Positions 1 through 64,000 of a stretch of DNA of 64,000 bases are shown here, in pieces. The notes below the pieces were generated by a model. That model was not told the origin of the DNA. It saw only the letters and a list, made by a program, of their open reading frames with translations, and searched no databases. The DNA is from Gordonia sp. SID5947 (GTDB taxonomy: Bacteria; Actinomycetota; Actinomycetes; Mycobacteriales; Mycobacteriaceae). The stretch covers positions 2,976,001 to 3,040,000 of the forward strand of contig NZ_WWHU01000001.1 in the NCBI RefSeq assembly GCF_009862785.1, read 5' to 3'. Both the position numbers and the translations under genes were made by a program. Each line of letters begins with the position of its first letter. The first letter of the stretch is position 1.

Positions 1-16
1 TGAGCGGCGCGGGCCG

Positions 17-1378
17 TCACAGGCCCGTCCCGGGAATCCAGCTCGTGCCCGCCAGCGGAACCCTCGCCATCGCCGACGCCTCGATCGAGATCGCAACGAG
101 GTCTTCGGGTTCCAGATGCTGGACATGCGCCTTGCCACATGCACGGGCGATGGTCTGGGCCTCCATCGTCATCACGCGCAGAAAGTTGGCGAGCCGGCGC
201 CCGCCCTCGACGGGATCGAATCGTGCGGCGAGTTGCGGATCCTGCGTGGTGATACCCGCCGGGTCTCTGCCGTCCTGGAAGTCGTCGTAATAGCCGGCAG
301 CAGAACCCAGCTGCTCGTACTCCGCGGCATGGCGAGGATCGTTGTCACCGAGCGCGATCAGGGCAGCGGTGCCGATCGCGACCGCATCGGCACCGAGCGC
401 CATCGCCTTCGCGACGTCGGCACCGTTGCGGATCCCACCGGACACGATCAGCTGTACCCCACCGTCGCCCGTGCCTCCGCCCACACCGGTCCGATGGACG
501 CCCAACTCCTGCAACGCCTGTACGGCCTGCGGGATCGCGGCGAGGGTGGGGATGCCCACATGTTCGATGAAGACGTCCTGCGTGGCGGCCGTCCCACCCT
601 GCATGCCGTCGACCACCACCACGTCGGCGCCGGAGTGCACCGCGAGCTTGACGTCGTAGTACGTGCGACTGGCCCCGACCTTCACATAGATCGGCTTCTC
701 CCAGTCGGTGATCTCGCGGAGCTCGTTGATCTTGATCGCCAGGTCGTCGGGACCCGTCCAGTCGGGATGACGCGACGCGCTGCGCTGATCGATGCCCTCG
801 GGGAGAGTGCGCATGCCAGCGACACGTTCGGAGATCTTCTGTCCCAAAAGCATTCCACCGCCACCAGGTTTGGCGCCCTGGCCGAGTACGATCTCGATGG
901 CGTCGGCGCGGCGCAGGTCGTCGGGGTTCATGCCGTAACGCGACGGCAGATACTGGTAGACGAGGTTCTTGGACTGTCCTCGCTCTTCGGTGGTCATCCC
1001 GCCGTCGCCGGTGGTGGTCGATGTCCCCACCTCCGATGCACCACGGCCGAGTGCCTCCTTGGCACGACCGGAGAGCGCACCGAAGCTCATGCCCGCGATG
1101 GTGACCGGAATGTCGAGGTGCAGCGGATATTTGGCGTTTCGGCTCCCCAGCACGACGTCGGTGTCACACTTCTCGCGGTAACCCTCGAGCGGGTAGCGCG
1201 ACATCGATGCGCCAAGGAAGAGCAGGTCGTCGAAATGTGGCAGCTTCCGCTTGGCGCCCCAGCCCCGGATGTCGTAGATGCCGGTCTCGGCGGCCCGCTG
1301 GATCGCTGCGATGGTGGTGCGGTCGAAGGTGGCGGACTCACGCAGGCCACGCTGTTCGACGGTCAGGTTGTCGGTCAT
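17..1378 (-). CDS. glxD: GlxD/MgsC-like FMN-binding glutamate synthase subunit
   Basis: The protein (453 aa) matches the FMN-binding synthase domain of glutamate synthase as a stand-alone subunit. It would form glutamate or N-methylglutamate from 2-oxoglutarate and an amide-derived amine, with the GlxB and GlxC partners encoded just upstream. The family signatures GAKPGGGGMLLGQKI (about residue 170) and SGGIRNGADVAKAMALGADA (about 313) mark the flavin/substrate barrel. Odd: the region that normally carries the three 3Fe-4S cysteines reads GYYDDFQDGRDPAGITTQD, with no cysteine, and only two cysteines occur in the whole protein, so an iron-sulfur centre looks absent. The ATG start has GGAGAA about 6 nt upstream. 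It is the last visible gene of the cluster; further genes may lie beyond the window edge. Confidence 0.88.
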   Translation of the reverse strand: MTDNLTVEQRGLRESATFDRTTIAAIQRAAETGIYDIRGWGAKRKLPHFDDLLFLGASMSRYPLEGYREKCDTDVVLGSRNAKYPLHLDIPVTIAGMSFGALSGRAKEALGRGASEVGTSTTTGDGGMTTEERGQSKNLVYQYLPSRYGMNPDDLRRADAIEIVLGQGAKPGGGGMLLGQKISERVAGMRTLPEGIDQRSASRHPDWTGPDDLAIKINELREITDWEKPIYVKVGASRTYYDVKLAVHSGADVVVVDGMQGGTAATQDVFIEHVGIPTLAAIPQAVQALQELGVHRTGVGGGTGDGGVQLIVSGGIRNGADVAKAMALGADAVAIGTAALIALGDNDPRHAAEYEQLGSAAGYYDDFQDGRDPAGITTQDPQLAARFDPVEGGRRLANFLRVMTMEAQTIARACGKAHVQHLEPEDLVAISIEASAMARVPLAGTSWIPGTGL

Positions 1379-1398
1379 GGTGTTCTCCGGTGGTAGAG

Positions 1399-1480
1399 GG
1401 TGGATCTCGATACGGCGCCTCGCTTCGCTCGGGGCCTACTCGATCAGCGAGAAGGCGGAACACGGCGTATCGAGACCACC
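1399..1480. repeat. Interspersed repeat with inverted ends
   Basis: About 82 bp between glxD and glxC. The two ends are imperfect inverted repeats (ggatctcgatacggcg on the left, the complement of ggtctcgatacgccg on the right). The body contains cgcttcgctcggggcctactcg. A related copy with the same gtcgagt...gtatcgagac core lies near 28.8 kb. I associate this element type with Gordonia/Rhodococcus intergenic regions from general knowledge. It sits inside an operon and may form a hairpin that tunes expression of the distal gene. Confidence 0.6.
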
Positions 1481-1485
1481 CGATG

Positions 1486-2181
1486 TCAGTACGCGGACGA
1501 GTTGTCGACGTGGAAGTGGTACAGCTCGCGAGCCGACCCGTAGCGGGTGTAGTCCGCGGGGTCGTCATCCCTGAACCCGGCCGCCTTCAGGAGGCCGGCG
1601 AGTTCTTCGAGATGCTCGGCACGCATCGGCTTCGAGATGCAATCCGCACCGAGCGATCCCACGTCGCCCCGGACATAGATGTGCGTCTCGTAGATCGAAT
1701 CACCCAGGCCGTCTGCGGCATTCCCACGGATCACCAACCGACCCGCCTGTGCCATGAACGCGCTGTTGTGACCGACGTTCCCGCCGATGACGATGTCGGC
1801 GCCCTTCATGGAGATCCCGCATCGTGCCGCGGCGTCACCCTCGACGACCAGGAGACCTCCGTGTGCGGTGGCGCCTGCCGACTGCGATGCGTTGCCCTTG
1901 ACCACCACGGTCCCACTCATCATGTTCTCGGCCACACCGGTTCCGGCGTTGCCGTTGATGATCACTTCGGCCTTCTGATTCATCCCGGCCGCGTAGTAAC
2001 CGACATGCCCGTTGACGGTGATCTTCACCGGGGCGTCGACCCCCGCCGCGACGCTGTGGGCGCCCGACGGGTTCTCCACGACGATCTCGCCGGCGATCTC
2101 GTCACCATGCAGTGCCGCGTTGACGTCACGCAGCGACGTGGTCGCGAGATCGAAGACATGATTGGGGTTCAGCGTGTCCAT
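1486..2181 (-). CDS. glxC: GlxC/MgsB-like beta-helix (GXGXG) subunit
   Basis: The 231-aa protein is a stand-alone version of the C-terminal GXGXG beta-helix domain of glutamate synthase. Repeated G-x-G-x-G patterns run through it (VNGHVGYYAAGM, INGNAGTGVAENM, VKGNASQSAGATAHGG, IGGNVGHNSAF), one per helical turn. The domain is structural: it couples the amidotransferase and FMN domains and helps form the ammonia or methylamine tunnel. The ATG start overlaps the end of glxB by 13 nt, so translation is probably coupled. A 107-bp spacer holding a repeat separates it from glxD. Confidence 0.88.
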   Translation of the reverse strand: MDTLNPNHVFDLATTSLRDVNAALHGDEIAGEIVVENPSGAHSVAAGVDAPVKITVNGHVGYYAAGMNQKAEVIINGNAGTGVAENMMSGTVVVKGNASQSAGATAHGGLLVVEGDAAARCGISMKGADIVIGGNVGHNSAFMAQAGRLVIRGNAADGLGDSIYETHIYVRGDVGSLGADCISKPMRAEHLEELAGLLKAAGFRDDDPADYTRYGSARELYHFHVDNSSAY

Positions 2182-3068
2182 GCGTAGACCACCTCCGGCT
2201 CGGGTTCCCAGATGCGTGCATTCTCGACGCCAGGCAGATCAGCGAGCGCGCGATACTCGCTCGCCATCGCGACCCAGTCGTCGGTTTCGGCGATCACCGC
2301 CGGCTTACAGGCGATGGCATCGCGTACCACCGCGAACGAATCGTGATTCGACACCACCAGCGTGTAGAAGCCGTCGAAGGTGGCACACACCTCCTTCAGC
2401 GCCGTCTCGACATCCTTGCCCTGCGCGAGCTGATGTGCGACGAAGCGGGCACCCACCTCGGTGTCGTTCTCACTGTCGAATTCGATTCCGTGCGCCCGCA
2501 ATTCGCGACGGATGGTGGCGTGGTTCGCGAACGACCCGTTGTGGACCAGACACTGCTCCGGACCCACGGCGTACGGGTGCGCCCCCGACGGGGTCACCGC
2601 GGACTCGGTGGCCATCCGGGTGTGCCCGACGCCCTGCCAGCCCGTCGCCGCGGGAAGATTCCAGGCTTGCACGAGGTCGCGGGGTGCGCCGACACCTTTG
2701 AGCACGGTGAGATCGGCACCGAATCCGGCGACCAGCGCTTCCGGGTACACCGCTCTCGCCGCCGCGAGAACCTCCTCTGCGCTCACCGCCGCGGTCAGCA
2801 GGAGTGTGTCGTCCACCAGCCGAGCATCCACCGGTGAGCCGAGGACCTCACCCACCATCGCTCGTGCGGCCGCGGTGTCGTCGACGCCGGTCTCCAGCAT
2901 CGACACGCAACCGTGTCCGGACGGTGACCAGGTCGGGTCACCATAGACGGCGACGCCTGCCGAGTCGGCGCCTCGATCCTGCATCTCGCCCAGCATGCCG
3001 CTGAGCAACTCCCCCAGCCGGGGATGGAGTTCGGGGTTGCGCAGGTGCAACCCGACGATTCCACACAT
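2169..3068 (-). CDS. glxB: GlxB/MgsA-like class II glutamine amidotransferase
   Basis: The protein (299 aa) begins MCGIVGLHL. Removal of the initiator Met would expose Cys-2, the catalytic nucleophile of class II (Ntn) glutamine amidotransferases. The family blocks DRGADSAG (about 32), GHTRMATES and VHNGSFANHATIR (about 150-170) and SENDTEVGARF (about 185) are present. In GltS relatives this subunit cleaves glutamine; in the N-methylglutamate synthase version the donor is thought to be gamma-glutamylmethylamide or methylamine. It lies 19 nt downstream of the synthetase gene and overlaps glxC, so the three subunits are expressed together. The neighbouring N-demethylase genes favour the methylated-amine reading over general nitrogen assimilation. 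Confidence 0.87.
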   Translation of the reverse strand: MCGIVGLHLRNPELHPRLGELLSGMLGEMQDRGADSAGVAVYGDPTWSPSGHGCVSMLETGVDDTAAARAMVGEVLGSPVDARLVDDTLLLTAAVSAEEVLAAARAVYPEALVAGFGADLTVLKGVGAPRDLVQAWNLPAATGWQGVGHTRMATESAVTPSGAHPYAVGPEQCLVHNGSFANHATIRRELRAHGIEFDSENDTEVGARFVAHQLAQGKDVETALKEVCATFDGFYTLVVSNHDSFAVVRDAIACKPAVIAETDDWVAMASEYRALADLPGVENARIWEPEPEVVYAWTR

Positions 3069-3087
3069 TTCTTGTCTCTCCCTGTTG

Positions 3088-4432
3088 TCAGAAGGCGGTC
3101 AGATAGTTGTCGATCTCCCACGGCGACACCGCGGAGTGCCAGGCGAAGAACTCCTCCCGCTTGAGTCGCGAGAAGTATTCGGACACCGGAGCATCACCAC
3201 CGGCCCAGTCATCCGGCACGGCCGCGTCCAGTACCCCGCCGATCACGGCGTCGGCGTCGAGCGCGTCGACGGCATGCAGCAAGGTGAGCGGCAGGGCTCC
3301 GACATGCTCGGGGCAGGTGCCGATCGCCCCCGGGTCGAGACTGCGCTTGATGCCGTCGAGCCCGGCGCCGAGCGCGGCCGCGATGGCGAGGTACGGATTC
3401 GCCGAACCGTCTCCGCCGCGCAATTCCACCCGCTGGTCGTCGGGCACGCGGACATAATGAGTGCGGTCGTTGCCGCCATAGGTCGGCCGCCGAGGCGCCC
3501 ACGACGCCCCGAACGTGTGGCCGTCGCACCGGTTCTCTTGTACGAGTTGACCGTTGGCGCCATCACCGCCTGCAGGGCGGCGGCGTGTTCGAGCACACCT
3601 CCGACAAAGCCGTACGCGGTGGATGACAACCCGAGGCCTCGCTCGTCCTCGTCCGGCGCCCCGCGAACACCGGGGCACCGCCCGAGGTCAGCGAGAGGTG
3701 AAGGTGCAGCCCAGAACCGGTGCGCTCCGCGAACGGCTTGGGCATGAAGGTCGCGACCATCCCACGCTCGGCGGCGATGGTGGACAACAGGTATCGCAAC
3801 GTGACAACCCGGTCGGCGGTGGTGAGCGCCTCGGCGTACGTGAAATTCTGCTCGAACTGACCGTTCCCGTCCTCGTGGTCATTGGCGTAGTTGCCCCACC
3901 CCAGTTGATTCATGGCGGTCGACACCGCGGTCAGATGGTCGTACATGCGGGTCAGGCCGCGAACGTCGTAGCACGGTTGATCGGAATCGTCGGCGGCATC
4001 CGCGGTGATCAGCGACCCGTCGACGGCACGCTTGAGAAGGAAGTACTCGACCTCGGCGCCGACCCATGGCTCGAATCCGGCATCGGCGGCCTGGGCGACC
4101 AGCGTCTTGAGAATGTTGCGGGGCGCGAACGGCCACGGCTTGCCCTGCACATGCGGGTCGCAATGAACCAGTGCGAGCCCTTCCTTGATGAAGGGGATCG
4201 GGAGAAACGACGACACGTCCGGGATCGCCACCAGATCGGGATCCTTCGGCTCCTGTCCGATCGCCCCCACGGCGTAGCCCGCGAAACCCACTCCGTCGGT
4301 GGCGAGTTCGTCGACTGCCTCGATCGGGACTAGTTTGGCACATGGCTTGCCCCGGAGGTCGACGAAGAGGGCCAGGATGAACTTCGTCCCGGCGGCCGCA
4401 CAGAGGTCGGCGAGAGCGTGTGTGTCGGTCAT
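3088..4432 (-). pseudogene. Glutamine synthetase III / gamma-glutamylmethylamide synthetase-like, two apparent frameshifts
   Basis: Across three frames this reads as one roughly 449-codon GlnT/GmaS-type ligase, the usual length. It joins glutamate to ammonia or an alkylamine using ATP. The first frame (from ATG at 4432) carries [26 protein letters not shown] and [21 protein letters not shown] 1-nt loss at the C4 run at 3659-3662 moves to a second frame ([29 protein letters not shown]). A second 1-nt loss near 3516-3521 moves to the frame with [26 protein letters not shown] sequence and [20 protein letters not shown], ending DNYLTAF. Both shifts have the same sign, so they do not compensate. 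The intact operon around it and similar shifts elsewhere suggest sequence error. If real, the gene is dead. Neighbours GlxBCD and Dmm proteins favour GmaS function. Confidence 0.8.
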
Positions 4433-4469
4433 GATGATGTCTCCAGAGTGAGGCCGATGCGATCAGTAT

Positions 4470-4506
4470 GTCTACTGTTGTGAACCTTTGTCTAGTTCTA
4501 GTAGAC
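4470..4506 (-). promoter_or_regulatory. GTCTAC/GTAGAC motif cluster upstream of synthetase gene
   Basis: The leader of the synthetase gene contains GTCTACTG (4470-4477), GTCTAG (4490-4495) and AGTAGAC (4500-4506), arranged as interlocking inverted halves. The complement CAGTAGAC occurs again at 11499-11506 and the repeat GTCTAC-5-GTAGAC at 11578-11594, in the other promoter region of the same cluster. This looks like one regulator controlling both transcription units. No regulator gene for it is visible in the window. Confidence 0.4.
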
Positions 4507-4583
4507 CGCCTGGGTGTTTCGGTCCTGTTACGCGCTGATGAGCGGTTGGTGTCACTTGCCGGAGGTCGGTCAGGGACGACAAA

Positions 4584-4616
4584 GCTCCCCTTCTCCCGAT
4601 GCGGGAGAAGGGGAGC
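4584..4616 (-). terminator. Intrinsic-type hairpin downstream of amt
   Basis: A perfect 14-bp stem (gctccccttctccc, 5-nt loop, matching right arm) lies 28 bp past the amt stop codon. Read on the minus strand it is followed by tttgtcg, a weak T tract. It would end or reduce transcription before the synthetase gene, which then needs its own promoter in 4433-4583. Confidence 0.65.
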
Positions 4617-4644
4617 CGGTGGGGAGCCGGTGGGGCACTGGAGG

Positions 4645-6003
4645 TCAGGAGGTCGCAAGATCTCGTGGTGGCCCGGCGACGTCCCCGGGCTCGGCGGAGG
4701 CTGCCCGCCCGATCATGGCCTCCGTCAACCCGGATCCGTGACCGACCCCTGCTGCCGGGATCTCGTATGCCGTCTCGGCATGAACGGTCGAGTCGAGGCC
4801 CGTCATCTCGGTCTCCTCGTCGACACGCAGTCTCATGACCTTGTTGAGTCCCTTGGCTATCAACCAGGTCATGACGAACGAGTACGTGCAGGTGATGACG
4901 ATGCCGGCGAGTTCGCGCCACAGGACCGCGATGTCACCGCCGAACAGGATGCCCTGCACCCCCGCCGGGGCCGACCCCGAGGCGAACAGGACGATGCAGA
5001 GTGTGCCCACGATGCCGCCGATGCCGTGCACCGCGAAGGCATCGAGGGTGTCGTCGACCTTGAACTTGCTCTTGAAGCTCAGACACAGGGCGACAACACC
5101 ACTCGCGACGATGCCGACACCGAGCGCACCGACGGGACTCATGGTGTTCGCCGACGGCGTGATACCGACGAGGCCCGCGATGGCACCGGTCATCAAGCCC
5201 AGCGAGGTCACATGCCCCTCGCGGATACGCTCGACGATGCAGAAGCCGATCATGCCTGCCCCACCCGCGAGCAACGTGTTGAGGATGACGAACTGGGTGA
5301 GAAAGTTGGCACCGCCCGCGCAACTCCCGTTGAACCCGAACCATCCGAACCACAGGATGCCGCCACCGAGCAGTGCGAGTGGGACGTTGTGTGGTCGCTC
5401 CGTCCGGCGACGACGTGCACCGAGGACCATCGCCAGCGCGAGCGCGGCGACACCCGCATTCATGTGCACCGCGGTACCGCCGGCATAGTCGTGGATCTTG
5501 ATGTCGTTCAACAGGAAACCGCCGCTGTAGCCGTCGCCGTCGGCGGCGAACACCCAGTGCGCCACCGGGAAGTAGACCAGCGTCAGCCAGATCGGTGCGA
5601 ACACCAGCCATGCGGTGAACTTCATGCGGCCCGCTGCACCGCTGGCGACGATGGCCACGGTGATCGCGGCGAAGAGGATGAACCATGCCGCGATGTAGAG
5701 CACCTGGATGCCGCCGGACCCGTCGTCGGACATCCACTGGCTCAATCCGATGTAGTCGGCCGGGTTGCCGATGATCCCCCAATCCTTCACCGACGGCCCG
5801 GAGACCAGCCCGTAGCCGAACAGAACATAGAGAACGCAGGTGATGCCGAGGGTCGCGAGCACCATGGTCATCATGTTGAGCACATTGCGTGCTCCGACCA
5901 TGCCGCCGTAGTAGAGCGCCAGGCCGGGAAACATCAGCAGGACGAACACGAATGCCGCGAGCATCCAGGAGAGATCCGCGTGCGCGGAGAGAACTGCTTC
6001 CAT
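4645..6003 (-). CDS. amt: Ammonium/methylammonium transporter
   Basis: The 452-aa protein is an Amt/MEP/Rh channel with about eleven membrane helices. The family signatures DYAGGTAVHMNAGVAALALA (about 175-195) and DDTLDAFAVHGIGGIVGT (about 305-322) carry the pore histidines. Family members take up ammonium and also methylammonium, which suits a position between amine N-demethylase genes and an amide synthetase. The start lies 49 nt after the preceding heme-protein gene, so it is probably read through from that operon. A hairpin follows 28 bp downstream. The C-terminal tail is polar and about 60 aa long. Confidence 0.92.
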   Translation of the reverse strand: MEAVLSAHADLSWMLAAFVFVLLMFPGLALYYGGMVGARNVLNMMTMVLATLGITCVLYVLFGYGLVSGPSVKDWGIIGNPADYIGLSQWMSDDGSGGIQVLYIAAWFILFAAITVAIVASGAAGRMKFTAWLVFAPIWLTLVYFPVAHWVFAADGDGYSGGFLLNDIKIHDYAGGTAVHMNAGVAALALAMVLGARRRRTERPHNVPLALLGGGILWFGWFGFNGSCAGGANFLTQFVILNTLLAGGAGMIGFCIVERIREGHVTSLGLMTGAIAGLVGITPSANTMSPVGALGVGIVASGVVALCLSFKSKFKVDDTLDAFAVHGIGGIVGTLCIVLFASGSAPAGVQGILFGGDIAVLWRELAGIVITCTYSFVMTWLIAKGLNKVMRLRVDEETEMTGLDSTVHAETAYEIPAAGVGHGSGLTEAMIGRAASAEPGDVAGPPRDLATS

Positions 6004-6052
6004 GAGTGTGTCTTTCGGTGAGAGTTGACGGTGGGCCGGGTCGTGCGGGTGG

Positions 6053-7078
6053 TCAGCTGCGGAGATACGCGACCACGTCGTCGCGGTAGTCGAGGAAGCC
6101 CTTGTACGAGGCGATGGGGTCGCTCAGCGTCTCGATCACGGTCGCGAGTTGCTGCGCCCAGGCAGGGATACGCCGGACTTCCTCCAGCGATGCCATGAAG
6201 GTCCGGATGTTGAAGGTCACCGCACCTGTCATCGGCAACCGGATGAAGTGCTCGAGCTCGATTCGCAGTCGCGCGCGAGCGAAGTCGTTGTCGTCGATCA
6301 TCTGTGGGATGTCATGACGCCACGACGGCAACTCCTCGAGACTCACGTCGAGCTTGGGGGAGTCCGATGCCGACAGGGTCCAGTTCACCCTGCGGTAGAC
6401 CTGGTCGGCCGGCAACCTGCGGAGGAACTGCTCGGCCCGCGCCACGACTCCGTCGCGGATCAGACCCGGGACGGGCGCATGGATCTCGTATATGTCCATG
6501 CCGACGTCGAAGGTCACCGACCATGCGGCGGCGAACGTGACGGCGCCCGCATCGAAGTACAGTCGGCCATCCCGCTCGATCACCAGCAGGAGGTCGTCGG
6601 GCACCTCACGCGCCAGGAAGTCGAGCGGACCGTGCGGAAGGGAGCCGCCGTCGTTCAGCACGAAGTACTGATCGGTCTCGAGAAGATCATTGCGCCAATG
6701 GAATCGGGCATCGCCGTATTCGGTCAGCCGCATCACGTCAGGGTGGCCGACGGCCAGATCCCGCAAGTAGTAGAGCAGCAGATCCCAGCAGGCAGGCTCC
6801 ATCCCGCGACGGACCTTGACGCGGGGCGGATCCGCGTCGAGGATTCGTCGCCGCTCGGCCATGATGATCGGGTAGTCGGCGCCGCCGAGGTCGACGATGT
6901 GTCGCCCCCATTCGCCTGCCCTGGTGGCTCGGGGGACACGAGCGGGCTCCACGTTGACGGAGTATCGGAACTCGGCGAGGTCGTCGGGGAACGGCCACGG
7001 AAGATTGGCCAGGTGATCGGCGGGACCCGGGAGAATGTCGCCCGGCGCGGTGGCTGATGATCCGGCAGTGACGTTCAC
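6053..7078 (-). CDS. Heme-dependent oxidative N-demethylase subunit (DUF3445, DmmC-like, copy 2)
   Basis: This 341-aa protein belongs to DUF3445, the heme-binding PAS-like catalytic subunit of oxidative N-demethylase / dimethylamine monooxygenase. It resembles the N-terminal two thirds of the fusion gene upstream: both have PFPFxxDxxRYSxNVEPA-like starts, DVGMxxxEIHxPVP, QVYRRVNWTLS and IELEHFIRLPMTGAVTFNIRTFM. I chose the GTG at 7076-7078, which overlaps the stop of the reductase gene by 4 nt (GTGA); a longer reading upstream would lie inside that gene. The protein should take electrons from the adjacent reductase, reduce O2 at heme and release a demethylated amine plus formaldehyde. It is the C component of the second A-B-C cassette. 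The substrate is not known. Confidence 0.85.
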   Translation of the reverse strand: MNVTAGSSATAPGDILPGPADHLANLPWPFPDDLAEFRYSVNVEPARVPRATRAGEWGRHIVDLGGADYPIIMAERRRILDADPPRVKVRRGMEPACWDLLLYYLRDLAVGHPDVMRLTEYGDARFHWRNDLLETDQYFVLNDGGSLPHGPLDFLAREVPDDLLLVIERDGRLYFDAGAVTFAAAWSVTFDVGMDIYEIHAPVPGLIRDGVVARAEQFLRRLPADQVYRRVNWTLSASDSPKLDVSLEELPSWRHDIPQMIDDNDFARARLRIELEHFIRLPMTGAVTFNIRTFMASLEEVRRIPAWAQQLATVIETLSDPIASYKGFLDYRDDVVAYLRS

Positions 7079-8067
7079 AGGTCCACCTCGATGTCCCGGC
7101 CGCGGGAGACACAGCACAGCATGGTGTCGCCGGCCGCCCGCTCGTCGACGCTCAGCACGAAGTCCCGATGGTCGATCACGCCGGACCGGACACCGATACG
7201 ACACTCTCCGCAGACACCCTGTCGGCAGAGGTTCTCCACCCGGACACCGTGATCGAGGAGACGTTGTAACAGCGATACACCGGACGGCACTTCTATCACC
7301 GCACCCGTGCTCGCCACCGTGACCTGAAAGGCTTGCCCCGGATCCTGTTCAGGCGCCGAGAATCGCTCGAGATGAACTCGCGACGCCACCCATCCCGCCG
7401 TGTACGCGGCATCCTCGTACAGGTCGAGCAGCGCAGCCGGCCCGCAGGCGTAGGCGTGGGTGCCCAGCGGCTGCTGCACGAGACGGTCGGCGAGCACCCA
7501 TCGCGTGTCGTCGGAGCCCGACACCTCGAACAGGGTGATCGACGGACTCTCGGCGAGCGACCGCACGTCGGTGAGGTGCGCCGCGCTGCCCGGCCGGTAG
7601 GAGTAGACGATGTCTGCGGTACCGCCCAGGCGGGCGATGGAACGCGCATGGGACAAGATCGGCGTGATACCGATGCCGCCGGCGATCAGAAGCGCATGGT
7701 GCTGATCCCATACCGGGCCGAACATCGATCGCGGACCCTCGACATGGAGCACATCTCCTTCGGCGACGTTCTCGTGCAACCAGTCCGAGCCGCCCCCGGC
7801 GCCACGGCGCAACACCGAGATCCCGTAGTCCGTCGGAAGCATGCCGTCGCCGACGAGTGAGTAGGCGTTGCGATGTTCACCTGCGGTGACGATCACATGG
7901 CTTCCGGGCCGGAACGGAGTGAGCGGCCCACCGTCCGCCGGGACCAGCCGATAATGGTTGATCGCGGGGGTCAACGGCGTCACATCGACCACCCGCATCA
8001 CGCGCCGACCGGTGTCGTACCCGGGGTGACGATGAGCCGACACAATCGGTTCGTCGACGACCGTCAC
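7075..8067 (-). CDS. dmmB: PDR-type flavin/[2Fe-2S] oxidoreductase (DmmB-like, copy 2)
   Basis: The 330-aa protein has a flavin-binding barrel (HVIVTAGEHRNAYSLVG, about 70), an NAD(P)-binding domain (LLIAGGIGITPILSHA, about 135; YACGPAALLD, about 220) and a C-terminal plant-type [2Fe-2S] domain with CRQGVCGEC (C-x4-C-x2-C) and a distal Cys in LCCVSRG. This is the layout of phthalate dioxygenase reductase/VanB-type electron donors. The GTG start (8065-8067) overlaps the stop of the fusion gene and its own stop overlaps the next gene, so it is translated in a coupled chain. It is the expected electron supplier for the heme subunit encoded next. Confidence 0.88.
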   Translation of the reverse strand: MTVVDEPIVSAHRHPGYDTGRRVMRVVDVTPLTPAINHYRLVPADGGPLTPFRPGSHVIVTAGEHRNAYSLVGDGMLPTDYGISVLRRGAGGGSDWLHENVAEGDVLHVEGPRSMFGPVWDQHHALLIAGGIGITPILSHARSIARLGGTADIVYSYRPGSAAHLTDVRSLAESPSITLFEVSGSDDTRWVLADRLVQQPLGTHAYACGPAALLDLYEDAAYTAGWVASRVHLERFSAPEQDPGQAFQVTVASTGAVIEVPSGVSLLQRLLDHGVRVENLCRQGVCGECRIGVRSGVIDHRDFVLSVDERAAGDTMLCCVSRGRDIEVDL

Positions 8068-9584
8068 GAGGAGCCCTCCGCCCAGGAGCCGAGAAAGCTT
8101 CCCAGCGTGGCCGAATGATGCGCGTGCACCTCGAGCCGCCGGCCGCACCCGGGACAATCCACGACGCCGCCCGCCTCCGCTTCGACACGATGGGTGTCGC
8201 GGCAGTGCACGCAGTACAGCGGCAGGTCACGGGTGTGACTCGCGAAAGCCGAGAGCTCCTCGGGCACAGCGCCCTTCTCACGTGCGAGTGCGAGTGCGGT
8301 GAGAACATCGAACTGTCCGCCGACGATGTGGATGCGCACCCCGGTGCGAGACGATTCCAGTGCCGCGACCAATGCTGACCGATCTTCCTCGGCGTCAAGA
8401 GAATCGAGCACCAGGAGCCGAGTCGGAGCGATCGCCTCGGCCGTCGACACCCACGTATGGGCAACGTCCCCGACGACCGCCTCGTCGCCGACCGCCACCA
8501 CCAGGAACGACGTCCCCGCCGGATCGATCGCGTCCGGAGTGGTCGGCCACACGGGCAGGCCGTGGTCACTGCGCACCTCCGCGGTGGTCCGCTCGGCCGA
8601 GACCGCATCGCGGAGCCATCGCGCGGCCCGGTCCTTGTACTTGATGATGCCCTTGTAATCGGCCATGTCGTCAGGTAATTCGTCCAACACCTCGGCCGCA
8701 CGTCGTCGCCACGGCTCAACGGTGGCAACGACATCGAGGGGCAACATGTAGGTCCGGATGAGGAACATCACCGCGCCCGAATCGGGCAGTCGGATCAAGT
8801 GCTGAACCTCGACGCGCAGATGGACGAGTCGGCCGAAGGTGGCGTCATCGGCCTGCAGGATCATCTCGCGATCCGGACCCCATTCGGGGTACCGCTCGGT
8901 GGAGACGTCGAGTCGCCGTCCGATCGTCAACGTCCAGTTGGTCCGCCGGTACGGTCTGTGCGGCTGAAGACGCTTGAGGAACTCGTGCGCACGGGTGATG
9001 ACCCCCTCGTCGCGGACCCTCGGTACCGGACCGTGGATCTCCAGGAAGCTCATGCCGACGTCGAAGCCGAAGCTCCAGTCGGCCGCGAATGTCACCACAC
9101 CGGCATCTGCGAAGAGTTGCCCGGCACGGTGATCGAGCAGCACCACATCCTCCTGGATCTGGCCGCAGATGTATCGCAACGGTTCCTCGGGAAGCGTCGC
9201 GTCGTCTCCGTAGACGAAGGTGTCCTCGATTCCGAGCAGACTGTTCTCCCAATGCCATTCATCTCCGACAGCACGGAGAACGAAGTCGTCGGGATAACTC
9301 GTCGCGAGCTCGCGCATCAGGGTCAGCATCGCGTCCCACGCCGCAGGCCGCATATGCGGCAGCACTGCATGACGCGTGCCATCCGCGTCGAGCACAGCTG
9401 AGCGCTCGGACAGTTCGTGGTGGTACTCGTCGTCGATGTCGACGACCCGTTCACCCCACTGACCGATCGCGGTGGTGACGACGTGATCCGCCGGCTCGAC
9501 GTTGGTGCTGTACCGGTAGCGATCGTCGACGAAAGGAAACGGAAACCGTGCCGGCAGCGACGGGCCGGAAAGTGCGAGGGTCAC
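8064..9584 (-). CDS. Fused heme N-demethylase subunit and DmmA-like zinc-motif domain (DmmC1-DmmA2)
   Basis: A 506-aa protein joins two modules. Residues 1 to about 330 are a complete DUF3445 heme domain (PFPFVDDRYRYSTNVEPAD, FDVGMSFLEIHGPVP, RRTNWTLTIG, VEVQHLIRLPDSGAVMFLIR). Residues about 350-506 match the separate DmmA-like protein at 10510-11058, including two CxxC pairs (CVHC and CPGC) and a closing His/Gly-rich segment. The GTG start (9582-9584) overlaps the previous stop by 4 nt. Canonical systems encode these as separate subunits. Gene order A1-B1-(C1-A2)-B2-C2 implies that a duplicated cassette fused at the C1/A2 junction. The architecture should hold the two enzyme complexes together or allow subunit exchange between them. 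Function by homology; substrate unknown. Confidence 0.85.
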   Translation of the reverse strand: MTLALSGPSLPARFPFPFVDDRYRYSTNVEPADHVVTTAIGQWGERVVDIDDEYHHELSERSAVLDADGTRHAVLPHMRPAAWDAMLTLMRELATSYPDDFVLRAVGDEWHWENSLLGIEDTFVYGDDATLPEEPLRYICGQIQEDVVLLDHRAGQLFADAGVVTFAADWSFGFDVGMSFLEIHGPVPRVRDEGVITRAHEFLKRLQPHRPYRRTNWTLTIGRRLDVSTERYPEWGPDREMILQADDATFGRLVHLRVEVQHLIRLPDSGAVMFLIRTYMLPLDVVATVEPWRRRAAEVLDELPDDMADYKGIIKYKDRAARWLRDAVSAERTTAEVRSDHGLPVWPTTPDAIDPAGTSFLVVAVGDEAVVGDVAHTWVSTAEAIAPTRLLVLDSLDAEEDRSALVAALESSRTGVRIHIVGGQFDVLTALALAREKGAVPEELSAFASHTRDLPLYCVHCRDTHRVEAEAGGVVDCPGCGRRLEVHAHHSATLGSFLGSWAEGSS

Positions 9585-10513
9585 AGTGGTACCTCCAGTG
9601 TGCATCCTTCGGATGCGCGCGAGACGCATGGCATGAACGCGTCCCCGGCCCTCTTCTCCTCGTCGGTGAGGTAGAGGTCCCGGTGGACCGGGGTTCCGCC
9701 CGACAGGGGTAGGCGGCATTCACCGCATACGCCCTGTCGACAACGGTTGGGTATCGACATCCCGTGATCTTCCAGAGCTTCGAGTACCGAGGTCCCGGAT
9801 GGGATGTCCAGCGTGGCGGACGATTCGGTCAACCGCACGGCAAACCGGTCACCGGCCTCGAGCGCGTCCGCACCGAAACGCTCGACGTGGATCCTCGACT
9901 GCGGCCAGCCCAGGGCGGCCGCGGACTCGACCACGGTGTCGATCATGCCGACCGGGCCACACGCGTACATGTGGGTACCGACCGGCTGATCGGCCAGGAC
10001 CTGCGCGAGTCGTATGGCGAAGGACTCACGGTCGATGAACAGCTCCGCATCTCGGCCCGCCAGATCGACGACGTCGTCGATGTGTGCGGCATGCCCTTCA
10101 CGGAACACGTACAGCACCTGCACATCTCGTCCCCAGCGGCGGGCGGCCCGCAGGTGCGAGACGATGGGCGTGACGCCGATGCCACCCGCGAAGAACAGGT
10201 GCTTGCCGGCCCGCGCCGCCGGCGCGAAGGCGCTACGGGGCGATTCGACATCGATGACGTCGCCGATCGAGACACGGTCGTGCATCCACCGCGATCCACC
10301 GTTGCCCTCCGCGACGCGTAACACGGAGATGGAGTAGTGCGTCGGCGCAACGCCATCAGACGTCACGCTGTAAGCGTTCGTCCGCTCCCCCGCCGTGACG
10401 ACGAGATGGCTCCCGGGCACGAACCCGGGAAGCTCGGCGCCGTCGGGAGCCGCGAACGTGATCTCGCGGACCCCTCCCGCGGTGTCGACGACCGAGGTGA
10501 CGACCAGCTTCAT
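9581..10513 (-). CDS. dmmB: PDR-type flavin/[2Fe-2S] oxidoreductase (DmmB-like, copy 1)
   Basis: The 310-aa protein parallels the copy at 7075-8067: flavin barrel (SHLVVTAGERTNAYSVTS, about 47), nucleotide domain (LFFAGGIGVTPIVSHLR, about 110; YACGPVGMID, about 190) and C-terminal ferredoxin domain with CRQGVCGEC and a late Cys in MPCVSR. It passes electrons from NAD(P)H to the heme demethylase subunit. I start it at ATG 10511-10513, which overlaps the stop of the DmmA-like gene (ATGA); a longer upstream reading in this frame lies entirely inside that gene. It is the B component of cassette 1. Confidence 0.88.
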   Translation of the reverse strand: MKLVVTSVVDTAGGVREITFAAPDGAELPGFVPGSHLVVTAGERTNAYSVTSDGVAPTHYSISVLRVAEGNGGSRWMHDRVSIGDVIDVESPRSAFAPAARAGKHLFFAGGIGVTPIVSHLRAARRWGRDVQVLYVFREGHAAHIDDVVDLAGRDAELFIDRESFAIRLAQVLADQPVGTHMYACGPVGMIDTVVESAAALGWPQSRIHVERFGADALEAGDRFAVRLTESSATLDIPSGTSVLEALEDHGMSIPNRCRQGVCGECRLPLSGGTPVHRDLYLTDEEKRAGDAFMPCVSRASEGCTLEVPL

Positions 10514-11058
10514 GATGCGTTCTCCCCTGGCGGCACTGCCGTCTCCGCGTCGACCATGTAGCCGAGGTACCGGCCGGATCGTCGGGAGACGTGGTGGTAG
10601 ATGAGCAGATTGCGGTCGCAGCCCGCGCACACGACGACCTCGCCGACCACCGCAGGCGTCGCGGTCACCGCTCGGCAATGGGTGCACGAGACCTCGAGGT
10701 CGCCGAATTCGGTTGTCGTCACATAGATCTCGTCGTCTTCCAACCCCGCCGAGTGGGCGACGCCGCGCAGTGCGAGCGCGGCCCCCGCGGGCCCGACGAT
10801 GATCACCCGGATGCCCACCCGGGCCTCCATCAGCTCCACCCGCAACGCGGATGCGGCTCGATCGGGTCCGGAGAAGGTCAGCACCCGGTGCTCGGCGTCG
10901 CCCGGTAACGCGTCTCTCCATCGCGCGATCTCGACGAGCGCAGGGTCGCCCACGCCGATGAGCAGGAACGACCTGCCCGACACCTCGGGCAGGTCGTCAC
11001 CGATCGGCGCCCCTGGTCGCGCCCAGACGGGGATGCTGGAGACCGAGATCTGTGACAT
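10510..11058 (-). CDS. dmmA: DmmA-like dimethylamine monooxygenase subunit (copy 1)
   Basis: The 182-aa protein has an alpha/beta N-terminal part (FLLIGVGDPALVEIARWRD; RVGIRVIIVGPAG) and a C-terminal segment with two CxxC pairs (CTHC about 136 and CAGC about 153) followed by a His-rich stretch (YHHVSRRSGRYLGYM). This resembles the small DmmA family protein and suggests a zinc or iron site. In characterised relatives it is required for the monooxygenase, but its exact role is not settled. It starts 6 nt after the cupin gene and overlaps the reductase gene by 4 nt. Its closest relative here is the C-terminal domain of the downstream fusion protein. Confidence 0.8.
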   Translation of the reverse strand: MSQISVSSIPVWARPGAPIGDDLPEVSGRSFLLIGVGDPALVEIARWRDALPGDAEHRVLTFSGPDRAASALRVELMEARVGIRVIIVGPAGAALALRGVAHSAGLEDDEIYVTTTEFGDLEVSCTHCRAVTATPAVVGEVVVCAGCDRNLLIYHHVSRRSGRYLGYMVDAETAVPPGENAS

Positions 11059-11064
11059 CGGTCC

Positions 11065-11457
11065 TCAGAGGAGATCTGCGTCGCGATGCCCGGCATAGAA
11101 CGCGAGGGCATAGCTCGGTGTGCTGAAGTGGATCTTCGACCCCTTGGGGAAGAAGATCGCGTCCTTGGCCTTGGCCACCGCGGTCTGTCCGGTCTCTTTG
11201 TTCTCCAGCAGGAACTCGCCTTCGAGAACCACCTTCATCTCGTCGTACTCGTACTCGTAGTACAGCGGGTCGTCGGTGTGACGCAGTTCGAAGTAGCCGG
11301 AGCACATCACGCTGCCCTGCGGGTTCTCGTAGACGTCGCCGATGAATCCCTCGGTGCCCGGGTACTCCGCGTCGGGCATCTTGGGCAAGTTCTGCCAGGC
11401 ATCGCTGGTGACGAGAAACGGTGTCGCGGTGTCGGTGCTCTCCACGGTCATCTGCAT
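11065..11457 (-). CDS. EutQ-like cupin protein
   Basis: The 130-aa single-domain cupin has the EutQ-type core YEYDEMKVVLEGEFLLENKE (about 72-91) and DAIFFPKGSKIHFSTPSYAL (about 101-120). Cupin folds of this class bind a metal or small ligand, and EutQ itself belongs to ethanolamine use. Here the gene is the first of the minus-strand amine operon, 6 nt ahead of the DmmA-like gene. A role in amine or aldehyde handling, or as a ligand-binding accessory, is inferred from context only. Upstream is the 161-bp divergent promoter region shared with the kinase gene. Confidence 0.75.
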   Translation of the reverse strand: MQMTVESTDTATPFLVTSDAWQNLPKMPDAEYPGTEGFIGDVYENPQGSVMCSGYFELRHTDDPLYYEYEYDEMKVVLEGEFLLENKETGQTAVAKAKDAIFFPKGSKIHFSTPSYALAFYAGHRDADLL

Positions 11458-11498
11458 CCTCCGGAATCCTTTGGGTTACTCTTCTGCCGACATAACAG

Positions 11499-11594
11499 CA
11501 GTAGACTTTGTTCGATCTGATGAAACTCCTGCCGTGTTACCGCTGCATGACGGCGCCGTTTATTGTTGTAAAACCAGGTCTACCGTGAGTAGAC
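11499..11594. promoter_or_regulatory. Divergent promoter region with CAGTAGAC and GTCTAC-5-GTAGAC sites
   Basis: Between the cupin gene (minus) and the kinase gene (plus) lie CAGTAGAC at 11499-11506 and a 6+6 bp perfect inverted repeat GTCTAC-cgtga-GTAGAC at 11578-11594, about 25 nt before the kinase start. The same motif recurs upstream of the synthetase gene at 4470-4506. The AT-rich stretch tttattgttgtaaaac (11559-11574) may hold promoter elements. A common transcription factor is inferred. Confidence 0.45.
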
Positions 11595-11618
11595 GATCGT
11601 CGGGGCATACTCGAGACC

Positions 11619-12485
11619 ATGGAATCGTCTTCGGCCATCGATGTTGCGGTCGTCGGGACCCTGAACATGGACGTGATCGTGCAGGTCGGTCGGATGCCCC
11701 GCACGGGAGAGACCCTCCTGGGCCGCTCACTGTCCGAGCGGCCCGGCGGCAAGGGCGGCAACCAGGCCCTGGCCGCCGCGGGGGTGGCACGTACCGCGCT
11801 GATCGGCGCCGTCGGCAACGACGACGCGGCACAGCGGCTGGTGCGAAACCAACAGGATGGAGCGGTCGAGATCAGCCGGCTTCATCACGCTGTCGGGATC
11901 AGCGGTCGGGCGATCATCGAGGTCGACGACGCGGGCGACAATCGGATCGTCGTCCTGACCGGGGCCAATGCCGCCCTCACCGCCGACCACGTCAAGGCGG
12001 GTCTGGACGGATTGGCGCCGACAATTGTTCTCACACAACTCGAATCGCCACCCGACGTCACGGCCGCCGCGGTGGCCTGGACCGCCGCGAACGAGCGCCG
12101 GTTCATCCTGAACCCGAGCCCTGTCCGCAGATTGGACGACCACGTCATCGCCGCTGCGGACCCGTTGATCCTCAACGAGGGGGAGGCCGTGTACTACGCC
12201 GGCGGCGGCTCGACCGGCGATCCCACCGAAATCGCTCGTCGCCTGGTCGACCGCGCTCGCTCGGTGGTGATCACGCTGGGCTCCGACGGTGTGGTCGTGG
12301 CGACACCAGACGACGTGCGGCGCATCGACGTGGAACAGGTGCGGGCCGTGGACACCACGGGTGCGGGAGATCTGTTCGCCGGAACCCTCGCCGGGCATCT
12401 CGCGCGCGGTACTGCGCTGGCCGACGCGGCCGCGCTGGCGTCGGCCGCGGCCACCGAATTCGTTGCGCGGCCGCGTGATCGGTGA
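11619..12485 (+). CDS. PfkB/ribokinase-family carbohydrate kinase
   Basis: The 288-aa protein has the ribokinase N-terminus (VAVVGTLNMDVIVQVGRMP), the glycine-rich GGKGGNQALAAA (about 43-54) and the C-terminal catalytic signature DTTGAGDLFAGTLAGHLARG (about 248-267) with the catalytic Asp. It phosphorylates a sugar or nucleoside-like substrate with ATP. Ribokinase is closest in style, but no ribose transporter or regulator is adjacent. It is divergent from the amine cluster and nearly touches the convergent gene downstream (3 nt between stops). Confidence 0.85.
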   Translation: MESSSAIDVAVVGTLNMDVIVQVGRMPRTGETLLGRSLSERPGGKGGNQALAAAGVARTALIGAVGNDDAAQRLVRNQQDGAVEISRLHHAVGISGRAIIEVDDAGDNRIVVLTGANAALTADHVKAGLDGLAPTIVLTQLESPPDVTAAAVAWTAANERRFILNPSPVRRLDDHVIAAADPLILNEGEAVYYAGGGSTGDPTEIARRLVDRARSVVITLGSDGVVVATPDDVRRIDVEQVRAVDTTGAGDLFAGTLAGHLARGTALADAAALASAAATEFVARPRDR

Positions 12486-12488
12486 GCA

Positions 12489-13013
12489 CTACCGGCGAAC
12501 GTACCGATGTAGGACGGGCCCCGAGTCGAACCGACGCGTCTCGACCAGCTCGAGGTCCAGCCGCACGCCGGCCGGAAAGAACGGCACGCCACCGCCCACC
12601 GTCACCGGATGGATCATGGGGAGGAACTGCTCGATACGGTCGATCATCGACGCAGCGAGCGCAGCGCCTCCGACCTGTACCGGACCCTCACGATCGGTGA
12701 CGTCGTCGACGGTGTGGACGAGTTCGGCGCCGTCGACCTCCGTCAGCGTCGTCGACACGACGAGGCGCGGTGTCGACTGCCATGCCTCGGCGTACTCCAG
12801 CTCGGCGGGCGACGATTCCGGCGGCGGCTGCACCCAGGGCTGCATCGTCTCCCACAGGTTGCGCCCGTAGACATCGAGCACGGAGTCGCGCTGCACTCCG
12901 ATGTAGTACGCGAACACGTCGTCGGCCGGTTCGGTCCAGTCGAAGCCGCCCTCGGCATCGACGATGTAGCCGTCAGCCGAGACATTCATGCCGTAGAAGA
13001 TCACCGTTGTCAC
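12489..13013 (-). CDS. Dihydrofolate reductase-like (RibD C-terminal domain) protein
   Basis: The 174-aa protein has the DHFR/RibD-C fold pattern: MNVSADGYIVDAEGGFDW near the start, VDDVTDREGPVQVGGAALA in the middle and FLPMIHPVTVGGGVPFFPAG toward the end. Family members include many uncharacterised NADPH reductases, and no specific substrate can be assigned. It is convergent with the kinase gene and followed by an 82-bp gap to the enoyl-CoA hydratase gene. Confidence 0.78.
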   Translation of the reverse strand: MTTVIFYGMNVSADGYIVDAEGGFDWTEPADDVFAYYIGVQRDSVLDVYGRNLWETMQPWVQPPPESSPAELEYAEAWQSTPRLVVSTTLTEVDGAELVHTVDDVTDREGPVQVGGAALAASMIDRIEQFLPMIHPVTVGGGVPFFPAGVRLDLELVETRRFDSGPVLHRYVRR

Positions 13014-13095
13014 CTCATCCGGATGTCCTGATCTCGGTCATACCACACCGTCGCGCGTCTGACGTGAAAACCGAAGGGGTCGGTGCCCGACCACC

Positions 13096-13872
13096 TCAGC
13101 GCTTCGACCACCTCGCCACCCGCTCCTTGTGCTCGGCCGTCTGATGCGCGAGTGGCTGCATCGCGGCGGCGAGATTGAGCACGGTGTCGAGCGAGCTGGT
13201 CCGCGACTCGGTCAGCAGGCGCTTGGCCATCCGCAGTGCGTGGGGCGGATTCTTCGCGATACGCGCAGCCAATTCCCCTGCTGCAGCAAGGAGTTCATCA
13301 TCGGGCACCACCCGGCTCACCATGCCCCACTCAAGCGCTGTCGCGGCATGGACACGATCACCGGTGAACGTCATCTCGGCGGCACGCTCGTATCCGATGG
13401 CCCGTTGCAGGAACCACGAACCCCCGTCTCCGGGGATCAGCCCGATCTGAACAAAACTCTCGGCGAAGAAGGCGGATTCGGCCGCGATACGTAGATCGCA
13501 CATCATCGCAAGGTCACATCCGGCACCGACCGCTGCGCCGTTCACCGCCCCGATCACCGGAACCTCGCAACGCAGCATGGCGCGGGGAATCCGCTGTATC
13601 CCATCGGCATAGCCGTGCCGTTGATCCGCACCGCCGAGTCCGAACAGCCCCTGCTCGTCGGCCATCTCCCGGACGTTCCCACCGGCCGAGAATATGTGCC
13701 CCGCACCCGTGAGGATCACCGCCCGGACGTCGGTGTCGGCATTGGCGGCGTCGACCGCATCCTCGAACGCGGCGACGAGATCGGCACCGGTGATGGCATT
13801 GCCGACGTCCGGGAGGTTGATCGTCCACACGGAGACACCGTCGTCGGTGCTGATGTCCAGAGGTTGGTGCAC
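13096..13872 (-). CDS. Enoyl-CoA hydratase/isomerase family protein
   Basis: The 258-aa crotonase-fold protein has the oxyanion-hole segments TGAGHIFSAGGNVREMAD (about 55-72) and NGAAVGAGCDLAMMCDLRIA (about 107-126). It also has SFVQIGLIPGDGGSWFLQRAIG, where the Gly-Asp-Gly-Gly takes the place of the usual catalytic Glu region, so hydratase activity is not certain. The length is typical. No beta-oxidation partners are adjacent; the next minus-strand gene is unrelated. A role in fatty-acid or aromatic acyl-CoA breakdown is likely but the substrate is unknown. Confidence 0.85.
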   Translation of the reverse strand: MHQPLDISTDDGVSVWTINLPDVGNAITGADLVAAFEDAVDAANADTDVRAVILTGAGHIFSAGGNVREMADEQGLFGLGGADQRHGYADGIQRIPRAMLRCEVPVIGAVNGAAVGAGCDLAMMCDLRIAAESAFFAESFVQIGLIPGDGGSWFLQRAIGYERAAEMTFTGDRVHAATALEWGMVSRVVPDDELLAAAGELAARIAKNPPHALRMAKRLLTESRTSSLDTVLNLAAAMQPLAHQTAEHKERVARWSKR

Positions 13873-14811
13873 GGTCGTGCCGCCTTTCGATTGGGAATCG
13901 CTGATTGCACCCTACGACGCCGCGGCTCGATCCCCCATCAACCACGGTGGCGGAAACATCTCACCCCCGAGGCTCGGCGACTCGCTGCCGGACAGGCACG
14001 TGGTACGCCTCAGAGGACTCGCGAGGGCCGTTGAAGGCACTCCTGTTCAGGTTTGCCCCCCGGTTCCTCGAGCTGTTTCGGTCGAGCGGCGCACGTAGAG
14101 GATCGCAATTGCTTGCGAGAATCCGCCAGCGAAGGCACTGCAGCCCGTCGCAGAGGCCTACGAGAAGACCGCAAAGTTCGTCCAGGACTGTGTGTCGATG
14201 GGCGGCCTCGATGACATGGCCCGGGCACGTCAGAAGCGCGCGAAGGCGCGTTCGATGCCGCCGCCTCGCCACACCGGCCTGCTGCGGTTGCCGCGCCCGC
14301 CACAGCTACGCCGCCCACCCCAGAGTCTCCAGCCACCACCCCGCCAGCGACTCGACCCTCAGTTTCCTCGTCTGTCCCGCCGCCGACCACGAAGACGCGC
14401 GACCCGGCACCCCCGCAGACAACTCCGACACCGGCGGGGAAGGGGAACACAGGTCGCACTGTCGGCCCGAGCACAATCTACTCCGATGAGCCGACTGACG
14501 ATTGGCGACACCTGGCAGCAGGCGGTGACCGCGGCAGTGCCGGCCGGGCTGGTCGTGGTCCAGTTGGGCTTCCATCACCTCCGCCTTATCGACGCCGGAA
14601 TAGGATGCGGCAGAGGCGTATTCGAGCAGTGATGATCTACGTAGTCGTCACGTGACGGACTGTGTGACGGAAACCCGCTCGTCATGACCACGAATGATGT
14701 CTGATCAACGACCGCCGCTGGGTGCCCACCTCGAGAGCGCGACCTGCGGTGACCCACACAAAGCGCTCAGCGCTGTGGATGTCCGAATCGGGCGCATCTG
14801 ACACCCGGATC
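13873..14811. other. Gene-poor stretch with possible decayed gene
   Basis: No intact gene is convincing in these 939 bp. On the plus strand one frame near 14120-14230 gives AKALQPVAEAYEKTAKFVQD, and a different frame from about 14235 gives a Pro/Thr/Ala-rich run (TPPTPESPATTPPATRPS) of the kind seen in linkers of exported actinobacterial proteins. The pieces lack a start and need a frame change, so they may be a remnant of a secreted protein. A 12-bp palindrome cgtcacgtgacg lies at 14646-14657. Other readings across here look like composition shadows. Confidence 0.35.
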
Positions 14812-15495
14812 TCAGGCCGGGTCCACGGTTCCCGGCGGCTCCGCCAACCGCGCGCGCGCGATCTCGGCGGCAGACGTGCCCAGTGTCATCCACAGGGACG
14901 CGAGGTCCTCGGCGAGCTGGTCCCGGGTCACCTTTAGCGCTCCCTCGGCCCAGGACAGGATTGCCTGGGCGGTACCGCCGATGACGAACGCCGGCGCGGT
15001 TTGCGCGAGAGAGTCGACTTCGAGACGCACGTCGTGGATGGTGCGGGCGTGATCGATGAGCACTCCCGTCAGACCTTCGATGGCGTCGGTACGCCGTGCG
15101 TCGACCGCGGGGGTACCTGCGGCCCCGCCGAGCAGGACCCGCGCTTTGCGGCAGTCGTTGCCGAGTACGCCGATGATCGCGTCCACGGCCAGGCGTGCCT
15201 GTTCGGGCTGAGGCCGTTGCAGCGCAGCCACATACGCGACGACAGCCGCCTCGGTGACCTCGGCGGAGATGTCGTCGATCACGGCCATGGCCAGCGCGTC
15301 CAGATCGGCGAAACTCTCATAGAAGTAGCGTTTGTTGAGCTGCGCCTCGCCGCACAGGCTGGCCACGGTTGCCGACCGCCACCGGCTCTCGGACATCGCC
15401 GTGACAGCGACGTCGACGAGCGCGGCCCGCCGCCGCGCTGCCCTTTCGGGCGCGGACCGGCCACCGTAGTTGCGGTCGGCGCTCGTCGCGTTCAC
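14812..15495 (-). CDS. TetR-family transcriptional regulator
   Basis: The 227-aa protein has an N-terminal helix-turn-helix of TetR type (RAALVDVAVTAMSESRWRSA then VASLCGEAQLNKRYFYESFA, about 25-65) and an all-helical ligand domain. It is divergent from a gene group encoding an unknown protein, an SDR, a di-iron protein and a monooxygenase remnant, with a 19-bp inverted repeat in the shared promoter. It probably represses that group and its own gene. The inducer is unknown. Confidence 0.87.
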   Translation of the reverse strand: MNATSADRNYGGRSAPERAARRRAALVDVAVTAMSESRWRSATVASLCGEAQLNKRYFYESFADLDALAMAVIDDISAEVTEAAVVAYVAALQRPQPEQARLAVDAIIGVLGNDCRKARVLLGGAAGTPAVDARRTDAIEGLTGVLIDHARTIHDVRLEVDSLAQTAPAFVIGGTAQAILSWAEGALKVTRDQLAEDLASLWMTLGTSAAEIARARLAEPPGTVDPA

Positions 15496-15559
15496 CCGTA
15501 CATCTTGGCACTACTGCGCCGTTTCGTTGACGGCACACCAACGAATCTGGCACAGTCCT

Positions 15560-15578
15560 GTACCAGTACAACTGGTAC
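15560..15578. promoter_or_regulatory. Likely TetR operator
   Basis: A perfect inverted repeat GTACCAGT-aca-ACTGGTAC sits 65 bp upstream of the TetR start and 85 bp upstream of the divergent gene. Arm length and spacing suit a TetR dimer. Assignment to the adjacent regulator is by position. Confidence 0.6.
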
Positions 15579-15663
15579 TCAAAAGTACCTGATCCGGTGT
15601 GCAGCTCGGTGGACCTGCCGCGTTTCGCGCCGTCACCAACCAAATCACCTCGAAGGACATTCA

Positions 15664-16344
15664 ATGAGTGCGGAACTGAGAGACGCGAGCATCGTCCGAG
15701 ACGACGAGACGGAGACACCCCTCGGCGTACTGGCCGAGATGCGGGCGCTGGCCGAACACAGTCCGGGACGGGCGCGCATCGACACGTGGGACTTCGTCCG
15801 GCAGCTGGGCGATCGACAGGATCACGAAGCGTTGTCCCTGTTGTTCGGCGCCGGTACGGAACCGGAGAATCTCGATGGCAAGCTGGAAGGCCTGATCGTG
15901 GGGAAGCTTTTCGGCATCCCGGAGGCGAGACTGGCCAACCCACTCATGAAGATCGACCCCACCTGGCGCGGCAAGAGCTTCGACCTCTCGGCCGGCACCG
16001 GTCTCAACCGGCTGTCCCCGATCGCCGGGGTGGTCATGCCGATCATCACCTTCGGCTACCTCGGACTCCGCCTGGCCGGTCGCGAGATGGAGGGCTTCCA
16101 CTTCGATCACGGCCCGAGCCAGGGTCTGATCGAGCCGCGGGTCCGGGTGCGGGCGCTCGACTACGGCGTCCCGAAGTACAAGAATCCCGGCGTACGTACC
16201 TTTCCCATCCGCAAGACCCGGGACGAGATCGTCGAACTGGTTCCGGGTGTGTATCTCGGCCGGGCACTGTTGCTCACCGCCGCCGGCGGTCCACGCCTCA
16301 TCGCCTATTTCGCGTTGCGCCATCCCGTGGGCAGCCCGCTGTGA
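15664..16344 (+). CDS. Conserved-looking protein of unknown function
   Basis: I do not recognise this 226-aa protein. It has an acidic, polar N-terminal third, a hydrophobic stretch (IAGVVMPIITFGYLGLRLAG, about 120-139) that could be one membrane segment, and a basic C-terminal half (RVRVRALDYGVPKYKNPGVR). The ATG follows GAAGGA about 8 nt upstream. Its stop overlaps the GTG start of the SDR gene (GTGA), so it belongs to the same operon, probably under the divergent TetR gene. Context suggests a part in oxidative metabolism of a hydrophobic compound. Confidence 0.7.
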   Translation: MSAELRDASIVRDDETETPLGVLAEMRALAEHSPGRARIDTWDFVRQLGDRQDHEALSLLFGAGTEPENLDGKLEGLIVGKLFGIPEARLANPLMKIDPTWRGKSFDLSAGTGLNRLSPIAGVVMPIITFGYLGLRLAGREMEGFHFDHGPSQGLIEPRVRVRALDYGVPKYKNPGVRTFPIRKTRDEIVELVPGVYLGRALLLTAAGGPRLIAYFALRHPVGSPL

Positions 16345-17155
16345 TCGCGCTGGCCGGCGCCCAGGTGTGCATCACCGGGGGCGCGCGGGGAATCGGCGCC
16401 GCCGCCGCGGCCGCGGCGGCCGAGCGCGGCGCAACGGTGTGGATCGGTGATCGTGACCTCGCCGCGGCGACCGAGACCGCGAAGTCACTGGGGCGCAGGG
16501 TCAATGCGTTGCATCTCGACGTCACGGACGAGTCCTCGTTCAAGGACTTCGTCGGTACCGTGTCCGATCGCGGTCCGATCGACATGTTCGTCAACAACGC
16601 CGGTATCCAGCACATGGGGCGCTTCGTCGATCAAGATCTCGAGGCCCTTCAGCGCGAGTTGGCCATCAACCTCGGTGCGGTCCTCACCGGAACTCACCTG
16701 GTGCTGCCGGACATGATCCGGCGTGGACGCGGACACGTGGTCAACGTGTCGTCTATGGCGGGAAAGATCACGACACCGGGGATCGCCACGTACAGCGCCT
16801 CGAAGTTCGGCGTCGTCGCGCTGGACCGGGCGATCCGTGCGGAGCTGGCCGGCACCGGGGTGACCCTCACGACGGTGATGCCCGCGGCGACGAACACCGA
16901 GCTGACCGCCGGGGTGCGTCTGCGCCTGCAACCGACGCTGCAACCCGAGCAGGTGGCGGCCGCCATCGTCGCCAGTGCGAACCACACCCGCGGCGAGGTG
17001 ACGGTGCCGCGGTACCTCGCCCCGATGGGGATCTTCGAGGAAGTGATCCCCCGTGGATCATGTGGCGCCTCAAGCGATTCGTCGGCGGCGCCGAGTACGG
17101 CGCGTTCGATCCGGCCCAGCGGCGCGCCTACCTCGAACGCAGCCGGACGTCGTGA
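16341..17155 (+). CDS. Short-chain dehydrogenase/reductase, apparent frameshift near C-terminus
   Basis: From the GTG at 16341 the protein reads as a classical SDR: TGGARGIGAAAA (NAD(P) loop, about 12-23), NNAGIQHMGRF (about 87), catalytic Ser in NVSSMAGK and YSASKFG (about 153). A 1-nt loss in the C5 run at 17048-17052 breaks the frame. Restoring it gives EVIPPWIMWRLKRFVGGAEY and an ending ERSRTS with stop at 17153-17155, a natural SDR tail of about 271 aa in total. The restored stop overlaps the GTG of the next gene by 4 nt, which supports the correction. Substrate unknown. Confidence 0.8.
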
Positions 17156-18098
17156 GAACAGGACAGTTCGTGACGAATCTGAATCTGGCCGACACGCTGG
17201 CCACGATCAAAGCCCGTCAGTGGATGTTGACCGACATCGACTGGAATGCGCCCGGCGCGGATCTCATCCGCGATGACCAGCGGGACGATCTCAAGGCGTT
17301 CATGTCGGATCTCATGTGGATCGAGCATGTCGGTGCCCGCGCCTTCGCGGGACTGGCGTTGCACGCACCGACCGAGGAACTCAAGGAGATCTATCGGTAC
17401 TTCCACGCCGAGGAGCAGAAGCACGCCAATGCCGAACTGGCGCTGATGAAGCGCTGGAATCTCCTCGAGGAGGGGGAGATCCCCTGCCGGGTGTGATGAT
17501 CTCGCATTCGCTGGACACGATGGACAAGATGGCCGACACCGCGCCGTTCGAGTATCAAGCCACCATCATCCCGATGCTGGAGGTTGCACTCGACGGTGCG
17601 CTGTTGAAGTTCTTGACCGACGAGGTCGAGGACCCACTGTTGAAGGTCGTCCTCAACAAGATCAACGCCGACGAATCACGCCATCTCGCAGTGGGTTTCC
17701 ACGTGATGGGGATGCTGTCCGGGGCGCGGGCCCGACGCACGGCGCTCGTACTGTTCAAGCTCGCGTACAGCATGCGGGTCGTCTCTCTTCGCAGTGTCAT
17801 CGCCACACTCCCCATCATCGGGAACATGCGCGAAGAGCTGTATGCGATGGGACTCGACGGCGATCGGCTCTCGGTCGCGATGGACCGCTATCGCAAGGCA
17901 GGCGAACGCGATCCCCGGCTGGAGTCGAACCGGTACTACAAGATCGTCCGCGGATACTCGCGGCTGGTGATGGAACGACACCCGGTCTGGTCCCGCATCG
18001 AGTCGGCGATGATCGATTACGCCAACCGGATCCCCCTCGACAAGTGGCCGACTCGCCCGACGTGGTCCCACGAGCTGACGTATCGGACCACCGACTGA
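17152..18098 (+). CDS. Ferritin-like di-iron protein, apparent frameshift
   Basis: Two frames together give one protein of about 315 aa. The first part (GTG 17152 or GTG 17170) has WIEHVGARAF and YFHAEEQKHANAEL. After a 1-nt loss in the C4 run at 17481-17484 the second frame continues from PGVMISHSLDTMDKMADTAP and contains NKINADESRHLAVGFHVM. The paired E-x-x-H motifs (EEQKH and DESRH) are di-iron carboxylate ligands of ferritin-like oxidases. A hydroxylase, desaturase or aldehyde-handling role is possible. It lies between an SDR and a monooxygenase remnant, which fits an oxidation pathway. Interruption is more likely a consensus error than decay, because both halves are well kept. Confidence 0.75.
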
Positions 18099-18142
18099 TA
18101 CCGGCGGCGGACGCGGCACGCGACGACGACACGGTTGGCCGC

Positions 18143-18430
18143 GTGTTCACGGTGCTGGTGATCGGTGCCGGGTTCTCGGGCATCGGGGCCGCGATCAGAC
18201 TCCGCGAAACGGGGGATCGACGACTTCGTCGTGCTCGAGCGCGGTAACGAGGTCGGCGGCCGTTCGAACCGCGGACCTGGAGCAGGCTTACGCGGACGGC
18301 GCCGGGATCCAGGACTACATCCTGGACGTCGTCGAGAAGCGAGACGTGCGCCGTCTCGTGAGGTTCGGTCACGATGTCTCGTCGTTGCGCTTCGGCGACG
18401 ACGACGGGATCTGGCGGGTCACGACGAATA
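18143..18430 (+). pseudogene. Baeyer-Villiger-type flavin monooxygenase remnant
   Basis: The start VFTVLVIGAGFSGIGAAIRL is the FAD dinucleotide-binding loop. An extra base in the G5 run at 18211-18215 shifts into the frame with IDDFVVLERGNEVGG. After that the expected GTW-type segment and the cysteine/glycine-rich block are missing, and sequence resumes as IQDYILDVVEKRDVRRLVRF and continues to GIWRVTTN near 18426. Everything beyond that, most of a normal 480-540 aa enzyme, is absent; the OPT transporter gene reads in from the other strand. So this is a true deletion remnant, not just a frameshift. It was probably the last gene of the TetR-controlled group, in the style of MymA/EthA-like enzymes. 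Confidence 0.75.
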
Positions 18431-18465
18431 CATCGGGGCCTCGACGCCGCCGCGTCGCGAGGCCG

Positions 18466-20493
18466 TCAACGGAGCGGAGTCCGGGCATCGGCTGCGCCGG
18501 CCCCCGATTCCTCCTTCGAAGCCCACCTGCGCGTCCACCTGTAGAGCCATGCCACCACCGCGACGAACAGCACCACACCCAGGATCTCCGAACCGGTCTC
18601 CCACCCGTCGCCGATGAACGGCAGGTTGAGCACGGCGTCGTTGCCGGTTGATGCGACGATCGCCGCGAAGACCACGTTCCACAAGCTCTCGCCGACGATC
18701 AGGCCGGTCGCCAGGAGCACGCCCATCCGCTTCTTGCGCTCCACATTCCGGCCGGTTCGCTCCGCCCATCTGTTGTAGGCGCGGCCGATGAAGGCACCGA
18801 TGGGGATCACCAGGGTGACCGACATGGGCAGGTACATACCCATACCGACGGCCAGCGGTGGCACCCGCAGTCTGGTCGTGGTCCTGCCCAGTACCTCGTC
18901 GACCACGATGACCGCGATCCCGATCAGCGCACCCACCCCGATCAACGCCCAGTCGAGATCGCCGCCGAACACCCCTTCGGCCAGCGACGAGATCAGGCCG
19001 GCCTGCGGGGCGGGGAGGGCATCCTCATCGGCTCCCGGCGCACCGACGAACCCGAACGCCGTCTGCATCAACTGCAGAACGGGCGGAATCACCACCGACC
19101 CGAACACCACCCCGATGACCAGCGCCACCTGCTGCTTCCACGGTGTCGCGCCGACCAGCTGGCCGGTCTTGAGGTCCTGCAGGTTGTCGTTGGAGATCGT
19201 CGCGACGCCGAAGACTATGGCTGCGGTGAACAGCGTGTAGGCGACCAGAGCGGTCGACTGTGAGTCATCCGCCGAACCGAAGGTGATCTTGATCAGGACG
19301 GCGGCGACCAGCACCACCACGATCCCGACCCCGGAGATCGGGCTGTTCGACGAACCGATCAGCCCGGCCATGTATCCGCAGACGGAGGCGACGACAAGAC
19401 CGATCACGAACACGAAAGCGATGCTCACGATGATGATCCCGACGGCGCTCCCGTGCAGCACCGTGCCACTCGCGAAGTCCCACAACATGAAACCGATGGG
19501 GATCAGCGAGGCCAGGATCACCCCGGCGACGATGGTGACCGGGATGTCCTGTTCGGTGAGGTCGACCGTCGTTCCTGCGCGGCGCGCACGCGTGGAGACC
19601 ATCGCATCCCGAATGCCACGGGCGATGGGCCCGATGATCTTGATGAGCGTCCAGATGGCCGCCACCGCAATCGCACCCGCGCCGATGAATCTGACGTCGT
19701 TGGTGAACGCATCGCTCACCACGTCTTCGATCGAACCGGTCGCCGGGAGGTCGCCCCAGGTGCGGATCGGCAGCAGCACACCGAAGGAGATGATCAGGCC
19801 GATCAGCATCGAGATGCCCACCGTGATGCCGACCAGATGGCCGACACCGATCAGCGAGAACAGCAACCCGGCGCCGAACATCGTCCCGCCCTGGCCGATA
19901 CGCGCGAAACCCGAGATGGTCCCGGCTATCAGCTTGGTCTGGGTGAGCAACGAGAAGATCGCGGAGACAACACTTCCCACCACGATGACCCGCAGACCGC
20001 GCCGGTTCTCCTCGGCACCCTGCGCGGTGTCACCGACCTTCAGGACCTCGGCCGCCGCCGCACCCTCTGGATATGGCAGGTCGGAGCCGGTCACCAGGGC
20101 ACGTCTGAGGGGGATCGAGTACATCACGCCGAGAATGCCGCCGATGAGACACACCGCCACGGTCGTCCAATACGGAAAGCCTGTCCACCAGCCGATCATG
20201 ATGAGTCCGGGCAGGACGAAGATGATCGCCGACAGGGTTCCCGCCGCCGACGCGATCGTCTGCACGATGTTGTTCTCGACGACGGAATGATCGGCGAAGT
20301 ACCGCAGCAGGCTCATCGAGATGACGGCCGCCGGAATGGCGGTGGCGAAGGTCAGACCCACCTTCAGACCGAGATAGACGTTCGCGGCTGTGAACACCAA
20401 GGTGATCAGCCCGCCGAGGACGATCCCGCGAATGGTGAGTTCTTTCAACCCCGCGGATGCGGCGCCCTTCACGGCGGAGCCTGGCGTGGACAT
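18466..20493 (-). CDS. OPT-family oligopeptide (or metal-siderophore) transporter
   Basis: The 675-aa protein has about 14-16 hydrophobic segments throughout and matches the OPT family in length and pattern, with GAAAAEVLKVG (about 145) and VGATPWKQQVALVIGVVFGSV (about 455-475) typical of the bacterial branch. These carriers import peptides, or iron and other metals chelated to small molecules, by proton symport. There are no linked peptidase or siderophore genes. Its 3' end has replaced or abuts the monooxygenase remnant. The 140 bp upstream contain no gene. Confidence 0.85.
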   Translation of the reverse strand: MSTPGSAVKGAASAGLKELTIRGIVLGGLITLVFTAANVYLGLKVGLTFATAIPAAVISMSLLRYFADHSVVENNIVQTIASAAGTLSAIIFVLPGLIMIGWWTGFPYWTTVAVCLIGGILGVMYSIPLRRALVTGSDLPYPEGAAAAEVLKVGDTAQGAEENRRGLRVIVVGSVVSAIFSLLTQTKLIAGTISGFARIGQGGTMFGAGLLFSLIGVGHLVGITVGISMLIGLIISFGVLLPIRTWGDLPATGSIEDVVSDAFTNDVRFIGAGAIAVAAIWTLIKIIGPIARGIRDAMVSTRARRAGTTVDLTEQDIPVTIVAGVILASLIPIGFMLWDFASGTVLHGSAVGIIIVSIAFVFVIGLVVASVCGYMAGLIGSSNSPISGVGIVVVLVAAVLIKITFGSADDSQSTALVAYTLFTAAIVFGVATISNDNLQDLKTGQLVGATPWKQQVALVIGVVFGSVVIPPVLQLMQTAFGFVGAPGADEDALPAPQAGLISSLAEGVFGGDLDWALIGVGALIGIAVIVVDEVLGRTTTRLRVPPLAVGMGMYLPMSVTLVIPIGAFIGRAYNRWAERTGRNVERKKRMGVLLATGLIVGESLWNVVFAAIVASTGNDAVLNLPFIGDGWETGSEILGVVLFVAVVAWLYRWTRRWASKEESGAGAADARTPLR

Positions 20494-20633
20494 GACGGCG
20501 ACCCCTTACCCGACCTGTTCGGTGTTGTGGACTCACACAACTGTAGGAGGGGGGTGGGTGATCCGCAGGGATTCCGTCCAGCGTCGGCCACGCTGGTTGT
20601 GAAGGGGTCCGAGAAGCCGGTTTCGGTGAGAAG

Positions 20634-21374
20634 TCAGTCGCCGCTGCCGGCGCGCGGAACGTCGGCGTCCGGAACGGCACACCCGTCGGGGCCGCAGGTG
20701 TCGGCAGATTCGACCCCGATCGGGACCAGTTGCTCGTCCCATACGAGTTGCAATGCCCGGGCGAACGTTTCGGACGGTTGCGCACCCGACACCGCATATT
20801 TGCCACCGAACACGAAGAACGGCACGCCGGTTGCGCCGATGGCGGCGGCCTCGTTCTCGTCCCGGCGGACGGCGTCCGCATAAGCCTCGGGGTCGTCGAG
20901 GATCGCACGCACCCGTACCTCGTCGAGTCCCGCCCGGACCGCGATCTCCACCAACCGCTCACGATCTCCGAACGCCGGCTCCTCGTCGGCGAAGTTCGCC
21001 GCATACAGAGCATCGAGCAACGCGTCCTGCCGATCTTCGGCAAGCGCGTGGTGAAGGAGGCGATGCATGTCGAAACTGCTGCCGAAGTCGCGGCCCTGTG
21101 TTCGATAAGCCAGACCCAGTTCGCCGGCCTGGGCGGCGATGCCCCGCTCATTCGCCGCCGCCTGCTCCACCGAGATCCCGTACTTCTGCGCGATGTGCTC
21201 GACGACGGGCGCGCTGGTCCCCGGGGCCAAGGTGGGGTCGAGCTCGAACGAGCGATGCACCACCGTGACGCCGTCTCGCTGCGGGAACTCCCGGAGAGCC
21301 TCCTCAAAACGTCGCTTTCCCAGGTAGCAGAAGGGGCAGTTGATGTCGGTCCAGATGTCGACCGTCACGGTCAT
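20634..21374 (-). CDS. DsbA-family oxidoreductase (FrnE-like)
   Basis: I start this 246-aa protein at the ATG 21372-21374 (MTVTVDIWTDINCPFCYLGK), because upstream sequence in frame is low quality. CPFC is the thioredoxin-fold active site; FGDRERLVEIAVRAG and the late TGVPFFVFGGKYAVSGAQP (cis-Pro region, about 190) are typical of cytoplasmic FrnE-type proteins. There is no signal peptide, so it should work on cytosolic thiols or isomerise aromatic intermediates. A C-terminal CGPDGC adds two more cysteines. Divergent from a MarR gene 145 bp away. Confidence 0.85.
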   Translation of the reverse strand: MTVTVDIWTDINCPFCYLGKRRFEEALREFPQRDGVTVVHRSFELDPTLAPGTSAPVVEHIAQKYGISVEQAAANERGIAAQAGELGLAYRTQGRDFGSSFDMHRLLHHALAEDRQDALLDALYAANFADEEPAFGDRERLVEIAVRAGLDEVRVRAILDDPEAYADAVRRDENEAAAIGATGVPFFVFGGKYAVSGAQPSETFARALQLVWDEQLVPIGVESADTCGPDGCAVPDADVPRAGSGD

Positions 21375-21519
21375 GGCAGGCAGTCCTCTCCGTCCGCAGC
21401 TCTCGGACGGCGGACACGGTGACTCCAACGCCGTCGGCGGCCCCGATGTTCCGCCACGAATCGGCGGACAGCCGGATGCCGCCCGCGCATGTCGGTACTC
21501 TGTCGGAGCACAGTCGGCC

Positions 21520-21990
21520 ATGGCCGACCGCATCGAGGGGGAAGGTTCGACTGCGACGATGGGCCCGGATCCGATCACCGACCTGGAGGCCGAGCTCGTC
21601 GACATCTGGCGTCGCGGCCGCATCAAGATCCGTGAGCGCGCCCGCGCGATCCACCCGAAACTCGATCCGGTGTGTTACCCGATCCTCGTGCTGCTCTCTC
21701 GCCACGACGCACTACCGATGTCGGATCTGCTCGGCGAGCTCGCGCTGGAGAAGTCGACGCTGACACGTCAGATCGACTCGGTGGTGCGCCTCGGCCTGGT
21801 CGAGCGGCATCCCGACCCGGATGACGCGCGCGCCCGACTCGTGGCGTTGACCGAGAGTGGGCGTTCCCGGTTCAACGACGTCGCGCTCACCGCCCTCGCC
21901 GACTGGCGGGACCAGTTGTCGCGATGGGACCCCGAGGACGTCCGACAACTCGCCGACCTCCTCCGGCGGCTGGCGGAGAGCACCAGCTAG
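21520..21990 (+). CDS. MarR-family transcriptional regulator
   Basis: The 156-aa winged-helix protein has MSDLLGELALEKSTLTRQID as recognition region (about 67-86) and the wing GLVERHPDPDDARARLVALT (about 91-110). MarR proteins usually respond to phenolics or oxidants through their own ligand pocket or cysteines. ATG 21520 was chosen for length and a GGAG about 13 nt upstream; ATG 21559 is an alternative. It is divergent from the DsbA/FrnE-like gene, the likeliest target. Confidence 0.87.
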   Translation: MADRIEGEGSTATMGPDPITDLEAELVDIWRRGRIKIRERARAIHPKLDPVCYPILVLLSRHDALPMSDLLGELALEKSTLTRQIDSVVRLGLVERHPDPDDARARLVALTESGRSRFNDVALTALADWRDQLSRWDPEDVRQLADLLRRLAESTS

Positions 21991-22136
21991 CGCCGCGGCC
22001 GGCGGGTACGAGGTTCGACCGGCCGGCAGCCGCTGCACGGGGCGAGTAGCCCGGTCCACGGCTGAGTACCCGATCGTGCGAGGTCGGGTACCGGGCTACG
22101 CGTGGCACGCGCGCTCGGCGGTCTTAGCGTTCGATC

Positions 22137-22478
22137 ATGGACGCCGACGATCCGCCCCCGGTCGCGAGATCTCGTCGCGCGGCAACGGCTCGGCGGGGTC
22201 ATCTCAGCCGTCGGATCGCGGCGATCACCGGCGCCGTCACGCTCGGCGTCGTCGGATGCTCACCAGGCAGTGTCGTCGTCCTCGACGCCGGACACCCGAG
22301 TCATGTCGTCCCGGTCGTGCCGAGCGAGCCGGCCGACAGCGTCTGCGGCACCAATCCCGTCCGGCCTCCCGCCGCATTCACCGCTCGATTGGAACGCGCG
22401 CTGACGAGCGGCGGTGGCCGCCACGCCGGGCTTCCCGCACCTGTTGCGTCCCGCCCCGTGCCCGCCTCCTTTTGCTGA
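22137..22478 (+). CDS. Possible small lipoprotein, unknown function
   Basis: A 113-aa reading has an arginine-rich N-terminus, a hydrophobic stretch (IAAITGAVTLGVVGC, about 27-41) and a lipobox-like VVGC, followed by a Pro/Val-rich region with a second Cys. This is the profile of an exported lipoprotein. The C-terminus looks short and could be a truncation or frameshift product. No family is recognised. It lies between a MarR and an SDR gene without overlap. Confidence 0.35.
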   Translation: MDADDPPPVARSRRAATARRGHLSRRIAAITGAVTLGVVGCSPGSVVVLDAGHPSHVVPVVPSEPADSVCGTNPVRPPAAFTARLERALTSGGGRHAGLPAPVASRPVPASFC

Positions 22479-22579
22479 CAGTCCTTCTCCCACTCCGTGC
22501 GACCCGACGATGCATGTACAGCGGTGCACCGAAGCGCATACTGACACGGTCCGACGTCCTGCGCGAGGAGTCCGAAACC

Positions 22580-23527
22580 ATGCCCAGACTGCGCATGCGA
22601 CGTTCATCATCCACCGATGCCGCCTCGTTGGACGGGAAGGTCGCGCTGGTGACCGGCGCGGCGCGGGGCATCGGCCGGGCCACGGCACTGATGCTGTCCG
22701 AGCGCGGCACGGACCTCATCCTGCTCGACATCGACGAGACACCGCTGCGCGAGCTCGCGGACGAGATCGGACCCGACCACGCGGTGGCGCATCGCGTGGA
22801 CGTCACCGATTTCGAGCAGGTGCGCGCCGCGGTGGAACTCGGTGTCGCGCGATTCGGTGGGATCGATCTTGTTCTCGCCAACGCCGGCATCGCGTCATAC
22901 GGTTCGCTGCTGCAGGTGGATCCGGCGGTTTTCGCGCGGGTGGTCGACGTCAACGTCACGGGTGTCTTCAACACCTTTCGAGCCGCGCTGCCATCGGTGA
23001 TCGAACGCAAGGGATACGTCCTCATCGTGTCCTCCGCCGCAGCCTTCATCCCGTTGATCGGCCAGTCACCGTACAACGCGAGCAAGGCAGCGATCGATCA
23101 TCTGGCCACCTCGTTGCGCGCCGAGGTCGCGCATCGTGGCGTCGCGGTGGGTAGCGCCCACATGATGGTCATCGACACAACACTCGTCCGGGAGGTCGCC
23201 GCAGACCTACCGTCCTTCTTCGCCGCGCTCGACGAACTTCCCGCGGCGGTACGCGCGATCATCTCCGTCGATCACTGCGCTGCCGCCATCACGAACGGGC
23301 TGGCTCAGCGTAGCCGTCGCATCTATGTACCGCGGTGGGTCTCGGTGACCAACTGGCTCAAACCTGTTCTGGCGTCTCGCATCATGGACAAGCAGTACGC
23401 CGACATCTCGTCTCGTCATCTCGGCCGGGTCGATGCCGAGGTCGCCGCCCTGCACCGCTCCACAAGTGCGCGCAACATCGCTGTCGGTCATCTTCCGACC
23501 ACGTCTGACCCGGCAGTCGACGGCTGA
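22580..23527 (+). CDS. Short-chain dehydrogenase/reductase
   Basis: The 315-aa classical SDR has TGAARGIGRATALML (about 25-39), NAGIASYGS (about 103), catalytic Ser in IVSSAAAF (about 152) and YNASKAAIDHLA (about 166). The C-terminal extension (YVPRWVSVTNWLKPVLASRI) is typical of actinobacterial SDRs thought to act on lipids or steroids. ATG 22580 follows GAGGAG with a 10-nt gap. It converges with the DUF2236 gene, with 5 nt between stops. Confidence 0.85.
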   Translation: MPRLRMRRSSSTDAASLDGKVALVTGAARGIGRATALMLSERGTDLILLDIDETPLRELADEIGPDHAVAHRVDVTDFEQVRAAVELGVARFGGIDLVLANAGIASYGSLLQVDPAVFARVVDVNVTGVFNTFRAALPSVIERKGYVLIVSSAAAFIPLIGQSPYNASKAAIDHLATSLRAEVAHRGVAVGSAHMMVIDTTLVREVAADLPSFFAALDELPAAVRAIISVDHCAAAITNGLAQRSRRIYVPRWVSVTNWLKPVLASRIMDKQYADISSRHLGRVDAEVAALHRSTSARNIAVGHLPTTSDPAVDG

Positions 23528-23532
23528 GCGCC

Positions 23533-24777
23533 TCAGCCGTGCTTGCCCACCGGCAACACACCGATCTCGGCGGCGTCCGCACCGAAATGCCGGAACATGG
23601 CGCGCTCCCGTGCTGTTCGACCGCGCCATTCGAGATAGCGGGGGCCGACTGAGGTACGTCCGATGACCCGGTAGCTGACCGTGTTCCGGACCCACGCGGC
23701 GCCGAAGGCCCACGGCACACGTTGTGGCAGACGGAGATCGCGCATCCCGTGACTGCCGAGGAAGCCTTCCAGCATGCTGAGCAGCCGCTCGCGGGTGTAG
23801 CGCGCAGACAACTCGTGTGCGTACCGATAGTGCAGCTCGCTCTGGACCTCGACGAGCGCGTTCGCCAGTTGGGCTCCCGCATCGGTCACGTCACTCTGCG
23901 ACAACAGGATCGCGTAGCTCAGCTGATGCTGGTCACGTTCCTCGTCGAACAACCAGTCGTCATCGACGCCGATGAGCCAACCCGCGTATTTCCACAGATG
24001 CATCAGCGCGCGCGAGTCGTCCTTCGAGATCGGCACCCCGAGCGCACGCACGCCCATCATCAAGGCTCCGCTGAAGAGATTGAGGGTGGACGCCAGGTCG
24101 GTTTGGTTGATGGGCAGGCCCCACTCTGTACTGTCCCATCGGCCGTTTCGTTCGAAGGCCTCGTTGACGAGCGCATGCATCAGGCGGACGTGCACGGTGA
24201 GCTTCCAGCCGTCACCGTTTCGGTGCATCCCGCCCGGCTGCCCGACGGCGATCGCCCAGGTCTGGGTCTCCCCGAGCCGACGCCGTGTGCTGTTGCCCGA
24301 CAGTCCGCCCGTTTCGGCGAGCAGGTCGACCGGCCCACCGAAACGGTAGCCACCGATCAGCGAGAGTTGCAGGAGTACGTCGTTGGCGTTCTGTCCGAAG
24401 CGGCGGAACACCGCGGCCCCACGTTCGCACAGCTCTCGATCGACCCAGGACGGTGTGTCCTCCACCATGGCGAAGAACGTGCGCAAAGCCGCCGGACTCG
24501 CGTCACTCACACCTCGTTCCAGTGCCTCCTGGAACTGGCCCATCGAGACCCGGCCCGGATCGTCCTTCGGCAGCCTCATCGCCGCGACCAAGGCGGCCGC
24601 CTTCTCATCGCGCATCATCAGCCGCCGACCCAGGAGTGCGAGATCGTCCCGGGACGGCTCGGCAAGACGCCAGTACATCCGGAGGAGCTTGCCCATCCGG
24701 CGTCCGCGCTCCTCCGCCGCCCGATGACGCCGCGGCGGTCGTGTCGAGGCGGCAGCAGCCTCCGAGGTCACAGACAT
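23533..24777 (-). CDS. DUF2236 / latex-clearing-protein-like oxygenase family
   Basis: The 414-aa protein has the DUF2236 core shared with rubber oxygenase Lcp: TRRRLGETQTW (about 163-173) and LTVHVRLMHALVNEAF (about 192-207). In Lcp the first block carries the Arg, Lys and Thr near heme and the second the axial His. Here the Arg-x3-Thr spacing and VRLMHA His are kept but the Lys position is Glu (GET). There is no Tat or Sec signal, unlike secreted Lcp. It is therefore more likely an intracellular heme protein of the wider family than a rubber oxygenase. Convergent with the SDR gene. Confidence 0.75.
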   Translation of the reverse strand: MSVTSEAAAASTRPPRRHRAAEERGRRMGKLLRMYWRLAEPSRDDLALLGRRLMMRDEKAAALVAAMRLPKDDPGRVSMGQFQEALERGVSDASPAALRTFFAMVEDTPSWVDRELCERGAAVFRRFGQNANDVLLQLSLIGGYRFGGPVDLLAETGGLSGNSTRRRLGETQTWAIAVGQPGGMHRNGDGWKLTVHVRLMHALVNEAFERNGRWDSTEWGLPINQTDLASTLNLFSGALMMGVRALGVPISKDDSRALMHLWKYAGWLIGVDDDWLFDEERDQHQLSYAILLSQSDVTDAGAQLANALVEVQSELHYRYAHELSARYTRERLLSMLEGFLGSHGMRDLRLPQRVPWAFGAAWVRNTVSYRVIGRTSVGPRYLEWRGRTARERAMFRHFGADAAEIGVLPVGKHG

Positions 24778-24879
24778 GAGACAATTCTATCAATTCGTCT
24801 CATCCGGGACAACGGTCGCCGACCCATCCAATTGTCGGTGCGCCGTCGTACGGTGGTCGTACCCGACCGAGGAGAACCG

Positions 24880-25383
24880 ATGGGTACTCGACGTCACGCG
24901 ACCATCGCCACGGTGATCGGTGGTCTGACCCTGGTCGCCGACGGGGACCAGGTCGTCGGCTGCCACTTCCCGCCGACTGACACCTCGACGCTGGGCGATC
25001 CCGTCGCGCCTGGCGACGACCCATTGCTCGGGCGGGCAGCCCAGCAGGTGGGCGAGTACCTCGAGGGCACGCGCGTCAGTTTCGACCTCCCACTACGCAC
25101 CGAGGGCGACGATTTCCAGGAGCGGGTGTGGGCAGCGCTTCGTGAGATCCCGTTCGGAACCACGGTCAGCTACGGCGACGTCGCCACAGGTCTCGGCGAC
25201 CCAGCGCTCGCCCGCCGGGTGGGCCGCGCCGTCGGACAGAATCCGATCGGCGTCATCATCCCCTGCCATCGCGTGATCGGCGCCGACGGTTCGCTCACCG
25301 GCTTCGGCGGCGGACTCGAACGCAAACGGCAGCTGTTGGAACTCGAGGAGCCGGCCGAGGTCCGCGAGGCACGCCTCTTCTGA
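24880..25383 (+). CDS. ogt: Methylated-DNA--protein-cysteine methyltransferase
   Basis: The 167-aa Ogt-type suicide DNA repair protein carries the acceptor PCHRV (IPCHRVIGADGSLTGFGGGL, about 127-146) and the DNA-binding helix VSYGDVATGLGDPALARRVG (about 97-116). It removes alkyl groups from O6-alkylguanine. The ATG at 24880 has GGAGAA upstream; the frame is open further upstream but that part lies over the opposite gene. The SDR gene follows after 24 bp. Confidence 0.9.
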   Translation: MGTRRHATIATVIGGLTLVADGDQVVGCHFPPTDTSTLGDPVAPGDDPLLGRAAQQVGEYLEGTRVSFDLPLRTEGDDFQERVWAALREIPFGTTVSYGDVATGLGDPALARRVGRAVGQNPIGVIIPCHRVIGADGSLTGFGGGLERKRQLLELEEPAEVREARLF

Positions 25384-25407
25384 TCGCACCTCCCCTACCC
25401 TCGTGGC

Positions 25408-26280
25408 ATGGATGACCGACTCACAGCTCTGGCCGGGCGACGCGCGGTGGTCACCGGCGCGACCAACGGACTCGGGATGGCAACCGCACGGGCGTTGGCG
25501 CAGGCAGGTCTCCGGGTGGTGCTCGCCGCACGCAACGTCGAGCTGGGCGAGCAACGAGCCCGCGAGTTCGGCGGAGACTGTGAGGTCTTGCCACTCGACC
25601 TCGCCGATCTTGCCTCGGTTCGGGCGTTCGCGGACGCTCTCGACGGCCCGATCGATTACCTCATCAACAACGCCGGCGTCTTCCCGCACCAGCACCGCCG
25701 CACCGCCGACGGCTTCGAGTTGGGTATCGGGACCAACTTCCTCGGTCCGTTCGCACTGACCAATCTGCTCCTCCCACGCATCGAACGGCAGATCGTGTCG
25801 GTCGCCTCGGATGCGCATCGAGGAGCCAGAGAAATCGACCCGGAAGATCTCGATCTCATCCGGACCCGCTGGACCCCACCGCGATCGTATGCGCGTTCGA
25901 AACTCGCAGTGATGTTGTGGGGACTCGAACTCGACAGGCGACTGCGCGCGGTCGGTTCACCGATCAGCATGATGCTCACGACGCCCGGGTGGGTGGCGTC
26001 CAACATCTCCAACAAACCCCACCTGGGGATCGCCCACAAGCTCGTGCAGGGCGCGGCATCACGTTTCGCCAACGACGTCGACGCCGGTGCACAGACCACC
26101 CTCTACTGCCTGACCGAGCCGATCGCGCCGGGCAGCTACGTCGGCGTCGACGGCATCTGGGGGCTGCGTGGTCAACCTGTCCTGTTCGGACGATCCACGG
26201 CTGCATGTGATTTCGATGCCGCCGCACGACTGTGGGCGAAGGCGGAGAAGCTGACCGGCACCACCTCCCCGATTTCGTAG
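25408..26280 (+). CDS. Short-chain dehydrogenase (retinol dehydrogenase-like)
   Basis: The 290-aa protein has TGATNGLGMATARAL (about 16-30), NNAGVFPHQH (about 85), VSVASDAHRGA (catalytic Ser about 132) and YARSKLAVML (Tyr/Lys about 157-161). The order and the tail GLRGQPVLFGRSTAACDFD recall WW-oxidoreductase/retinol-dehydrogenase-like SDRs, which act on lipophilic alcohols or ketones. It may share a promoter with ogt, 24 bp upstream. Its stop codon is part of the stem of a terminator. Confidence 0.82.
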   Translation: MDDRLTALAGRRAVVTGATNGLGMATARALAQAGLRVVLAARNVELGEQRAREFGGDCEVLPLDLADLASVRAFADALDGPIDYLINNAGVFPHQHRRTADGFELGIGTNFLGPFALTNLLLPRIERQIVSVASDAHRGAREIDPEDLDLIRTRWTPPRSYARSKLAVMLWGLELDRRLRAVGSPISMMLTTPGWVASNISNKPHLGIAHKLVQGAASRFANDVDAGAQTTLYCLTEPIAPGSYVGVDGIWGLRGQPVLFGRSTAACDFDAAARLWAKAEKLTGTTSPIS

Positions 26281-26313
26281 CAGTAGTCCGCGCCCACCGC
26301 GGACTACTGCTAC
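26277..26313. terminator. Bidirectional terminator hairpin
   Basis: A perfect 16-bp stem with a 5-nt loop (core cagtagtccgcg-cccac-cgcggactactg) lies exactly between convergent genes. The left arm includes the SDR stop codon tag (26278-26280). Tracts of T are weak on both sides, as is common in actinobacteria. Confidence 0.75.
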
Positions 26314-26323
26314 CAAACCGCGG

Positions 26324-27550
26324 TCAGAAGTCGAACGCCGAGCGATAACGCGCGTACACGGCATTCACCTCTGCCTCGGTGAGGCCGAAATCCGCCAACT
26401 GATAGGCGTGCACACCGTGGGCGTGCTGGGCGTGGCCGGCGCGGTGCTCCTCCATCCGGGCACGTATGCCGGCGGTCAGGGTCAGCCCGGCCGCAGTGTA
26501 GATGCGATGCACCTGCGCAATCGGGTCCTCGACGAGATCGTCGTAATACACGTCGACGAAGGCAGCCGGCTGTACCGCGCGGACGTCGAGTGCGCGGTCG
26601 ACCATCGTGCCGTTGCGCACCAGCCAGTGCCGCGCAACCTCTTCGGCATCCACGTGGTCACTGAACATCGAATGTCCATGGGCCAGCATGCTGGAGAACG
26701 ACGCGGTGGTTCGCAGCGGATCTCGATGGGTTTGCACGATCACCGCATCCGGGAAGACGTCGAGCAGCGTGTCGAGGTGTTCGAGATGCGCCGGCGTCTT
26801 GAGCACCCAGCGCGGTTGCGGGTTCTGGTCATGGAGAACCTGCAGAAGTGTACGAAGGTACCGGTAGGAACCGTGCATGTCCTGACTCTGCAGCCAATTC
26901 GCGTACGACGGCACCGACAGCATCGCCTCGGGTACCTGCGAGAGCATCGAATACTCCTGCAGCAGAACGTCTTCCTCTGGACCGTCGGCCTCCACCGCGT
27001 GGATCGCGAAGAACCGCGGGTTGAGGTAGCGCAGGGCCAGTTCGGCCATCTTGGTCTGCGCGATGCGCATCGTCGGCGAGCCGGGCTTCTCCCTGCGACG
27101 GGGTAGCAGGTGGAGGACCTCCCACGATCCGACGGCCCGCACGTCTGGATCGGCGGCGATGATGCGGTGCAGCATCGTGGTTCCGCTACGTTGCAGTCCG
27201 GCGATCACGATGGGCGGCTCGATGGCGATGTCGGCGATCTCGGGTCGCTGTCGCAACAGCTCCGCGACACGCAGCCGGGTGGTGAGGATTCCGTGCAACC
27301 TGGCGTGGATCACGAGGGAACCGAAGGTGCTCAGCTGTGATTCGTCGATGATCGACCGGCACAGCACCTCGAGCGCCTCGTCGGCCTGCTCGTCGGCGGT
27401 CCATGGCAGCCCCGTCGCCGCCACGGCGCGTCGCCGGAGCGCGTCGGCCGAGAGGTCGGCGATCGAGACGCCACGGTGGTCGAGCATCGATCCGACGCGG
27501 TTGATCGCCCGGACGGGCCGGCGCCGGAATGGCTCGAACGTGGAGGTCAT
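26324..27550 (-). CDS. PAPS-dependent sulfotransferase family protein
   Basis: The 408-aa protein has the 5'-phosphosulfate loop VIAGLQRSGTTMLHRIIAAD (about 115-134) and the later segment PDAVIVQTHRDPLRTTASFSSML (about 264-286) that binds the 3'-phosphate. Family members move sulfate from PAPS to lipids, sterols or glycans; in mycolic bacteria the Stf type acts on trehalose or lipid acceptors. It lies 19 bp after the DUF1214 gene on the same strand. Acceptor unknown. Confidence 0.83.
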   Translation of the reverse strand: MTSTFEPFRRRPVRAINRVGSMLDHRGVSIADLSADALRRRAVAATGLPWTADEQADEALEVLCRSIIDESQLSTFGSLVIHARLHGILTTRLRVAELLRQRPEIADIAIEPPIVIAGLQRSGTTMLHRIIAADPDVRAVGSWEVLHLLPRRREKPGSPTMRIAQTKMAELALRYLNPRFFAIHAVEADGPEEDVLLQEYSMLSQVPEAMLSVPSYANWLQSQDMHGSYRYLRTLLQVLHDQNPQPRWVLKTPAHLEHLDTLLDVFPDAVIVQTHRDPLRTTASFSSMLAHGHSMFSDHVDAEEVARHWLVRNGTMVDRALDVRAVQPAAFVDVYYDDLVEDPIAQVHRIYTAAGLTLTAGIRARMEEHRAGHAQHAHGVHAYQLADFGLTEAEVNAVYARYRSAFDF

Positions 27551-27569
27551 CGCGTTGTCACGATCGGAC

Positions 27570-28757
27570 TCAATCCAGCTGTGCCAGTTCGGCGGTCGTC
27601 ACGACCCTGGTCCGAGGTTGCGGATGGGTCGACGCGCGGATCCAGCGGAAGGTCATACCGCCGCAGTCGTGGCCGGTGGTGTCGATCCAGTTGGGCTGTC
27701 CCGGATCCCGATGCGCGACGATGATCCGCACGGTGCCGTCGGGACGGTATGCCGCGGTGTGCTTGTTGACGTGCACCTGGTGATACCGATAGTCGAGGGA
27801 CTCCATCCAGTGGTTGTCGAGCTGGAAGTTCCACCCGTCGCAGTCCGGGATCTCGCTCTCGATGACCAACGCCTCGTCGGGTCCGAGCCGCCAATAGCTG
27901 TGGTAGTAGATGATGTTCGGATCACCACCGGCCTTGGTGGAGCGTTCGGGATCGAACATCGGCAGCTCGTTGGTGTGCTTCTGGAAGTCGCGTGCCCATT
28001 TTGCGAACAGCATCGACGCGCCGGCAACGAGCAGGCTCGCCTTGCCGAGCCCGGCGTCGAGCTGCGCCGGTGTCAACGGCGCGGGTGATGCCGAGCCGTC
28101 GAGCAGTTCGATGTGCAGATCGGCCGGCACCTCGTTGGCACGGTCGGCAAAGGTCTGCCGGACGATGAGCAGCCCCGTCGCCGGGGACATCGACAACCAG
28201 TTCCCTTCGTGTTCGGTGGCGCTCAGGACGAGTTCGAATCGACCGTCGGGCCCGATGTCGAGGTCTGCGGCCTCCACGTAGCCGGTGGTCGGCATCTGAC
28301 CGCCCTCGCCGTAATTGCCTTCCTGGGTTCCGAATCCGAGGTAGTCGACGGTGCCGCGGGTGCCGGTGATGCGGTAGTCGAGCGTGCCGTCGATCGTGGC
28401 GTTGAGATAGTGATTGTCCGGGTTGTCGGATCCCATCTTGGCGGTTTCGTGGATCATCCGGCGCAACACCGGAGCCTGTGGATCGGCGTACTCCACGAAG
28501 GCCTCGAGTCCCGCCCGCGTCAATCTGCTCAGGTAGCGGTAGCCCTCGGCCTGGGTCAGCGGGTCGGTGGGCGTTCCGGGGAAGACGATCGCCGCACCTG
28601 CCGACTTCAGGGTGTCACAGAACTCGTCCCACGAGGTGCCGGCCGCGACCCGCTGTTCGGCGACACTGTCCGGCGTCTGCCCGCGTAGTTTGAGATAGGC
28701 CACCCGCGCCTTCTTGAACTGACCCAGTGCGGCTGTCGCGATCGTCCGTCCGTTCAT
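27570..28757 (-). CDS. DUF1214 domain protein
   Basis: The 395-aa protein has the DUF1214-type C-terminal half (YYHSYWRLGPDEALVIESEI, then WNFQLDNHWMESLDYRYHQV and HVNKHTAAY), a beta-rich fold of unknown activity. I start at ATG 28755-28757, with AAAGGTGGG just upstream; a longer start at 28793 is possible. It is followed after 19 bp by the sulfotransferase gene, and the divergent neighbour encodes an acyl-CoA dehydrogenase. Such DUF1214 proteins often sit in lipid or steroid clusters. No function is assigned. Confidence 0.78.
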   Translation of the reverse strand: MNGRTIATAALGQFKKARVAYLKLRGQTPDSVAEQRVAAGTSWDEFCDTLKSAGAAIVFPGTPTDPLTQAEGYRYLSRLTRAGLEAFVEYADPQAPVLRRMIHETAKMGSDNPDNHYLNATIDGTLDYRITGTRGTVDYLGFGTQEGNYGEGGQMPTTGYVEAADLDIGPDGRFELVLSATEHEGNWLSMSPATGLLIVRQTFADRANEVPADLHIELLDGSASPAPLTPAQLDAGLGKASLLVAGASMLFAKWARDFQKHTNELPMFDPERSTKAGGDPNIIYYHSYWRLGPDEALVIESEIPDCDGWNFQLDNHWMESLDYRYHQVHVNKHTAAYRPDGTVRIIVAHRDPGQPNWIDTTGHDCGGMTFRWIRASTHPQPRTRVVTTAELAQLD

Positions 28758-28790
28758 CGCCCACCTTTCATGTCGGGTGCATCCATGCTC

Positions 28791-28900
28791 CACCCAACCA
28801 CCAACCGCTGGTCGAGTGACGGCGAACGACCGGCCGGGTCACACCCAACCGCTGGTCGAGTGGCGGCCAACGAAGTGAGTCGCGTATCGAGACCCCCACC
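28791..28900. repeat. Interspersed/tandem repeat in divergent promoter
   Basis: Two partial units both contain aaccgctggtcgagtg (28803-28818 and 28847-28862). The second continues to gtatcgagac, giving the same core as the element at 1399-1480 in inverted orientation. It occupies most of the 177 bp between divergent genes, so it may affect their promoters. Copies elsewhere in the genome are expected. Confidence 0.55.
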
Positions 28901-28934
28901 ACCGCACCAGCCCACACCGGTTATCGTGCAGGTC

Positions 28935-30086
28935 ATGCCCGATCCGCGTCTGGTCCCGCCGATCATCGACGACCCCGCCGAACATCACGCGCTACGCGTC
29001 GAGGTCCGGGAGTTCGTCGACGAGCAGCGTGCTGCCGGACGGATCGACCGCGACGTCGACAGCTGGCTGACGGGCTGGGACGAAGACTTCACCCGCGCGC
29101 TGGCCGAACGTGGATGGCTCGGGATGACCGTGCCGGTCGAGTACGGCGGCCACGGCCTCGACGCCACTCAGCGTTTCGTCGTGACCGAGGAACTCCTGGC
29201 CGCGGGCGCACCGGTCGCGGCTCATTGGATCGCCGACCGCCAGATCGTCCCGTCGCTGCTGAAGTACGGGACCGAGGAACAGAAGCGCGACTATCTCCCG
29301 AGGATCGCCGCCGGCACCTGCTACTTCGCCATCGGGATGAGCGAACCCGACTCGGGTTCCGATCTGGCCAGCGTCCGTACCAGGGCGACCCGGGTCGACG
29401 GCGGGTGGTCCATCACCGGGACCAAGGTGTGGACCTCCGGCGCCCATCTCGCTGAAGCGTTCATCTGCCTCACCCGTTCCGAGCCCCTCGACACCTCCCA
29501 TCGACATCGCGGGCTGAGCCAGTTCATCGTCGATCTGGATCGCTCCGGTGTCGACATCCGCCCGATCCGGTCGATGGATGGTCGACATCACTTCAATGAA
29601 GTGATCCTCGACGACGTGTTCGTCCCCGAGTCGAAGCTGTTCGGCACCCTCGGCGAGGGGTGGAGCCAGGTCACGTCGGAGCTGGCCTTCGAACGCAGCG
29701 GGCCCGAACGGTTTCTGTCGACGTTCCCGCTGCTGGCCGAAACGGCCGAACAGATGTCCGGGGGGACCCTGCCCCGGCACCCCGATCTCGGCCGCTACGT
29801 CGCGCGGGTCGCCGGACTGCATCAGATGTCGACGGCCGTAGCCGGCGCGCTCGCCCGGCGCGAGCCCGCCGACACCGCTGCCGCGGTCGTCAAGGTGCTG
29901 GGTACCACCACCGAGGGTGATATCGCCGACTGGGCCGATGTGCTCAGCGACCACGCCGATCCTGTCCTCGCCGAACATCGCCGGATGGTGGACGCCGCCG
30001 TCGTGCAGCGCCCGGGATTCACGCTGCGCGGCGGGACCAACGAGGTGTTGCGCGGAGTGATCGCCCGCGGACTGGGGCTGCGATGA
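28935..30086 (+). CDS. Acyl-CoA dehydrogenase
   Basis: The 383-aa flavoprotein has the family signature CYFAIGMSEPDSGSDLASVR (about 128-147), VWTSGAHLAEAFICL and the C-terminal RGGTNEVLRGVIARGLGLR. It oxidises an acyl-CoA to the enoyl-CoA with FAD. The ATG at 28935 was preferred to an upstream in-frame ATG (28770) that lies in repeat DNA. The stop overlaps the next acyl-CoA dehydrogenase start (ATGA), so the two probably form one heteromeric enzyme, as known for steroid and branched substrates in mycolic actinobacteria. Confidence 0.88.
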   Translation: MPDPRLVPPIIDDPAEHHALRVEVREFVDEQRAAGRIDRDVDSWLTGWDEDFTRALAERGWLGMTVPVEYGGHGLDATQRFVVTEELLAAGAPVAAHWIADRQIVPSLLKYGTEEQKRDYLPRIAAGTCYFAIGMSEPDSGSDLASVRTRATRVDGGWSITGTKVWTSGAHLAEAFICLTRSEPLDTSHRHRGLSQFIVDLDRSGVDIRPIRSMDGRHHFNEVILDDVFVPESKLFGTLGEGWSQVTSELAFERSGPERFLSTFPLLAETAEQMSGGTLPRHPDLGRYVARVAGLHQMSTAVAGALARREPADTAAAVVKVLGTTTEGDIADWADVLSDHADPVLAEHRRMVDAAVVQRPGFTLRGGTNEVLRGVIARGLGLR

Positions 30087-31123
30087 GCGCCGGCACCGAG
30101 GTCGACCGCGAACTCACAGACCTGCTGGCTGCGGTCTTCGCCGCGCACCGGGAACGCACGCGCACCGCCGCCTCCACGGACCGCGATCCCGGCGCCTGGG
30201 ATGAGGATCTGTGGCAACAACTCTCCGACCTCGGGCTCGCCCGTCTCACCGGCGACGAGGAGAGCGGCGGTAGTGGCGCCGATTGGTTCGCAGCGGCAGC
30301 ACTGCTGCGCGCCGCGGCCGCGCACGGGGTTCGCACACCGATCGTGGAGCATGACCTGCTGGCATGTTGGTTGCTGACCGAGGCAGGTCTCCCCGTCGAC
30401 GATGCGCGTCGGTCGGCATGTGTCGTCGACCCGCACGGAACGGCACGAGATGTCGGCTGGGCCGCGGGCGCGGAGCGAGTCGTCGTCGCCTGGCCGTCCG
30501 GAGACACCTACCGGGTCGCGGACGTCGACGTCTCGGATCTGGACATCACCGCAGGCGCCAACGTGGCCGGTGAGCCCCGGGATGCTGTTGTCGCGCGGCT
30601 TGATTCGCTCGCCGGCACCGAGGTCGGTACAACAGTCATCGAACGATTCCGGTTGCGCGGCGCGGTGGCACGCGCCGTCCAGACCTGCGCCGCGCTCGAA
30701 CGCACCCTCGACCTCACCGGCAGGCACGCCGTGGAGCGTGAGCAGTTCGGTCGGCCGCTCGCCCGATTCCAGGCCGTCACGAACCTCGTCGCCGACATCG
30801 CCGCCGAGACCTCACTGGCCCGAGCCACGACGGAGTCCGCTCTCACCGCAGCCGTGCGATCGGATTGGTCCGCACCCAATCTGAAGTTTCTCGTCGCCGT
30901 GGCGCGCTCGTGCACCGGACGCGCGACGTCCACGGTGGTCCGCCACGCCCATCAGGTCCACGGCGCCATCGGGACGACGCACGAGCACCCACTGCACGAG
31001 GTCACGCTGCCCGCACTCGCGTGGCGCTCGGAGTTCGGGTCGGTCCACGAATGGGAACAGATCGTCGCCGATGCCGCCCGCGACGCCGGCGCCGACGGAC
31101 TGTGGCCGCTCATCGCCGGATGA
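30083..31123 (+). CDS. Acyl-CoA dehydrogenase, partner subunit
   Basis: The 346-aa protein is a divergent acyl-CoA dehydrogenase. The C-terminal helix bundle is clear (RTLDLTGRHAVEREQFGRPL about 213-232; HQVHGAIGTTHEHPLHEVTL about 290-309), while the N-terminal two thirds are weakly conserved. Start and stop overlap the preceding gene by 4 nt. In heteromeric FadE pairs one subunit supplies the catalytic base and the other helps bind FAD; that split is inferred here. The neighbouring sulfotransferase and DUF1214 genes point to lipid or sterol metabolism. Confidence 0.82.
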   Translation: MSAGTEVDRELTDLLAAVFAAHRERTRTAASTDRDPGAWDEDLWQQLSDLGLARLTGDEESGGSGADWFAAAALLRAAAAHGVRTPIVEHDLLACWLLTEAGLPVDDARRSACVVDPHGTARDVGWAAGAERVVVAWPSGDTYRVADVDVSDLDITAGANVAGEPRDAVVARLDSLAGTEVGTTVIERFRLRGAVARAVQTCAALERTLDLTGRHAVEREQFGRPLARFQAVTNLVADIAAETSLARATTESALTAAVRSDWSAPNLKFLVAVARSCTGRATSTVVRHAHQVHGAIGTTHEHPLHEVTLPALAWRSEFGSVHEWEQIVADAARDAGADGLWPLIAG

Positions 31124-31262
31124 GTGTCGCCGTGCTCGACAACCGGCATCCGGTGATCGTCTCCGTCAGGGATCCATCCACTTCGGCGTCGGTGACGAAC
31201 AACCCGTGTCCGGACACCTGCCGGGCTCCTACGTCATGGAGCCGGCGAAGGGAGGCACTCAC

Positions 31263-31802
31263 ATGACCGACGACCTCGTCGTGCTCATCGACGCCGACGG
31301 GCGACCGGACGGCACGGCACCGCGAGGCACCGTCCACGGCCCGCACACCCCTCTTCACCTGGCGTTCTCCTGCCATCTCATCGACTCCGGCGGCCGTATT
31401 CTGATGACCCGCCGGGCATTGTCGAAGACCACGTGGCCCGGTGTCTGGACCAACTCGTTCTGTGGCCATCCGCGTCCCGGCGAGGACATCGAGGACGCGG
31501 TCCGACGCTACGCACCGCGCGAATTGGGCCTCGACATCACCGACGTCGTCCCGGCACTCCCCGAGTTCCGCTACCGGGCGGTCGACGCCGGCGGGGTGGT
31601 GGAGAACGAGATCTGCCCGGTCTTCCGGGCGCACCCGGTCGGGACCCCCCAACCGAACCCGGCCGAGGTGATGGACATGGTGTGGGCGCCGATCGACGAC
31701 GTCTGGGAATCCGCGCAACGCACTCCATGGGTGTTCAGCCCGTGGTTCGTCGACCAGGTGCATGCTCTCGGCCCGAGGCCGTACCTCGAGGAGGAATCGT
31801 GA
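31263..31802 (+). CDS. idi: Isopentenyl-diphosphate delta-isomerase (type I)
   Basis: The 179-aa Nudix-fold enzyme interconverts isopentenyl and dimethylallyl diphosphate. The catalytic Cys lies in WTNSFCGHPRPGED (about 58-71) and the catalytic Glu in GVVENEICPVF (about 110-120). The ATG has GGGAGG about 9 nt upstream. It heads the carotenoid operon and its stop overlaps the crtB GTG start (GTGA). It supplies dimethylallyl diphosphate for geranylgeranyl diphosphate. Confidence 0.93.
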   Translation: MTDDLVVLIDADGRPDGTAPRGTVHGPHTPLHLAFSCHLIDSGGRILMTRRALSKTTWPGVWTNSFCGHPRPGEDIEDAVRRYAPRELGLDITDVVPALPEFRYRAVDAGGVVENEICPVFRAHPVGTPQPNPAEVMDMVWAPIDDVWESAQRTPWVFSPWFVDQVHALGPRPYLEEES

Positions 31803-32719
31803 ACCCCGTGATGCGCCTGGGCCGAACCGCCGAGTCGGCGACGCCCGCCTTCCGCCACTACGACGAGGTGGCCGCGCAGAGCGCCGCACTCGTCATCCGC
31901 TCCTACTCGAGTTCGTTCGGACTCGCCTCGCGACTCCTTGCGCCCCCGATCCGACGCGACGTCCACAACATCTACGCACTCGTCCGCCTGGCCGACGAGA
32001 TCGTCGACGCCCCACGACCCGAGCAATCCGTCGAGCAACGTCGCCACGCGCTCGACGCACTCGCCGCCGATGTGGCCGCAGCGCTGGCCTCGGGCTGGAG
32101 CACCAACCTCGTGGTGCATGCGTTCGCCCGGACCGCACGCCGCACCGGGATCGACGACGCACTCGTCGATCCGTTCTTCACATCGATGCGAGCCGACCTC
32201 GACTGCACCGTCCACGACGAGAACAGCCTCGCCGCCTACATCTACGGTTCCGCGGAGGTCGTCGGATTGATGTGTGTCCACGCATTTTTGGCAGAGCAGC
32301 CACACCGCAAGGCGCGCTATGACCAACTGGCCCCGGGCGCTCGTCGTCTGGGAGCCGCGTTCCAGAAGATCAACTTCCTCCGCGACCTCGCCCAGGACGA
32401 TCACGACCTCGGCCGCCGCTATCTGATCGGACTGGAAGCCGACCATCCCTCGCGCGACGCCTGGACCCGCTGGCTCGACGACATCGATGGCGACCTCACC
32501 GCTGCGGCACGGGCGATACCGCTTCTCCCCGGTGGGACCCGAGTCGCGGTCTGTACCGTTCACGATCTGTTCGCCGAACTCGCACGGCGTCTGCGCGCCA
32601 CCCCACCCGAGGTGGCCTGCCGCACCCGTGTCCGTGTGTCGACACCGGCCAAGGCGCGCATCGCCGCGGCCGCCACCATGCGCCGTGGCGTCCCCTCGAC
32701 GGCCGGACCGGCGGCGTGA
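31799..32719 (+). CDS. crtB: Phytoene synthase
   Basis: The 306-aa squalene/phytoene synthase condenses two geranylgeranyl diphosphates. The first Asp-rich site is RLADEIVDAPRP (about 63-74) and the second is NFLRDLAQDDHDLGRRYL (about 195-212). The SSFGLASRLLAPPIR start region is also typical. The GTG at 31799 overlaps the idi stop and the stop overlaps crtI. The protein acts at the membrane surface. Confidence in the enzyme class is high. Confidence 0.93.
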   Translation: MNPVMRLGRTAESATPAFRHYDEVAAQSAALVIRSYSSSFGLASRLLAPPIRRDVHNIYALVRLADEIVDAPRPEQSVEQRRHALDALAADVAAALASGWSTNLVVHAFARTARRTGIDDALVDPFFTSMRADLDCTVHDENSLAAYIYGSAEVVGLMCVHAFLAEQPHRKARYDQLAPGARRLGAAFQKINFLRDLAQDDHDLGRRYLIGLEADHPSRDAWTRWLDDIDGDLTAAARAIPLLPGGTRVAVCTVHDLFAELARRLRATPPEVACRTRVRVSTPAKARIAAAATMRRGVPSTAGPAA

Positions 32720-34308
32720 CCGACATGTCGGGACGACGCATCGTGATCATCGGCGGCGGTGTGGCCGGTCTGGCCACCGCGGCGCTGCTCGCCGAGGACG
32801 GTCACGAAGTGACGCTGGTGGAGAAGAACGACGAGGTGGGCGGGCGCGCGGGCTCGTGGGAGAAGGAGGGGTTCCGGTTCGACACCGGACCGTCCTGGTG
32901 GCTGATGCCGGAGGTCTTCGACCACTTCTTCCGGCTGCTCGGTACGAGCACCGAGGAACAGATCGACCTCGTCCGCCTCGACCCCGGCTATCGGGTCTTC
33001 TTCGAGGGTATCGCCGACAGCATCGACATCACCGGCGACGAGGACCGCAACCGCTCGCTTTTCGAGTCGATCGAACCAGGCGCAGGCGCCGCCCTGACGG
33101 ACTATCTTGCGTCGGCGCGCGAAGTGTACGACCTTGCCGTGCAACGATTCCTCTACACGAACTTCGACACCACGGGCGCCTACACCGGACTCCCGGTACT
33201 GCGGCATGCGGCCACCTTGATCCGCCTGCTGACCACCACCCTCGACGCCCATGTGCGACAACGGTTCTCCGACCGCAGGCTCCGGCAGATCCTCGGGTAC
33301 CCGGCGGTGTTCCTCGGATCGTCGCCGGACCGGACACCCGCGATGTATCACCTGATGAGTTGGCTCGACCTCGCCGATGGGGTCCGCTATCCCGACGGCG
33401 GGTTCGTCCGGCTGCCGGAAGCATTGTCGGCGTTGGCCGCCGAGCGGGGCGTCAAGGTGCACACCGGTTGTGCCGCCACCGCGATCATCACCACGCCACG
33501 GACCCGCCGATTCCCGCGCGGACCGCGCGCAGCTGTGGCCGGGGTTCGCGTCCGTGATGCCGACGGGACCGAGCAGGAACTGCCTGCCGACATCGTCGTG
33601 GGCGCCGCCGATCTGCATCACGTGGAGACCCGGCTCCTCTCGCGCGAGCTGCAGACCTTTCCCGAGCGACGGTGGGAGCGCGCAGTGTCCGGCCCGGGAG
33701 CGGTGCTCGTGTTCCTCGGGGTCCGCGGTGCGACACCGCAGCTGAGTCATCACTCGCTCTTCTTCACCGCCGACTGGACGAGAAACTTCGACGCCATCTT
33801 CGAAACACCCACCCGGATACCCGATCCCGCGTCACTGTACGTCTGTCGGCCGTCGGCGACGGACTCGACGGTGGCACCCGACGGTCACGAGAATCTCTTT
33901 CTCCTGGTACCGGTTCCGCCGGACCCGGGGTTGGGAGCAGGCGGTGTCGACCGGGAGGGCGACCACCTGATCGAGGAGACTGCCGACCGGGCCATCGATC
34001 TGGTCGCGCAGTGGGCCGGCATACCCGACCTCGCCGAGCGGATCGTGGTACGGCGGACCATGGGGCCGGCGGACTTCGTCGCAGATCTGAACTCCTGGTC
34101 CGGTGGTGCCCTCGGGCCCGCCCACACGCTCGGACAGAGCGCGTTCTTCCGCGCATCGAATCGTTCACGCAAGGTCGACGGCCTGCTCTACGCCGGATCG
34201 AGTACCACCCCCGGCATCGGCCTACCGATGTGCCTCATCAGCGCCGAGTTGGTACGCAAGAGGATTCGCAGGGACACGTCGGTGGGACCGTCGGCGTACC
34301 CTTCGTGA
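32716..34308 (+). CDS. crtI: Phytoene desaturase (CrtI family)
   Basis: The 530-aa flavoenzyme begins IVIIGGGVAGLATAALLAED (FAD loop) with NDEVGGRAGSWEKEGFRFDTGP, and ends with YAGSSTTPGIGLPMCLISAE, the C-terminal CrtI signature. It introduces double bonds into phytoene, giving neurosporene or lycopene. The GTG start overlaps the crtB stop. It is the last plus-strand gene of the cluster, converging on a second CrtI-family gene with short tandem repeats between. Confidence 0.92.
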   Translation: MTDMSGRRIVIIGGGVAGLATAALLAEDGHEVTLVEKNDEVGGRAGSWEKEGFRFDTGPSWWLMPEVFDHFFRLLGTSTEEQIDLVRLDPGYRVFFEGIADSIDITGDEDRNRSLFESIEPGAGAALTDYLASAREVYDLAVQRFLYTNFDTTGAYTGLPVLRHAATLIRLLTTTLDAHVRQRFSDRRLRQILGYPAVFLGSSPDRTPAMYHLMSWLDLADGVRYPDGGFVRLPEALSALAAERGVKVHTGCAATAIITTPRTRRFPRGPRAAVAGVRVRDADGTEQELPADIVVGAADLHHVETRLLSRELQTFPERRWERAVSGPGAVLVFLGVRGATPQLSHHSLFFTADWTRNFDAIFETPTRIPDPASLYVCRPSATDSTVAPDGHENLFLLVPVPPDPGLGAGGVDREGDHLIEETADRAIDLVAQWAGIPDLAERIVVRRTMGPADFVADLNSWSGGALGPAHTLGQSAFFRASNRSRKVDGLLYAGSSTTPGIGLPMCLISAELVRKRIRRDTSVGPSAYPS

Positions 34309-34380
34309 CGCTTCGCTCCTCAGGGGGCAGAAAACGTTCGCACCTCAGGAGGCAGAAAGCGTTCGCTCCTCAGAGAACGG
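34309..34380. repeat. About 25-bp tandem direct repeat, nearly three copies
   Basis: Units begin cgcttcgctcctcagggggc (34309), cgttcgcacctcaggaggca (34335) and cgttcgctcctcagagaacg (34360), each with a gcag-A-rich tail where complete. The array fills the gap between convergent crtI and crtD-like genes. Purpose unknown. Confidence 0.65.
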
Positions 34381-34394
34381 GGCGAGTGATGCGG

Positions 34395-35897
34395 TCAGGC
34401 CCGCCCGATGATGTCGGCGACGATCGCCGCCGACATCATGACCAACGGCAGGCCGCCACCGGGATGCGCCGATCCACCGACGAGGTACAGGCCGGGAACC
34501 GGAGATGCGTTGGCCGGGCGGAGAAAGGCCGAACGCGGTCCGTTGGACGACGAACCGTAGATGGAACCGCCCGGCGTCATCGTGCGACGTTCCAGATCGG
34601 CCGGGGTCAGGATCGAGCGATGCCGAATGCGGTCGCGGATGTCGAGTCCGCGGTCGGCCATCACCGAGAGCACTCGATCGGCATACGATGCGGCGAGTCC
34701 CGGGGCATCCCAGTCGACACCGTTGCGCGGGTCGTGTCGCGCAGCGTTGACGAGCACGAACCACGATGCCGTGCCCGGCTCCGGCACGATCTCGGGGTCG
34801 TCGGGCGCCGAGATGTAGACCGTCGGACGATCAACCGGTCGCGGGGCGCCATGCCTACCGAACGCTCGCCGTCCGAACACGCCGTCGAACTCGGCGTCGT
34901 AGTCCTCGGCGAACAGGATGTGATGATGCGCGTGATCGGGTGGCGGGTCGTCGAGTCCGAGAAGGATGACAAACCCGGACAGAGACGGCGTCGCTCGCCG
35001 GATACGTGCCGACACACGCCGTGCCGTCCGCGTTTTCAGCAGCCGTCCGTAGACCTCGGCCGCGTCGGCGTTGGCGACCACGAGGTCGGCCTTCCGCACG
35101 CCGCCGTCGGCCATCCGCACGCCGCCGATGTGACCGTCACGGTCCACGGTGAGCTCGGCGACCTCGGCGTCGAGATGAACCTCTCCACCCAAGTCCGTGA
35201 GACGATCACCGATTGCGCCGGCGATGCGACCGAGACCGCCCGGCACATACCAGGATCCCCACGCCTGCTCGGCCCAGGGCACCGAAGCCAGCGCAGCGGG
35301 AGCCCGCCGCGGATCCGATCCGGTGTATGTCGCATAGCGGTCCAACAGCATGCGCAGTCGAGGATCGCTCAGATACGTCCGACCCAGCCCCCGTAGGGAT
35401 CGCCACGGTGCGATGGTCGCGACATCGGCGGGCCGGGACCGTCTCAGCAGGGACCGCACGCCGAGCGGCGATTCGAGAAACGCCTCGTGGGTGAGGTCCC
35501 AGATCTGTTCTGCGCGACCGAGGAACGCCGCCCACTGCGCACCGGCGCCGACGCCGAGTGCGGCGTCGAGCGCACCCGGGATCGCGGTCAGCTCACCCGG
35601 GAGGTCGAGTCGGGTGCCATCGGGAAATCGGTACCGGGCGGCCACGTCGAGCCTCGTCAGCGGGAGCGCATCAGCGAGCGCGACCCCGGCGGAAGCGAAC
35701 AGGTCGGCGAGCACATGTGGCATGGTGACCAGGGACGGACCGGTATCGAACCGGAAGCCGTCGCCGTCGATCACCCCGAGCTTGCCGCCGATCTCGCCCG
35801 ATTGCTCCAGCACCGTCACGCGGTGTCCGTGGGCTTGCAGCCGCAGCGCGGCCGCCAGTCCTCCCACGCCCGCCCCGACCACGATGATGTCGCTCAT
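34395..35897 (-). CDS. CrtI-family carotenoid desaturase (CrtD-like candidate)
   Basis: The 500-aa protein starts IIVVGAGVGGLAAALRLQAH with GGKLGVIDGDGFRFDTGPSL and ends with YLVGGSAHPGGGLPLVMMSA, both CrtI-family signatures. A second CrtI paralogue beside a CruF gene is usually a 3,4-desaturase acting on 1-hydroxy carotenoids (CrtD) or an oxygenase-type relative (CrtO/CrtNb). Because CruF and a CrtA-like oxygenase are present and no cyclase is, I favour CrtD. ATGA overlap with the glycosyltransferase gene ties it to the minus-strand operon. Confidence 0.78.
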   Translation of the reverse strand: MSDIIVVGAGVGGLAAALRLQAHGHRVTVLEQSGEIGGKLGVIDGDGFRFDTGPSLVTMPHVLADLFASAGVALADALPLTRLDVAARYRFPDGTRLDLPGELTAIPGALDAALGVGAGAQWAAFLGRAEQIWDLTHEAFLESPLGVRSLLRRSRPADVATIAPWRSLRGLGRTYLSDPRLRMLLDRYATYTGSDPRRAPAALASVPWAEQAWGSWYVPGGLGRIAGAIGDRLTDLGGEVHLDAEVAELTVDRDGHIGGVRMADGGVRKADLVVANADAAEVYGRLLKTRTARRVSARIRRATPSLSGFVILLGLDDPPPDHAHHHILFAEDYDAEFDGVFGRRAFGRHGAPRPVDRPTVYISAPDDPEIVPEPGTASWFVLVNAARHDPRNGVDWDAPGLAASYADRVLSVMADRGLDIRDRIRHRSILTPADLERRTMTPGGSIYGSSSNGPRSAFLRPANASPVPGLYLVGGSAHPGGGLPLVMMSAAIVADIIGRA

Positions 35898-37027
35898 CGA
35901 CCCACCGCCACGCTGCGCCCTCGCCAGGTCAGCGATCCCCTACGCTGCGCCACAACGGAATCGGCGGTCAGCGCGGTAAAGGCCAGGATCGACCACGGGT
36001 GAGCGAGAACATCCGGCCAGATCCGGCCAGCGGTGGTACGCGCCACTGTCACGCGCGATGCCACCCCGGCCAGGTACCCGATGAACCCGACCCGTGACCC
36101 GCCGAGCATCGCGACGGCCGGCACGACGTAGGCGATATTCAGCAGGGCGACCACCGCGATCGTGCCCGGCAACGATCCGAAGGCCGACCACAGCGATTTG
36201 CGATAGCCCTCGCGCACCTGTCGCCATCCGTCGTACATCGTGCACGACGCCACCTCACTGCCCTCGACGACGACTCCTCTTCCGCCGGAACGCTTCACCT
36301 CACGGAGCAGCGCAATGTCCTCCAGGATCTCCGCGCGTACGGATGAATGGCCGCCTGCACGACGGTAAGCGGCGACGTCGGCCACCAGCAGTTGGCCGTT
36401 TGCCGCAGACAGTGACGGCCGCGCAGAGCGCTCCGCCAGACGGAGCGGCAAGGTGCTCATCCACGACCACTGGAGCAACGGTTGGACGAGGCGCTCGACG
36501 GGCCCGTGCGCTTCCTGCCGAGGGTACGGGCTGACGAGTTGGAGGCCCGTTTCCCGCAACAGTGCAACCGACGCGACGAACGCAACCGGTTCGACTCGCA
36601 CGTCGGCGTCGACGAAGACCATCACCCCTTCGTGGCCGACATGGCTCGACAACTGGTGACATGCCCACGGTTTGCCCAGCCATCCGGCGGGAACCGGTGC
36701 GCCGGTCACCACCCGCACCCGGTTGTCGCGAGTGGCGATGTCGGCCAGCGCTTCCGCGGTGCCGTCGGTCGAGTCGTCGTCGAGGACGACCACGCTCGCC
36801 GGACCTGGCCATTCGCCCAGCGCGCCGAGCACCGCGTCCATGCAGTCGGCCACGTTGACGACTTCGTCTCGCATCGGGATGAGCACTGTCAGCGCTTCCG
36901 TGTCGGGCAATGCACCCGCGGCCGGGCGCCGGATCACGCAAGCATTGTGCAGGGTCTGCATCAACGCCGAAACCGCGACAACGCTACCCACACGTACTGC
37001 CGTCTCCCAGATCTCACGACGTCGCAC
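35894..37027 (-). CDS. Family 2 glycosyltransferase (CruG-like candidate)
   Basis: The protein (377 aa from GTG 37025-37027, preceded by a G-rich run; GTG 37049-37051 would add 8 aa and more overlap) has an N-terminal membrane segment, a GT-A core with LTVLIPMRDEVVNVADCMDA, VVLDDDSTDGTAEAL and VFVDADVRVEP (DxD), then AEILEDIALLREVKRSGGRG, and two to three C-terminal membrane helices. It sits between CruF and CrtD-like genes, so carotenoid glycosylation, as by CruG, is the best inference. The start is the least certain point. Confidence 0.78.
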   Translation of the reverse strand: MRRREIWETAVRVGSVVAVSALMQTLHNACVIRRPAAGALPDTEALTVLIPMRDEVVNVADCMDAVLGALGEWPGPASVVVLDDDSTDGTAEALADIATRDNRVRVVTGAPVPAGWLGKPWACHQLSSHVGHEGVMVFVDADVRVEPVAFVASVALLRETGLQLVSPYPRQEAHGPVERLVQPLLQWSWMSTLPLRLAERSARPSLSAANGQLLVADVAAYRRAGGHSSVRAEILEDIALLREVKRSGGRGVVVEGSEVASCTMYDGWRQVREGYRKSLWSAFGSLPGTIAVVALLNIAYVVPAVAMLGGSRVGFIGYLAGVASRVTVARTTAGRIWPDVLAHPWSILAFTALTADSVVAQRRGSLTWRGRSVAVGR

Positions 37028-37865
37028 GACGACCCCCCACCGAACGTCCACGCAGCACCGACACGAGAAGCGGGATGGCGACCATCCCCATCAGCACACC
37101 GCCCACGAGCGCGACGGGTGGTCGACCGAAGAACACCGCGTGCGCGAGCATCGAAGAGAAATAGGTCCACAGATAGAGGGCCACGGGCAACGCGTCGTCG
37201 GGCGAGTGCAGGTCCGGAGTGGACCCGATGAGGCGATCGAGCGCGGCGATCAGGAGAAACGAGACGACGATCCAGCCGGCGAAGTTGGTCAGCGGAATGC
37301 CCTCCACCCCGGGCAGAGCGGGGCGCGGGTACTGCCATGTCCAGTACCCCTGATCGACCATCTGCGGATCGAGGAAGACGTCCCACGAGGTGAGCGCGCA
37401 GGCGCCGACGAACGCTGTGGCCCAGCGGTGGCCCGGTCCCACCAGGCGCCGGGCCACGGCGAGCGCGGGCCACGACATCATCACCCAGGCGAACGGGATC
37501 ACGATCGGGACGTCGAGGATCTCGACACCCAGCTCACCGGTGTAGGCATAACTGCCGAAGGGGAATCCGGTGTGGACTCCGACCGATTCGGCGAGCAGCC
37601 CACCTCCACCGGCGACGAACAGCACGCTCAGCGCGGCCTTCCATCCGTGGGTGGTCGCCGCGTCCGCCACCACCGCGGCAGCGAGACACCCCACGCTGAC
37701 CATCGTGAGGACGAGCGTGCCGCCGTCGGTGTACGGGAAGGCGATCTGCGCCGCCACGCCCGCCGCGAACAGGATCCACGCGACCGGCGACAACCGCCTC
37801 CTCGCGGAGATGGCACGGCCGGCCGTGGCAGACGGCAGTCGCCGACGAAAGGTCGTGGGGATCAT
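37014..37865 (-). CDS. cruF: Carotenoid 1',2'-hydratase (CruF / DUF422 family)
   Basis: The 283-aa integral membrane protein has about seven hydrophobic helices and the family block TGELGVEILDVPIVIPFAWVMM split over GVHTGFPFGSYAYTG (about 97-111) and DVPIVIPFAWVMMSWPALA (about 119-137). WDVFLDPQMVDQGYWTW (about 159-175) is characteristic too. CruF adds water across the terminal double bond of acyclic carotenoids. It overlaps the CrtA-like gene by 4 nt and the glycosyltransferase by 14 nt. Its presence without a cyclase indicates an acyclic end product. Confidence 0.83.
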   Translation of the reverse strand: MIPTTFRRRLPSATAGRAISARRRLSPVAWILFAAGVAAQIAFPYTDGGTLVLTMVSVGCLAAAVVADAATTHGWKAALSVLFVAGGGGLLAESVGVHTGFPFGSYAYTGELGVEILDVPIVIPFAWVMMSWPALAVARRLVGPGHRWATAFVGACALTSWDVFLDPQMVDQGYWTWQYPRPALPGVEGIPLTNFAGWIVVSFLLIAALDRLIGSTPDLHSPDDALPVALYLWTYFSSMLAHAVFFGRPPVALVGGVLMGMVAIPLLVSVLRGRSVGGRRATS

Positions 37866-38563
37866 GGTGTCTGACCTTGATAGGTTCCGCTGATGTCGGT
37901 CACCGCGAGTCGGGCGAACAGTTCCTCCGCATACCAGCGAGCGGGATCGGTGCGTCGCACGGCGGCCAGATGCCGGGGTGAGCGGTAGGCGAATCCCGTG
38001 AGGTCCTCACTCGATTCCCATACCGAGAATGTGCCCTGCAACCCGACCGGCGCCTCGCCGATCCCGAGCGCCATCCGGAGACCCGGCGAGTGATCGAGTT
38101 CCTCGACGACGGGCGGGACCGCTCGCCAGAACGACATCGCCCGCGTCGGCCGCAGGCGCGCCCTGGTGATGGCGGCCACCGGACCTGTCCAGTCTCGATC
38201 GTCGAACTCCGACGGCCTGCCGAATGGTTCACGGCGTGCCCATCGGCCACGGGAGGTGAGCGGGCGCATCGTCACGTGCAACCGTTCGGAACACGCCGAG
38301 TCCCATGCTCGGATCACCCCGTCCGACGCCGACCCTGCAGCGGATGGGTTGTGCCACACCGTCAACAACGCCCAGTGGTGCAGATCGGCGTCACGCGGAG
38401 TGAAGGTGCGTGCCGATCCCGTCCCCATGATCTTCCCGAACCCGAGCCCCGGCAGTTGTCGCAGCGCTGATCGGCTGCGCGCCACCCGAGGCAACGCGGA
38501 CAGCACGTGCTCCACACCCCAGATCCGCATCTCGACCACCGGCCGTTCGTCGCTGTCCGTCAC
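37862..38563 (-). CDS. CrtA-like (spheroidene monooxygenase family) protein
   Basis: The 233-aa protein matches the spheroidene monooxygenase-like family: LPGLGFGKIMGTGSARTFTP (about 38-57), DLHHWALLTVW (about 60) and GIGEAPVGLQGTFSVWES (about 165-182) with WYAEELFARLAV near the end. CrtA is a heme oxygenase that makes 2-keto carotenoids in purple bacteria. In this cluster it could oxidise the hydroxylated carotenoid made by CruF and the CrtD-like enzyme. It shares an ATGA overlap with cruF and follows crtE by 28 bp. Confidence 0.77.
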   Translation of the reverse strand: MTDSDERPVVEMRIWGVEHVLSALPRVARSRSALRQLPGLGFGKIMGTGSARTFTPRDADLHHWALLTVWHNPSAAGSASDGVIRAWDSACSERLHVTMRPLTSRGRWARREPFGRPSEFDDRDWTGPVAAITRARLRPTRAMSFWRAVPPVVEELDHSPGLRMALGIGEAPVGLQGTFSVWESSEDLTGFAYRSPRHLAAVRRTDPARWYAEELFARLAVTDISGTYQGQTP

Positions 38564-38591
38564 GTCACCCCTGTCCGTCCGGGCGCGACAC

Positions 38592-39701
38592 TCATGAGCG
38601 CCGCCACGCGCAGCGCTCGATGAGATCCCTGAGCGCGATGCGCGTCACCGCGTCCGAGGTCGATTCGTCCACGATGCGAAGGGATTCCAGCGTGAGCTGT
38701 TCGATCCGCTCTTCGACGAGGTCCACCGCTCCGGTGTCGACGAGGATCTCGCGCACCGTGGACAGGCCTTGCTCCGTCAGGTCCGGATCGCCGAGATGAC
38801 GGTCAAGATGCTGCCGCTGAACATGATTCGCGCGCTCTGCGGCGATCACGACGAGGAGTGTCCGCTTCCCCTCGCGGATGTCGTCGATGACGGGCTTACC
38901 GGTCAGCCCGGGATCGCCGAACACACCGAGCACGTCGTCGCGCAACTGGAACGCCTCGCCCGCGGTCAGCCCGATCCGCTCGTACGCGTCCATCAGTTCT
39001 TCACCCGCACCACCGAGGACGCCACCGAGCCGTAGTGGATGTCCCACGGTGTACCGCGCACTCTTGAAACGCAGGACGACGCGCGCCCGATGTGGTGAGG
39101 TGTTCAACTGCGCCTGTCCCAGGACGTCGAGGAACTGGCCGCCGATGGTCTCGTCCCGCATCTGCGACCACACCGCGCGTCCCGACATGCGCGTCCGCAG
39201 GTCGTGGCCGACGAAGCCATGATCGACGAGGTCGTCCGCCCAGGACAGACAGAAGTCGCCGACGAGGATCGCCGCGGCCTCCCCGTACGCATCGGCGTCA
39301 CCGGACAGCCCGGCGCGGCGGTGCTCGGCGGCACAGCGACGGTGGACGGTCGGCAGCCCGCGCCGCTGGTCGCTGTGATCCATCACGTCGTCATGCACCA
39401 ACGCGGCGAGGTGGAACAGTTCGAGCGCGGCGGCCACGTCGGCCGCACCTGCCGGCAGCGTTCCCCCTGCTGCTCCACGGGCGCCGGCCAGGCAGAATGC
39501 GGCGCGAAGTCGCTTGCCGCGCGAGGCCATGTCGGCCAGTAGCTCGGTCACCGGGACGAGATCGCGATCGATCTCCGCGAGTCGGTGAGCACGTTCGGCG
39601 ACGTGGGCGCGCACCACCGTCTCCACGCTCGTCAGATCATGACGCGTTCGCTCTCGCCCAGGGCAGACGGATGGCACGGTGGGTGCTTCGGAGGGTCGCA
39701 C
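38592..39701 (-). CDS. crtE: Polyprenyl diphosphate synthase (geranylgeranyl type, CrtE)
   Basis: The 369-aa trans-prenyltransferase has the first Asp-rich region at ALVHDDVMDHSDQRRGLPTV (about 100-119) and the second at QLRDDVLGVFGDPGLTGKPV (about 252-271). It builds geranylgeranyl diphosphate from isopentenyl units and supplies CrtB. It is the first gene of the minus-strand half of the carotenoid cluster. The start used is GTG; the first 25-30 residues are poorly conserved and an internal start is possible. Confidence 0.88.
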   Translation of the reverse strand: MRPSEAPTVPSVCPGRERTRHDLTSVETVVRAHVAERAHRLAEIDRDLVPVTELLADMASRGKRLRAAFCLAGARGAAGGTLPAGAADVAAALELFHLAALVHDDVMDHSDQRRGLPTVHRRCAAEHRRAGLSGDADAYGEAAAILVGDFCLSWADDLVDHGFVGHDLRTRMSGRAVWSQMRDETIGGQFLDVLGQAQLNTSPHRARVVLRFKSARYTVGHPLRLGGVLGGAGEELMDAYERIGLTAGEAFQLRDDVLGVFGDPGLTGKPVIDDIREGKRTLLVVIAAERANHVQRQHLDRHLGDPDLTEQGLSTVREILVDTGAVDLVEERIEQLTLESLRIVDESTSDAVTRIALRDLIERCAWRRS

Positions 39702-39782
39702 GCGAAGTGTTTCGGAGCCGTGCCCGAAGTGGATGGGTCAATCGTGTCGGGGCCGTGAACGGCAGCCGCCGAGCTGCCGAGG

Positions 39783-40970
39783 TCACTCAGGAAACGCGCG
39801 ACGTCCCATCACTGCGACCACCAACCCGGCGATGACGAACGCCGCGCCCACACACGCCAGATGGACCGTGGCCGAATCCGACCCCAGCAACGATCCGCCG
39901 ATCAACGCGCCCAGCGCGATGCCGATGTTGGACGTCGCGTTTATCCAGGCGCCGGCGACCTCGGGCGCATCCGTGAGCGCACGGACCGCGGCGGACTGGT
40001 ACATCGACGGCACTCCACCGAAGAGTCCGTTCCACAGGGCCACTGCGACCACCAGCACCATGAACCACCGGTGCGACAACCCCACTGCGAGGATGGTCGC
40101 CGCCAGCAGCACCAGCACGGTGAGCACCGTGGTCCGTGGGCGACGATCGATCGTGCGGCCCACGCCCGCGAGTCCGATCAGACCGCAGAGACCGCACAGC
40201 AGCAGGAGTGGTCCGATCCACGACTCCTGCGCACCGGCATCGAGCAGGACGACACTGATGTAGGTGTAGAGCGTGTACTGACCGATGAAGGTCAGCGTGT
40301 TCGACGTGACAACCACACCGAGGTCTGCCCGCGCGCCTGGCTTCTCGATCCTGCGGCCGGGCGCGGCGCCGTTCACGGCCGGAAGAAGACGCGTGATCAG
40401 GACCAATGCGACGAGCGCGACCACGGCGAGCGCGACGAATGCGTTGCGCCAGCCGATCACCGAGCCCAGGGCCGTCGACAGCGGCACACCCAGAACGAAG
40501 CCCGCCGTGGTTCCGCCGGCGACGACAGCGAGGCCCCGTCCGACCTGGCGCTTCTCGACGAGCCGCGGGACGTAGCCGATGCACACCGAGAAGAACAGGG
40601 CATGCGCCAGTCCGCCGACCACCCGTCCCGCGGCCACGACGGCGAAACTCGGCGCAGTCGCGATCAACAGGTTGCTGATCAGATACCCGACCACGGTCGC
40701 GATGATCAGCCGCTTGCGGTCGAATCGCCTGGTGGCGATGGTCAGCGGCACAGCGAAGACGGCGACCATCACCGCGAAGACGGTCACCAGCAGACCGGTG
40801 ACCGAATCGTCCACTCCGAATGCATCGCCGATCGCGGGAAGCAGACCGACCGGCAACATCTCCGTGGTGACCGCGAGGAATCCGGCAACCGCGAGGGATG
40901 CCAGGGCGGGCACGTTGTGCCGGACTCCCTGACGGGTGTCCGGCGCATCGGCGCTGGTCGTGAGCATCAT
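39783..40970 (-). CDS. Major facilitator superfamily transporter (DHA1-like)
   Basis: The 395-aa protein has 12 hydrophobic helices and MFS motifs: FAVPLTIATRRFDRKRLIIATV (loop 2-3, about 72-93) and GRVVGGLAHALFFSVCIGYV (about 113-132). Its shape recalls arabinose/drug efflux carriers of the AraJ/NepI type. ATG 40968-40970 was chosen, just inside the 48-bp divergent promoter shared with the ROK gene. The ROK protein may regulate it in response to a sugar-like ligand. Confidence 0.85.
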   Translation of the reverse strand: MMLTTSADAPDTRQGVRHNVPALASLAVAGFLAVTTEMLPVGLLPAIGDAFGVDDSVTGLLVTVFAVMVAVFAVPLTIATRRFDRKRLIIATVVGYLISNLLIATAPSFAVVAAGRVVGGLAHALFFSVCIGYVPRLVEKRQVGRGLAVVAGGTTAGFVLGVPLSTALGSVIGWRNAFVALAVVALVALVLITRLLPAVNGAAPGRRIEKPGARADLGVVVTSNTLTFIGQYTLYTYISVVLLDAGAQESWIGPLLLLCGLCGLIGLAGVGRTIDRRPRTTVLTVLVLLAATILAVGLSHRWFMVLVVAVALWNGLFGGVPSMYQSAAVRALTDAPEVAGAWINATSNIGIALGALIGGSLLGSDSATVHLACVGAAFVIAGLVVAVMGRRAFPE

Positions 40971-40978
40971 GCGAATAT

Positions 40979-40993
40979 ACTCGTCATACGAGT
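40979..40993. promoter_or_regulatory. Likely ROK operator
   Basis: An inverted repeat actcg-tcata-cgagt sits in the 48 bp between divergent MFS and ROK genes, overlapping AT-rich sequence (tatactcgtcatacgagttt) that could hold both -10 regions. Binding would repress both genes. Confidence 0.5.
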
Positions 40994-41018
40994 TTATTGA
41001 AAATGCGAGGATGACCCG

Positions 41019-42209
41019 ATGTCGACCCCGTCCGCCGGTCCGTCTGCCACCCGCTGGCTGACGGCAGCCCGTCTGATCGAGGTGGTGCGCACCCGGCCGG
41101 GTGTGACACGGGCGTCGGCCGCTCAGGAACTCGGTATCCGCAGCGGTGCGGCGACCGAATTGCTGGCCCGGCTGCGCCGTGCGGAGCTGCTCGACGAGAG
41201 CCCCGCCCCGGCCCATGGGCGAGGCCGGCCGACCACCGTTCTGCACACGCACCCAGCCGGCCCGCTCGTGATCGCGGTGGAACTCAGTCTCACCGGTTGG
41301 CGAGTGGCGATTGCAGAGATCGACGGTGTCCCACGGGTGCAGGCCCATGTCACTCGGATGGGACGGGATCCGTTGCCGGTGCTGGCCCATATCGCCGACG
41401 TCGTCGGCGATATCCACGCCCGACACGGCGAACGACTCCGCGCGGTCTCCGTGTCGGTGGCCGGCGCGGTCCGCGACGACCGTCTGGTGCAGTTCACCCC
41501 GCTCGACTGGTCGGACATCGACCTGTCGCGCGTCACCGCGGAACTGCCGGCCGACGTCGACCTCCCGGTCCTGGTCGGCAACGACGCGACCCTGGCCGGG
41601 CTGGCCGAGGCGCGTACCGGCTCTGCACGCGGCGTCGGTACCGCGCTGCACCTGATCGTCGCAGTCGGGCTCGGGGGCGCGCTGGTCGTCGACGGTGCGC
41701 CGATGATCGGCGCGCACGGCGGCGCGGGCGAGTACGGCCACGTCCCCTTCGGTGACCCCTCGGACCTGTGTCCGTGCGGCGCCCATGGATGCTGGGACCT
41801 CAGCGTCGACGGTCGCGCTCTCGCCCGGCACCTACGGGACCCGCCACCCGACAACCCGCTGCGCTACGCCTACGACCTCCTCGACGCGCGCCGCTCCACG
41901 ACCGGGCCCGGGATCCAGCGTGCGTTCGATCTGGTCGGTTCCTCCCTGGGTCGCGGGATCGCCGGTTTGGTCAACATCCACGATCCCGACGTCGTCACGC
42001 TCGGCGGTCTCGCCGCGCCGCTGCGCGCGGCGGCCCGCGAACGCTTCGAATCCGCATACCTCGGTGGCCTGATGTCGTTCCGCAAGCAGCAACCGCCCGA
42101 GGTGATCGACGGGATCCACGGCGACGACGGACCGTTACACGGTGCAGCGCTGCGCGGCATCGATCGCATCACCACCGTCGATGCGCTCGCCGAATGGGCA
42201 GACCGCTGA
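41019..42209 (+). CDS. ROK-family transcriptional regulator
   Basis: The 396-aa protein has an N-terminal winged helix-turn-helix (PGVTRASAAQELGIRSGAATEL, about 28-49) followed by a ROK sugar-kinase-like domain. The family zinc motif CPCGAHGCWD lies at about 249-258 and VGLGGALVVDGAPMIGAHGG at about 215-234. ROK repressors sense carbohydrates or phosphosugars. Divergent from an MFS carrier gene, which it probably controls. Its last part ends 107 bp before a flavin reductase gene. Confidence 0.88.
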   Translation: MSTPSAGPSATRWLTAARLIEVVRTRPGVTRASAAQELGIRSGAATELLARLRRAELLDESPAPAHGRGRPTTVLHTHPAGPLVIAVELSLTGWRVAIAEIDGVPRVQAHVTRMGRDPLPVLAHIADVVGDIHARHGERLRAVSVSVAGAVRDDRLVQFTPLDWSDIDLSRVTAELPADVDLPVLVGNDATLAGLAEARTGSARGVGTALHLIVAVGLGGALVVDGAPMIGAHGGAGEYGHVPFGDPSDLCPCGAHGCWDLSVDGRALARHLRDPPPDNPLRYAYDLLDARRSTTGPGIQRAFDLVGSSLGRGIAGLVNIHDPDVVTLGGLAAPLRAAARERFESAYLGGLMSFRKQQPPEVIDGIHGDDGPLHGAALRGIDRITTVDALAEWADR

Positions 42210-42316
42210 TCGCGCAACCCCTCTGAGGCCCGACGTCGCGAGTAGAGTCGGGCACAGACGCACGAACCCGAGAGCCGGTGCAGGTCATCGTCTGCATCGC
42301 ACGCAAGAGGGAGGCG

Positions 42317-43546
42317 ATGCTCGTGACCACGATCGTGATCGTCGGCGGCGGCCTGGCCGGTGCAAAAGCGGCCGAGGCGTTGCGCGCACAGGATTTCGAC
42401 GGAGACGTGATCCTGTTCGGCGCGGAAGAGCGTCTGCCCTACGAGCGACCGCCGCTGTCCAAGGAGTTCCTGGCAGGTCGGAAATTCTTGGACGACTTCA
42501 CCGTTCACGACGGAGATTGGTACCGCGACAACAGGATCGACTTCCGCCCAGGCACCGTCATCGAGAAGATCGACGTCGGGGACAAGATCGTGGGACTTCC
42601 CAACGGAAGCGGCATCGGTTACGACAAACTGTTGCTGGCCACCGGTTCTCGATCACGCCGCCTCGACCTCCCGGGTGCCGACGCGGACGGTGTCCACTAC
42701 CTGCGGACCATCGACGACGCCCAGCGTCTGAGCGATGCGATCACCGACACGACGCGGGTCGCGATCGTCGGGGGTGGTTGGATCGGCCTGGAGGTCGCGG
42801 CGAGCGCACGACAGCGCGGCGCGGAGGTGACCGTCGCCGAGTACGCGTCTCAACCATTGCTGACCATCCTGGGTTCGCGGGTCGCCGAGGTGTTCGCAGA
42901 TCTGCATCGCGAGCACGGGGTCGACCTCCGGACCGGCGTGGAGGTGGCGGAGGTCGTCACCGACGGCGGTGCCGCGCGGGGCCTCCGGCTTGCCGACGGC
43001 GACACCATCGACGCCGAGGTGGTGCTGATCGCGGCGGGCGCATCGCCGAACATCGAACTCGCCGAAGACGCCGGGCTCGCGACCGCGGGCGGCGGCGTGG
43101 TGGTCGACGCCGGTCTGCGGAGCAGTGATCCCGACGTCTTCGCGGTCGGCGACATCGCGAATGCCGAGCATCCGCTCCTGCACACCCGGGTCCGCACCGA
43201 GCACTGGGCCAACGCGCTCAACCAGCCGGCGGTGGCCGTCGCCAACATGCTCGGTGGCGACGAGAAGTACTCGAATCTCCCCTACTTCTTCACCGACCAG
43301 TTCGACCTCGGGATGGAGTACGCCGGACTGTCGACGGGCTACCAACAGGTGGTGTTCCGCGGCGACGTCCCGGCGCGGGCGTTCGTCGTGTTCTGGCTCG
43401 ACGGAGACGCGCGTGTCCTCGCGGGGATGCAGGTCAACATCTGGGATCAGCTCGAGGAGATCAAGAAGCTCATCACCGCCGGGACCGCGGTCGACACCGA
43501 CAGGCTCGCGAATCCGGAAGTGCCACTTGCCGAACTCGTCTCATGA
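42317..43546 (+). CDS. FAD-dependent NAD(P)H:ferredoxin reductase-like protein
   Basis: The 409-aa protein has two dinucleotide loops (IVIVGGGLAGAKAAEALRAQ about 5-24; VAIVGGGWIGLEVAASARQR about 147-166) and DVFAVGDIANAEHPLL (about 272-287), with the C-terminal reductase dimerisation domain ending in EIKKLITAG. It resembles the rubredoxin/putidaredoxin-type reductases of oxygenase systems. ATG 42317 has GAGGGAGG upstream. No ferredoxin or P450 gene is next to it, so its partner is elsewhere. Confidence 0.87.
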   Translation: MLVTTIVIVGGGLAGAKAAEALRAQDFDGDVILFGAEERLPYERPPLSKEFLAGRKFLDDFTVHDGDWYRDNRIDFRPGTVIEKIDVGDKIVGLPNGSGIGYDKLLLATGSRSRRLDLPGADADGVHYLRTIDDAQRLSDAITDTTRVAIVGGGWIGLEVAASARQRGAEVTVAEYASQPLLTILGSRVAEVFADLHREHGVDLRTGVEVAEVVTDGGAARGLRLADGDTIDAEVVLIAAGASPNIELAEDAGLATAGGGVVVDAGLRSSDPDVFAVGDIANAEHPLLHTRVRTEHWANALNQPAVAVANMLGGDEKYSNLPYFFTDQFDLGMEYAGLSTGYQQVVFRGDVPARAFVVFWLDGDARVLAGMQVNIWDQLEEIKKLITAGTAVDTDRLANPEVPLAELVS

Positions 43547-43579
43547 GCGGCCGGCGGTTCCGGTGAGATCCGCCGGTGC

Positions 43580-44605
43580 TCAGCTCGCCGCTCCGGCGGG
43601 CACGGTCCCGTCGGCCGGCGCGCCCTCGCCACCGGACTCGTTCTGCCGGGTGCGCCGCGCTCGCACAACGCCGGCCCCGTAGAGCACGAGTCCGAGCGTC
43701 AGCCAGGCGCACAGCACGATGATCGATCGCGCGATCCCATGTCCCTCGAAGAAGACGACGTCGCGCAGCAGCATCCCGGTCGCGCCGGGTGGCAGCAGCT
43801 GGCCGAGCGTCCCCCAGGGCGCGGGAAGCAGTTCGGGCGCGCTGGACAACCCCGACAACGGATTCCCCAAGAAGATCAAGAGCACTGCGGCGATGCCGAG
43901 ACCGATTCCGCCGAGAAGTTCACGGAGACCGAGAACCATGAAACACGTGGCCGCGATGCCCAACAGGGCCGCCAGGCTGGTCACCCAGTAGTTTCCGTCA
44001 AATGTCCCGATGACGAACTGAAGGGTGGCCACCAACGCCAGCCCGCCGGCGACCGAAACACCTGCGGCGGCCACCAGACGAGCGCGGTTGCCGGGGATGA
44101 GCAGCATGATCACCATGGCACCGATCCAGCCGCCCAACGCGAGCGGGAGAGCCCCTGCCGCGAGACCCGCGCCCTTCGGGTCGTCGGCGGGGAATCCCTG
44201 CACGTCGATGGGCTGAGTGGTGACACCCATCTGCCTGCCCACCGTCCCGAGCACAGTGGCGACCGCGGTACTGGCGGCACTCGACACCACCACGGTCTCC
44301 GGCCCGTTCGCGCCGAAGACAACCGCGCCGTAGATCTCTCGATCGAGGATCGCGTCGGTCGCCGACGACTGGTCGGGATACGACGTGACCGCGAAACCAT
44401 CTGCGGATTCCGCGAAATGGGCGGCCTGCGCCGGCGCCGCGACCACGCCGACCGGGACGTCGTGAGGCGTCGACCGCGCGGCCGGCAGCGCGAACGCGAT
44501 GACCATGAGGGTCAGCAGCACCGCGATGCCCACGATCAGTCCGATCATCTTTCGCGGGGACATCTGCCCTGCCCCATTCGACGTCGGCAATGCCATGACA
44601 TTCAC
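43580..44605 (-). CDS. ABC-2/YhgE-like integral membrane protein
   Basis: The 341-aa protein has one N-terminal helix (MIGLIVGIAVLLTLMVIAFA), an extracytoplasmic region of about 110 aa, then five helices (ALPLALGGWIGAMVIMLLI; LALVATLQFVIG; AALLGIAATCFMVLGL; IGLGIAAVLLIFLGNP; IIVLCAWLTLGLVLYGAGVV). This is the layout of ABC-2 permease/YhgE-Pip proteins without an ATPase. Small-molecule efflux or envelope function is possible. It is divergent from a TetR gene with two operator-like repeats between them. Confidence 0.72.
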   Translation of the reverse strand: MNVMALPTSNGAGQMSPRKMIGLIVGIAVLLTLMVIAFALPAARSTPHDVPVGVVAAPAQAAHFAESADGFAVTSYPDQSSATDAILDREIYGAVVFGANGPETVVVSSAASTAVATVLGTVGRQMGVTTQPIDVQGFPADDPKGAGLAAGALPLALGGWIGAMVIMLLIPGNRARLVAAAGVSVAGGLALVATLQFVIGTFDGNYWVTSLAALLGIAATCFMVLGLRELLGGIGLGIAAVLLIFLGNPLSGLSSAPELLPAPWGTLGQLLPPGATGMLLRDVVFFEGHGIARSIIVLCAWLTLGLVLYGAGVVRARRTRQNESGGEGAPADGTVPAGAAS

Positions 44606-44611
44606 CCCTAA

Positions 44612-44672
44612 GAGACGCTTCGTTTCCTAATAACCGAAGTGTAGAGTCCGGGGATAAGAAACGCAACGTTTC
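44612..44672. promoter_or_regulatory. Paired TetR-type operators
   Basis: Two 15-bp repeats with the same design lie in the 81-bp divergent gap: GAGACG-ctt-CGTTTC at 44612-44626 and GAAACG-caa-CGTTTC at 44658-44672 (the latter perfect). One is close to each gene start, so one regulator could repress both. The spacing of 46 bp centre to centre is about four and a half turns. Confidence 0.6.
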
Positions 44673-44686
44673 CTCTGGAGGTGGAT

Positions 44687-45282
44687 ATGTCGACTCACCG
44701 ACGGCGTGGCCCCGAACTCGAGCGAGCGATCCTCGACGCGGTCCGCGAGCAGGTGGATCGTCATGGGTACACGAGCATCACCTACGAAGGCATCGCGGCG
44801 GCCGCCGGCACCGGAAAAGCCGTCCTGTACCGACGTTGGGCCACCAAGGCCCAGATGGTGCTCGCCGCGATGGCGGCCGACGAGCAGATCGATCTGACCT
44901 TCACGGTCGACACCGGTAGCCTGACCGGCGATCTCGAACTCGCGCTCAGGGGTGGGCGGGACATCCTCGACCGGCGTCGGGAAATGGTGGCCGGACTCCT
45001 GGCCGACTTCCGGCCCGACGACTCCGGCTGGGGCAGTCACTGTTCTCCGACCGCATCAGCGATGTGCTCAGCCCGATTCTCGCACAGGCCCGCGCGCGCG
45101 GAGAGCTCGGCGACTCGCCTCTCCCACCCCGGGTCTTGTCCATGCCGCTGACCGTCCTGCGCCACGACACCCTCGTCTACGGACGGGTTTCCGACGACGA
45201 CATCGCCGAAATCGTCCGTACCTGCATCGTCCCGCTGTTCACGGTCACGAGCCGGATGCCGGCAGATGCTTCCGATAGCTGA
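44687..45282 (+). CDS. TetR-family regulator, apparent frameshift
   Basis: From ATG 44687 (GGAGG 6 nt upstream) the N-terminus is a clear TetR helix-turn-helix: AILDAVREQVDRHGYTSITY then IAAAAGTGKAVLYRRWATKA. Near 45027-45033, a 1-nt loss in a ctgggg run breaks the frame. The second frame then gives LFSDRISDVLSPILAQARAR and ends at 45280-45282, for about 199 aa in total. Both halves are coherent, so a consensus error is likely. It probably represses the divergent membrane-protein gene. Its tail overlaps the convergent MFS gene by 38 bp. Confidence 0.78.
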
Positions 45283-46495
45283 CCAGCACCACCAGCGTCG
45301 AGATGATCAGGAGCACCACGAGCGCGGTGAGCAACTCGATGGTGGTGAACGGCGGGGTCAACGCGGCGAGGACCGTCGGGACGGCGAACCCCAGATAGGC
45401 GACGGCATAGAAGACCCCGGTGAGCTTCGCGAGATCGGCTGCCGGAGCGATGCGCTGGACCTCGAGAAGACCTGATACGAGGCCGATTCCGAAACCTGCG
45501 CCGAACACCACACTCGCAGCGGCACCGATGACCAGCTGACCGGTCGCCACCGCCGTCATCATCACCAGCATGCCGACGGTGAGCGTCGCGAGCGACACCA
45601 CGATCCCGCGCGCACTGGAGGACGAGTCGATCCGCTTGGCGACGGGCTGGATGACCGCACCGGAAACGAGTGCGATGACGCTGAGCGTCGTCGCGTACGC
45701 GAGTCCGAGGCCACCCGCCGCATCCCCGAGCAGGACCGGCAGATAACCGTACGAGAGCCCGCAAGCCACGAAAAGCCATGGGCCGCAGACCACCACCACA
45801 CGAAGGAACCGCCGGTGCCGCGCCGACGGGACCGTCATGCGAGTCCGCAGGGGCGGGCGATCCGCACCGGGAAAGCACGTCTCGGGCGGGCGTCGGACCA
45901 GCCAGAGGAACGGCAGCGTGACCGCGACGTGGATCACGTAGGGCACCACCTCGGGCCACGGCCCCCACTGCGCGATGCTGCCGGCCACGAGTGCGCCCAG
46001 CGCGGAGCCGAGGGTGAAGGCCAGCGATGCACGACGTGCTCCGGCGCCGGTATCGGCGCCGGAGTCGTATGGCTTTCCGGACAGCTCCTTGAGCCAGGTG
46101 GTCCCGACGGCCATCGCCGTGCCGACTGTCGCACCGGAGACCAGGCGGCCGAGATAGATAGGGACGGAACCGAGTTCGCCGAGCGCGAGGAGCACACTGC
46201 CCGTCAGACCGAAACACACGGCCCAGAACATCGGAACCCGCCGGCCAACATGGTCGGAAACAGCGCCCGCGATGATCAGCGCCGGCGCCAGCCCGGCCAC
46301 ATAGACGCCCAGGAAACTCGTGACCGTTCCGGCCGAATAGTGTTCGGCCTCCTTGTACAACAGCAACATCGGGCTGAACTGGTTGCCCGCCCAGGAACAG
46401 ACGAACACCGCCCCGAAGACGAGCACCCACGGTGGTACCCGGCGGCCTGCTTCGGCGTCGACCGCGGGAGAACGTGATTGAGTTCCCAGACTCAT
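45245..46495 (-). CDS. Major facilitator superfamily transporter
   Basis: The 416-aa protein has 12 helices with MFS motif IIAGAVSDHVGRRVPMFWAV (about 74-93) and GRLVSGATVGTAMAVGTTWL (about 113-132). It starts with the ATG that overlaps the stop of the GntR gene (ATGA), so it is the second gene of a regulator-transporter operon. The substrate is unknown; FCD-type GntR partners often sense organic acids, so an acid carrier is plausible. Confidence 0.83.
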   Translation of the reverse strand: MSLGTQSRSPAVDAEAGRRVPPWVLVFGAVFVCSWAGNQFSPMLLLYKEAEHYSAGTVTSFLGVYVAGLAPALIIAGAVSDHVGRRVPMFWAVCFGLTGSVLLALGELGSVPIYLGRLVSGATVGTAMAVGTTWLKELSGKPYDSGADTGAGARRASLAFTLGSALGALVAGSIAQWGPWPEVVPYVIHVAVTLPFLWLVRRPPETCFPGADRPPLRTRMTVPSARHRRFLRVVVVCGPWLFVACGLSYGYLPVLLGDAAGGLGLAYATTLSVIALVSGAVIQPVAKRIDSSSSARGIVVSLATLTVGMLVMMTAVATGQLVIGAAASVVFGAGFGIGLVSGLLEVQRIAPAADLAKLTGVFYAVAYLGFAVPTVLAALTPPFTTIELLTALVVLLIISTLVVLVSYRKHLPASGS

Positions 46496-47133
46496 ATCGC
46501 GCCCTGGTACCGATTGAGATGGGCGTCGAGTGAGTCGGCGAATCGTGTCGCGTCACCCGCGAGAAAGCAGTCCGCGAGCTCCCGGTGATCACGGTAGGAC
46601 GACATCAGATTGGCCGGATCCACCCGGAGCAACAGGTTGCGCAGGCGCTGCTGACGACTCCGCAGTTCCTCGTAGAAGTGCTGCGCGACCGGATTTCCGG
46701 ATGCCTCCACCATCAGCGCATGGAAGTCGTCGTCGGCAGCGACGAATCCGGAGACGTCCCCGGCATCGACATACTCGCGCTGCCGATTCAGGTTGTCCGC
46801 CAACAGACCCGCACACCGTTCTCCCGGGCCGCCGGCAGCGAACACCTGGGACGCCGACGCCGCCTCGATCCCCTTGCGCATCGCCAGTACATCGGCGGCC
46901 TCGCGGTGCGACATCGGCCGCACGATCGCACCCTTCCGCGAGACGAGCTCGATCAATTGCTCGGCGCTGAGCAGAAGGAACGCCTCATGGACGGGAGTTC
47001 GACTGATCCCGAGTTCGGCACCGATCGCACCCTCGCTCACCAGCGCGCCGCCCGGCAGCTCTCCGCTGATGATCAGCGCCTTGGTGTGGGCATAGGCCCG
47101 TTCGGCAGCCACGGGCCCGGTGCTGGTGGTCAT
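46492..47133 (-). CDS. GntR-family regulator (FCD ligand domain)
   Basis: The 213-aa protein has an N-terminal GntR winged helix (SEGAIGAELGISRTPVHEAF, about 32-51) and an FCD all-helical ligand domain with a likely metal site (DDDFHALMVEASG about 128; HRELADCFLAGD about 185). FCD regulators respond to carboxylates. It is co-transcribed with the MFS gene. A 40-bp perfect palindrome containing two ttgcatgcaa units lies directly upstream and should be its operator. Confidence 0.87.
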   Translation of the reverse strand: MTTSTGPVAAERAYAHTKALIISGELPGGALVSEGAIGAELGISRTPVHEAFLLLSAEQLIELVSRKGAIVRPMSHREAADVLAMRKGIEAASASQVFAAGGPGERCAGLLADNLNRQREYVDAGDVSGFVAADDDFHALMVEASGNPVAQHFYEELRSRQQRLRNLLLRVDPANLMSSYRDHRELADCFLAGDATRFADSLDAHLNRYQGAI

Positions 47134-47140
47134 GCGGGTA

Positions 47141-47180
47141 CGCTACCCCTTGCATGCAAGCTTGCATGCAAGGGGTAGCG
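47141..47180. promoter_or_regulatory. 40-bp perfect palindrome, GntR operator and/or terminator
   Basis: Half-site cgctaccccttgcatgcaag is followed directly by its exact complement with no loop. Two overlapping ttgcatgcaa sites lie inside, matching the symmetric 10-mers bound by FadR/FCD-type GntR proteins. It fills the space between the peroxidase stop (47181) and 7 nt before the GntR start, so it may also end peroxidase transcription. Confidence 0.65.
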
Positions 47181-47657
47181 TCAGAGCACCTTGGCGATCG
47201 CCCCGGTCAGCCCGGCAGGCTTGGTGGTCGGGGCGAATCGATCGACGACCCTGCCGTCACGGCCGATCAGGAACTTGGTGAAGTTCCAGTTGATCCGGCC
47301 TCCGAGCAGGCCCCGCTTCTCCGAACGCAGCCACGCATAGAGCGGGTGTGCGTCGGGGCCGTTGACGTCGACCTTCGCGAACATCGGGAACGTCACGTCA
47401 TAGGTCAGCGAGCAGAAGTTCTTGATCTCCTCCGCATTCCCCGGCTCCTGATGTGCGAACTGGTCGCACGGGAAGCCGAGCACCCGCAACCCCTGGCCGG
47501 CATACTCACGGTGCAATGCCTCGAGCCCTTCGTACTGCGGTGTGAAACCGCATTTGGAGGCCGTGTTCACGACGAGGAGTGGCAGGCCGGCGAAATCGGA
47601 CAGAGGAACTGGGCTGCCATCGATGTTGTCGGCGGTGAAGTCGTAGGCGGTGGTCAT
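47181..47657 (-). CDS. Glutathione peroxidase-family thiol peroxidase
   Basis: The 158-aa protein has the peroxidatic Cys in VNTASKCGFTPQYEGLEAL (Cys about 36), LGFPCDQFAHQEPG (about 62-75) and WNFTKFLIGRDGRVV (about 124-138). In actinobacteria such Cys-type enzymes reduce peroxides with thioredoxin or mycothiol-linked donors, not glutathione. ATG 47657 was preferred to an upstream in-frame start. It reduces hydrogen or lipid peroxides in the cytosol. Confidence 0.88.
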   Translation of the reverse strand: MTTAYDFTADNIDGSPVPLSDFAGLPLLVVNTASKCGFTPQYEGLEALHREYAGQGLRVLGFPCDQFAHQEPGNAEEIKNFCSLTYDVTFPMFAKVDVNGPDAHPLYAWLRSEKRGLLGGRINWNFTKFLIGRDGRVVDRFAPTTKPAGLTGAIAKVL

Positions 47658-47698
47658 GGATCTCTCCCCGTGGTCGCGCATCGGTGACGCAGATACGT

Positions 47699-48424
47699 CT
47701 AGGTGTAGGCGGACCTGCCCAGTATCTCATCGCAGGCCGCGACCCCCTCGGCGACGCCACGCTCGAAAGCCTGTCCCCGTTCGGCCCCGCTGCCGTGCGT
47801 CGCCCGATCGGGCAGGGAATACATGAACGCCGTCGCCTGGCCGAGATCCGACTGTGTCAGATGCCCCTGCGCGATCAGCCAGGTCCACCCGGCACCAGAC
47901 CAGCAATCACTTGCCAACTCCAGGCGGCGTATGTCGTCGGCAGGGCCGAAAACGGTGGTGGACACCGGTTTCAGACCGATGCTTTCCTGAACTCCATGAC
48001 TCGACTCGTGGACGAAAGTGGTCACCGCCCGGTTGCGCGTCGAGATGAGAGCGGCATCGGTCTGGGGATTGAAAAATGTGGTCTTGTCGCAATGATGCAG
48101 CCCGAGGTTGAGCAGCGTCCCGAGTTCGGCGTAGACACAGATGTCACTGTTCTCCGAGTTCCACGACACCCCGGCGCCCGGATTCTGGACCATCACCGTC
48201 TCCCGGACCACCGACGACCGTCCTCGATGGCCCAGCCACAGCCTGGTCAGTGCCGCTGCGCACGCGGCATTGTTCGCGGCGGCCGGTTCGCCGTGACAGG
48301 CAGCGAGATCCGGCTCGACCGCAACCGTCCGGAACGGCGCCGCGTGAGCATCCGACTGCCGGCCGAGGACGACAGCGGTGACACACGCCAGCACCGCCAC
48401 CGCAAGGGAGGACCAACGTCTCAT
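47699..48424 (-). CDS. Secreted putative neutral zinc metallopeptidase
   Basis: The 241-aa protein starts with a signal peptide (RRWSSLAVAVLACVTAVVLG then DAHAAP cleavage-like). It carries a zinc motif FVHESSHGVQ (HExxH, about 138-147) and a downstream RRLELASDCWSG (about 165-176) that supplies the third ligand, as in YpfJ-type peptidases. Four or more cysteines suggest extracellular disulfides. The gene is alone between the peroxidase and an F420 oxidoreductase. Substrate unknown. Confidence 0.75.
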   Translation of the reverse strand: MRRWSSLAVAVLACVTAVVLGRQSDAHAAPFRTVAVEPDLAACHGEPAAANNAACAAALTRLWLGHRGRSSVVRETVMVQNPGAGVSWNSENSDICVYAELGTLLNLGLHHCDKTTFFNPQTDAALISTRNRAVTTFVHESSHGVQESIGLKPVSTTVFGPADDIRRLELASDCWSGAGWTWLIAQGHLTQSDLGQATAFMYSLPDRATHGSGAERGQAFERGVAEGVAACDEILGRSAYT

Positions 48425-48516
48425 CTCTGCCTCGTTTCACCGGTATCCCTTTACGAGAGGCGTTGCCACACGTCTCAACGCTAGTGAGCACGCGAAGGGG
48501 GCACTAGAGTCCGAAC

Positions 48517-49374
48517 ATGCGATTCGGCATCTGCATCCTGCCCGAGCAGCAATGGCGCCACACCCGCCCGTTGTGGCAGCGCGCCGAAGAGATGGGTTTC
48601 CACCATGCGTGGACCTACGACCATCTCGTCTGGGGCGGCCTGCCCGATTCGTCGTGGTTCTCCTGTCTCCCGACGTTGACCGCCGCCGCTGGTGTCACGT
48701 CCCGAATCGGCCTCGGCGCCTTCGTGATCTCGCCGAACTTTCGCCATCCCGCCACCCTGGCACGTGAGGTGCAAACGGTCGCCGACATCGCCGACGGTCG
48801 GCTGCTGGTCGGACTCGGCGCCGGCGGGTCGCCCGACGACGGGATACTCGGACAGCCCGATGTCACGGTTCGCCAACGCGTCGACAGGTTGCAGGAGTTC
48901 GCCCTGCTTCTCGACCGCATGTTGATCGACGATCACGTGAGTGCGCAGGGCGATTACTTCACGGTCCGGGACATGCGCCTCGTCGGAGGCCCCGTCCGAG
49001 ATCGGATCCCGTTGATCCTCGCGGGCAACGGCCCCCGTTCGGTTCGGTTCGCGGCGCGGCACGGAGATGGGTGGGTGACGACCGGCGCCCGCGCCGACGA
49101 CCTCGACGACTGGTTCGCCGGCGTCGCGCGCAACTGCCGGATTCTCGACGAAACCGCGGCGGATCGGCGCGATGGCCGCGTCGTCGACCGGTATCTCAGC
49201 ATCGACTCATCCCCGCGGAACTCGTTGGAGAGCATCGCCCTCTTCGACGACATGGTCGGTCGCGCAAGCGAACTCGGGTTCACCGACGTGATCGTGCATT
49301 GGCCGAGGACGACTGAGCCGTACCGTGCACACCTCGACGTGCTGGAGTCGATCGCGGCGCGCGGCCTCGGCTGA
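48517..49374 (+). CDS. LLM-class, probably F420-dependent oxidoreductase
   Basis: The 285-aa luciferase-like barrel starts MRFGICILPEQQWRHTRPLW and has ADGRLLVGLGAGGSPDDGIL (about 94-113) and IPLILAGNGPRSVRFAARHG (about 165-184), typical of actinobacterial F420 enzymes rather than FMN luciferases. It would pass hydride between F420 and an unknown substrate. It stands alone, 142 bp after the peptidase start region on the other strand. Confidence 0.83.
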   Translation: MRFGICILPEQQWRHTRPLWQRAEEMGFHHAWTYDHLVWGGLPDSSWFSCLPTLTAAAGVTSRIGLGAFVISPNFRHPATLAREVQTVADIADGRLLVGLGAGGSPDDGILGQPDVTVRQRVDRLQEFALLLDRMLIDDHVSAQGDYFTVRDMRLVGGPVRDRIPLILAGNGPRSVRFAARHGDGWVTTGARADDLDDWFAGVARNCRILDETAADRRDGRVVDRYLSIDSSPRNSLESIALFDDMVGRASELGFTDVIVHWPRTTEPYRAHLDVLESIAARGLG

Positions 49375-49476
49375 TTCCCACGGGTCGCCACCCGGTTGTG
49401 ATCTACCGCACACGCCTAGTATCGTCGCGTTCGCAAGTCAAGTGACTCACATTCCGACGTGCTCTGGGGAGGCAGC

Positions 49477-49731
49477 ATGGAAGCGGAACTGACGACGAAT
49501 GAACTCGTGCCGATCCTGGTCCGCCAAGCGGTCGCCGATGTGCTGGGGGTGCCACCGACCGCACTCGACGCCGCCACACCACTGTCCGAGTACGGCCTCG
49601 ATTCGATCTCGGCCATCGACCTGACGGTGCAGATCGAGGAGGTCTTCGACATCGGGATCCCGCATCGGGACATCCGGATGCTGGCGACCGTCGACAGCAT
49701 CATCGACTATGTGCAGAGGATCGGCTGCTGA
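49477..49731 (+). CDS. Stand-alone acyl carrier protein
   Basis: The 84-aa protein has the phosphopantetheine site YGLDSISAIDLTVQIEEVF with the modified Ser at about 41, and the usual helix IVRQAV.../DIRMLATVDSIIDYV ends. The ATG at 49477 has GGGGAGG upstream. No ketosynthase or adenylation gene is adjacent, so its carrier role (fatty, polyketide or peptide) is unclear. It may serve a dedicated acyltransferase elsewhere. Confidence 0.85.
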   Translation: MEAELTTNELVPILVRQAVADVLGVPPTALDAATPLSEYGLDSISAIDLTVQIEEVFDIGIPHRDIRMLATVDSIIDYVQRIGC

Positions 49732-49791
49732 CACGAGCGGCGCCGCCGCGAGAACGGTGAACCGGGACAGCTGTGCCCTAGGCTCGGTCAC

Positions 49792-51071
49792 GTGAGTGTT
49801 CGCGCAGGAATACTGGTGACGGGGACCGAGGTCCTGACGGGTCGCGTGACCGACGAGAACGGCCCGTGGGTGTCGACACGACTGCTCGCGATGGGCATCG
49901 ACGTCGCACACATCACGGTGTGCGGCGATCGTCCCGACGACCTGGTCGCGCAGTTGGGCTTCCTGGCGGATCAACAGGTCGATCTCATCGTCACGACCGG
50001 CGGCCTCGGACCGACCGCCGACGACCTCACCGTCGCAACGGTCGCACAGTTCTGCGGACTCGACTTGCACCTCGACGCCGGACTCGAGGCTCACATTGCA
50101 GACATCATCCGGCGCTGGCAGCGTCTACCGGCAGGCGAACCGGCGTCCGGACCGACCCGCGCCGGCATCCAGAAGCAGGCATTGGTACCCGAAGGCGCAG
50201 AATCTATCCCGCCGACCGGCACGGCCCCCGGCGTCGCGATTCCCGGCACTGCCGACCGACCGGCGATCCTGATCCTCCCCGGCCCGCCGCGAGAACTCCA
50301 GGCGATGTGGCCCGTTGCCATGCAGACGGCCGCGGTGACCACGGCATTGTCGGGGCGGACGGAGGTGCGCCAGGAGACGATCCGCGCCTATGGCCTCTCC
50401 GAAGCCGAGCTCGCCGCGTCCCTACGGAACGCGCACGATCAGATCACCGGCTTCGACGGTCTCGAGATCACCACCTGCCTACGGCACGGTGAGGTCGAGA
50501 TGGTCACACGGTTCCCCGCCGAACACGGCGCCGCCTACACCGATCTCGCGGAGTTGATCACGACCGTTCACGCGCGTCAGATCTTCTCGCTCGACGGCAC
50601 GACCATCGACGACCAGGTGGCCACCGCGCTGACCGGCCGACGGATCGCGACGGCGGAATCCTGTACGGGCGGGATGGTCGCGGCACGGCTCACCGATCGG
50701 GCGGGATCGTCGGGATACGTCGTCGGCGGCGTGGTGTCGTACGCCAACGAGGCCAAGACCGGACTTCTCGATGTCCCGGCTGCACTGATCGACGAGCACG
50801 GGGCCGTCAGCGAACAGGTCGCCTCGTCGATGGCCGAGGGCGTCCTGCGCCGGCTCGACGTCGACACCGCGGTGTCGACGACCGGTGTCGCCGGCCCCGG
50901 GGCGGGACGGAACTCAAGCCGGTGGGCATGGTGTGTTTCGGCGTCGCGATCGCGGGCCGCCCCACCGTGACCGTCACCCGACGGTTCCCCGGTGACCGTG
51001 CGTCGGTGCGCGCTCTGTCGACCACGGCGGCCATGCACCTGATCGCCGACAGTCTGGCCGCTGCCGACTGA
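49792..51071 (+). CDS. cinA: CinA-like competence/damage-inducible protein, apparent frameshift
   Basis: The N-terminal MoaB-like domain ([20 protein letters not shown] about 6-25; [12 protein letters not shown] about 68-79) and the C-terminal nicotinamide-nucleotide amidase domain ([20 protein letters not shown] about 286-305; STTGVAGPG) are both present. A 1-nt loss in the G4 run at 50899-50902 breaks the frame at GVAGPG. The corrected frame reads [16 protein letters not shown] and ends at 51069-51071, for about 426 aa, the normal length. The enzyme recycles NMN. It starts with GTG. Confidence 0.85.
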
Positions 51072-51096
51072 GCCACCGCGAACATGAGGCATCATC

Positions 51097-51747
51097 ATGT
51101 TCGTGGTGGCATCGCGCAGTGATCAGACGGCACGTACCCGCGAGCGACTGCTCGCGGCTGCCGAGCAGCTCTTCGCACTGCACGGGATCGCAGGGGTGTC
51201 GAGCAGGCAGATCAGCAAAGCGGCCGGCCAGGGCAACAACTACGCGGTCGGCCACCACTTCGGCGACAAGACCGGGCTGATCCGATCGATCCTCGAAACC
51301 CACAATGCCCGGATCGACGTGATCCGGGCCGAGCGCCTCGCGGAACTCGGGGACGACCCCGGAGTGCGCGACTGGATCGAGTGCCTGATCCGACCCGAGA
51401 TCGAACACCTCGTCAGCCTGGGGGCGCCGTCGCACTACGCGCGGTTCTGCGCGCACATGGCGGCCGATCCGCAGACGGGCTACCTCCTGTACGAGTCAGT
51501 CGCGGTGTCGCATCCGCTCACCGAGGTGATGACCGGGTTCTACCGCGCTCTCCCCTCGATACCCAAGCGCGTGATGGACGCGCGCGTGAGCATGTCGCAG
51601 AACATGATCATCCACTCTTTGGCCGACATCGAGCGGTCGATCGAGGATGCCGAAGCCTCGACCATCGCCGACCAATGGTCCGATCACTGCGATCTCCTGG
51701 TGGACGGGGCCGTCGGCCTCTGGCTCGCGCCGACGACAAGCCGCTGA
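51097..51747 (+). CDS. TetR-family transcriptional regulator
   Basis: The 216-aa protein has TRERLLAAAEQLFALHGIAG and SRQISKAAGQGNNYAVGHHF as its helix-turn-helix (about 9-55), close to the TetR type that regulates lipid or drug genes. It lies 25 bp after cinA on the same strand and 364 bp before the cholesterol oxidase gene. Control of the oxidase is possible, since a palindrome lies in that gap. Confidence 0.86.
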   Translation: MFVVASRSDQTARTRERLLAAAEQLFALHGIAGVSSRQISKAAGQGNNYAVGHHFGDKTGLIRSILETHNARIDVIRAERLAELGDDPGVRDWIECLIRPEIEHLVSLGAPSHYARFCAHMAADPQTGYLLYESVAVSHPLTEVMTGFYRALPSIPKRVMDARVSMSQNMIIHSLADIERSIEDAEASTIADQWSDHCDLLVDGAVGLWLAPTTSR

Positions 51748-52111
51748 TCACAGGCTTCCCCACCGTACGGGAGATGTGAAGCGGGTCACACTATCGCCGG
51801 GAAGCCTTTCTTATCTCAGTCACATGACTGATCATATTTCCGGTTGGTCGTCGCTGGTTGCCGACCGCGGAGGGGGAGGACATCACCGCGGCGGGCGCGA
51901 TCAACAGACGATCGGTCGAGACGAATCCGCGCGGGGCACAAGCGGTCCTGATGCTGAACGCATTTCGTCGACGGCCGGGATCGCCACGGGGGAGCCGAAT
52001 GCACTTGTCACGTTCACGGCGTTGCCCCATCGGCCGCCGCCACCAGCTGGGACGGTCCGATCGATCTGCCCGCATACCGTCAATCCTGGCGCGATTCAAG
52101 GAGTTTCACCG
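51748..52111. promoter_or_regulatory. Intergenic region with 16-bp palindrome upstream of cholesterol oxidase
   Basis: The 364 bp between the TetR and cholesterol oxidase genes contain no convincing gene. TCAGTCA-ca-TGACTGA lies at 51816-51831, followed by AT-rich tcatatttcc that could hold a promoter. The oxidase start is preceded by AAGGAG (52098-52103). The rest is a long leader of unknown role. Confidence 0.4.
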
Positions 52112-53694
52112 ATGACTGTGACCAGACGTTCGTTTCTCACCGGCGCGGCCGTGGCCGGGGCCGCGAGCCTGTTGCCCGCCACGGCCACGGCGGCGCCCGG
52201 GGCGGGCCGCGGCGTTCGGTTGACCCGCGAAAATCATCGGGCGATCGTCGTGGGGTCGGGCTTCGGTGGTGGCGTCACCGCCCTCCGACTCACCGAGGCC
52301 GGAGTCCCGGTGCTGATGCTCGAGCGCGGAAAGCGATGGCGAACGGGCCCCAACTCCAACACCTTTCCGCTGGCAACCGCCCCGGACAAGCGGTTCCTGT
52401 GGCACAAGTCGACCGGCCAGATCCTCGGCACCAAGTTCGAGTTCGAACCGTATCTGGGTCTCGTCGATGCGGTCGTCGGCGACAACATGACCGCACTCGC
52501 CCCGGCAGGACTCGGCGGTGGATCCCTGGTCTATCAGGGCATGACCCTGCAACCGGCCGAGCACGTGTTCAACGAGTTCCTGCCCGAACAACTCGACTGG
52601 CAGACGTTGAATCGTGTGCACTACCCGCGGGTGGCCCGGATGCTGCAGATCGAGACGGCCCCCGATGCCCTGATCCGCAGCAAGAACTACCTCGCGGCGC
52701 GTGTGTTCGCCCGGAACGCGCGCCGGGCAGGCCTTCCCGTTTCCAAGATCCCGATGCCGATCGACTGGAACTACGCGCTCGCCGAGATCCACGGCAAGAT
52801 GAAGCCCTCCTATACCAACGGCGCGGGCGCCATGGGTGTCAACAACGGTGGCAAGCACAGCGTGGACGTCACCTACATCAAGGCGGCGGAGGCCACCGGG
52901 CTGCTGACCATCGCGACGATGCACGAGGTCACCGACGTCGCGCGCGCGGCCAACGGCCACTGGCAGGTGCACGTCGACCGCACGGACCTGACCGGCAAGG
53001 TCCTCGAGCGAAAAATCCTCACCACCCCGACCCTGATCATGGCGGCGGGCAGCGTGCACACCACGAGGCTGCTCGTGCGGGCCGCCGCGAACGGCGGTAT
53101 CCCCGATCTCCCCGACGCCGTCGGACGCGGTTGGGGAACAAACGCCGACCGTATCTACGTCTGGAACAGCCCCACGGACGCGTTCGGCACCGAGCAGGGC
53201 GGGCCGGTCGTCTACGGGTCCCTGAACTGGCAGAACGCGAGCACGGCACACACTGTCATCCAGGCATCGATTCCACCGATGCCTGTCGATGCACACAGCA
53301 CCATGATGGTCGGCTACGGCGTGAGCCGCGACCGCGGACATTTCGCCTTCGACACAGGGCGTGGCGACGCATTCCTGCGATGGCCGAAGAACGGTGATTC
53401 CGCGATCCACCTCAAGAGCATCGAACCCACGGCCCAACGCATCGCCGGGCCGACCGGGCGACTCATCGACACAAACGCCGTCGTCAACAGCACCTGGCAC
53501 AGCCTCGGGGGGCGTGCATGGGGTCGGTGTGCGATCTCGACGGTCGGGTACACGGACAGCGCGGCCTCTATGTGCTCGACGGCGCGCTGCTGCCCGGCAC
53601 CGCCGCTGCCTGCAACCCATCGATGACCATCGCAGCGCTCGCCGAGCGCGCCCTCGACAACATCGTCGCCAAGGATGTGGGGACGGTCATCTGA
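52112..53694 (+). CDS. choD: Cholesterol oxidase (class I, GMC family), Tat-exported, apparent frameshift
   Basis: From ATG 52112 a twin-arginine signal (TRRSFLTGAAVAGAASLLPA) leads to the FAD loop IVVGSGFGGGVTALRLTEAG (about 43-62) and GLGGGSLVYQGMTLQP (about 136-151). A 1-nt loss in the G6 run at 53507-53512 breaks the frame at SLGG. The corrected frame reads ACMGSVCDLDGRVHGQRGLY then LLPGTAAACNPSMTIAALAE, the C-terminal GMC signature with the active-site Asn, ending at 53692-53694 (about 527 aa). It oxidises 3-beta-hydroxysterols to 3-keto-4-enes, making H2O2. A weak terminator follows. Confidence 0.87.
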
Positions 53695-53739
53695 CCTGGG
53701 CGCGCCACCCGTATACGAACGGTAGGGCGTGTGGAGACC

Positions 53740-53773
53740 GGAAGGGGCGGGGAGAACTATCTCCGCCCCTTCC
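53740..53773 (+). terminator. Hairpin downstream of cholesterol oxidase
   Basis: An 11-bp perfect stem ggaaggggcgg / ccgccccttcc, with a further short pairing inside, lies 45 bp after the stop. No strong T run follows. It lies just before the RAE of the next gene. Confidence 0.55.
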
Positions 53774-53789
53774 AACTTATAGCGTGGCC

Positions 53790-53810
53790 CCGGGCTTGCC
53801 GCAAGGGCCG
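53790..53810 (+). promoter_or_regulatory. Rifamycin-associated element (RAE) upstream of helR
   Basis: The sequence gggcttgccgcaagggcc (53792-53809) contains the 11-bp core CTTGC-C-GCAAG, the reverse complement of the RAE core, with G/C-rich flanks of the right sort. RAEs lie upstream of rifamycin-resistance genes, including helR, in actinobacteria. A possible -10 (ttatag, 53777-53782) places the element near the transcription start. The link to helR, 167 bp downstream, strongly supports the call. Confidence 0.72.
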
Positions 53811-53826
53811 GGGCACCGGGCACAAT

Positions 53827-53857
53827 GGTTGCCTCCCCGGCCGTCGGGGAGGCAACC
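53827..53857 (+). promoter_or_regulatory. 12-bp-stem hairpin in helR leader
   Basis: ggttgcctcccc, a 7-nt loop, and ggggaggcaacc form a perfect stem between the RAE and the helR start. No T run follows, but the position inside the 5' leader would allow attenuation or RNA-polymerase pausing. Alternatively it ends transcription from upstream. Confidence 0.5.
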
Positions 53858-53976
53858 ACCGCCGTCGCGGGATGAGCCGCCACCGTCGACCAGATCGAAA
53901 TGTGCACGCGCGCAATCGAATCAATCGACAGGCGCTCCCCACCCGGCAGCCCCACCGACCCTTGGAGCCGCCACTC

Positions 53977-56127
53977 ATGACGCCCAGCGCCACCAGTGCA
54001 TTCGACCTCAACCGTCACCCCGCCAAAGCCGACCCGACCCTCATCGCCGACGACGAACGGCACTTCGCCGCGATGGCCCGCAGCCTCGAGCAGTCGATCG
54101 CAGGGCTGACCGCCCGCCTCGACGTTCTCCGCAAGGCGCCGGGGGGCCACGGCCGTCAGGCACTCGATCGCGACCTCGAAGTGCACGAACTCGGCAAACG
54201 GTTGCGGACGTTGCGCCGCTACAGCCTGGATCTGTGTCTCGGCCGCGTCGTCGTCGGTGGCGACGACCCCCAGTACATCGGCCGGATCGGCCTGACCGAT
54301 CCGGCCGGCAGGCAACTCCTGATCGACTGGCGCACACCGGCCGCCGCACCGTTCTTCGCGGCGACGCACGCCGACCCGATGGGCGTGGCGAGTCGACGAC
54401 GGTACCGGTGGTCGCATGGCCGCATCACCGACTACTGGGACGAGGTCTTCACCGCCGAAGGACTCGACGGTCACGTGACCCTCGACGACGACTCGGCATT
54501 CATCGCGAGCCTCGGTGCGAGTCGGTCACCGCGGATGCGCGACGTCCTGGGCACGATCGCTGCCGACCAGGACGCCATCATCCGTGCGAGTTCGCGTGGA
54601 GCGTTGGTGGTCGACGGCGGCCCGGGCACCGGGAAGACCGTCGTCGCGCTGCACCGGGCGGCGTATCTCCTGTACGCGGACCCACGTTTCGCCGGCAACC
54701 GAGGAGGGGTGCTGGTGGTCGGACCTCACGAGCCCTACCTCGCCTATGTGGCGGACGTGCTGCCCGCTCTCGGCGAGGAGAGCGTGCAGACCTGCACCCT
54801 GCGAGATCTGCTCCCCGAGGGCGCGGTGGCGGCCGACGATGCAGACCGGGAGGTGGCGCGGCTCAAGTCCTCGGCGGACATGGTCGCGGCGATCGAACCC
54901 GCCGTCCGGTTCTACGAGGAGGCGCCGACCGATCCGCTGTTGGTCGAGACGCCGTGGTCCGAAGTCTGGATCACCGCTGCCGACTGGACGGAGGCCTTCG
55001 GGGCGCCCGAACCGGGGACACCGCACAACGAAGGCCGTGACGAGGTGTGGGAGTCGTTGGTGTCGATCATCCACGACAAGCACGAAGGTAGCGACGTCAC
55101 GATGACGCGACTACGTAAGTCATTGGCGCAGAACGACGAATTGACCGCAGCCTTCAACCGCGCCTGGCCGATGCTCGACGCGACCGACCTCGTCGGAGAC
55201 CTGTGGTCGGTGCCCGCGTACCTGCGGATGTGTGCTCCCCACCTGAGTCCCGGCGAAGTGAGGAAACTCCAGCGGGGGAATCCACAGGCCTGGACGGTCT
55301 CGGATCTGCCGATGCTCGACGCGGCGCGACGACGACTCGGCGACGCATCGGCCTCGATTCGTCGTCGACGGCGTGCGTCTGTACTGGCCGCCGAGCGGGA
55401 GCGGATGGACCAGGTGGTGACAGATCTTCTGGATGCACATGCCCACGACGACGGGGAGGGCGTGATGCCGATGTTGCGCGGCGCGGACATGCGCAACAGC
55501 CTTGTCGACGAGTCGGTTTCGCCGGCAGCGGACGTGGACGCCCTTGCCGGACCGTTTGCCCACATCATCGTCGACGAGGCCCAGGAGCTGAGCGATGCGC
55601 AATGGCAGATGCTGCTGTCCCGCTGCCCTTCTCGGAGTTTCACGGTGGTCGGCGACCGCGCCCAGGCACGACACGGGTTCACCGAGAGCTGGTCAGAACG
55701 CCTCGAGCGCATCGGGATCCGAGAAGTCACCCTGGCGTCGCTGTCGGTGAACTACCGGACACCGGCGGAGGTCATGGCGATGGCCGAGCCGGTCATCCGG
55801 TCGGCACTTCCGGACGCGAATGTCCCCACATCCATCCGTAGCAGTGGCATCCCCGTCGTCGACGGGGCCATATCGGATCTCGACGCGATCCTCGACCGGT
55901 GGTTGAGCGCAAACGACGAGGGAACCGCCTGTGTCATAGGCGGTTCCGGATTCGTAGAGCGGCCTCGGGTGCGATCGTTGACACCCGAGCATGCGAAGGG
56001 CCTCGAGTTCGACCTCGTCGTGATCGTTGATCCGGAGCGGTTCGGCAGCGGTATCGAGGGGGCGGTGGACCGCTACGTCGCGATGACGCGTGCGACGCAG
56101 GAGTTGGTCATCCTGCGCACCCCGTAA
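53977..56127 (+). CDS. helR: RNA polymerase recycling motor ATPase HelR
   Basis: The 716-aa superfamily-1 helicase-like ATPase starts with a helical arm (DDERHFAAMARSLEQSIAGL). It has Walker A GGPGTGKTVVALHRAA (about 214), Walker B HIIVDEAQELS (about 530), motif III-like VVGDRAQARHGF and motif VI YVAMTRATQELVIL near the end. HelD/HelR proteins release stalled or drug-bound RNA polymerase, and HelR gives rifamycin tolerance. The upstream RAE is the decisive context. ATG 53977 has TTGGAG upstream; an open frame extends further up but crosses the regulatory elements. A convergent terminator follows. Confidence 0.87.
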   Translation: MTPSATSAFDLNRHPAKADPTLIADDERHFAAMARSLEQSIAGLTARLDVLRKAPGGHGRQALDRDLEVHELGKRLRTLRRYSLDLCLGRVVVGGDDPQYIGRIGLTDPAGRQLLIDWRTPAAAPFFAATHADPMGVASRRRYRWSHGRITDYWDEVFTAEGLDGHVTLDDDSAFIASLGASRSPRMRDVLGTIAADQDAIIRASSRGALVVDGGPGTGKTVVALHRAAYLLYADPRFAGNRGGVLVVGPHEPYLAYVADVLPALGEESVQTCTLRDLLPEGAVAADDADREVARLKSSADMVAAIEPAVRFYEEAPTDPLLVETPWSEVWITAADWTEAFGAPEPGTPHNEGRDEVWESLVSIIHDKHEGSDVTMTRLRKSLAQNDELTAAFNRAWPMLDATDLVGDLWSVPAYLRMCAPHLSPGEVRKLQRGNPQAWTVSDLPMLDAARRRLGDASASIRRRRRASVLAAERERMDQVVTDLLDAHAHDDGEGVMPMLRGADMRNSLVDESVSPAADVDALAGPFAHIIVDEAQELSDAQWQMLLSRCPSRSFTVVGDRAQARHGFTESWSERLERIGIREVTLASLSVNYRTPAEVMAMAEPVIRSALPDANVPTSIRSSGIPVVDGAISDLDAILDRWLSANDEGTACVIGGSGFVERPRVRSLTPEHAKGLEFDLVVIVDPERFGSGIEGAVDRYVAMTRATQELVILRTP

Positions 56128-56160
56128 CCCCCCACACTCCCTCCCCACACACCAACCCCT

Positions 56161-56239
56161 CCCCGCAGCCGCGACGGTTTCCGTCATCCGCGCCCCCGAA
56201 ATGCCGTCGCGGATGACGGGAACCGTCGCGGCTGCGGGG
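56161..56239. terminator. Very strong bidirectional hairpin (32-bp stem)
   Basis: The left arm begins ccccgcagccgcgacggttt (56161) and the right arm ends gtcgcggctgcgggg (56239); the 32-bp stem has a single T:G mismatch and a 15-nt loop. It lies between convergent helR and the transglycosylase gene and would block read-through both ways. Confidence 0.75.
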
Positions 56240-56269
56240 TAGGGTACCCGAGGAGGGGAAGGGGGTGGG

Positions 56270-56893
56270 TCAGTATGCGGAGTTGACGTTGTCCATCGAA
56301 CCGTAGGTCTGTGCCGCGTAGTTGCAGGCGGCGACGATGTTGGCGACCGGGTCCCAGACGTCGAACTTGGTCCCCTCCACGTGGTAGGCGGCGAACGTCG
56401 GATCGATCACCTGCAGCAGCCCCTTGGACGGGATGCCGGCCGCGGCGTTCGAGTCGTACAGGTTGATGGCCTGCGGGTTGCCTGTGGACTCACGCATGAT
56501 GTTGCGCATGATGCCGTCGTAGCTGGCCGGGATGTTGTTCTTGGCCAGGATGTCGAGCGACTGACGAATCCAACCGTCGAGGTTGTTCGCGTACACCGGC
56601 GCGGGTGCAGGCGCCGGAGCTGGCGCGACGGCCGGCTTGGGAGCGGGAGCCGGAGCGGGCGCCGGAGCGGCCTCGGGCTTCGCCGCAGCGACGGTGTCGG
56701 CGACCGGCTTGACCTTCTCGGTGGCAGGCGCAGCCGCGCTGTGCCGCTGCTCGGCCTGAGCGGGCTCGGCGTTGCTGATCGATCCGACGGTGGCGACGGC
56801 GGTGACCGCGAGGGTCGCGGCGCCGACGGCGTGGGCGAAGCGTTTGCGGGACATGCTGCGGGCATGCTTCAGCGATTTGGTGATGACGAACAT
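56270..56893 (-). CDS. Secreted transglycosylase-like (SLT) protein
   Basis: The 207-aa protein (ATG 56891-56893) has a signal region (VGAATLAVTAVATVGSISNA), an Ala/Pro-rich linker (about 65-120) with repeated PAPAPAP, and a C-terminal soluble-lytic-transglycosylase-like domain with IMRNIMRESTGNPQAINLYD (catalytic Glu) and AGIPSKGLLQVIDPTFAAY. It should act on peptidoglycan outside the membrane, in the style of actinobacterial Rpf/transglycosylases. It has a long 5' leader of several hundred bp with no gene. Confidence 0.83.
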   Translation of the reverse strand: MFVITKSLKHARSMSRKRFAHAVGAATLAVTAVATVGSISNAEPAQAEQRHSAAAPATEKVKPVADTVAAAKPEAAPAPAPAPAPKPAVAPAPAPAPAPVYANNLDGWIRQSLDILAKNNIPASYDGIMRNIMRESTGNPQAINLYDSNAAAGIPSKGLLQVIDPTFAAYHVEGTKFDVWDPVANIVAACNYAAQTYGSMDNVNSAY

Positions 56894-57437
56894 GAGATTG
56901 GATTCCTGATGCGTTGTGCGGCCGGTCTGTCGGCCGACAGCGGACAGCCTCCGACGCGCTGGGCGCACCGGCTACTCGCGTACCGCTGTGAATGGACTTG
57001 TACTGACTGCGGGACGCTGCCGTCCCGGACGCATGACGCAACCGACCTACCCGTTGTCTGGGTCCGGCCCGAGCTTCGCTCAGACGGCGACGGCGGCGGT
57101 CTTGGCCCCGATTGCCGTAGCGAGACCGCGGGTTGCGCATGCGGGGTTGATCCGCATAGCTACTCGACTTTCTCGTGCTGCACAGACTCGAGGTCTGTTG
57201 TCGTGGCAGATAACAGATTGATATACAAACCTGAGAAAAGCCCAAAGACGGACACCGCCGAGTGTCCTCATGCGCCCTTCGACGTCATGTCACACAGTGC
57301 CAAAACCACCTGTGCGCTGGTATTTCAACGTTTCACACCCGCGTGACCCGACTCACAAATCCTGTCAAGACAACAGGCCGATTCGAGGCGAATTCGTTAC
57401 CGATTGGGGGTTAACGTCGCCCCGGCCGACGGTCTCG
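56894..57437. other. Non-coding region between transglycosylase and IclR genes
   Basis: No convincing gene lies in these 544 bp. Most of it is the upstream leader of the transglycosylase gene. On the minus strand, the AT-rich ctttt...tatatcaatctgtt stretch near 57205-57240 could hold a promoter, giving a long, GC-rich leader of more than 300 nt. I looked for the c-di-AMP (ydaO) riboswitch core and did not find it. The part near 57300-57437 shows only AT-rich spacer. Confidence 0.4.
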
Positions 57438-58234
57438 TCAGCCGCGCTGCGGTAGCGCCTGCATAATTCTGGTGATGCGAGCAGCGGCATCGAGCACGCC
57501 ATCCACCTTTTCGTCGAGCGCCGCCCCCTGAACGCCTCGACGCGGCCGCCGACGCTGATCGACGCCACCACCACTCCCGCGCGCCCGAAGATCGGCGCGG
57601 CCACAGCAGCTACGCCGGCCAGATAGTCAGAATCGCTCACCGAGTAGCCCGCCTCTCGGACACTCGCGAGGTGCGAGGTGAGGCCTTCGACGTCAGTGAG
57701 AGTTCGCTCGGTGAACGAGGTGAGGCCGGCGCGAACCCATTGCGCACGAAGTTCTTCCGAGTTGGCAAGCATGACGATCGGACCCGCGGCCGCGTGGTAG
57801 GGCATCACCGAGCCGATGTTGATCCCGGCAACGATGAGCGGGTTGCTGCCTTCGACACGATCGATACACACAGCCCCCTGATCTGCAGGGACCATCAGGT
57901 ATGCGGTGTCCCCAAATCTTTCCGCAAGTTGAACCATGAACGGCCTTGCCGCCGAACGGATATCCAGTTTTATGAGCGCTGCAGAGCCGACTTCGAACAC
58001 CGGCATCGCCACTCGATACGCACCGTCGCCGGTCCGATCAACCCATCCGGCGTGAATCAACGTGGCCATCAGACGGTGCACGGTTGTCTTGTTCATGCCA
58101 CTGGCCTCGGTCAGCTCATTCAGGGTCCACACCGGTCGATCTGCGCCGAAATGCTCAAGGAGCACGCACGCCTTGAGGACGGCTCCCACTACCTCTCGAC
58201 CTGTTGAGGATTCGGGTTCGATTGGAGAGGCCAC
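57438..58234 (-). CDS. IclR-family regulator, apparent frameshift near C-terminus
   Basis: The N-terminal winged helix-turn-helix (LNELTEASGMNKTTVHRLMA, about 38-57) and the ligand domain (AAAGPIVMLANSEELRAQWV about 148; GVAAVAAPIFGRAGVVVASI about 205) are typical. A 1-nt loss in the C5 run at 57525-57529 breaks the frame after GGRVEAF. The corrected frame gives AALDEKVDGVLDAAARITRI and stop at 57438-57440, the usual IclR tail, for about 265 aa. It is divergent from the lyase operon, which it probably controls in response to an organic acid. Confidence 0.84.
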
Positions 58235-58343
58235 TGAAGGTTCTCACTTCCGTTGGGCGCGGATCGGTGTCGACATCATACGGACAGAGTCGAACCCGAA
58301 AGGGTTGACATGTGACTCAAGCCACCTTAGCGTCCATATCGAG

Positions 58344-58363
58344 ATGCGAAATGCATTCCGCAT
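58344..58363 (+). promoter_or_regulatory. Likely IclR operator
   Basis: A 20-bp palindrome ATGCGAAATGCATTCCGCAT, with only one mismatched pair, lies 21 bp before the lyase start and 109 bp from the IclR start. Length and symmetry suit an IclR dimer. A position this close to the start fits repression or activation by contact. Confidence 0.55.
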
Positions 58364-58384
58364 TACGAAACGGAGACGATCACG

Positions 58385-59254
58385 TTGACCACCCCCACCC
58401 TGAAGGACCTCACCTCACACGGCATCGTCTATGCGCCTGGAGTATGGGATGGGCTGACCGCACGCCTTGCCGACCAGGCGGGGTTCAGCGCCCTGTGTGC
58501 GTCCGGATTCGCGATATCCGCTGCGTTGGGGCTCCCCGACGCGGAGCTCTACACGATGTCGGAGAACCTGCACGCCGTACGCACGATTCGAGAAGCATCA
58601 CAATTGCCACTGGTCGCGGACATCGACACCGGGTACGGAAACGCGGTCAACGCCGCGCGCACAGCCACCAAGTTTGTAGACGCAGGTGTCCAGGGGATGT
58701 TCATGGAAGATCAGGTGTCCCCGAAATCGTGCCCGATCTGCGTGGGGGACCCGGTTGATCTCATCAGCGTCACCGAAGCGACCGGAAAGATTCGTGCGGT
58801 CCGCGATTCAGTTCCGGATCATGTCCTGCTCATCGCCCGGACGGACGCCCGCGGAAACGAGGCCATTCGGCGAGCGCAGGCGTACGTGGACGCCGGGGCA
58901 GACATGATCATGCCGGTCACCAAGACCTTCGAGACCGTCGACGAATGGGACCGCTGCCACCGCGAGGTCGGTGTTCCCTTGATGGCCACACTCACCGCAT
59001 CGACATGGACCGAGCGCGAGTTCACGCCCGAGGTACTCGATCAGATCGGCGTACGTCTGGCGCTGCTGCCGACTCAGGTACTGATGGCGGCCGCCGGCGC
59101 GGTGCGAGAGGCCCTCCGGCGCCTCGCGGCCGGTGAAGCACCCGCCGACGTGAGCCGGGATGCTCTCGCACACCATGAATTTGTCGACCTGATCGGTTTT
59201 CCCCAAGTGGAAGCCATGCAGCGCAAGTACCTTCCCACTGAGATCGGACGGTGA
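58385..59254 (+). CDS. Isocitrate lyase/PEP mutase-family lyase (methylisocitrate/dimethylmalate lyase-like)
   Basis: The 289-aa barrel has the Mg-binding block LVADIDTGYGN (about 78-88), the catalytic loop MEDQVSPKSCPICVGD (about 115-130) with a Cys at the usual site, and ARTDARGNEAIRRAQAYVDA (about 158-177). The start is TTG 58385 with ACGGAG upstream. Relatives split 2-methylisocitrate, 2,3-dimethylmalate or oxaloacetate. The following LeuC/LeuD-like genes favour a dimethylmalate or other alkyl-malate substrate, releasing pyruvate and a short acid. It overlaps the next start by 4 nt. Confidence 0.83.
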   Translation: MTTPTLKDLTSHGIVYAPGVWDGLTARLADQAGFSALCASGFAISAALGLPDAELYTMSENLHAVRTIREASQLPLVADIDTGYGNAVNAARTATKFVDAGVQGMFMEDQVSPKSCPICVGDPVDLISVTEATGKIRAVRDSVPDHVLLIARTDARGNEAIRRAQAYVDAGADMIMPVTKTFETVDEWDRCHREVGVPLMATLTASTWTEREFTPEVLDQIGVRLALLPTQVLMAAAGAVREALRRLAAGEAPADVSRDALAHHEFVDLIGFPQVEAMQRKYLPTEIGR

Positions 59255-60516
59255 CTGCTGTGGGACACACAATGGCAGAGAAGATCCTCGGACGAACCAC
59301 CGCTCACGGCCTCGTCAGCGCCGGCGAGAACCACGCGGTTCGTCCTGCCCGGATGATCGCCTACGACTTCCCTGGGTACACCGACGTCATGTTCCAACAG
59401 ATGCGCAACGACTTCGGAATCGAAGAATTGTCCGACCCAGATCGCTACATCGTGTTCATCGATCACATGTTGACGAAGAACAACGACAAGGAGGCCGAGG
59501 TTCACAAGGTCACCCGCGACTGGTGCGAGTTCTACGGGATCGAGTTGCACGAGGGCCGAGGAATCGGTCACCAATTGACAGCGGAACTCGGACTGGCGAT
59601 TCCGGGCCACTTCCTCGTGCACTTCGATGGGCACATCAGTGGTATCGGAGCCTTTGGTGCACTCGGATGGGGAATCCGGCGTGATCTCATCGAGGCCTGG
59701 GTCACAGGACAGGTGTTCGTCGATATTCCGGCAACGACGCGATTCGATCTGGTCGGCGAGTTTCCGCCGGGCGTGGATAGCCGCGATCTCGTTCATTCCA
59801 TCATCGAGCTGGTCGGTGCAGACGGATGTGCCCATCAGGTAATGGAATTCGGCGGGCCCGGGGCACGATCGATGAAGATTGACCACCGCCAAGGTTTGTG
59901 CGGCATGGCCATGTTCACCGGGGCCGTGTCCGCGATATTCGAACCCGACGATACTTCATTGGCATACGCACGAAACGTGGCGCGAGAAGAATTCGATCCG
60001 ATCTACCCCGACGCCGATGCCACATATGCGGCACGGCACACGATCGACCTCGCACGTCTGACGCCGCGAGTTGTGGAGCCGGGCTCAGCGCGCGTCGCGA
60101 ACACCAAGTCGGCAAAGGAACTTGCGGGCACGCCGATCACAAAGGCATTCATCGGCTCGTGCGCAAGCGGTCGCATCGAGGACTTACGCGCCGCAGCAAT
60201 GATTCTCGACGGTCGAACGGTGGCCCCGGGGGTCGAGCTGAACGTCGTTCCGACGTCGCACAGAGTCTACGAGCAGGCCGAGAAGGAAGGGATTCTCGAT
60301 GTTCTCCGCGCCTCAGGTGCAAAGATCGCCGTTTCCAGTTGCGACTTCTGCTTTGGCTATCAGAAACCACTGCAGCCCGGTGAGAACTGCATCTCGACCG
60401 GCGTGTTGAACATATCCGGACGTATGGGGAGCTCTGCTGCCAACATCTACATGGGCTCGCCGTACACCGTGGCAGCGAGCGCTCTGCATGGGTCGATACA
60501 GGAGTCAGTTCAATGA
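59251..60516 (+). CDS. Aconitase-family large subunit (LeuC/DmdA-like hydratase)
   Basis: The 421-aa protein has a single aconitase large domain with GLCGMAMFTGAVSAIFEP (about 212) and the Fe-S ligand cysteines in FIGSCASGRIEDLR (about 305-318) and SSCDFCFGYQKPL (about 363-375, C-x2-C), plus GRMGSSAANIYM near the end. It binds a [4Fe-4S] cluster and moves water on a carboxylic acid, with the small subunit encoded next. It is more divergent than housekeeping LeuC, so isopropylmalate is not the likely substrate. GTG start, coupled with the lyase gene. Confidence 0.82.
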   Translation: MTAVGHTMAEKILGRTTAHGLVSAGENHAVRPARMIAYDFPGYTDVMFQQMRNDFGIEELSDPDRYIVFIDHMLTKNNDKEAEVHKVTRDWCEFYGIELHEGRGIGHQLTAELGLAIPGHFLVHFDGHISGIGAFGALGWGIRRDLIEAWVTGQVFVDIPATTRFDLVGEFPPGVDSRDLVHSIIELVGADGCAHQVMEFGGPGARSMKIDHRQGLCGMAMFTGAVSAIFEPDDTSLAYARNVAREEFDPIYPDADATYAARHTIDLARLTPRVVEPGSARVANTKSAKELAGTPITKAFIGSCASGRIEDLRAAAMILDGRTVAPGVELNVVPTSHRVYEQAEKEGILDVLRASGAKIAVSSCDFCFGYQKPLQPGENCISTGVLNISGRMGSSAANIYMGSPYTVAASALHGSIQESVQ

Positions 60517-61052
60517 GCGCCTATCCACCGCCCCCCGACCTCATCGCGGGAAAGGTCGCCTGGATCTTCGGTGACGACTTCGACATCGATCTCGTTGTCG
60601 GCGTCTCCAACATAAAGTCGTACGACCCCGACCATCTTCGGTCGGTGTGCATGAAAGCGTACGATCCCAGTTTCGTCGACCGAGTTCGGCAGGGCGACAT
60701 CATCATCGGTGGCCGCAACTTCGGGTACGGACATCCCCACTACCCACCGATGGTCGCGCTTCGAAATGTAGGTATCGCGGCAATCGTCGCAGAGTCGTTC
60801 TCCCCGGGCTTCTGGCGCGGTGAAACGTTCAACGGGATGCCACTCATCACGATCCCCGGCGTATCGGCAGCAGTGTCGGTTGACGAAACGGTGACGCTTG
60901 ATTGGCGCACCGCAACCTTGCGCACATCCGACCGTACCGAACTGATCGGCACGCCCCCGAGCCCTCGAACCGTCCAGGTCATCGAGGCCGGCGGTTCGTA
61001 TGAACTCCTCCTCGCCGAGCACTCCCGCACGTATCAAGGACAAACACGATGA
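60513..61052 (+). CDS. Aconitase-family small subunit (LeuD/DmdB-like)
   Basis: The 179-aa swivel domain has WIFGDDFDIDLVVGVSN (about 16-32) and IIGGRNFGYGHPHYPPMVAL (about 68-87), the region that in LeuD reads NFGxGSSREHA. Here the usual GSSREHA is replaced by GHPHYPPM, consistent with a different substrate from isopropylmalate. ATG overlaps the large-subunit stop, and its own stop overlaps the transporter start. The two subunits form one hydratase or isomerase. Confidence 0.82.
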   Translation: MSAYPPPPDLIAGKVAWIFGDDFDIDLVVGVSNIKSYDPDHLRSVCMKAYDPSFVDRVRQGDIIIGGRNFGYGHPHYPPMVALRNVGIAAIVAESFSPGFWRGETFNGMPLITIPGVSAAVSVDETVTLDWRTATLRTSDRTELIGTPPSPRTVQVIEAGGSYELLLAEHSRTYQGQTR

Positions 61053-62392
61053 CCAACGTAGAGCACCCTATCCGTGTCGAAAGTGATGCCGTCCCGACGT
61101 CTGCGACGTCACTCCAGAGATCGACGACCATGGCCAGACGTGCTGCTATCGCGGGCGGCGTGGGCACGCTCATCGAGTACTACGATTTCGCGGTATACGG
61201 ATTTCTCGCCGTCACCATCGCTCCACTGTTCTTCCCCTCGGAGAGTTCCGGGGCTTCAATACTTGCCACACTCGCAGTCTTCGGTGTCGCGTACGTGGCA
61301 CGGCCACTGGGCGGAATCTTCTTCGGACGCCTCGGCGACCGGCGCGGACGCAGGTCGGCGCTGGTGATCACCGTGGTGTGCATGGGCGTGGCGTGCGGCA
61401 TTCTCGGCCTGCTCCCGACTCATTCCTCAGTCGGCGTGCTCGCGCCGTTTCTTCTGGTGATCGTGCGACTTGCACAGGGTTTTTCAGCGGGCGGCGAGGT
61501 CGGCGGGGCCGCCACCTACATCGCAGAATCCGCACCACCGAATCGCCGTGGCTTCTTCGGTTCGTTCACGCCGATCGGGTCGACTTTGGGATTCGCAGTC
61601 GCCGCGTCGGTCGTCGGACTGGTCGCTCTGGTGACAACCGACGAACAGATGGACGTGTGGGGATGGCGCATTCCGTTCCTACTGGCACTACCCCTTGCAC
61701 TGATCTGCCTCCGTGTGCGGTTGAAGTTGGAGGACACTCCCGAGTTCGAAGAGATGGCCGACAAAGAAGAAGTCACAAAGAGCCCCCTCCTCGACGTCAT
61801 CAAGAAGAACCCCATCTCCGTTCTTCAAGTCATCGGCGTTGCGATCGCGATGAACGGCGCCGGCTATATCGGGTTGACGTACTTCAGCGTCTACCTCATC
61901 AATGATCTGGGATTCTCCAAGGACTCGGTCTATTGGACATCTGCTGTCAGCATTGCTCTGGCATGCGCCACATTCCCGCTCAGCGGCATGTTGACCGACA
62001 GATTTGGACGCAAACCCGTCCTGGCCGGGGGATACATCGCCTATCTCTTTGTGGCGATACCGGCGTTCATGGTGTTGGGAGCGACCACGAGCATCGTCGT
62101 TGTCGGTTCGGTGTACTTCGTGTACATGGTGCTCAACGGTGTCGTACAGGTGCCGGCGTTTCCATTGTTCACCGAACTGTTTCCTCGCACTGTCCGGTAT
62201 ACCGGTGTGTCACTGGGGTTCAACATCGGCACCATCGCAGCAGGAGGAACCGCACCATACGTCGCCGCCCAGTTGGTCGAGTCAACTGGAAGTGCAATGT
62301 CGCCGGCGTACTGGGTCATCGGAGTCTGCGTCATTGGACTCCTCACGGTCCTGACGATTCGCGAGACCGGTAGGGCCGCTCTGCCGACGTAG
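61049..62392 (+). CDS. MFS transporter (metabolite:H+ symporter type)
   Basis: The 447-aa carrier has 12 helices and MHS-subfamily features: GVGTLIEYYDFAVYGFLAVT (helix 1, about 31-50), GGIFFGRLGDRRGRRSALVI (about 88-107) and RLAQGFSAGGEVGGAATYIA (about 139-158). This group imports carboxylates such as 2-oxoglutarate, citrate or shikimate. Sharing 4-nt overlaps with the hydratase genes, it should import the acid that the lyase and hydratase degrade. Large cytoplasmic loop in the middle (about 220-250). Confidence 0.88.
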   Translation: MTNVEHPIRVESDAVPTSATSLQRSTTMARRAAIAGGVGTLIEYYDFAVYGFLAVTIAPLFFPSESSGASILATLAVFGVAYVARPLGGIFFGRLGDRRGRRSALVITVVCMGVACGILGLLPTHSSVGVLAPFLLVIVRLAQGFSAGGEVGGAATYIAESAPPNRRGFFGSFTPIGSTLGFAVAASVVGLVALVTTDEQMDVWGWRIPFLLALPLALICLRVRLKLEDTPEFEEMADKEEVTKSPLLDVIKKNPISVLQVIGVAIAMNGAGYIGLTYFSVYLINDLGFSKDSVYWTSAVSIALACATFPLSGMLTDRFGRKPVLAGGYIAYLFVAIPAFMVLGATTSIVVVGSVYFVYMVLNGVVQVPAFPLFTELFPRTVRYTGVSLGFNIGTIAAGGTAPYVAAQLVESTGSAMSPAYWVIGVCVIGLLTVLTIRETGRAALPT

Positions 62393-62446
62393 CGCTTGAC
62401 CGCAGGTGATCACCGGGACAACCACCAGGCCGTTTGGAGAGAGCCG

Positions 62447-64000
62447 ATGAACAAGCACATCACAACTGCAGTCGACGAAGTACGCGCGAGTGATCCTCAT
62501 ACCCAGAAGCCACGGTGGCCCGCTCTCTACCCGACGGGATTGCCCCACGACGTGAACCCCCGTTTCGCCACCCTGGCCGAGGCCTGGGACTGGCGCGTGA
62601 AGAACGAACCCGAGGCCCGGGCGCTGGCCTACTTCGATGCGGTCCTCAGCGTCAGAGAGACCAACGAGCTCGCCGAGGCACTGGCTGCCGTGCTCGCCGA
62701 ACACCACGTGCGGCAAGGCGATCGGGTCGGCATCCATCTACAGAACATTCCCCAGTACGCATTGATCCTCATCGCGCTCTGGAAACTCGGCGCCGTGGCA
62801 TTGTTGCTCAATCCGATGTACCGGGGCCGCGAGCTCAGCACCATGCTCGCAGATGCCCAGCCGGTCGGGGTGATAACCACCGACCGCGACATCGAGCGCG
62901 TCCGCGAGAGCGCTTCCGGCACCTCGGTTCGATGGGTGTTCGGTACTGCCGAGTCGGATTTGCAAAAGCGTGATGACCCACGGGTATTCGGCCCAGCTGG
63001 GGAGAACCTGTGTCCCGGCAACGGTGATCTGATGACATTGATCGGCCAACGGATCGGAAGCCCGTCGCCGCAGGTCCCGCTGAGTGGCGACGACTTGGCT
63101 TTCCTCGCCTACACCTCCGGCACGAGCGGCCCGCCCAAAGGTGCTATGAACACTCACGCCAATGTCCTTGCGGTGACCACCAGTTTTGGTGCATTCGCCG
63201 GCATCAGACCAGGTGATGTCGTTTTCGCGCTCGCGCCGCTGTTCCACATCACCGGTGCGGTGATCATCGGGTCGCTGGCATTGACCGCGCAGACGACGCT
63301 GGTCTTCACGGGACGCTTCCAGGTCGAAGTAGCACTCGATGCGATGCGCGAGCACTCGGTGACGTACACCATCGGTTCGATCACTGCGTTCAATGCGATG
63401 CTCAATTCGGAAGCCGCCACTGCCGATCATTTCGCCACCATCAAAACACTTTTCAGTGGTGGCGCGCCGGTTCCACCCAGCACTGTGGCCCGTTTCGACG
63501 AACGATTCGGGCACTACATCCACAACGCGTACGGGATGACAGAGACGACCTCAGGGGTGATCGCCGTACCTGCCGGCTCGACCGCGCCTGTCGATGCCAT
63601 GAGCGGCACCCTTTCCATCGGCATTCCCCTCCCAGGCGTGCGGGTTCAGGTTGTCGACACCGAAGACCGCCCCTCCCGGCAGGGAACAAGGTGAACTGGT
63701 TTTGCAGGGACCACAGGTCATTCCGGGATATTGGCGCAACAGGGACGCATCAGAGGCCACCTTGCCCGCTGGTCGGCTCCATACCGGCGACAGCGCCATA
63801 ATCGATCACAACGGCTGGGTATACCTCGTTGATCGGATCAAAGACCAGATCAACGTCTCTGGCTACAAGGTTTGGCCCCGCGAAGTCGAAGATGTCCTCT
63901 ACGAACATCCGGCGGTACTAGAAGTGGCCGTCATCGGTCTCCCTGACGACTATCAGGGAGAATCTGTCGCCGCATACGTGTCCCTGAAAGCCGGCCAGAT
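62447..64000 (+). CDS. AMP-dependent acyl-CoA ligase, apparent frameshift, cut by window end
   Basis: From ATG 62447 the protein reads as an ANL-family synthetase: FLAYTSGTSGPPKGAMNTHA (P-loop, about 218-237), FSGGAPVPPSTVARF (about 334) and YGMTETTSGV (about 362). An extra base in the C4 run at 63670-63673 breaks the frame after VDTEDR. The corrected frame reads EQGELVLQGPQVIPGYWRN, RLHTGDSAIIDHNGWVYLVD and DQINVSGYKVWPREVEDVLY, and runs off the window. It activates a carboxylic acid to its CoA ester, possibly the short acid released by the lyase. It starts 54 bp after the transporter gene. Confidence 0.83.

Follow-up and report, generated by a model that had tools for sequence, protein, structure and literature searches.

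Paired HODM/Dmm-type N-demethylase cassettes joined by a C1-A2 fusion in Gordonia sp. SID5947

Genes of the locus

The window analysed is a stretch of 64,000 nucleotides from Gordonia sp. SID5947 (contig NZ_WWHU01000001.1, positions 2,976,001 to 3,040,000), and positions given below are those of the window. Five minus-strand genes (11058-6053) occur in the order A1, B1, C1-A2 fusion, B2 and C2 and are all linked by four 4-nt overlaps (ATGA or GTGA) read from the sequence; the gene order, coordinates and overlaps of the initial annotation thus stand. The operon begins with a gene for a 130-aa EutQ-like cupin (11065..11457, minus strand; PF06249, 3.6e-13), the sole EutQ match in the genome. A relative of this cupin is present at 54 of the 79 named loci and missing from 19 of the 20 loci with C1 alone.

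A1 (10510..11058, minus) is a DmmA-type subunit consisting of an NAD(P)-lobe-like domain and a CxxC-CxxC ribbon (PF22289, 2e-12). It is followed by B1 (9581..10513, minus), an FNR-type reductase with a [2Fe-2S] domain (PF00111, PF22290; GGIGVTP, CRQGVCGEC). The third gene (8064..9584, minus) is a single open frame of 506 aa matching both PF11927 (2.3e-67) and PF22289 (6.6e-11). Its residues 1-328 (8601..9584) form C1, a heme-PAS domain of the HODM alpha type (319 bits to PDB 5lte; Foldseek to 5lte, 1.3e-31), residues 329-341 (8562..8600) are a likely flexible linker with pLDDT below 50, and residues 342-506 plus the stop codon (8064..8561) form A2, a DmmA-type domain of the cassette-2 lineage (NF041259, 1.2e-28; A tree). 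B2 (7075..8067, minus), a second FNR-type [2Fe-2S] reductase, is assigned by PF00111 (4.3e-10), its motifs and its place in the B2 lineage, while C2 (6053..7078, minus) is a second heme-PAS subunit of the HODM alpha type (PF11927, 7.9e-54; 226 bits to 5lte).

Pfam and NCBIfam matches, together with the motifs, bear out the reading of two reductases, two heme domains and two CxxC-CxxC domains. The heme-PAS family PF11927 scores 227.7 bits in C1-A2 and 183.3 bits in C2 (cut-off 25), A1 and A2 both exceed the cut-off of the DmmA-family model NF041259, and the four cysteines of the CxxC-CxxC ribbon are invariant across 41 aligned fusions. B1 and B2 each have an Fer2 and an NAD-lobe match, and both retain the GGIGxTP, CGP and CRQGVCGEC motifs. 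These matches support the assignment of both sets as HODM/Dmm-type N-demethylase cassettes, with a predicted activity.

Downstream on the same strand lie genes of methylamine metabolism: an Amt ammonium/methylammonium transporter (4645..6003; TIGR00836, 400 bits, exceeding the cut-off), a GmaS/GSIII-type gamma-glutamylmethylamide synthetase gene (3088..4432; TIGR03105), and relatives of Paracoccus aminophilus MgsA (glutamine amidotransferase, 2169..3068; 48% identity), MgsB (GXGXG protein, 1486..2181; 58%) and MgsC (FMN glutamate-synthase-domain protein, 17..1378; 75%). A SoxB-like oxidase follows just beyond the window. The GmaS-type gene is interrupted by two frame breaks, indels relative to five relatives. 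An intact Gordonia GS protein has its best structural matches in 7cql (362 bits), which we take to be GmaS, and 9qur (339 bits), an entry titled glutamate-methylamine ligase; the next structure scores 197.

Comparison with characterised N-demethylases

The closest structural reference is HODM of Pseudomonas mendocina (PDB 5lte, 5lth), the heme-dependent oxidative N-demethylase that is reportedly the subject of Ortmayer 2016. C1 is 48% identical to it over the fold; the solved alpha subunit is, however, a separate chain, whereas C1 is fused to A2. C2 departs at positions common to C1 and DmmC-type proteins. The DmmABC systems of Ruegeria pomeroyi and P. aminophilus match each cassette described here in their three subunit types and gene order, and P. 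aminophilus DmmC is 44% identical to C1 and 36% to C2. There, too, genes of the methylamine pathway lie close by or elsewhere on the replicon. These loci have a single set of unfused genes together with a GcvT-type DmmD (PMC5520151, PMC4543880), which is dispensable for activity in E. coli (PMC5520151). The Gordonia locus has instead two sets, a fusion across them, a cupin and no DmmD beside A-B-C, the GCV_T matches of the genome lying elsewhere. The arrangement of three separate chains seen in DmmABC and HODM therefore does not hold here, as C1 and A2 share one 506-aa frame.

Alignment of the C subunits revealed 14 positions that are conserved within C1 and within C2 yet differ between them. 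DmmC-type proteins carry the C1 residue at 9 of these 14 positions and the C2 residue at 2, the former including Q144/P160, Q261/E276, Q152/E168 and R295/Q310 (C1/C2), all placed by sequence alignment. Across C1, C2 and DmmC-type proteins, 42 positions are at least 97% conserved and include just one histidine, H184 in C1, which as a guess from this conservation could be the heme ligand. Five C rows that were overlong or divergent (L035, L038, L042 C2, L165 and L145) were set aside before these counts.

Origin of the pair and of the fusion

Judged by their sequences, the cassettes are old paralogs and not near copies, amino-acid identity between them being 32% for A, 45% for B and 43% for C. 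In the C tree, from which a distant PF11927 outgroup was discarded because several of its ORFs were in a wrong frame and had branch lengths near 10, the C2 lineage lies on its own side, separated from C1 and from the characterised proteobacterial DmmC with full support (100), while a single clade of actinobacterial C1 exclusive of DmmC has a support of only 44. All trees leave out rows with stops or short hits. Both cassettes occur together unfused in Nocardioides, Prauserella, Millisia, Blastococcus, Modestobacter, Rhodococcus, Mycobacterium, Cryobacterium and Corynebacterium, and single cassettes also occur across actinomycetes. Where a named locus holds C1 and C2 together (51 loci), the order is 1-2 in 35, 2-1 in 12 and divergent in 4. 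Because unfused pairs and varied arrangements are spread across genera, the pair predates the fusion.

The initial annotation had read the locus as a tandem duplication of an A-B-C cassette in which the first C then fused to the second A. Its paralogy survives, the local duplication followed by fusion does not. The A-B-C order does occur twice, and B1 and B2 both fall within the actinobacterial part of the B tree, but the separate C2 lineage, the identities of 32-45% and the finding of the cassettes reversed, divergent or singly in different genera contradict a recent event, which is left very improbable. A frameshift or assembly error at the junction, a reading to which the doubly frame-broken GmaS-type gene of the same operon might lend some colour, can be set aside as next to impossible, with 19 named Gordonia loci and further full-length database proteins carrying both domains.

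Of the 20 named Gordonia loci that hold both cassettes, 19 have C1 fused to A2, G. jinhuaensis being the exception. Among the matches listed, 46 of 47 full-length homologs, query included, carry both domains. The second codon position is lowest in GC in 10/10 blocks of 50 codons along the fused frame, and the reading phase is therefore unbroken across the junction. Fusions also occur beyond Gordonia, in Raineyella and in metagenomes; a tree of 41 selected rows implies three or more switches between fused and unfused, and a single clade for all fusions is rejected (p-AU 1.8e-40). One fusion (P0042) is next to a mycobacterial row without the fusion in the C1 tree but groups with Gordonia in the joined tree. 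In the A tree, the A2 of the fusion falls in the A2 lineage together with the A of four cassette-2-only Rhodococcus loci, so that a single polypeptide combines one system's heme subunit with the other system's accessory subunit. The view that the fusion unites subunits of two HODM/Dmm-type cassettes is thereby upheld.

Whether this joining has functional consequences can be weighed from the junctions. In 12 of 13 unfused C1-A2 junctions a start codon for A2, in another frame, shares a 4-nt overlap with the stop of C1, so that a single indel suffices for fusion without selection for tethering. Two independent demethylases could thus share an operon, with the fusion a nearly neutral indel outcome that joins domains without coupling them. 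The existence of the same gene set in unfused operons is consistent with this, as is the linker, which is poorly predicted and variable in length (13-46 residues from the last C1 motif to the first A2 motif, in the 29 of 47 full-length fusions where the motif search located both ends). The fused form is nevertheless kept in almost all of the Gordonia loci and recurs in other lineages, whereas none of the 10 loci having C2 directly before A1 shows a fusion of these two. A neutral origin is accordingly regarded as rather unlikely. Over 36 double loci, divergence is correlated among the six subunits (distance correlations r 0.68-0.87; C1-C2 0.82), and mirror-tree distances over the same loci show no preference of A2 for either C.

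Predicted roles in methylamine metabolism

Either amt or GS/Mgs genes flank 47 of the 51 named double-C loci, the GS gene being present at 35 of the 51. On a Methylobacterium plasmid, glxBCD-like genes and glnT adjoin an A-B-C set. Of the N-methylglutamate pathway (GmaS, MgsABC, MgdABCD), the Amt, MgsABC and frame-broken GmaS-type components follow the cassettes here; one SoxB-like oxidase (25% identical to MgdA) adjoins, in contrast to four Mgd subunits, in a comparison limited to the neighbourhood. The suggestion that the two predicted systems act on successive methyl groups fits these pathway genes. Our tentative reading, held with somewhat less than even confidence, is that two heme-PAS systems work in series, C2 converting trimethylamine to dimethylamine and C1 dimethylamine to methylamine, with C1-A2 tethering both. 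Electrons from NAD(P)H would pass through the B flavin and the B [2Fe-2S] cluster to the heme of C, where O2 would be used to hydroxylate an N-methyl group, and the hydroxylated product would break down to formaldehyde and the demethylated amine. A may serve as a scaffold or relay because its NAD lobe is without the GGIGxTP motif. The methylamine would then be carried to glutamate by way of gamma-glutamylmethylamide and N-methylglutamate. In Gordonia, the short disordered linker would hold C1 and A2 at 1:1 and keep dimethylamine near the next enzyme; we infer both the substrates and the tethering.

The distribution of the Tmm-Tdm route, which would yield the same dimethylamine by a flavin monooxygenase and a TMAO demethylase in place of heme-PAS systems, bears on the role of C2. 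Neither a Tmm ortholog nor a DUF1989-GcvT candidate for Tdm was found in this genome. In the genomes that encode a C1- or DmmC-type protein, Tmm occurs in 0 of 10 with C2 versus 11 of 30 without (Fisher 0.038, kinship ignored). In a second set, drawn from 45 of the 79 named loci and having at least one species in common with the first, it occurs in 2 of 25 with both C types versus 7 of 17 with a C1-alone locus, as defined at the locus and not genome-wide (Fisher 0.019, kinship ignored). One of those two Tmm genes is broken by a stop; in Mycobacterium sp. NAZ190054 an intact Tmm coexists with C1 and C2, a case that speaks against the proposed role of C2.

It is also quite possible that C2 acts on another N-methyl substrate, such as methylamine or an N-methylated amino acid or betaine, and so widens the range of the operon without forming a series. 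C2 differs from DmmC at the residues described above, and some Rhodococcus loci have cassette 2 without cassette 1. In the genome of R. wratislaviensis C1 is absent and no protein matches MgsC at E 1e-100; C2 would there leave dimethylamine unused unless another enzyme takes over. In Corynebacterium a C2 cassette adjoins an amidohydrolase and an OCD-family gene, and in G. jinhuaensis a divergent C2 adjoins a Rieske oxygenase, neighbours from which other C2 substrates are possible. The genes beside cassette-2-only loci pointed to no common substrate. Against a different substrate stand the flanking genes of nearly all double loci and the scarcity of Tmm where C2 is present.

Should the serial reading hold, C2 might represent a heme-PAS trimethylamine N-demethylase that dispenses with TMAO and replaces Tmm-Tdm in actinomycetes, the recurrent fusion marking a two-heme assembly that hands dimethylamine from C2 to C1; this wider proposal is speculative and, on balance, doubtful. 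Among the matches listed in the mainly non-subscription literature, no paper on a fused DmmC-DmmA protein or on an operon with two Dmm sets was found. For gram-positive trimethylamine demethylation, one genome paper proposed only Tmo and an unverified ferredoxin-flavodoxin gene (PMC5023230). The first steps of trimethylamine breakdown are poorly assigned in gram-positive bacteria, and the paired heme-PAS system offers a directly testable candidate. A fusion across two enzyme systems in several lineages is the type of observation that suggests successive enzymes are in contact. Many Gordonia possess a single operon with two anciently different sets of heme enzymes, predicted to be amine demethylases, and an extension of the heme-PAS enzyme family past dimethylamine would, if true, be new.

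Two demethylase systems in one operon

The operon runs on the minus strand from window position 11457 down to 17, in the order cupin, A1, B1, C1-A2, B2, C2, amt, a GmaS/GSIII-type gene and three MgsABC-type genes, where A is the DmmA-type subunit, B the FNR-type [2Fe-2S] reductase and C the heme-PAS (PF11927) subunit of cassettes 1 and 2. As the initial annotation described, overlaps of 4 nt link all five cassette genes; they read ATGA or GTGA. The A subunit, here A1 (window 10510-11058, minus strand, NAD(P)-lobe-like with a metal ribbon), resembles the NAD(P) lobe of an FNR reductase that has degenerated and gained the ribbon.

The tandem duplication of an A-B-C unit that the initial annotation proposed is not supported as a recent event. 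Amino-acid identity between the cassettes is 43% for C1/C2, 45% for B1/B2 and 32% for A1/A2. A tree built from 171 C proteins separates the C2 lineage (62 rows), at 100*, from the side containing C1, proteobacterial DmmC and the HODM alpha structure 5lte. A smaller C tree gives the same split, again at 100*, with a support of 44 for actinobacterial C1 as a single clade apart from DmmC. A2 proteins cluster in the A tree, bar a few rows labelled from their best tblastn hit. In the comparison of the two B copies, B1 and B2 both lie inside the actinobacterial part of their tree; single-reductase Rhodococcus operons branch outside the B pair, which implies either a later duplication of the reductase or its loss in Rhodococcus. 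Recent tandem duplication is contradicted by the C2 split, the identities of 32-45% and the varied cassette arrangements. The operon holds two heme-PAS N-demethylase systems that belong to different lineages, and C1-A2 joins the heme subunit of the first system to the A subunit of the second.

Arrangements were taken from a C2-alignment scan of named genomes, of which the best 80 of 220 stretches gave 79 loci. Both C types occur in 51 of these, 20 have C1 alone and 8 C2 alone. The double loci are ordered 1-2 in 35 cases (19 fused) and 2-1 in 12, with divergent cassettes in the remaining 4, all Cryobacterium. Five Rhodococcus loci of order 1-2 (L094, L095, L099, L100, L104) have a single B in an A1-B1-C1-A2-C2 operon; with B2 missing, both heme subunits probably share one reductase there. 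Across 36 double loci the distances of all six subunits correlate (r 0.68-0.87), as would be expected of genes that move as a group. The closest named locus to the window in the C-protein tree is that of G. hankookensis, and the operon genes are present in 4 of 8 Gordonia members listed, own genome counted.

The C1-A2 fusion and its recurrence

C1-A2 comprises 506 aa; Pfam places PF11927 on residues 45-319 and PF22289 on 456-499. Its AlphaFold2 model, for which 41 fusions were used, reaches a mean pLDDT of 82 and a pTM of 0.59. Confidence is mostly good in two parts and breaks off between them at residues 329-341; the C1-domain stretches 169-192 and 227-235 also fall below pLDDT 50. By structure comparison the C1 part resembles HODM alpha (5lte/5lth; E 1e-31) with 48% identity over the fold. 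Among the 120 homologs listed of 801 found, the top 47 run the full length (500-532 aa); precomputed Pfam annotation gives both domains for 46 of these and PF11927 only for P0042. The remaining 73 are C1 proteins without the fusion. All 19 fused double loci belong to Gordonia. The fusion first described from the window is genuine. The equivalent genes are unfused in G. jinhuaensis and the actinomycete MAG L071.

The fusion recurs across lineages. In a 41-row tree five fusions (Raineyella fluvialis P0041 and database proteins P0043 and P0045-P0047) group with unfused Nocardioides-like and mycobacterial relatives, away from Gordonia. The fused state needs 4 changes, gains or losses being indistinguishable on this tree, of which at least 3 are forced by starred branches. 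None of 200 bootstrap trees shows a single origin, and one clade of all 26 fused rows is rejected (p-AU 1.8e-40). At 12 of 13 unfused junctions an A2 start codon in another frame shares a 4-nt overlap with the C1 stop, so that a single indel can fuse the two genes. C2 lies immediately ahead of A1 at 10 loci, and none of these has a C2-A1 fusion.

Methylamine pathway neighbours

The Mgs products are 75% (MgsC), 58% (MgsB) and 48% (MgsA) identical to those of P. aminophilus. An intact Gordonia GS is 39% identical to P. aminophilus GmaS, and its matches to 7cql and 9qur far exceed those to other synthetases. Amt or GS/Mgs genes also flank 47 of the 51 double loci (the GS gene in 35). Methylamine, the predicted C1 product, thus likely has a route to glutamate encoded in the same operon. 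In Gordonia sp. SID5947 the GmaS/GSIII-type gene (window 3088-4432, minus strand) has two frame breaks ~150 bases apart (~3500 to ~3670), judged against five aligned relatives, of which L045 was confirmed as one open frame; either a real pseudogene or a sequencing error would account for them. A SoxB-like FAD oxidase lies directly 3' of MgsC in locus L033 (10821-12005), corresponding to just beyond the window. Sixteen named Gordonia loci extend >900 bases past MgsC, and in 14 of them a relative (79-92%) comes next, L057 and L072 being the exceptions. This oxidase may stand in for N-methylglutamate dehydrogenase. The operon is headed by an EutQ-like cupin (window 11065-11457, minus strand), relatives of which occur in 54 of the 79 named loci but only 1 of the 20 C1-alone loci; in other actinomycetes an earlier paper (PMC5023230) noted cupins of this kind next to Tmo and Mao genes.

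The predicted substrate of C2

Tmm, the flavin monooxygenase of the known route from trimethylamine, has no ortholog in the Gordonia sp. SID5947 genome (best match 52 bits, against at least 560 bits for orthologs elsewhere), and the DUF1989 and GcvT matches of this genome sit apart from each other. Genomes were scored C2-positive at a best match of at least 371 bits (all others reach at most 292). Within the set that has a C1- or DmmC-type protein, Tmm occurs in 0 of 10 genomes with C2 versus 11 of 30 without. For named genomes the Tmm counts are 2 of 25 where both C1 and C2 are present (one copy interrupted by a stop codon), 0 of 2 where the locus holds C2 alone and 7 of 17 where it holds C1 alone, "alone" being defined at the locus, not genome-wide. 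Fisher tests, which ignore kinship, give 0.038 and 0.019 for the two sets. This scarcity favours C2 as a predicted substitute for the first step on trimethylamine. Against it, Mycobacterium sp. NAZ190054 has C2 and Tmm together, and R. wratislaviensis has C2 in a genome whose search gave no C1 or MgsC match (MgsC at E 1e-100).

C2-type cassettes also occur in other settings. G. jinhuaensis L109 (6455-10944) has a second, divergent one, whose neighbours include a GbcA-like Rieske oxygenase as well as a solute-binding protein and an aminotransferase. In Corynebacterium variabile L105 (3798-6304) the cassette lies behind allantoate-amidohydrolase-like and OCD/mu-crystallin-family genes, neighbours which hint at another substrate.

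The best-supported reading of these sequences is a predicted stepwise line in which two heme-PAS N-demethylases would convert trimethylamine to dimethylamine and then methylamine, and in which the C1-A2 fusion would tether the two enzymes.
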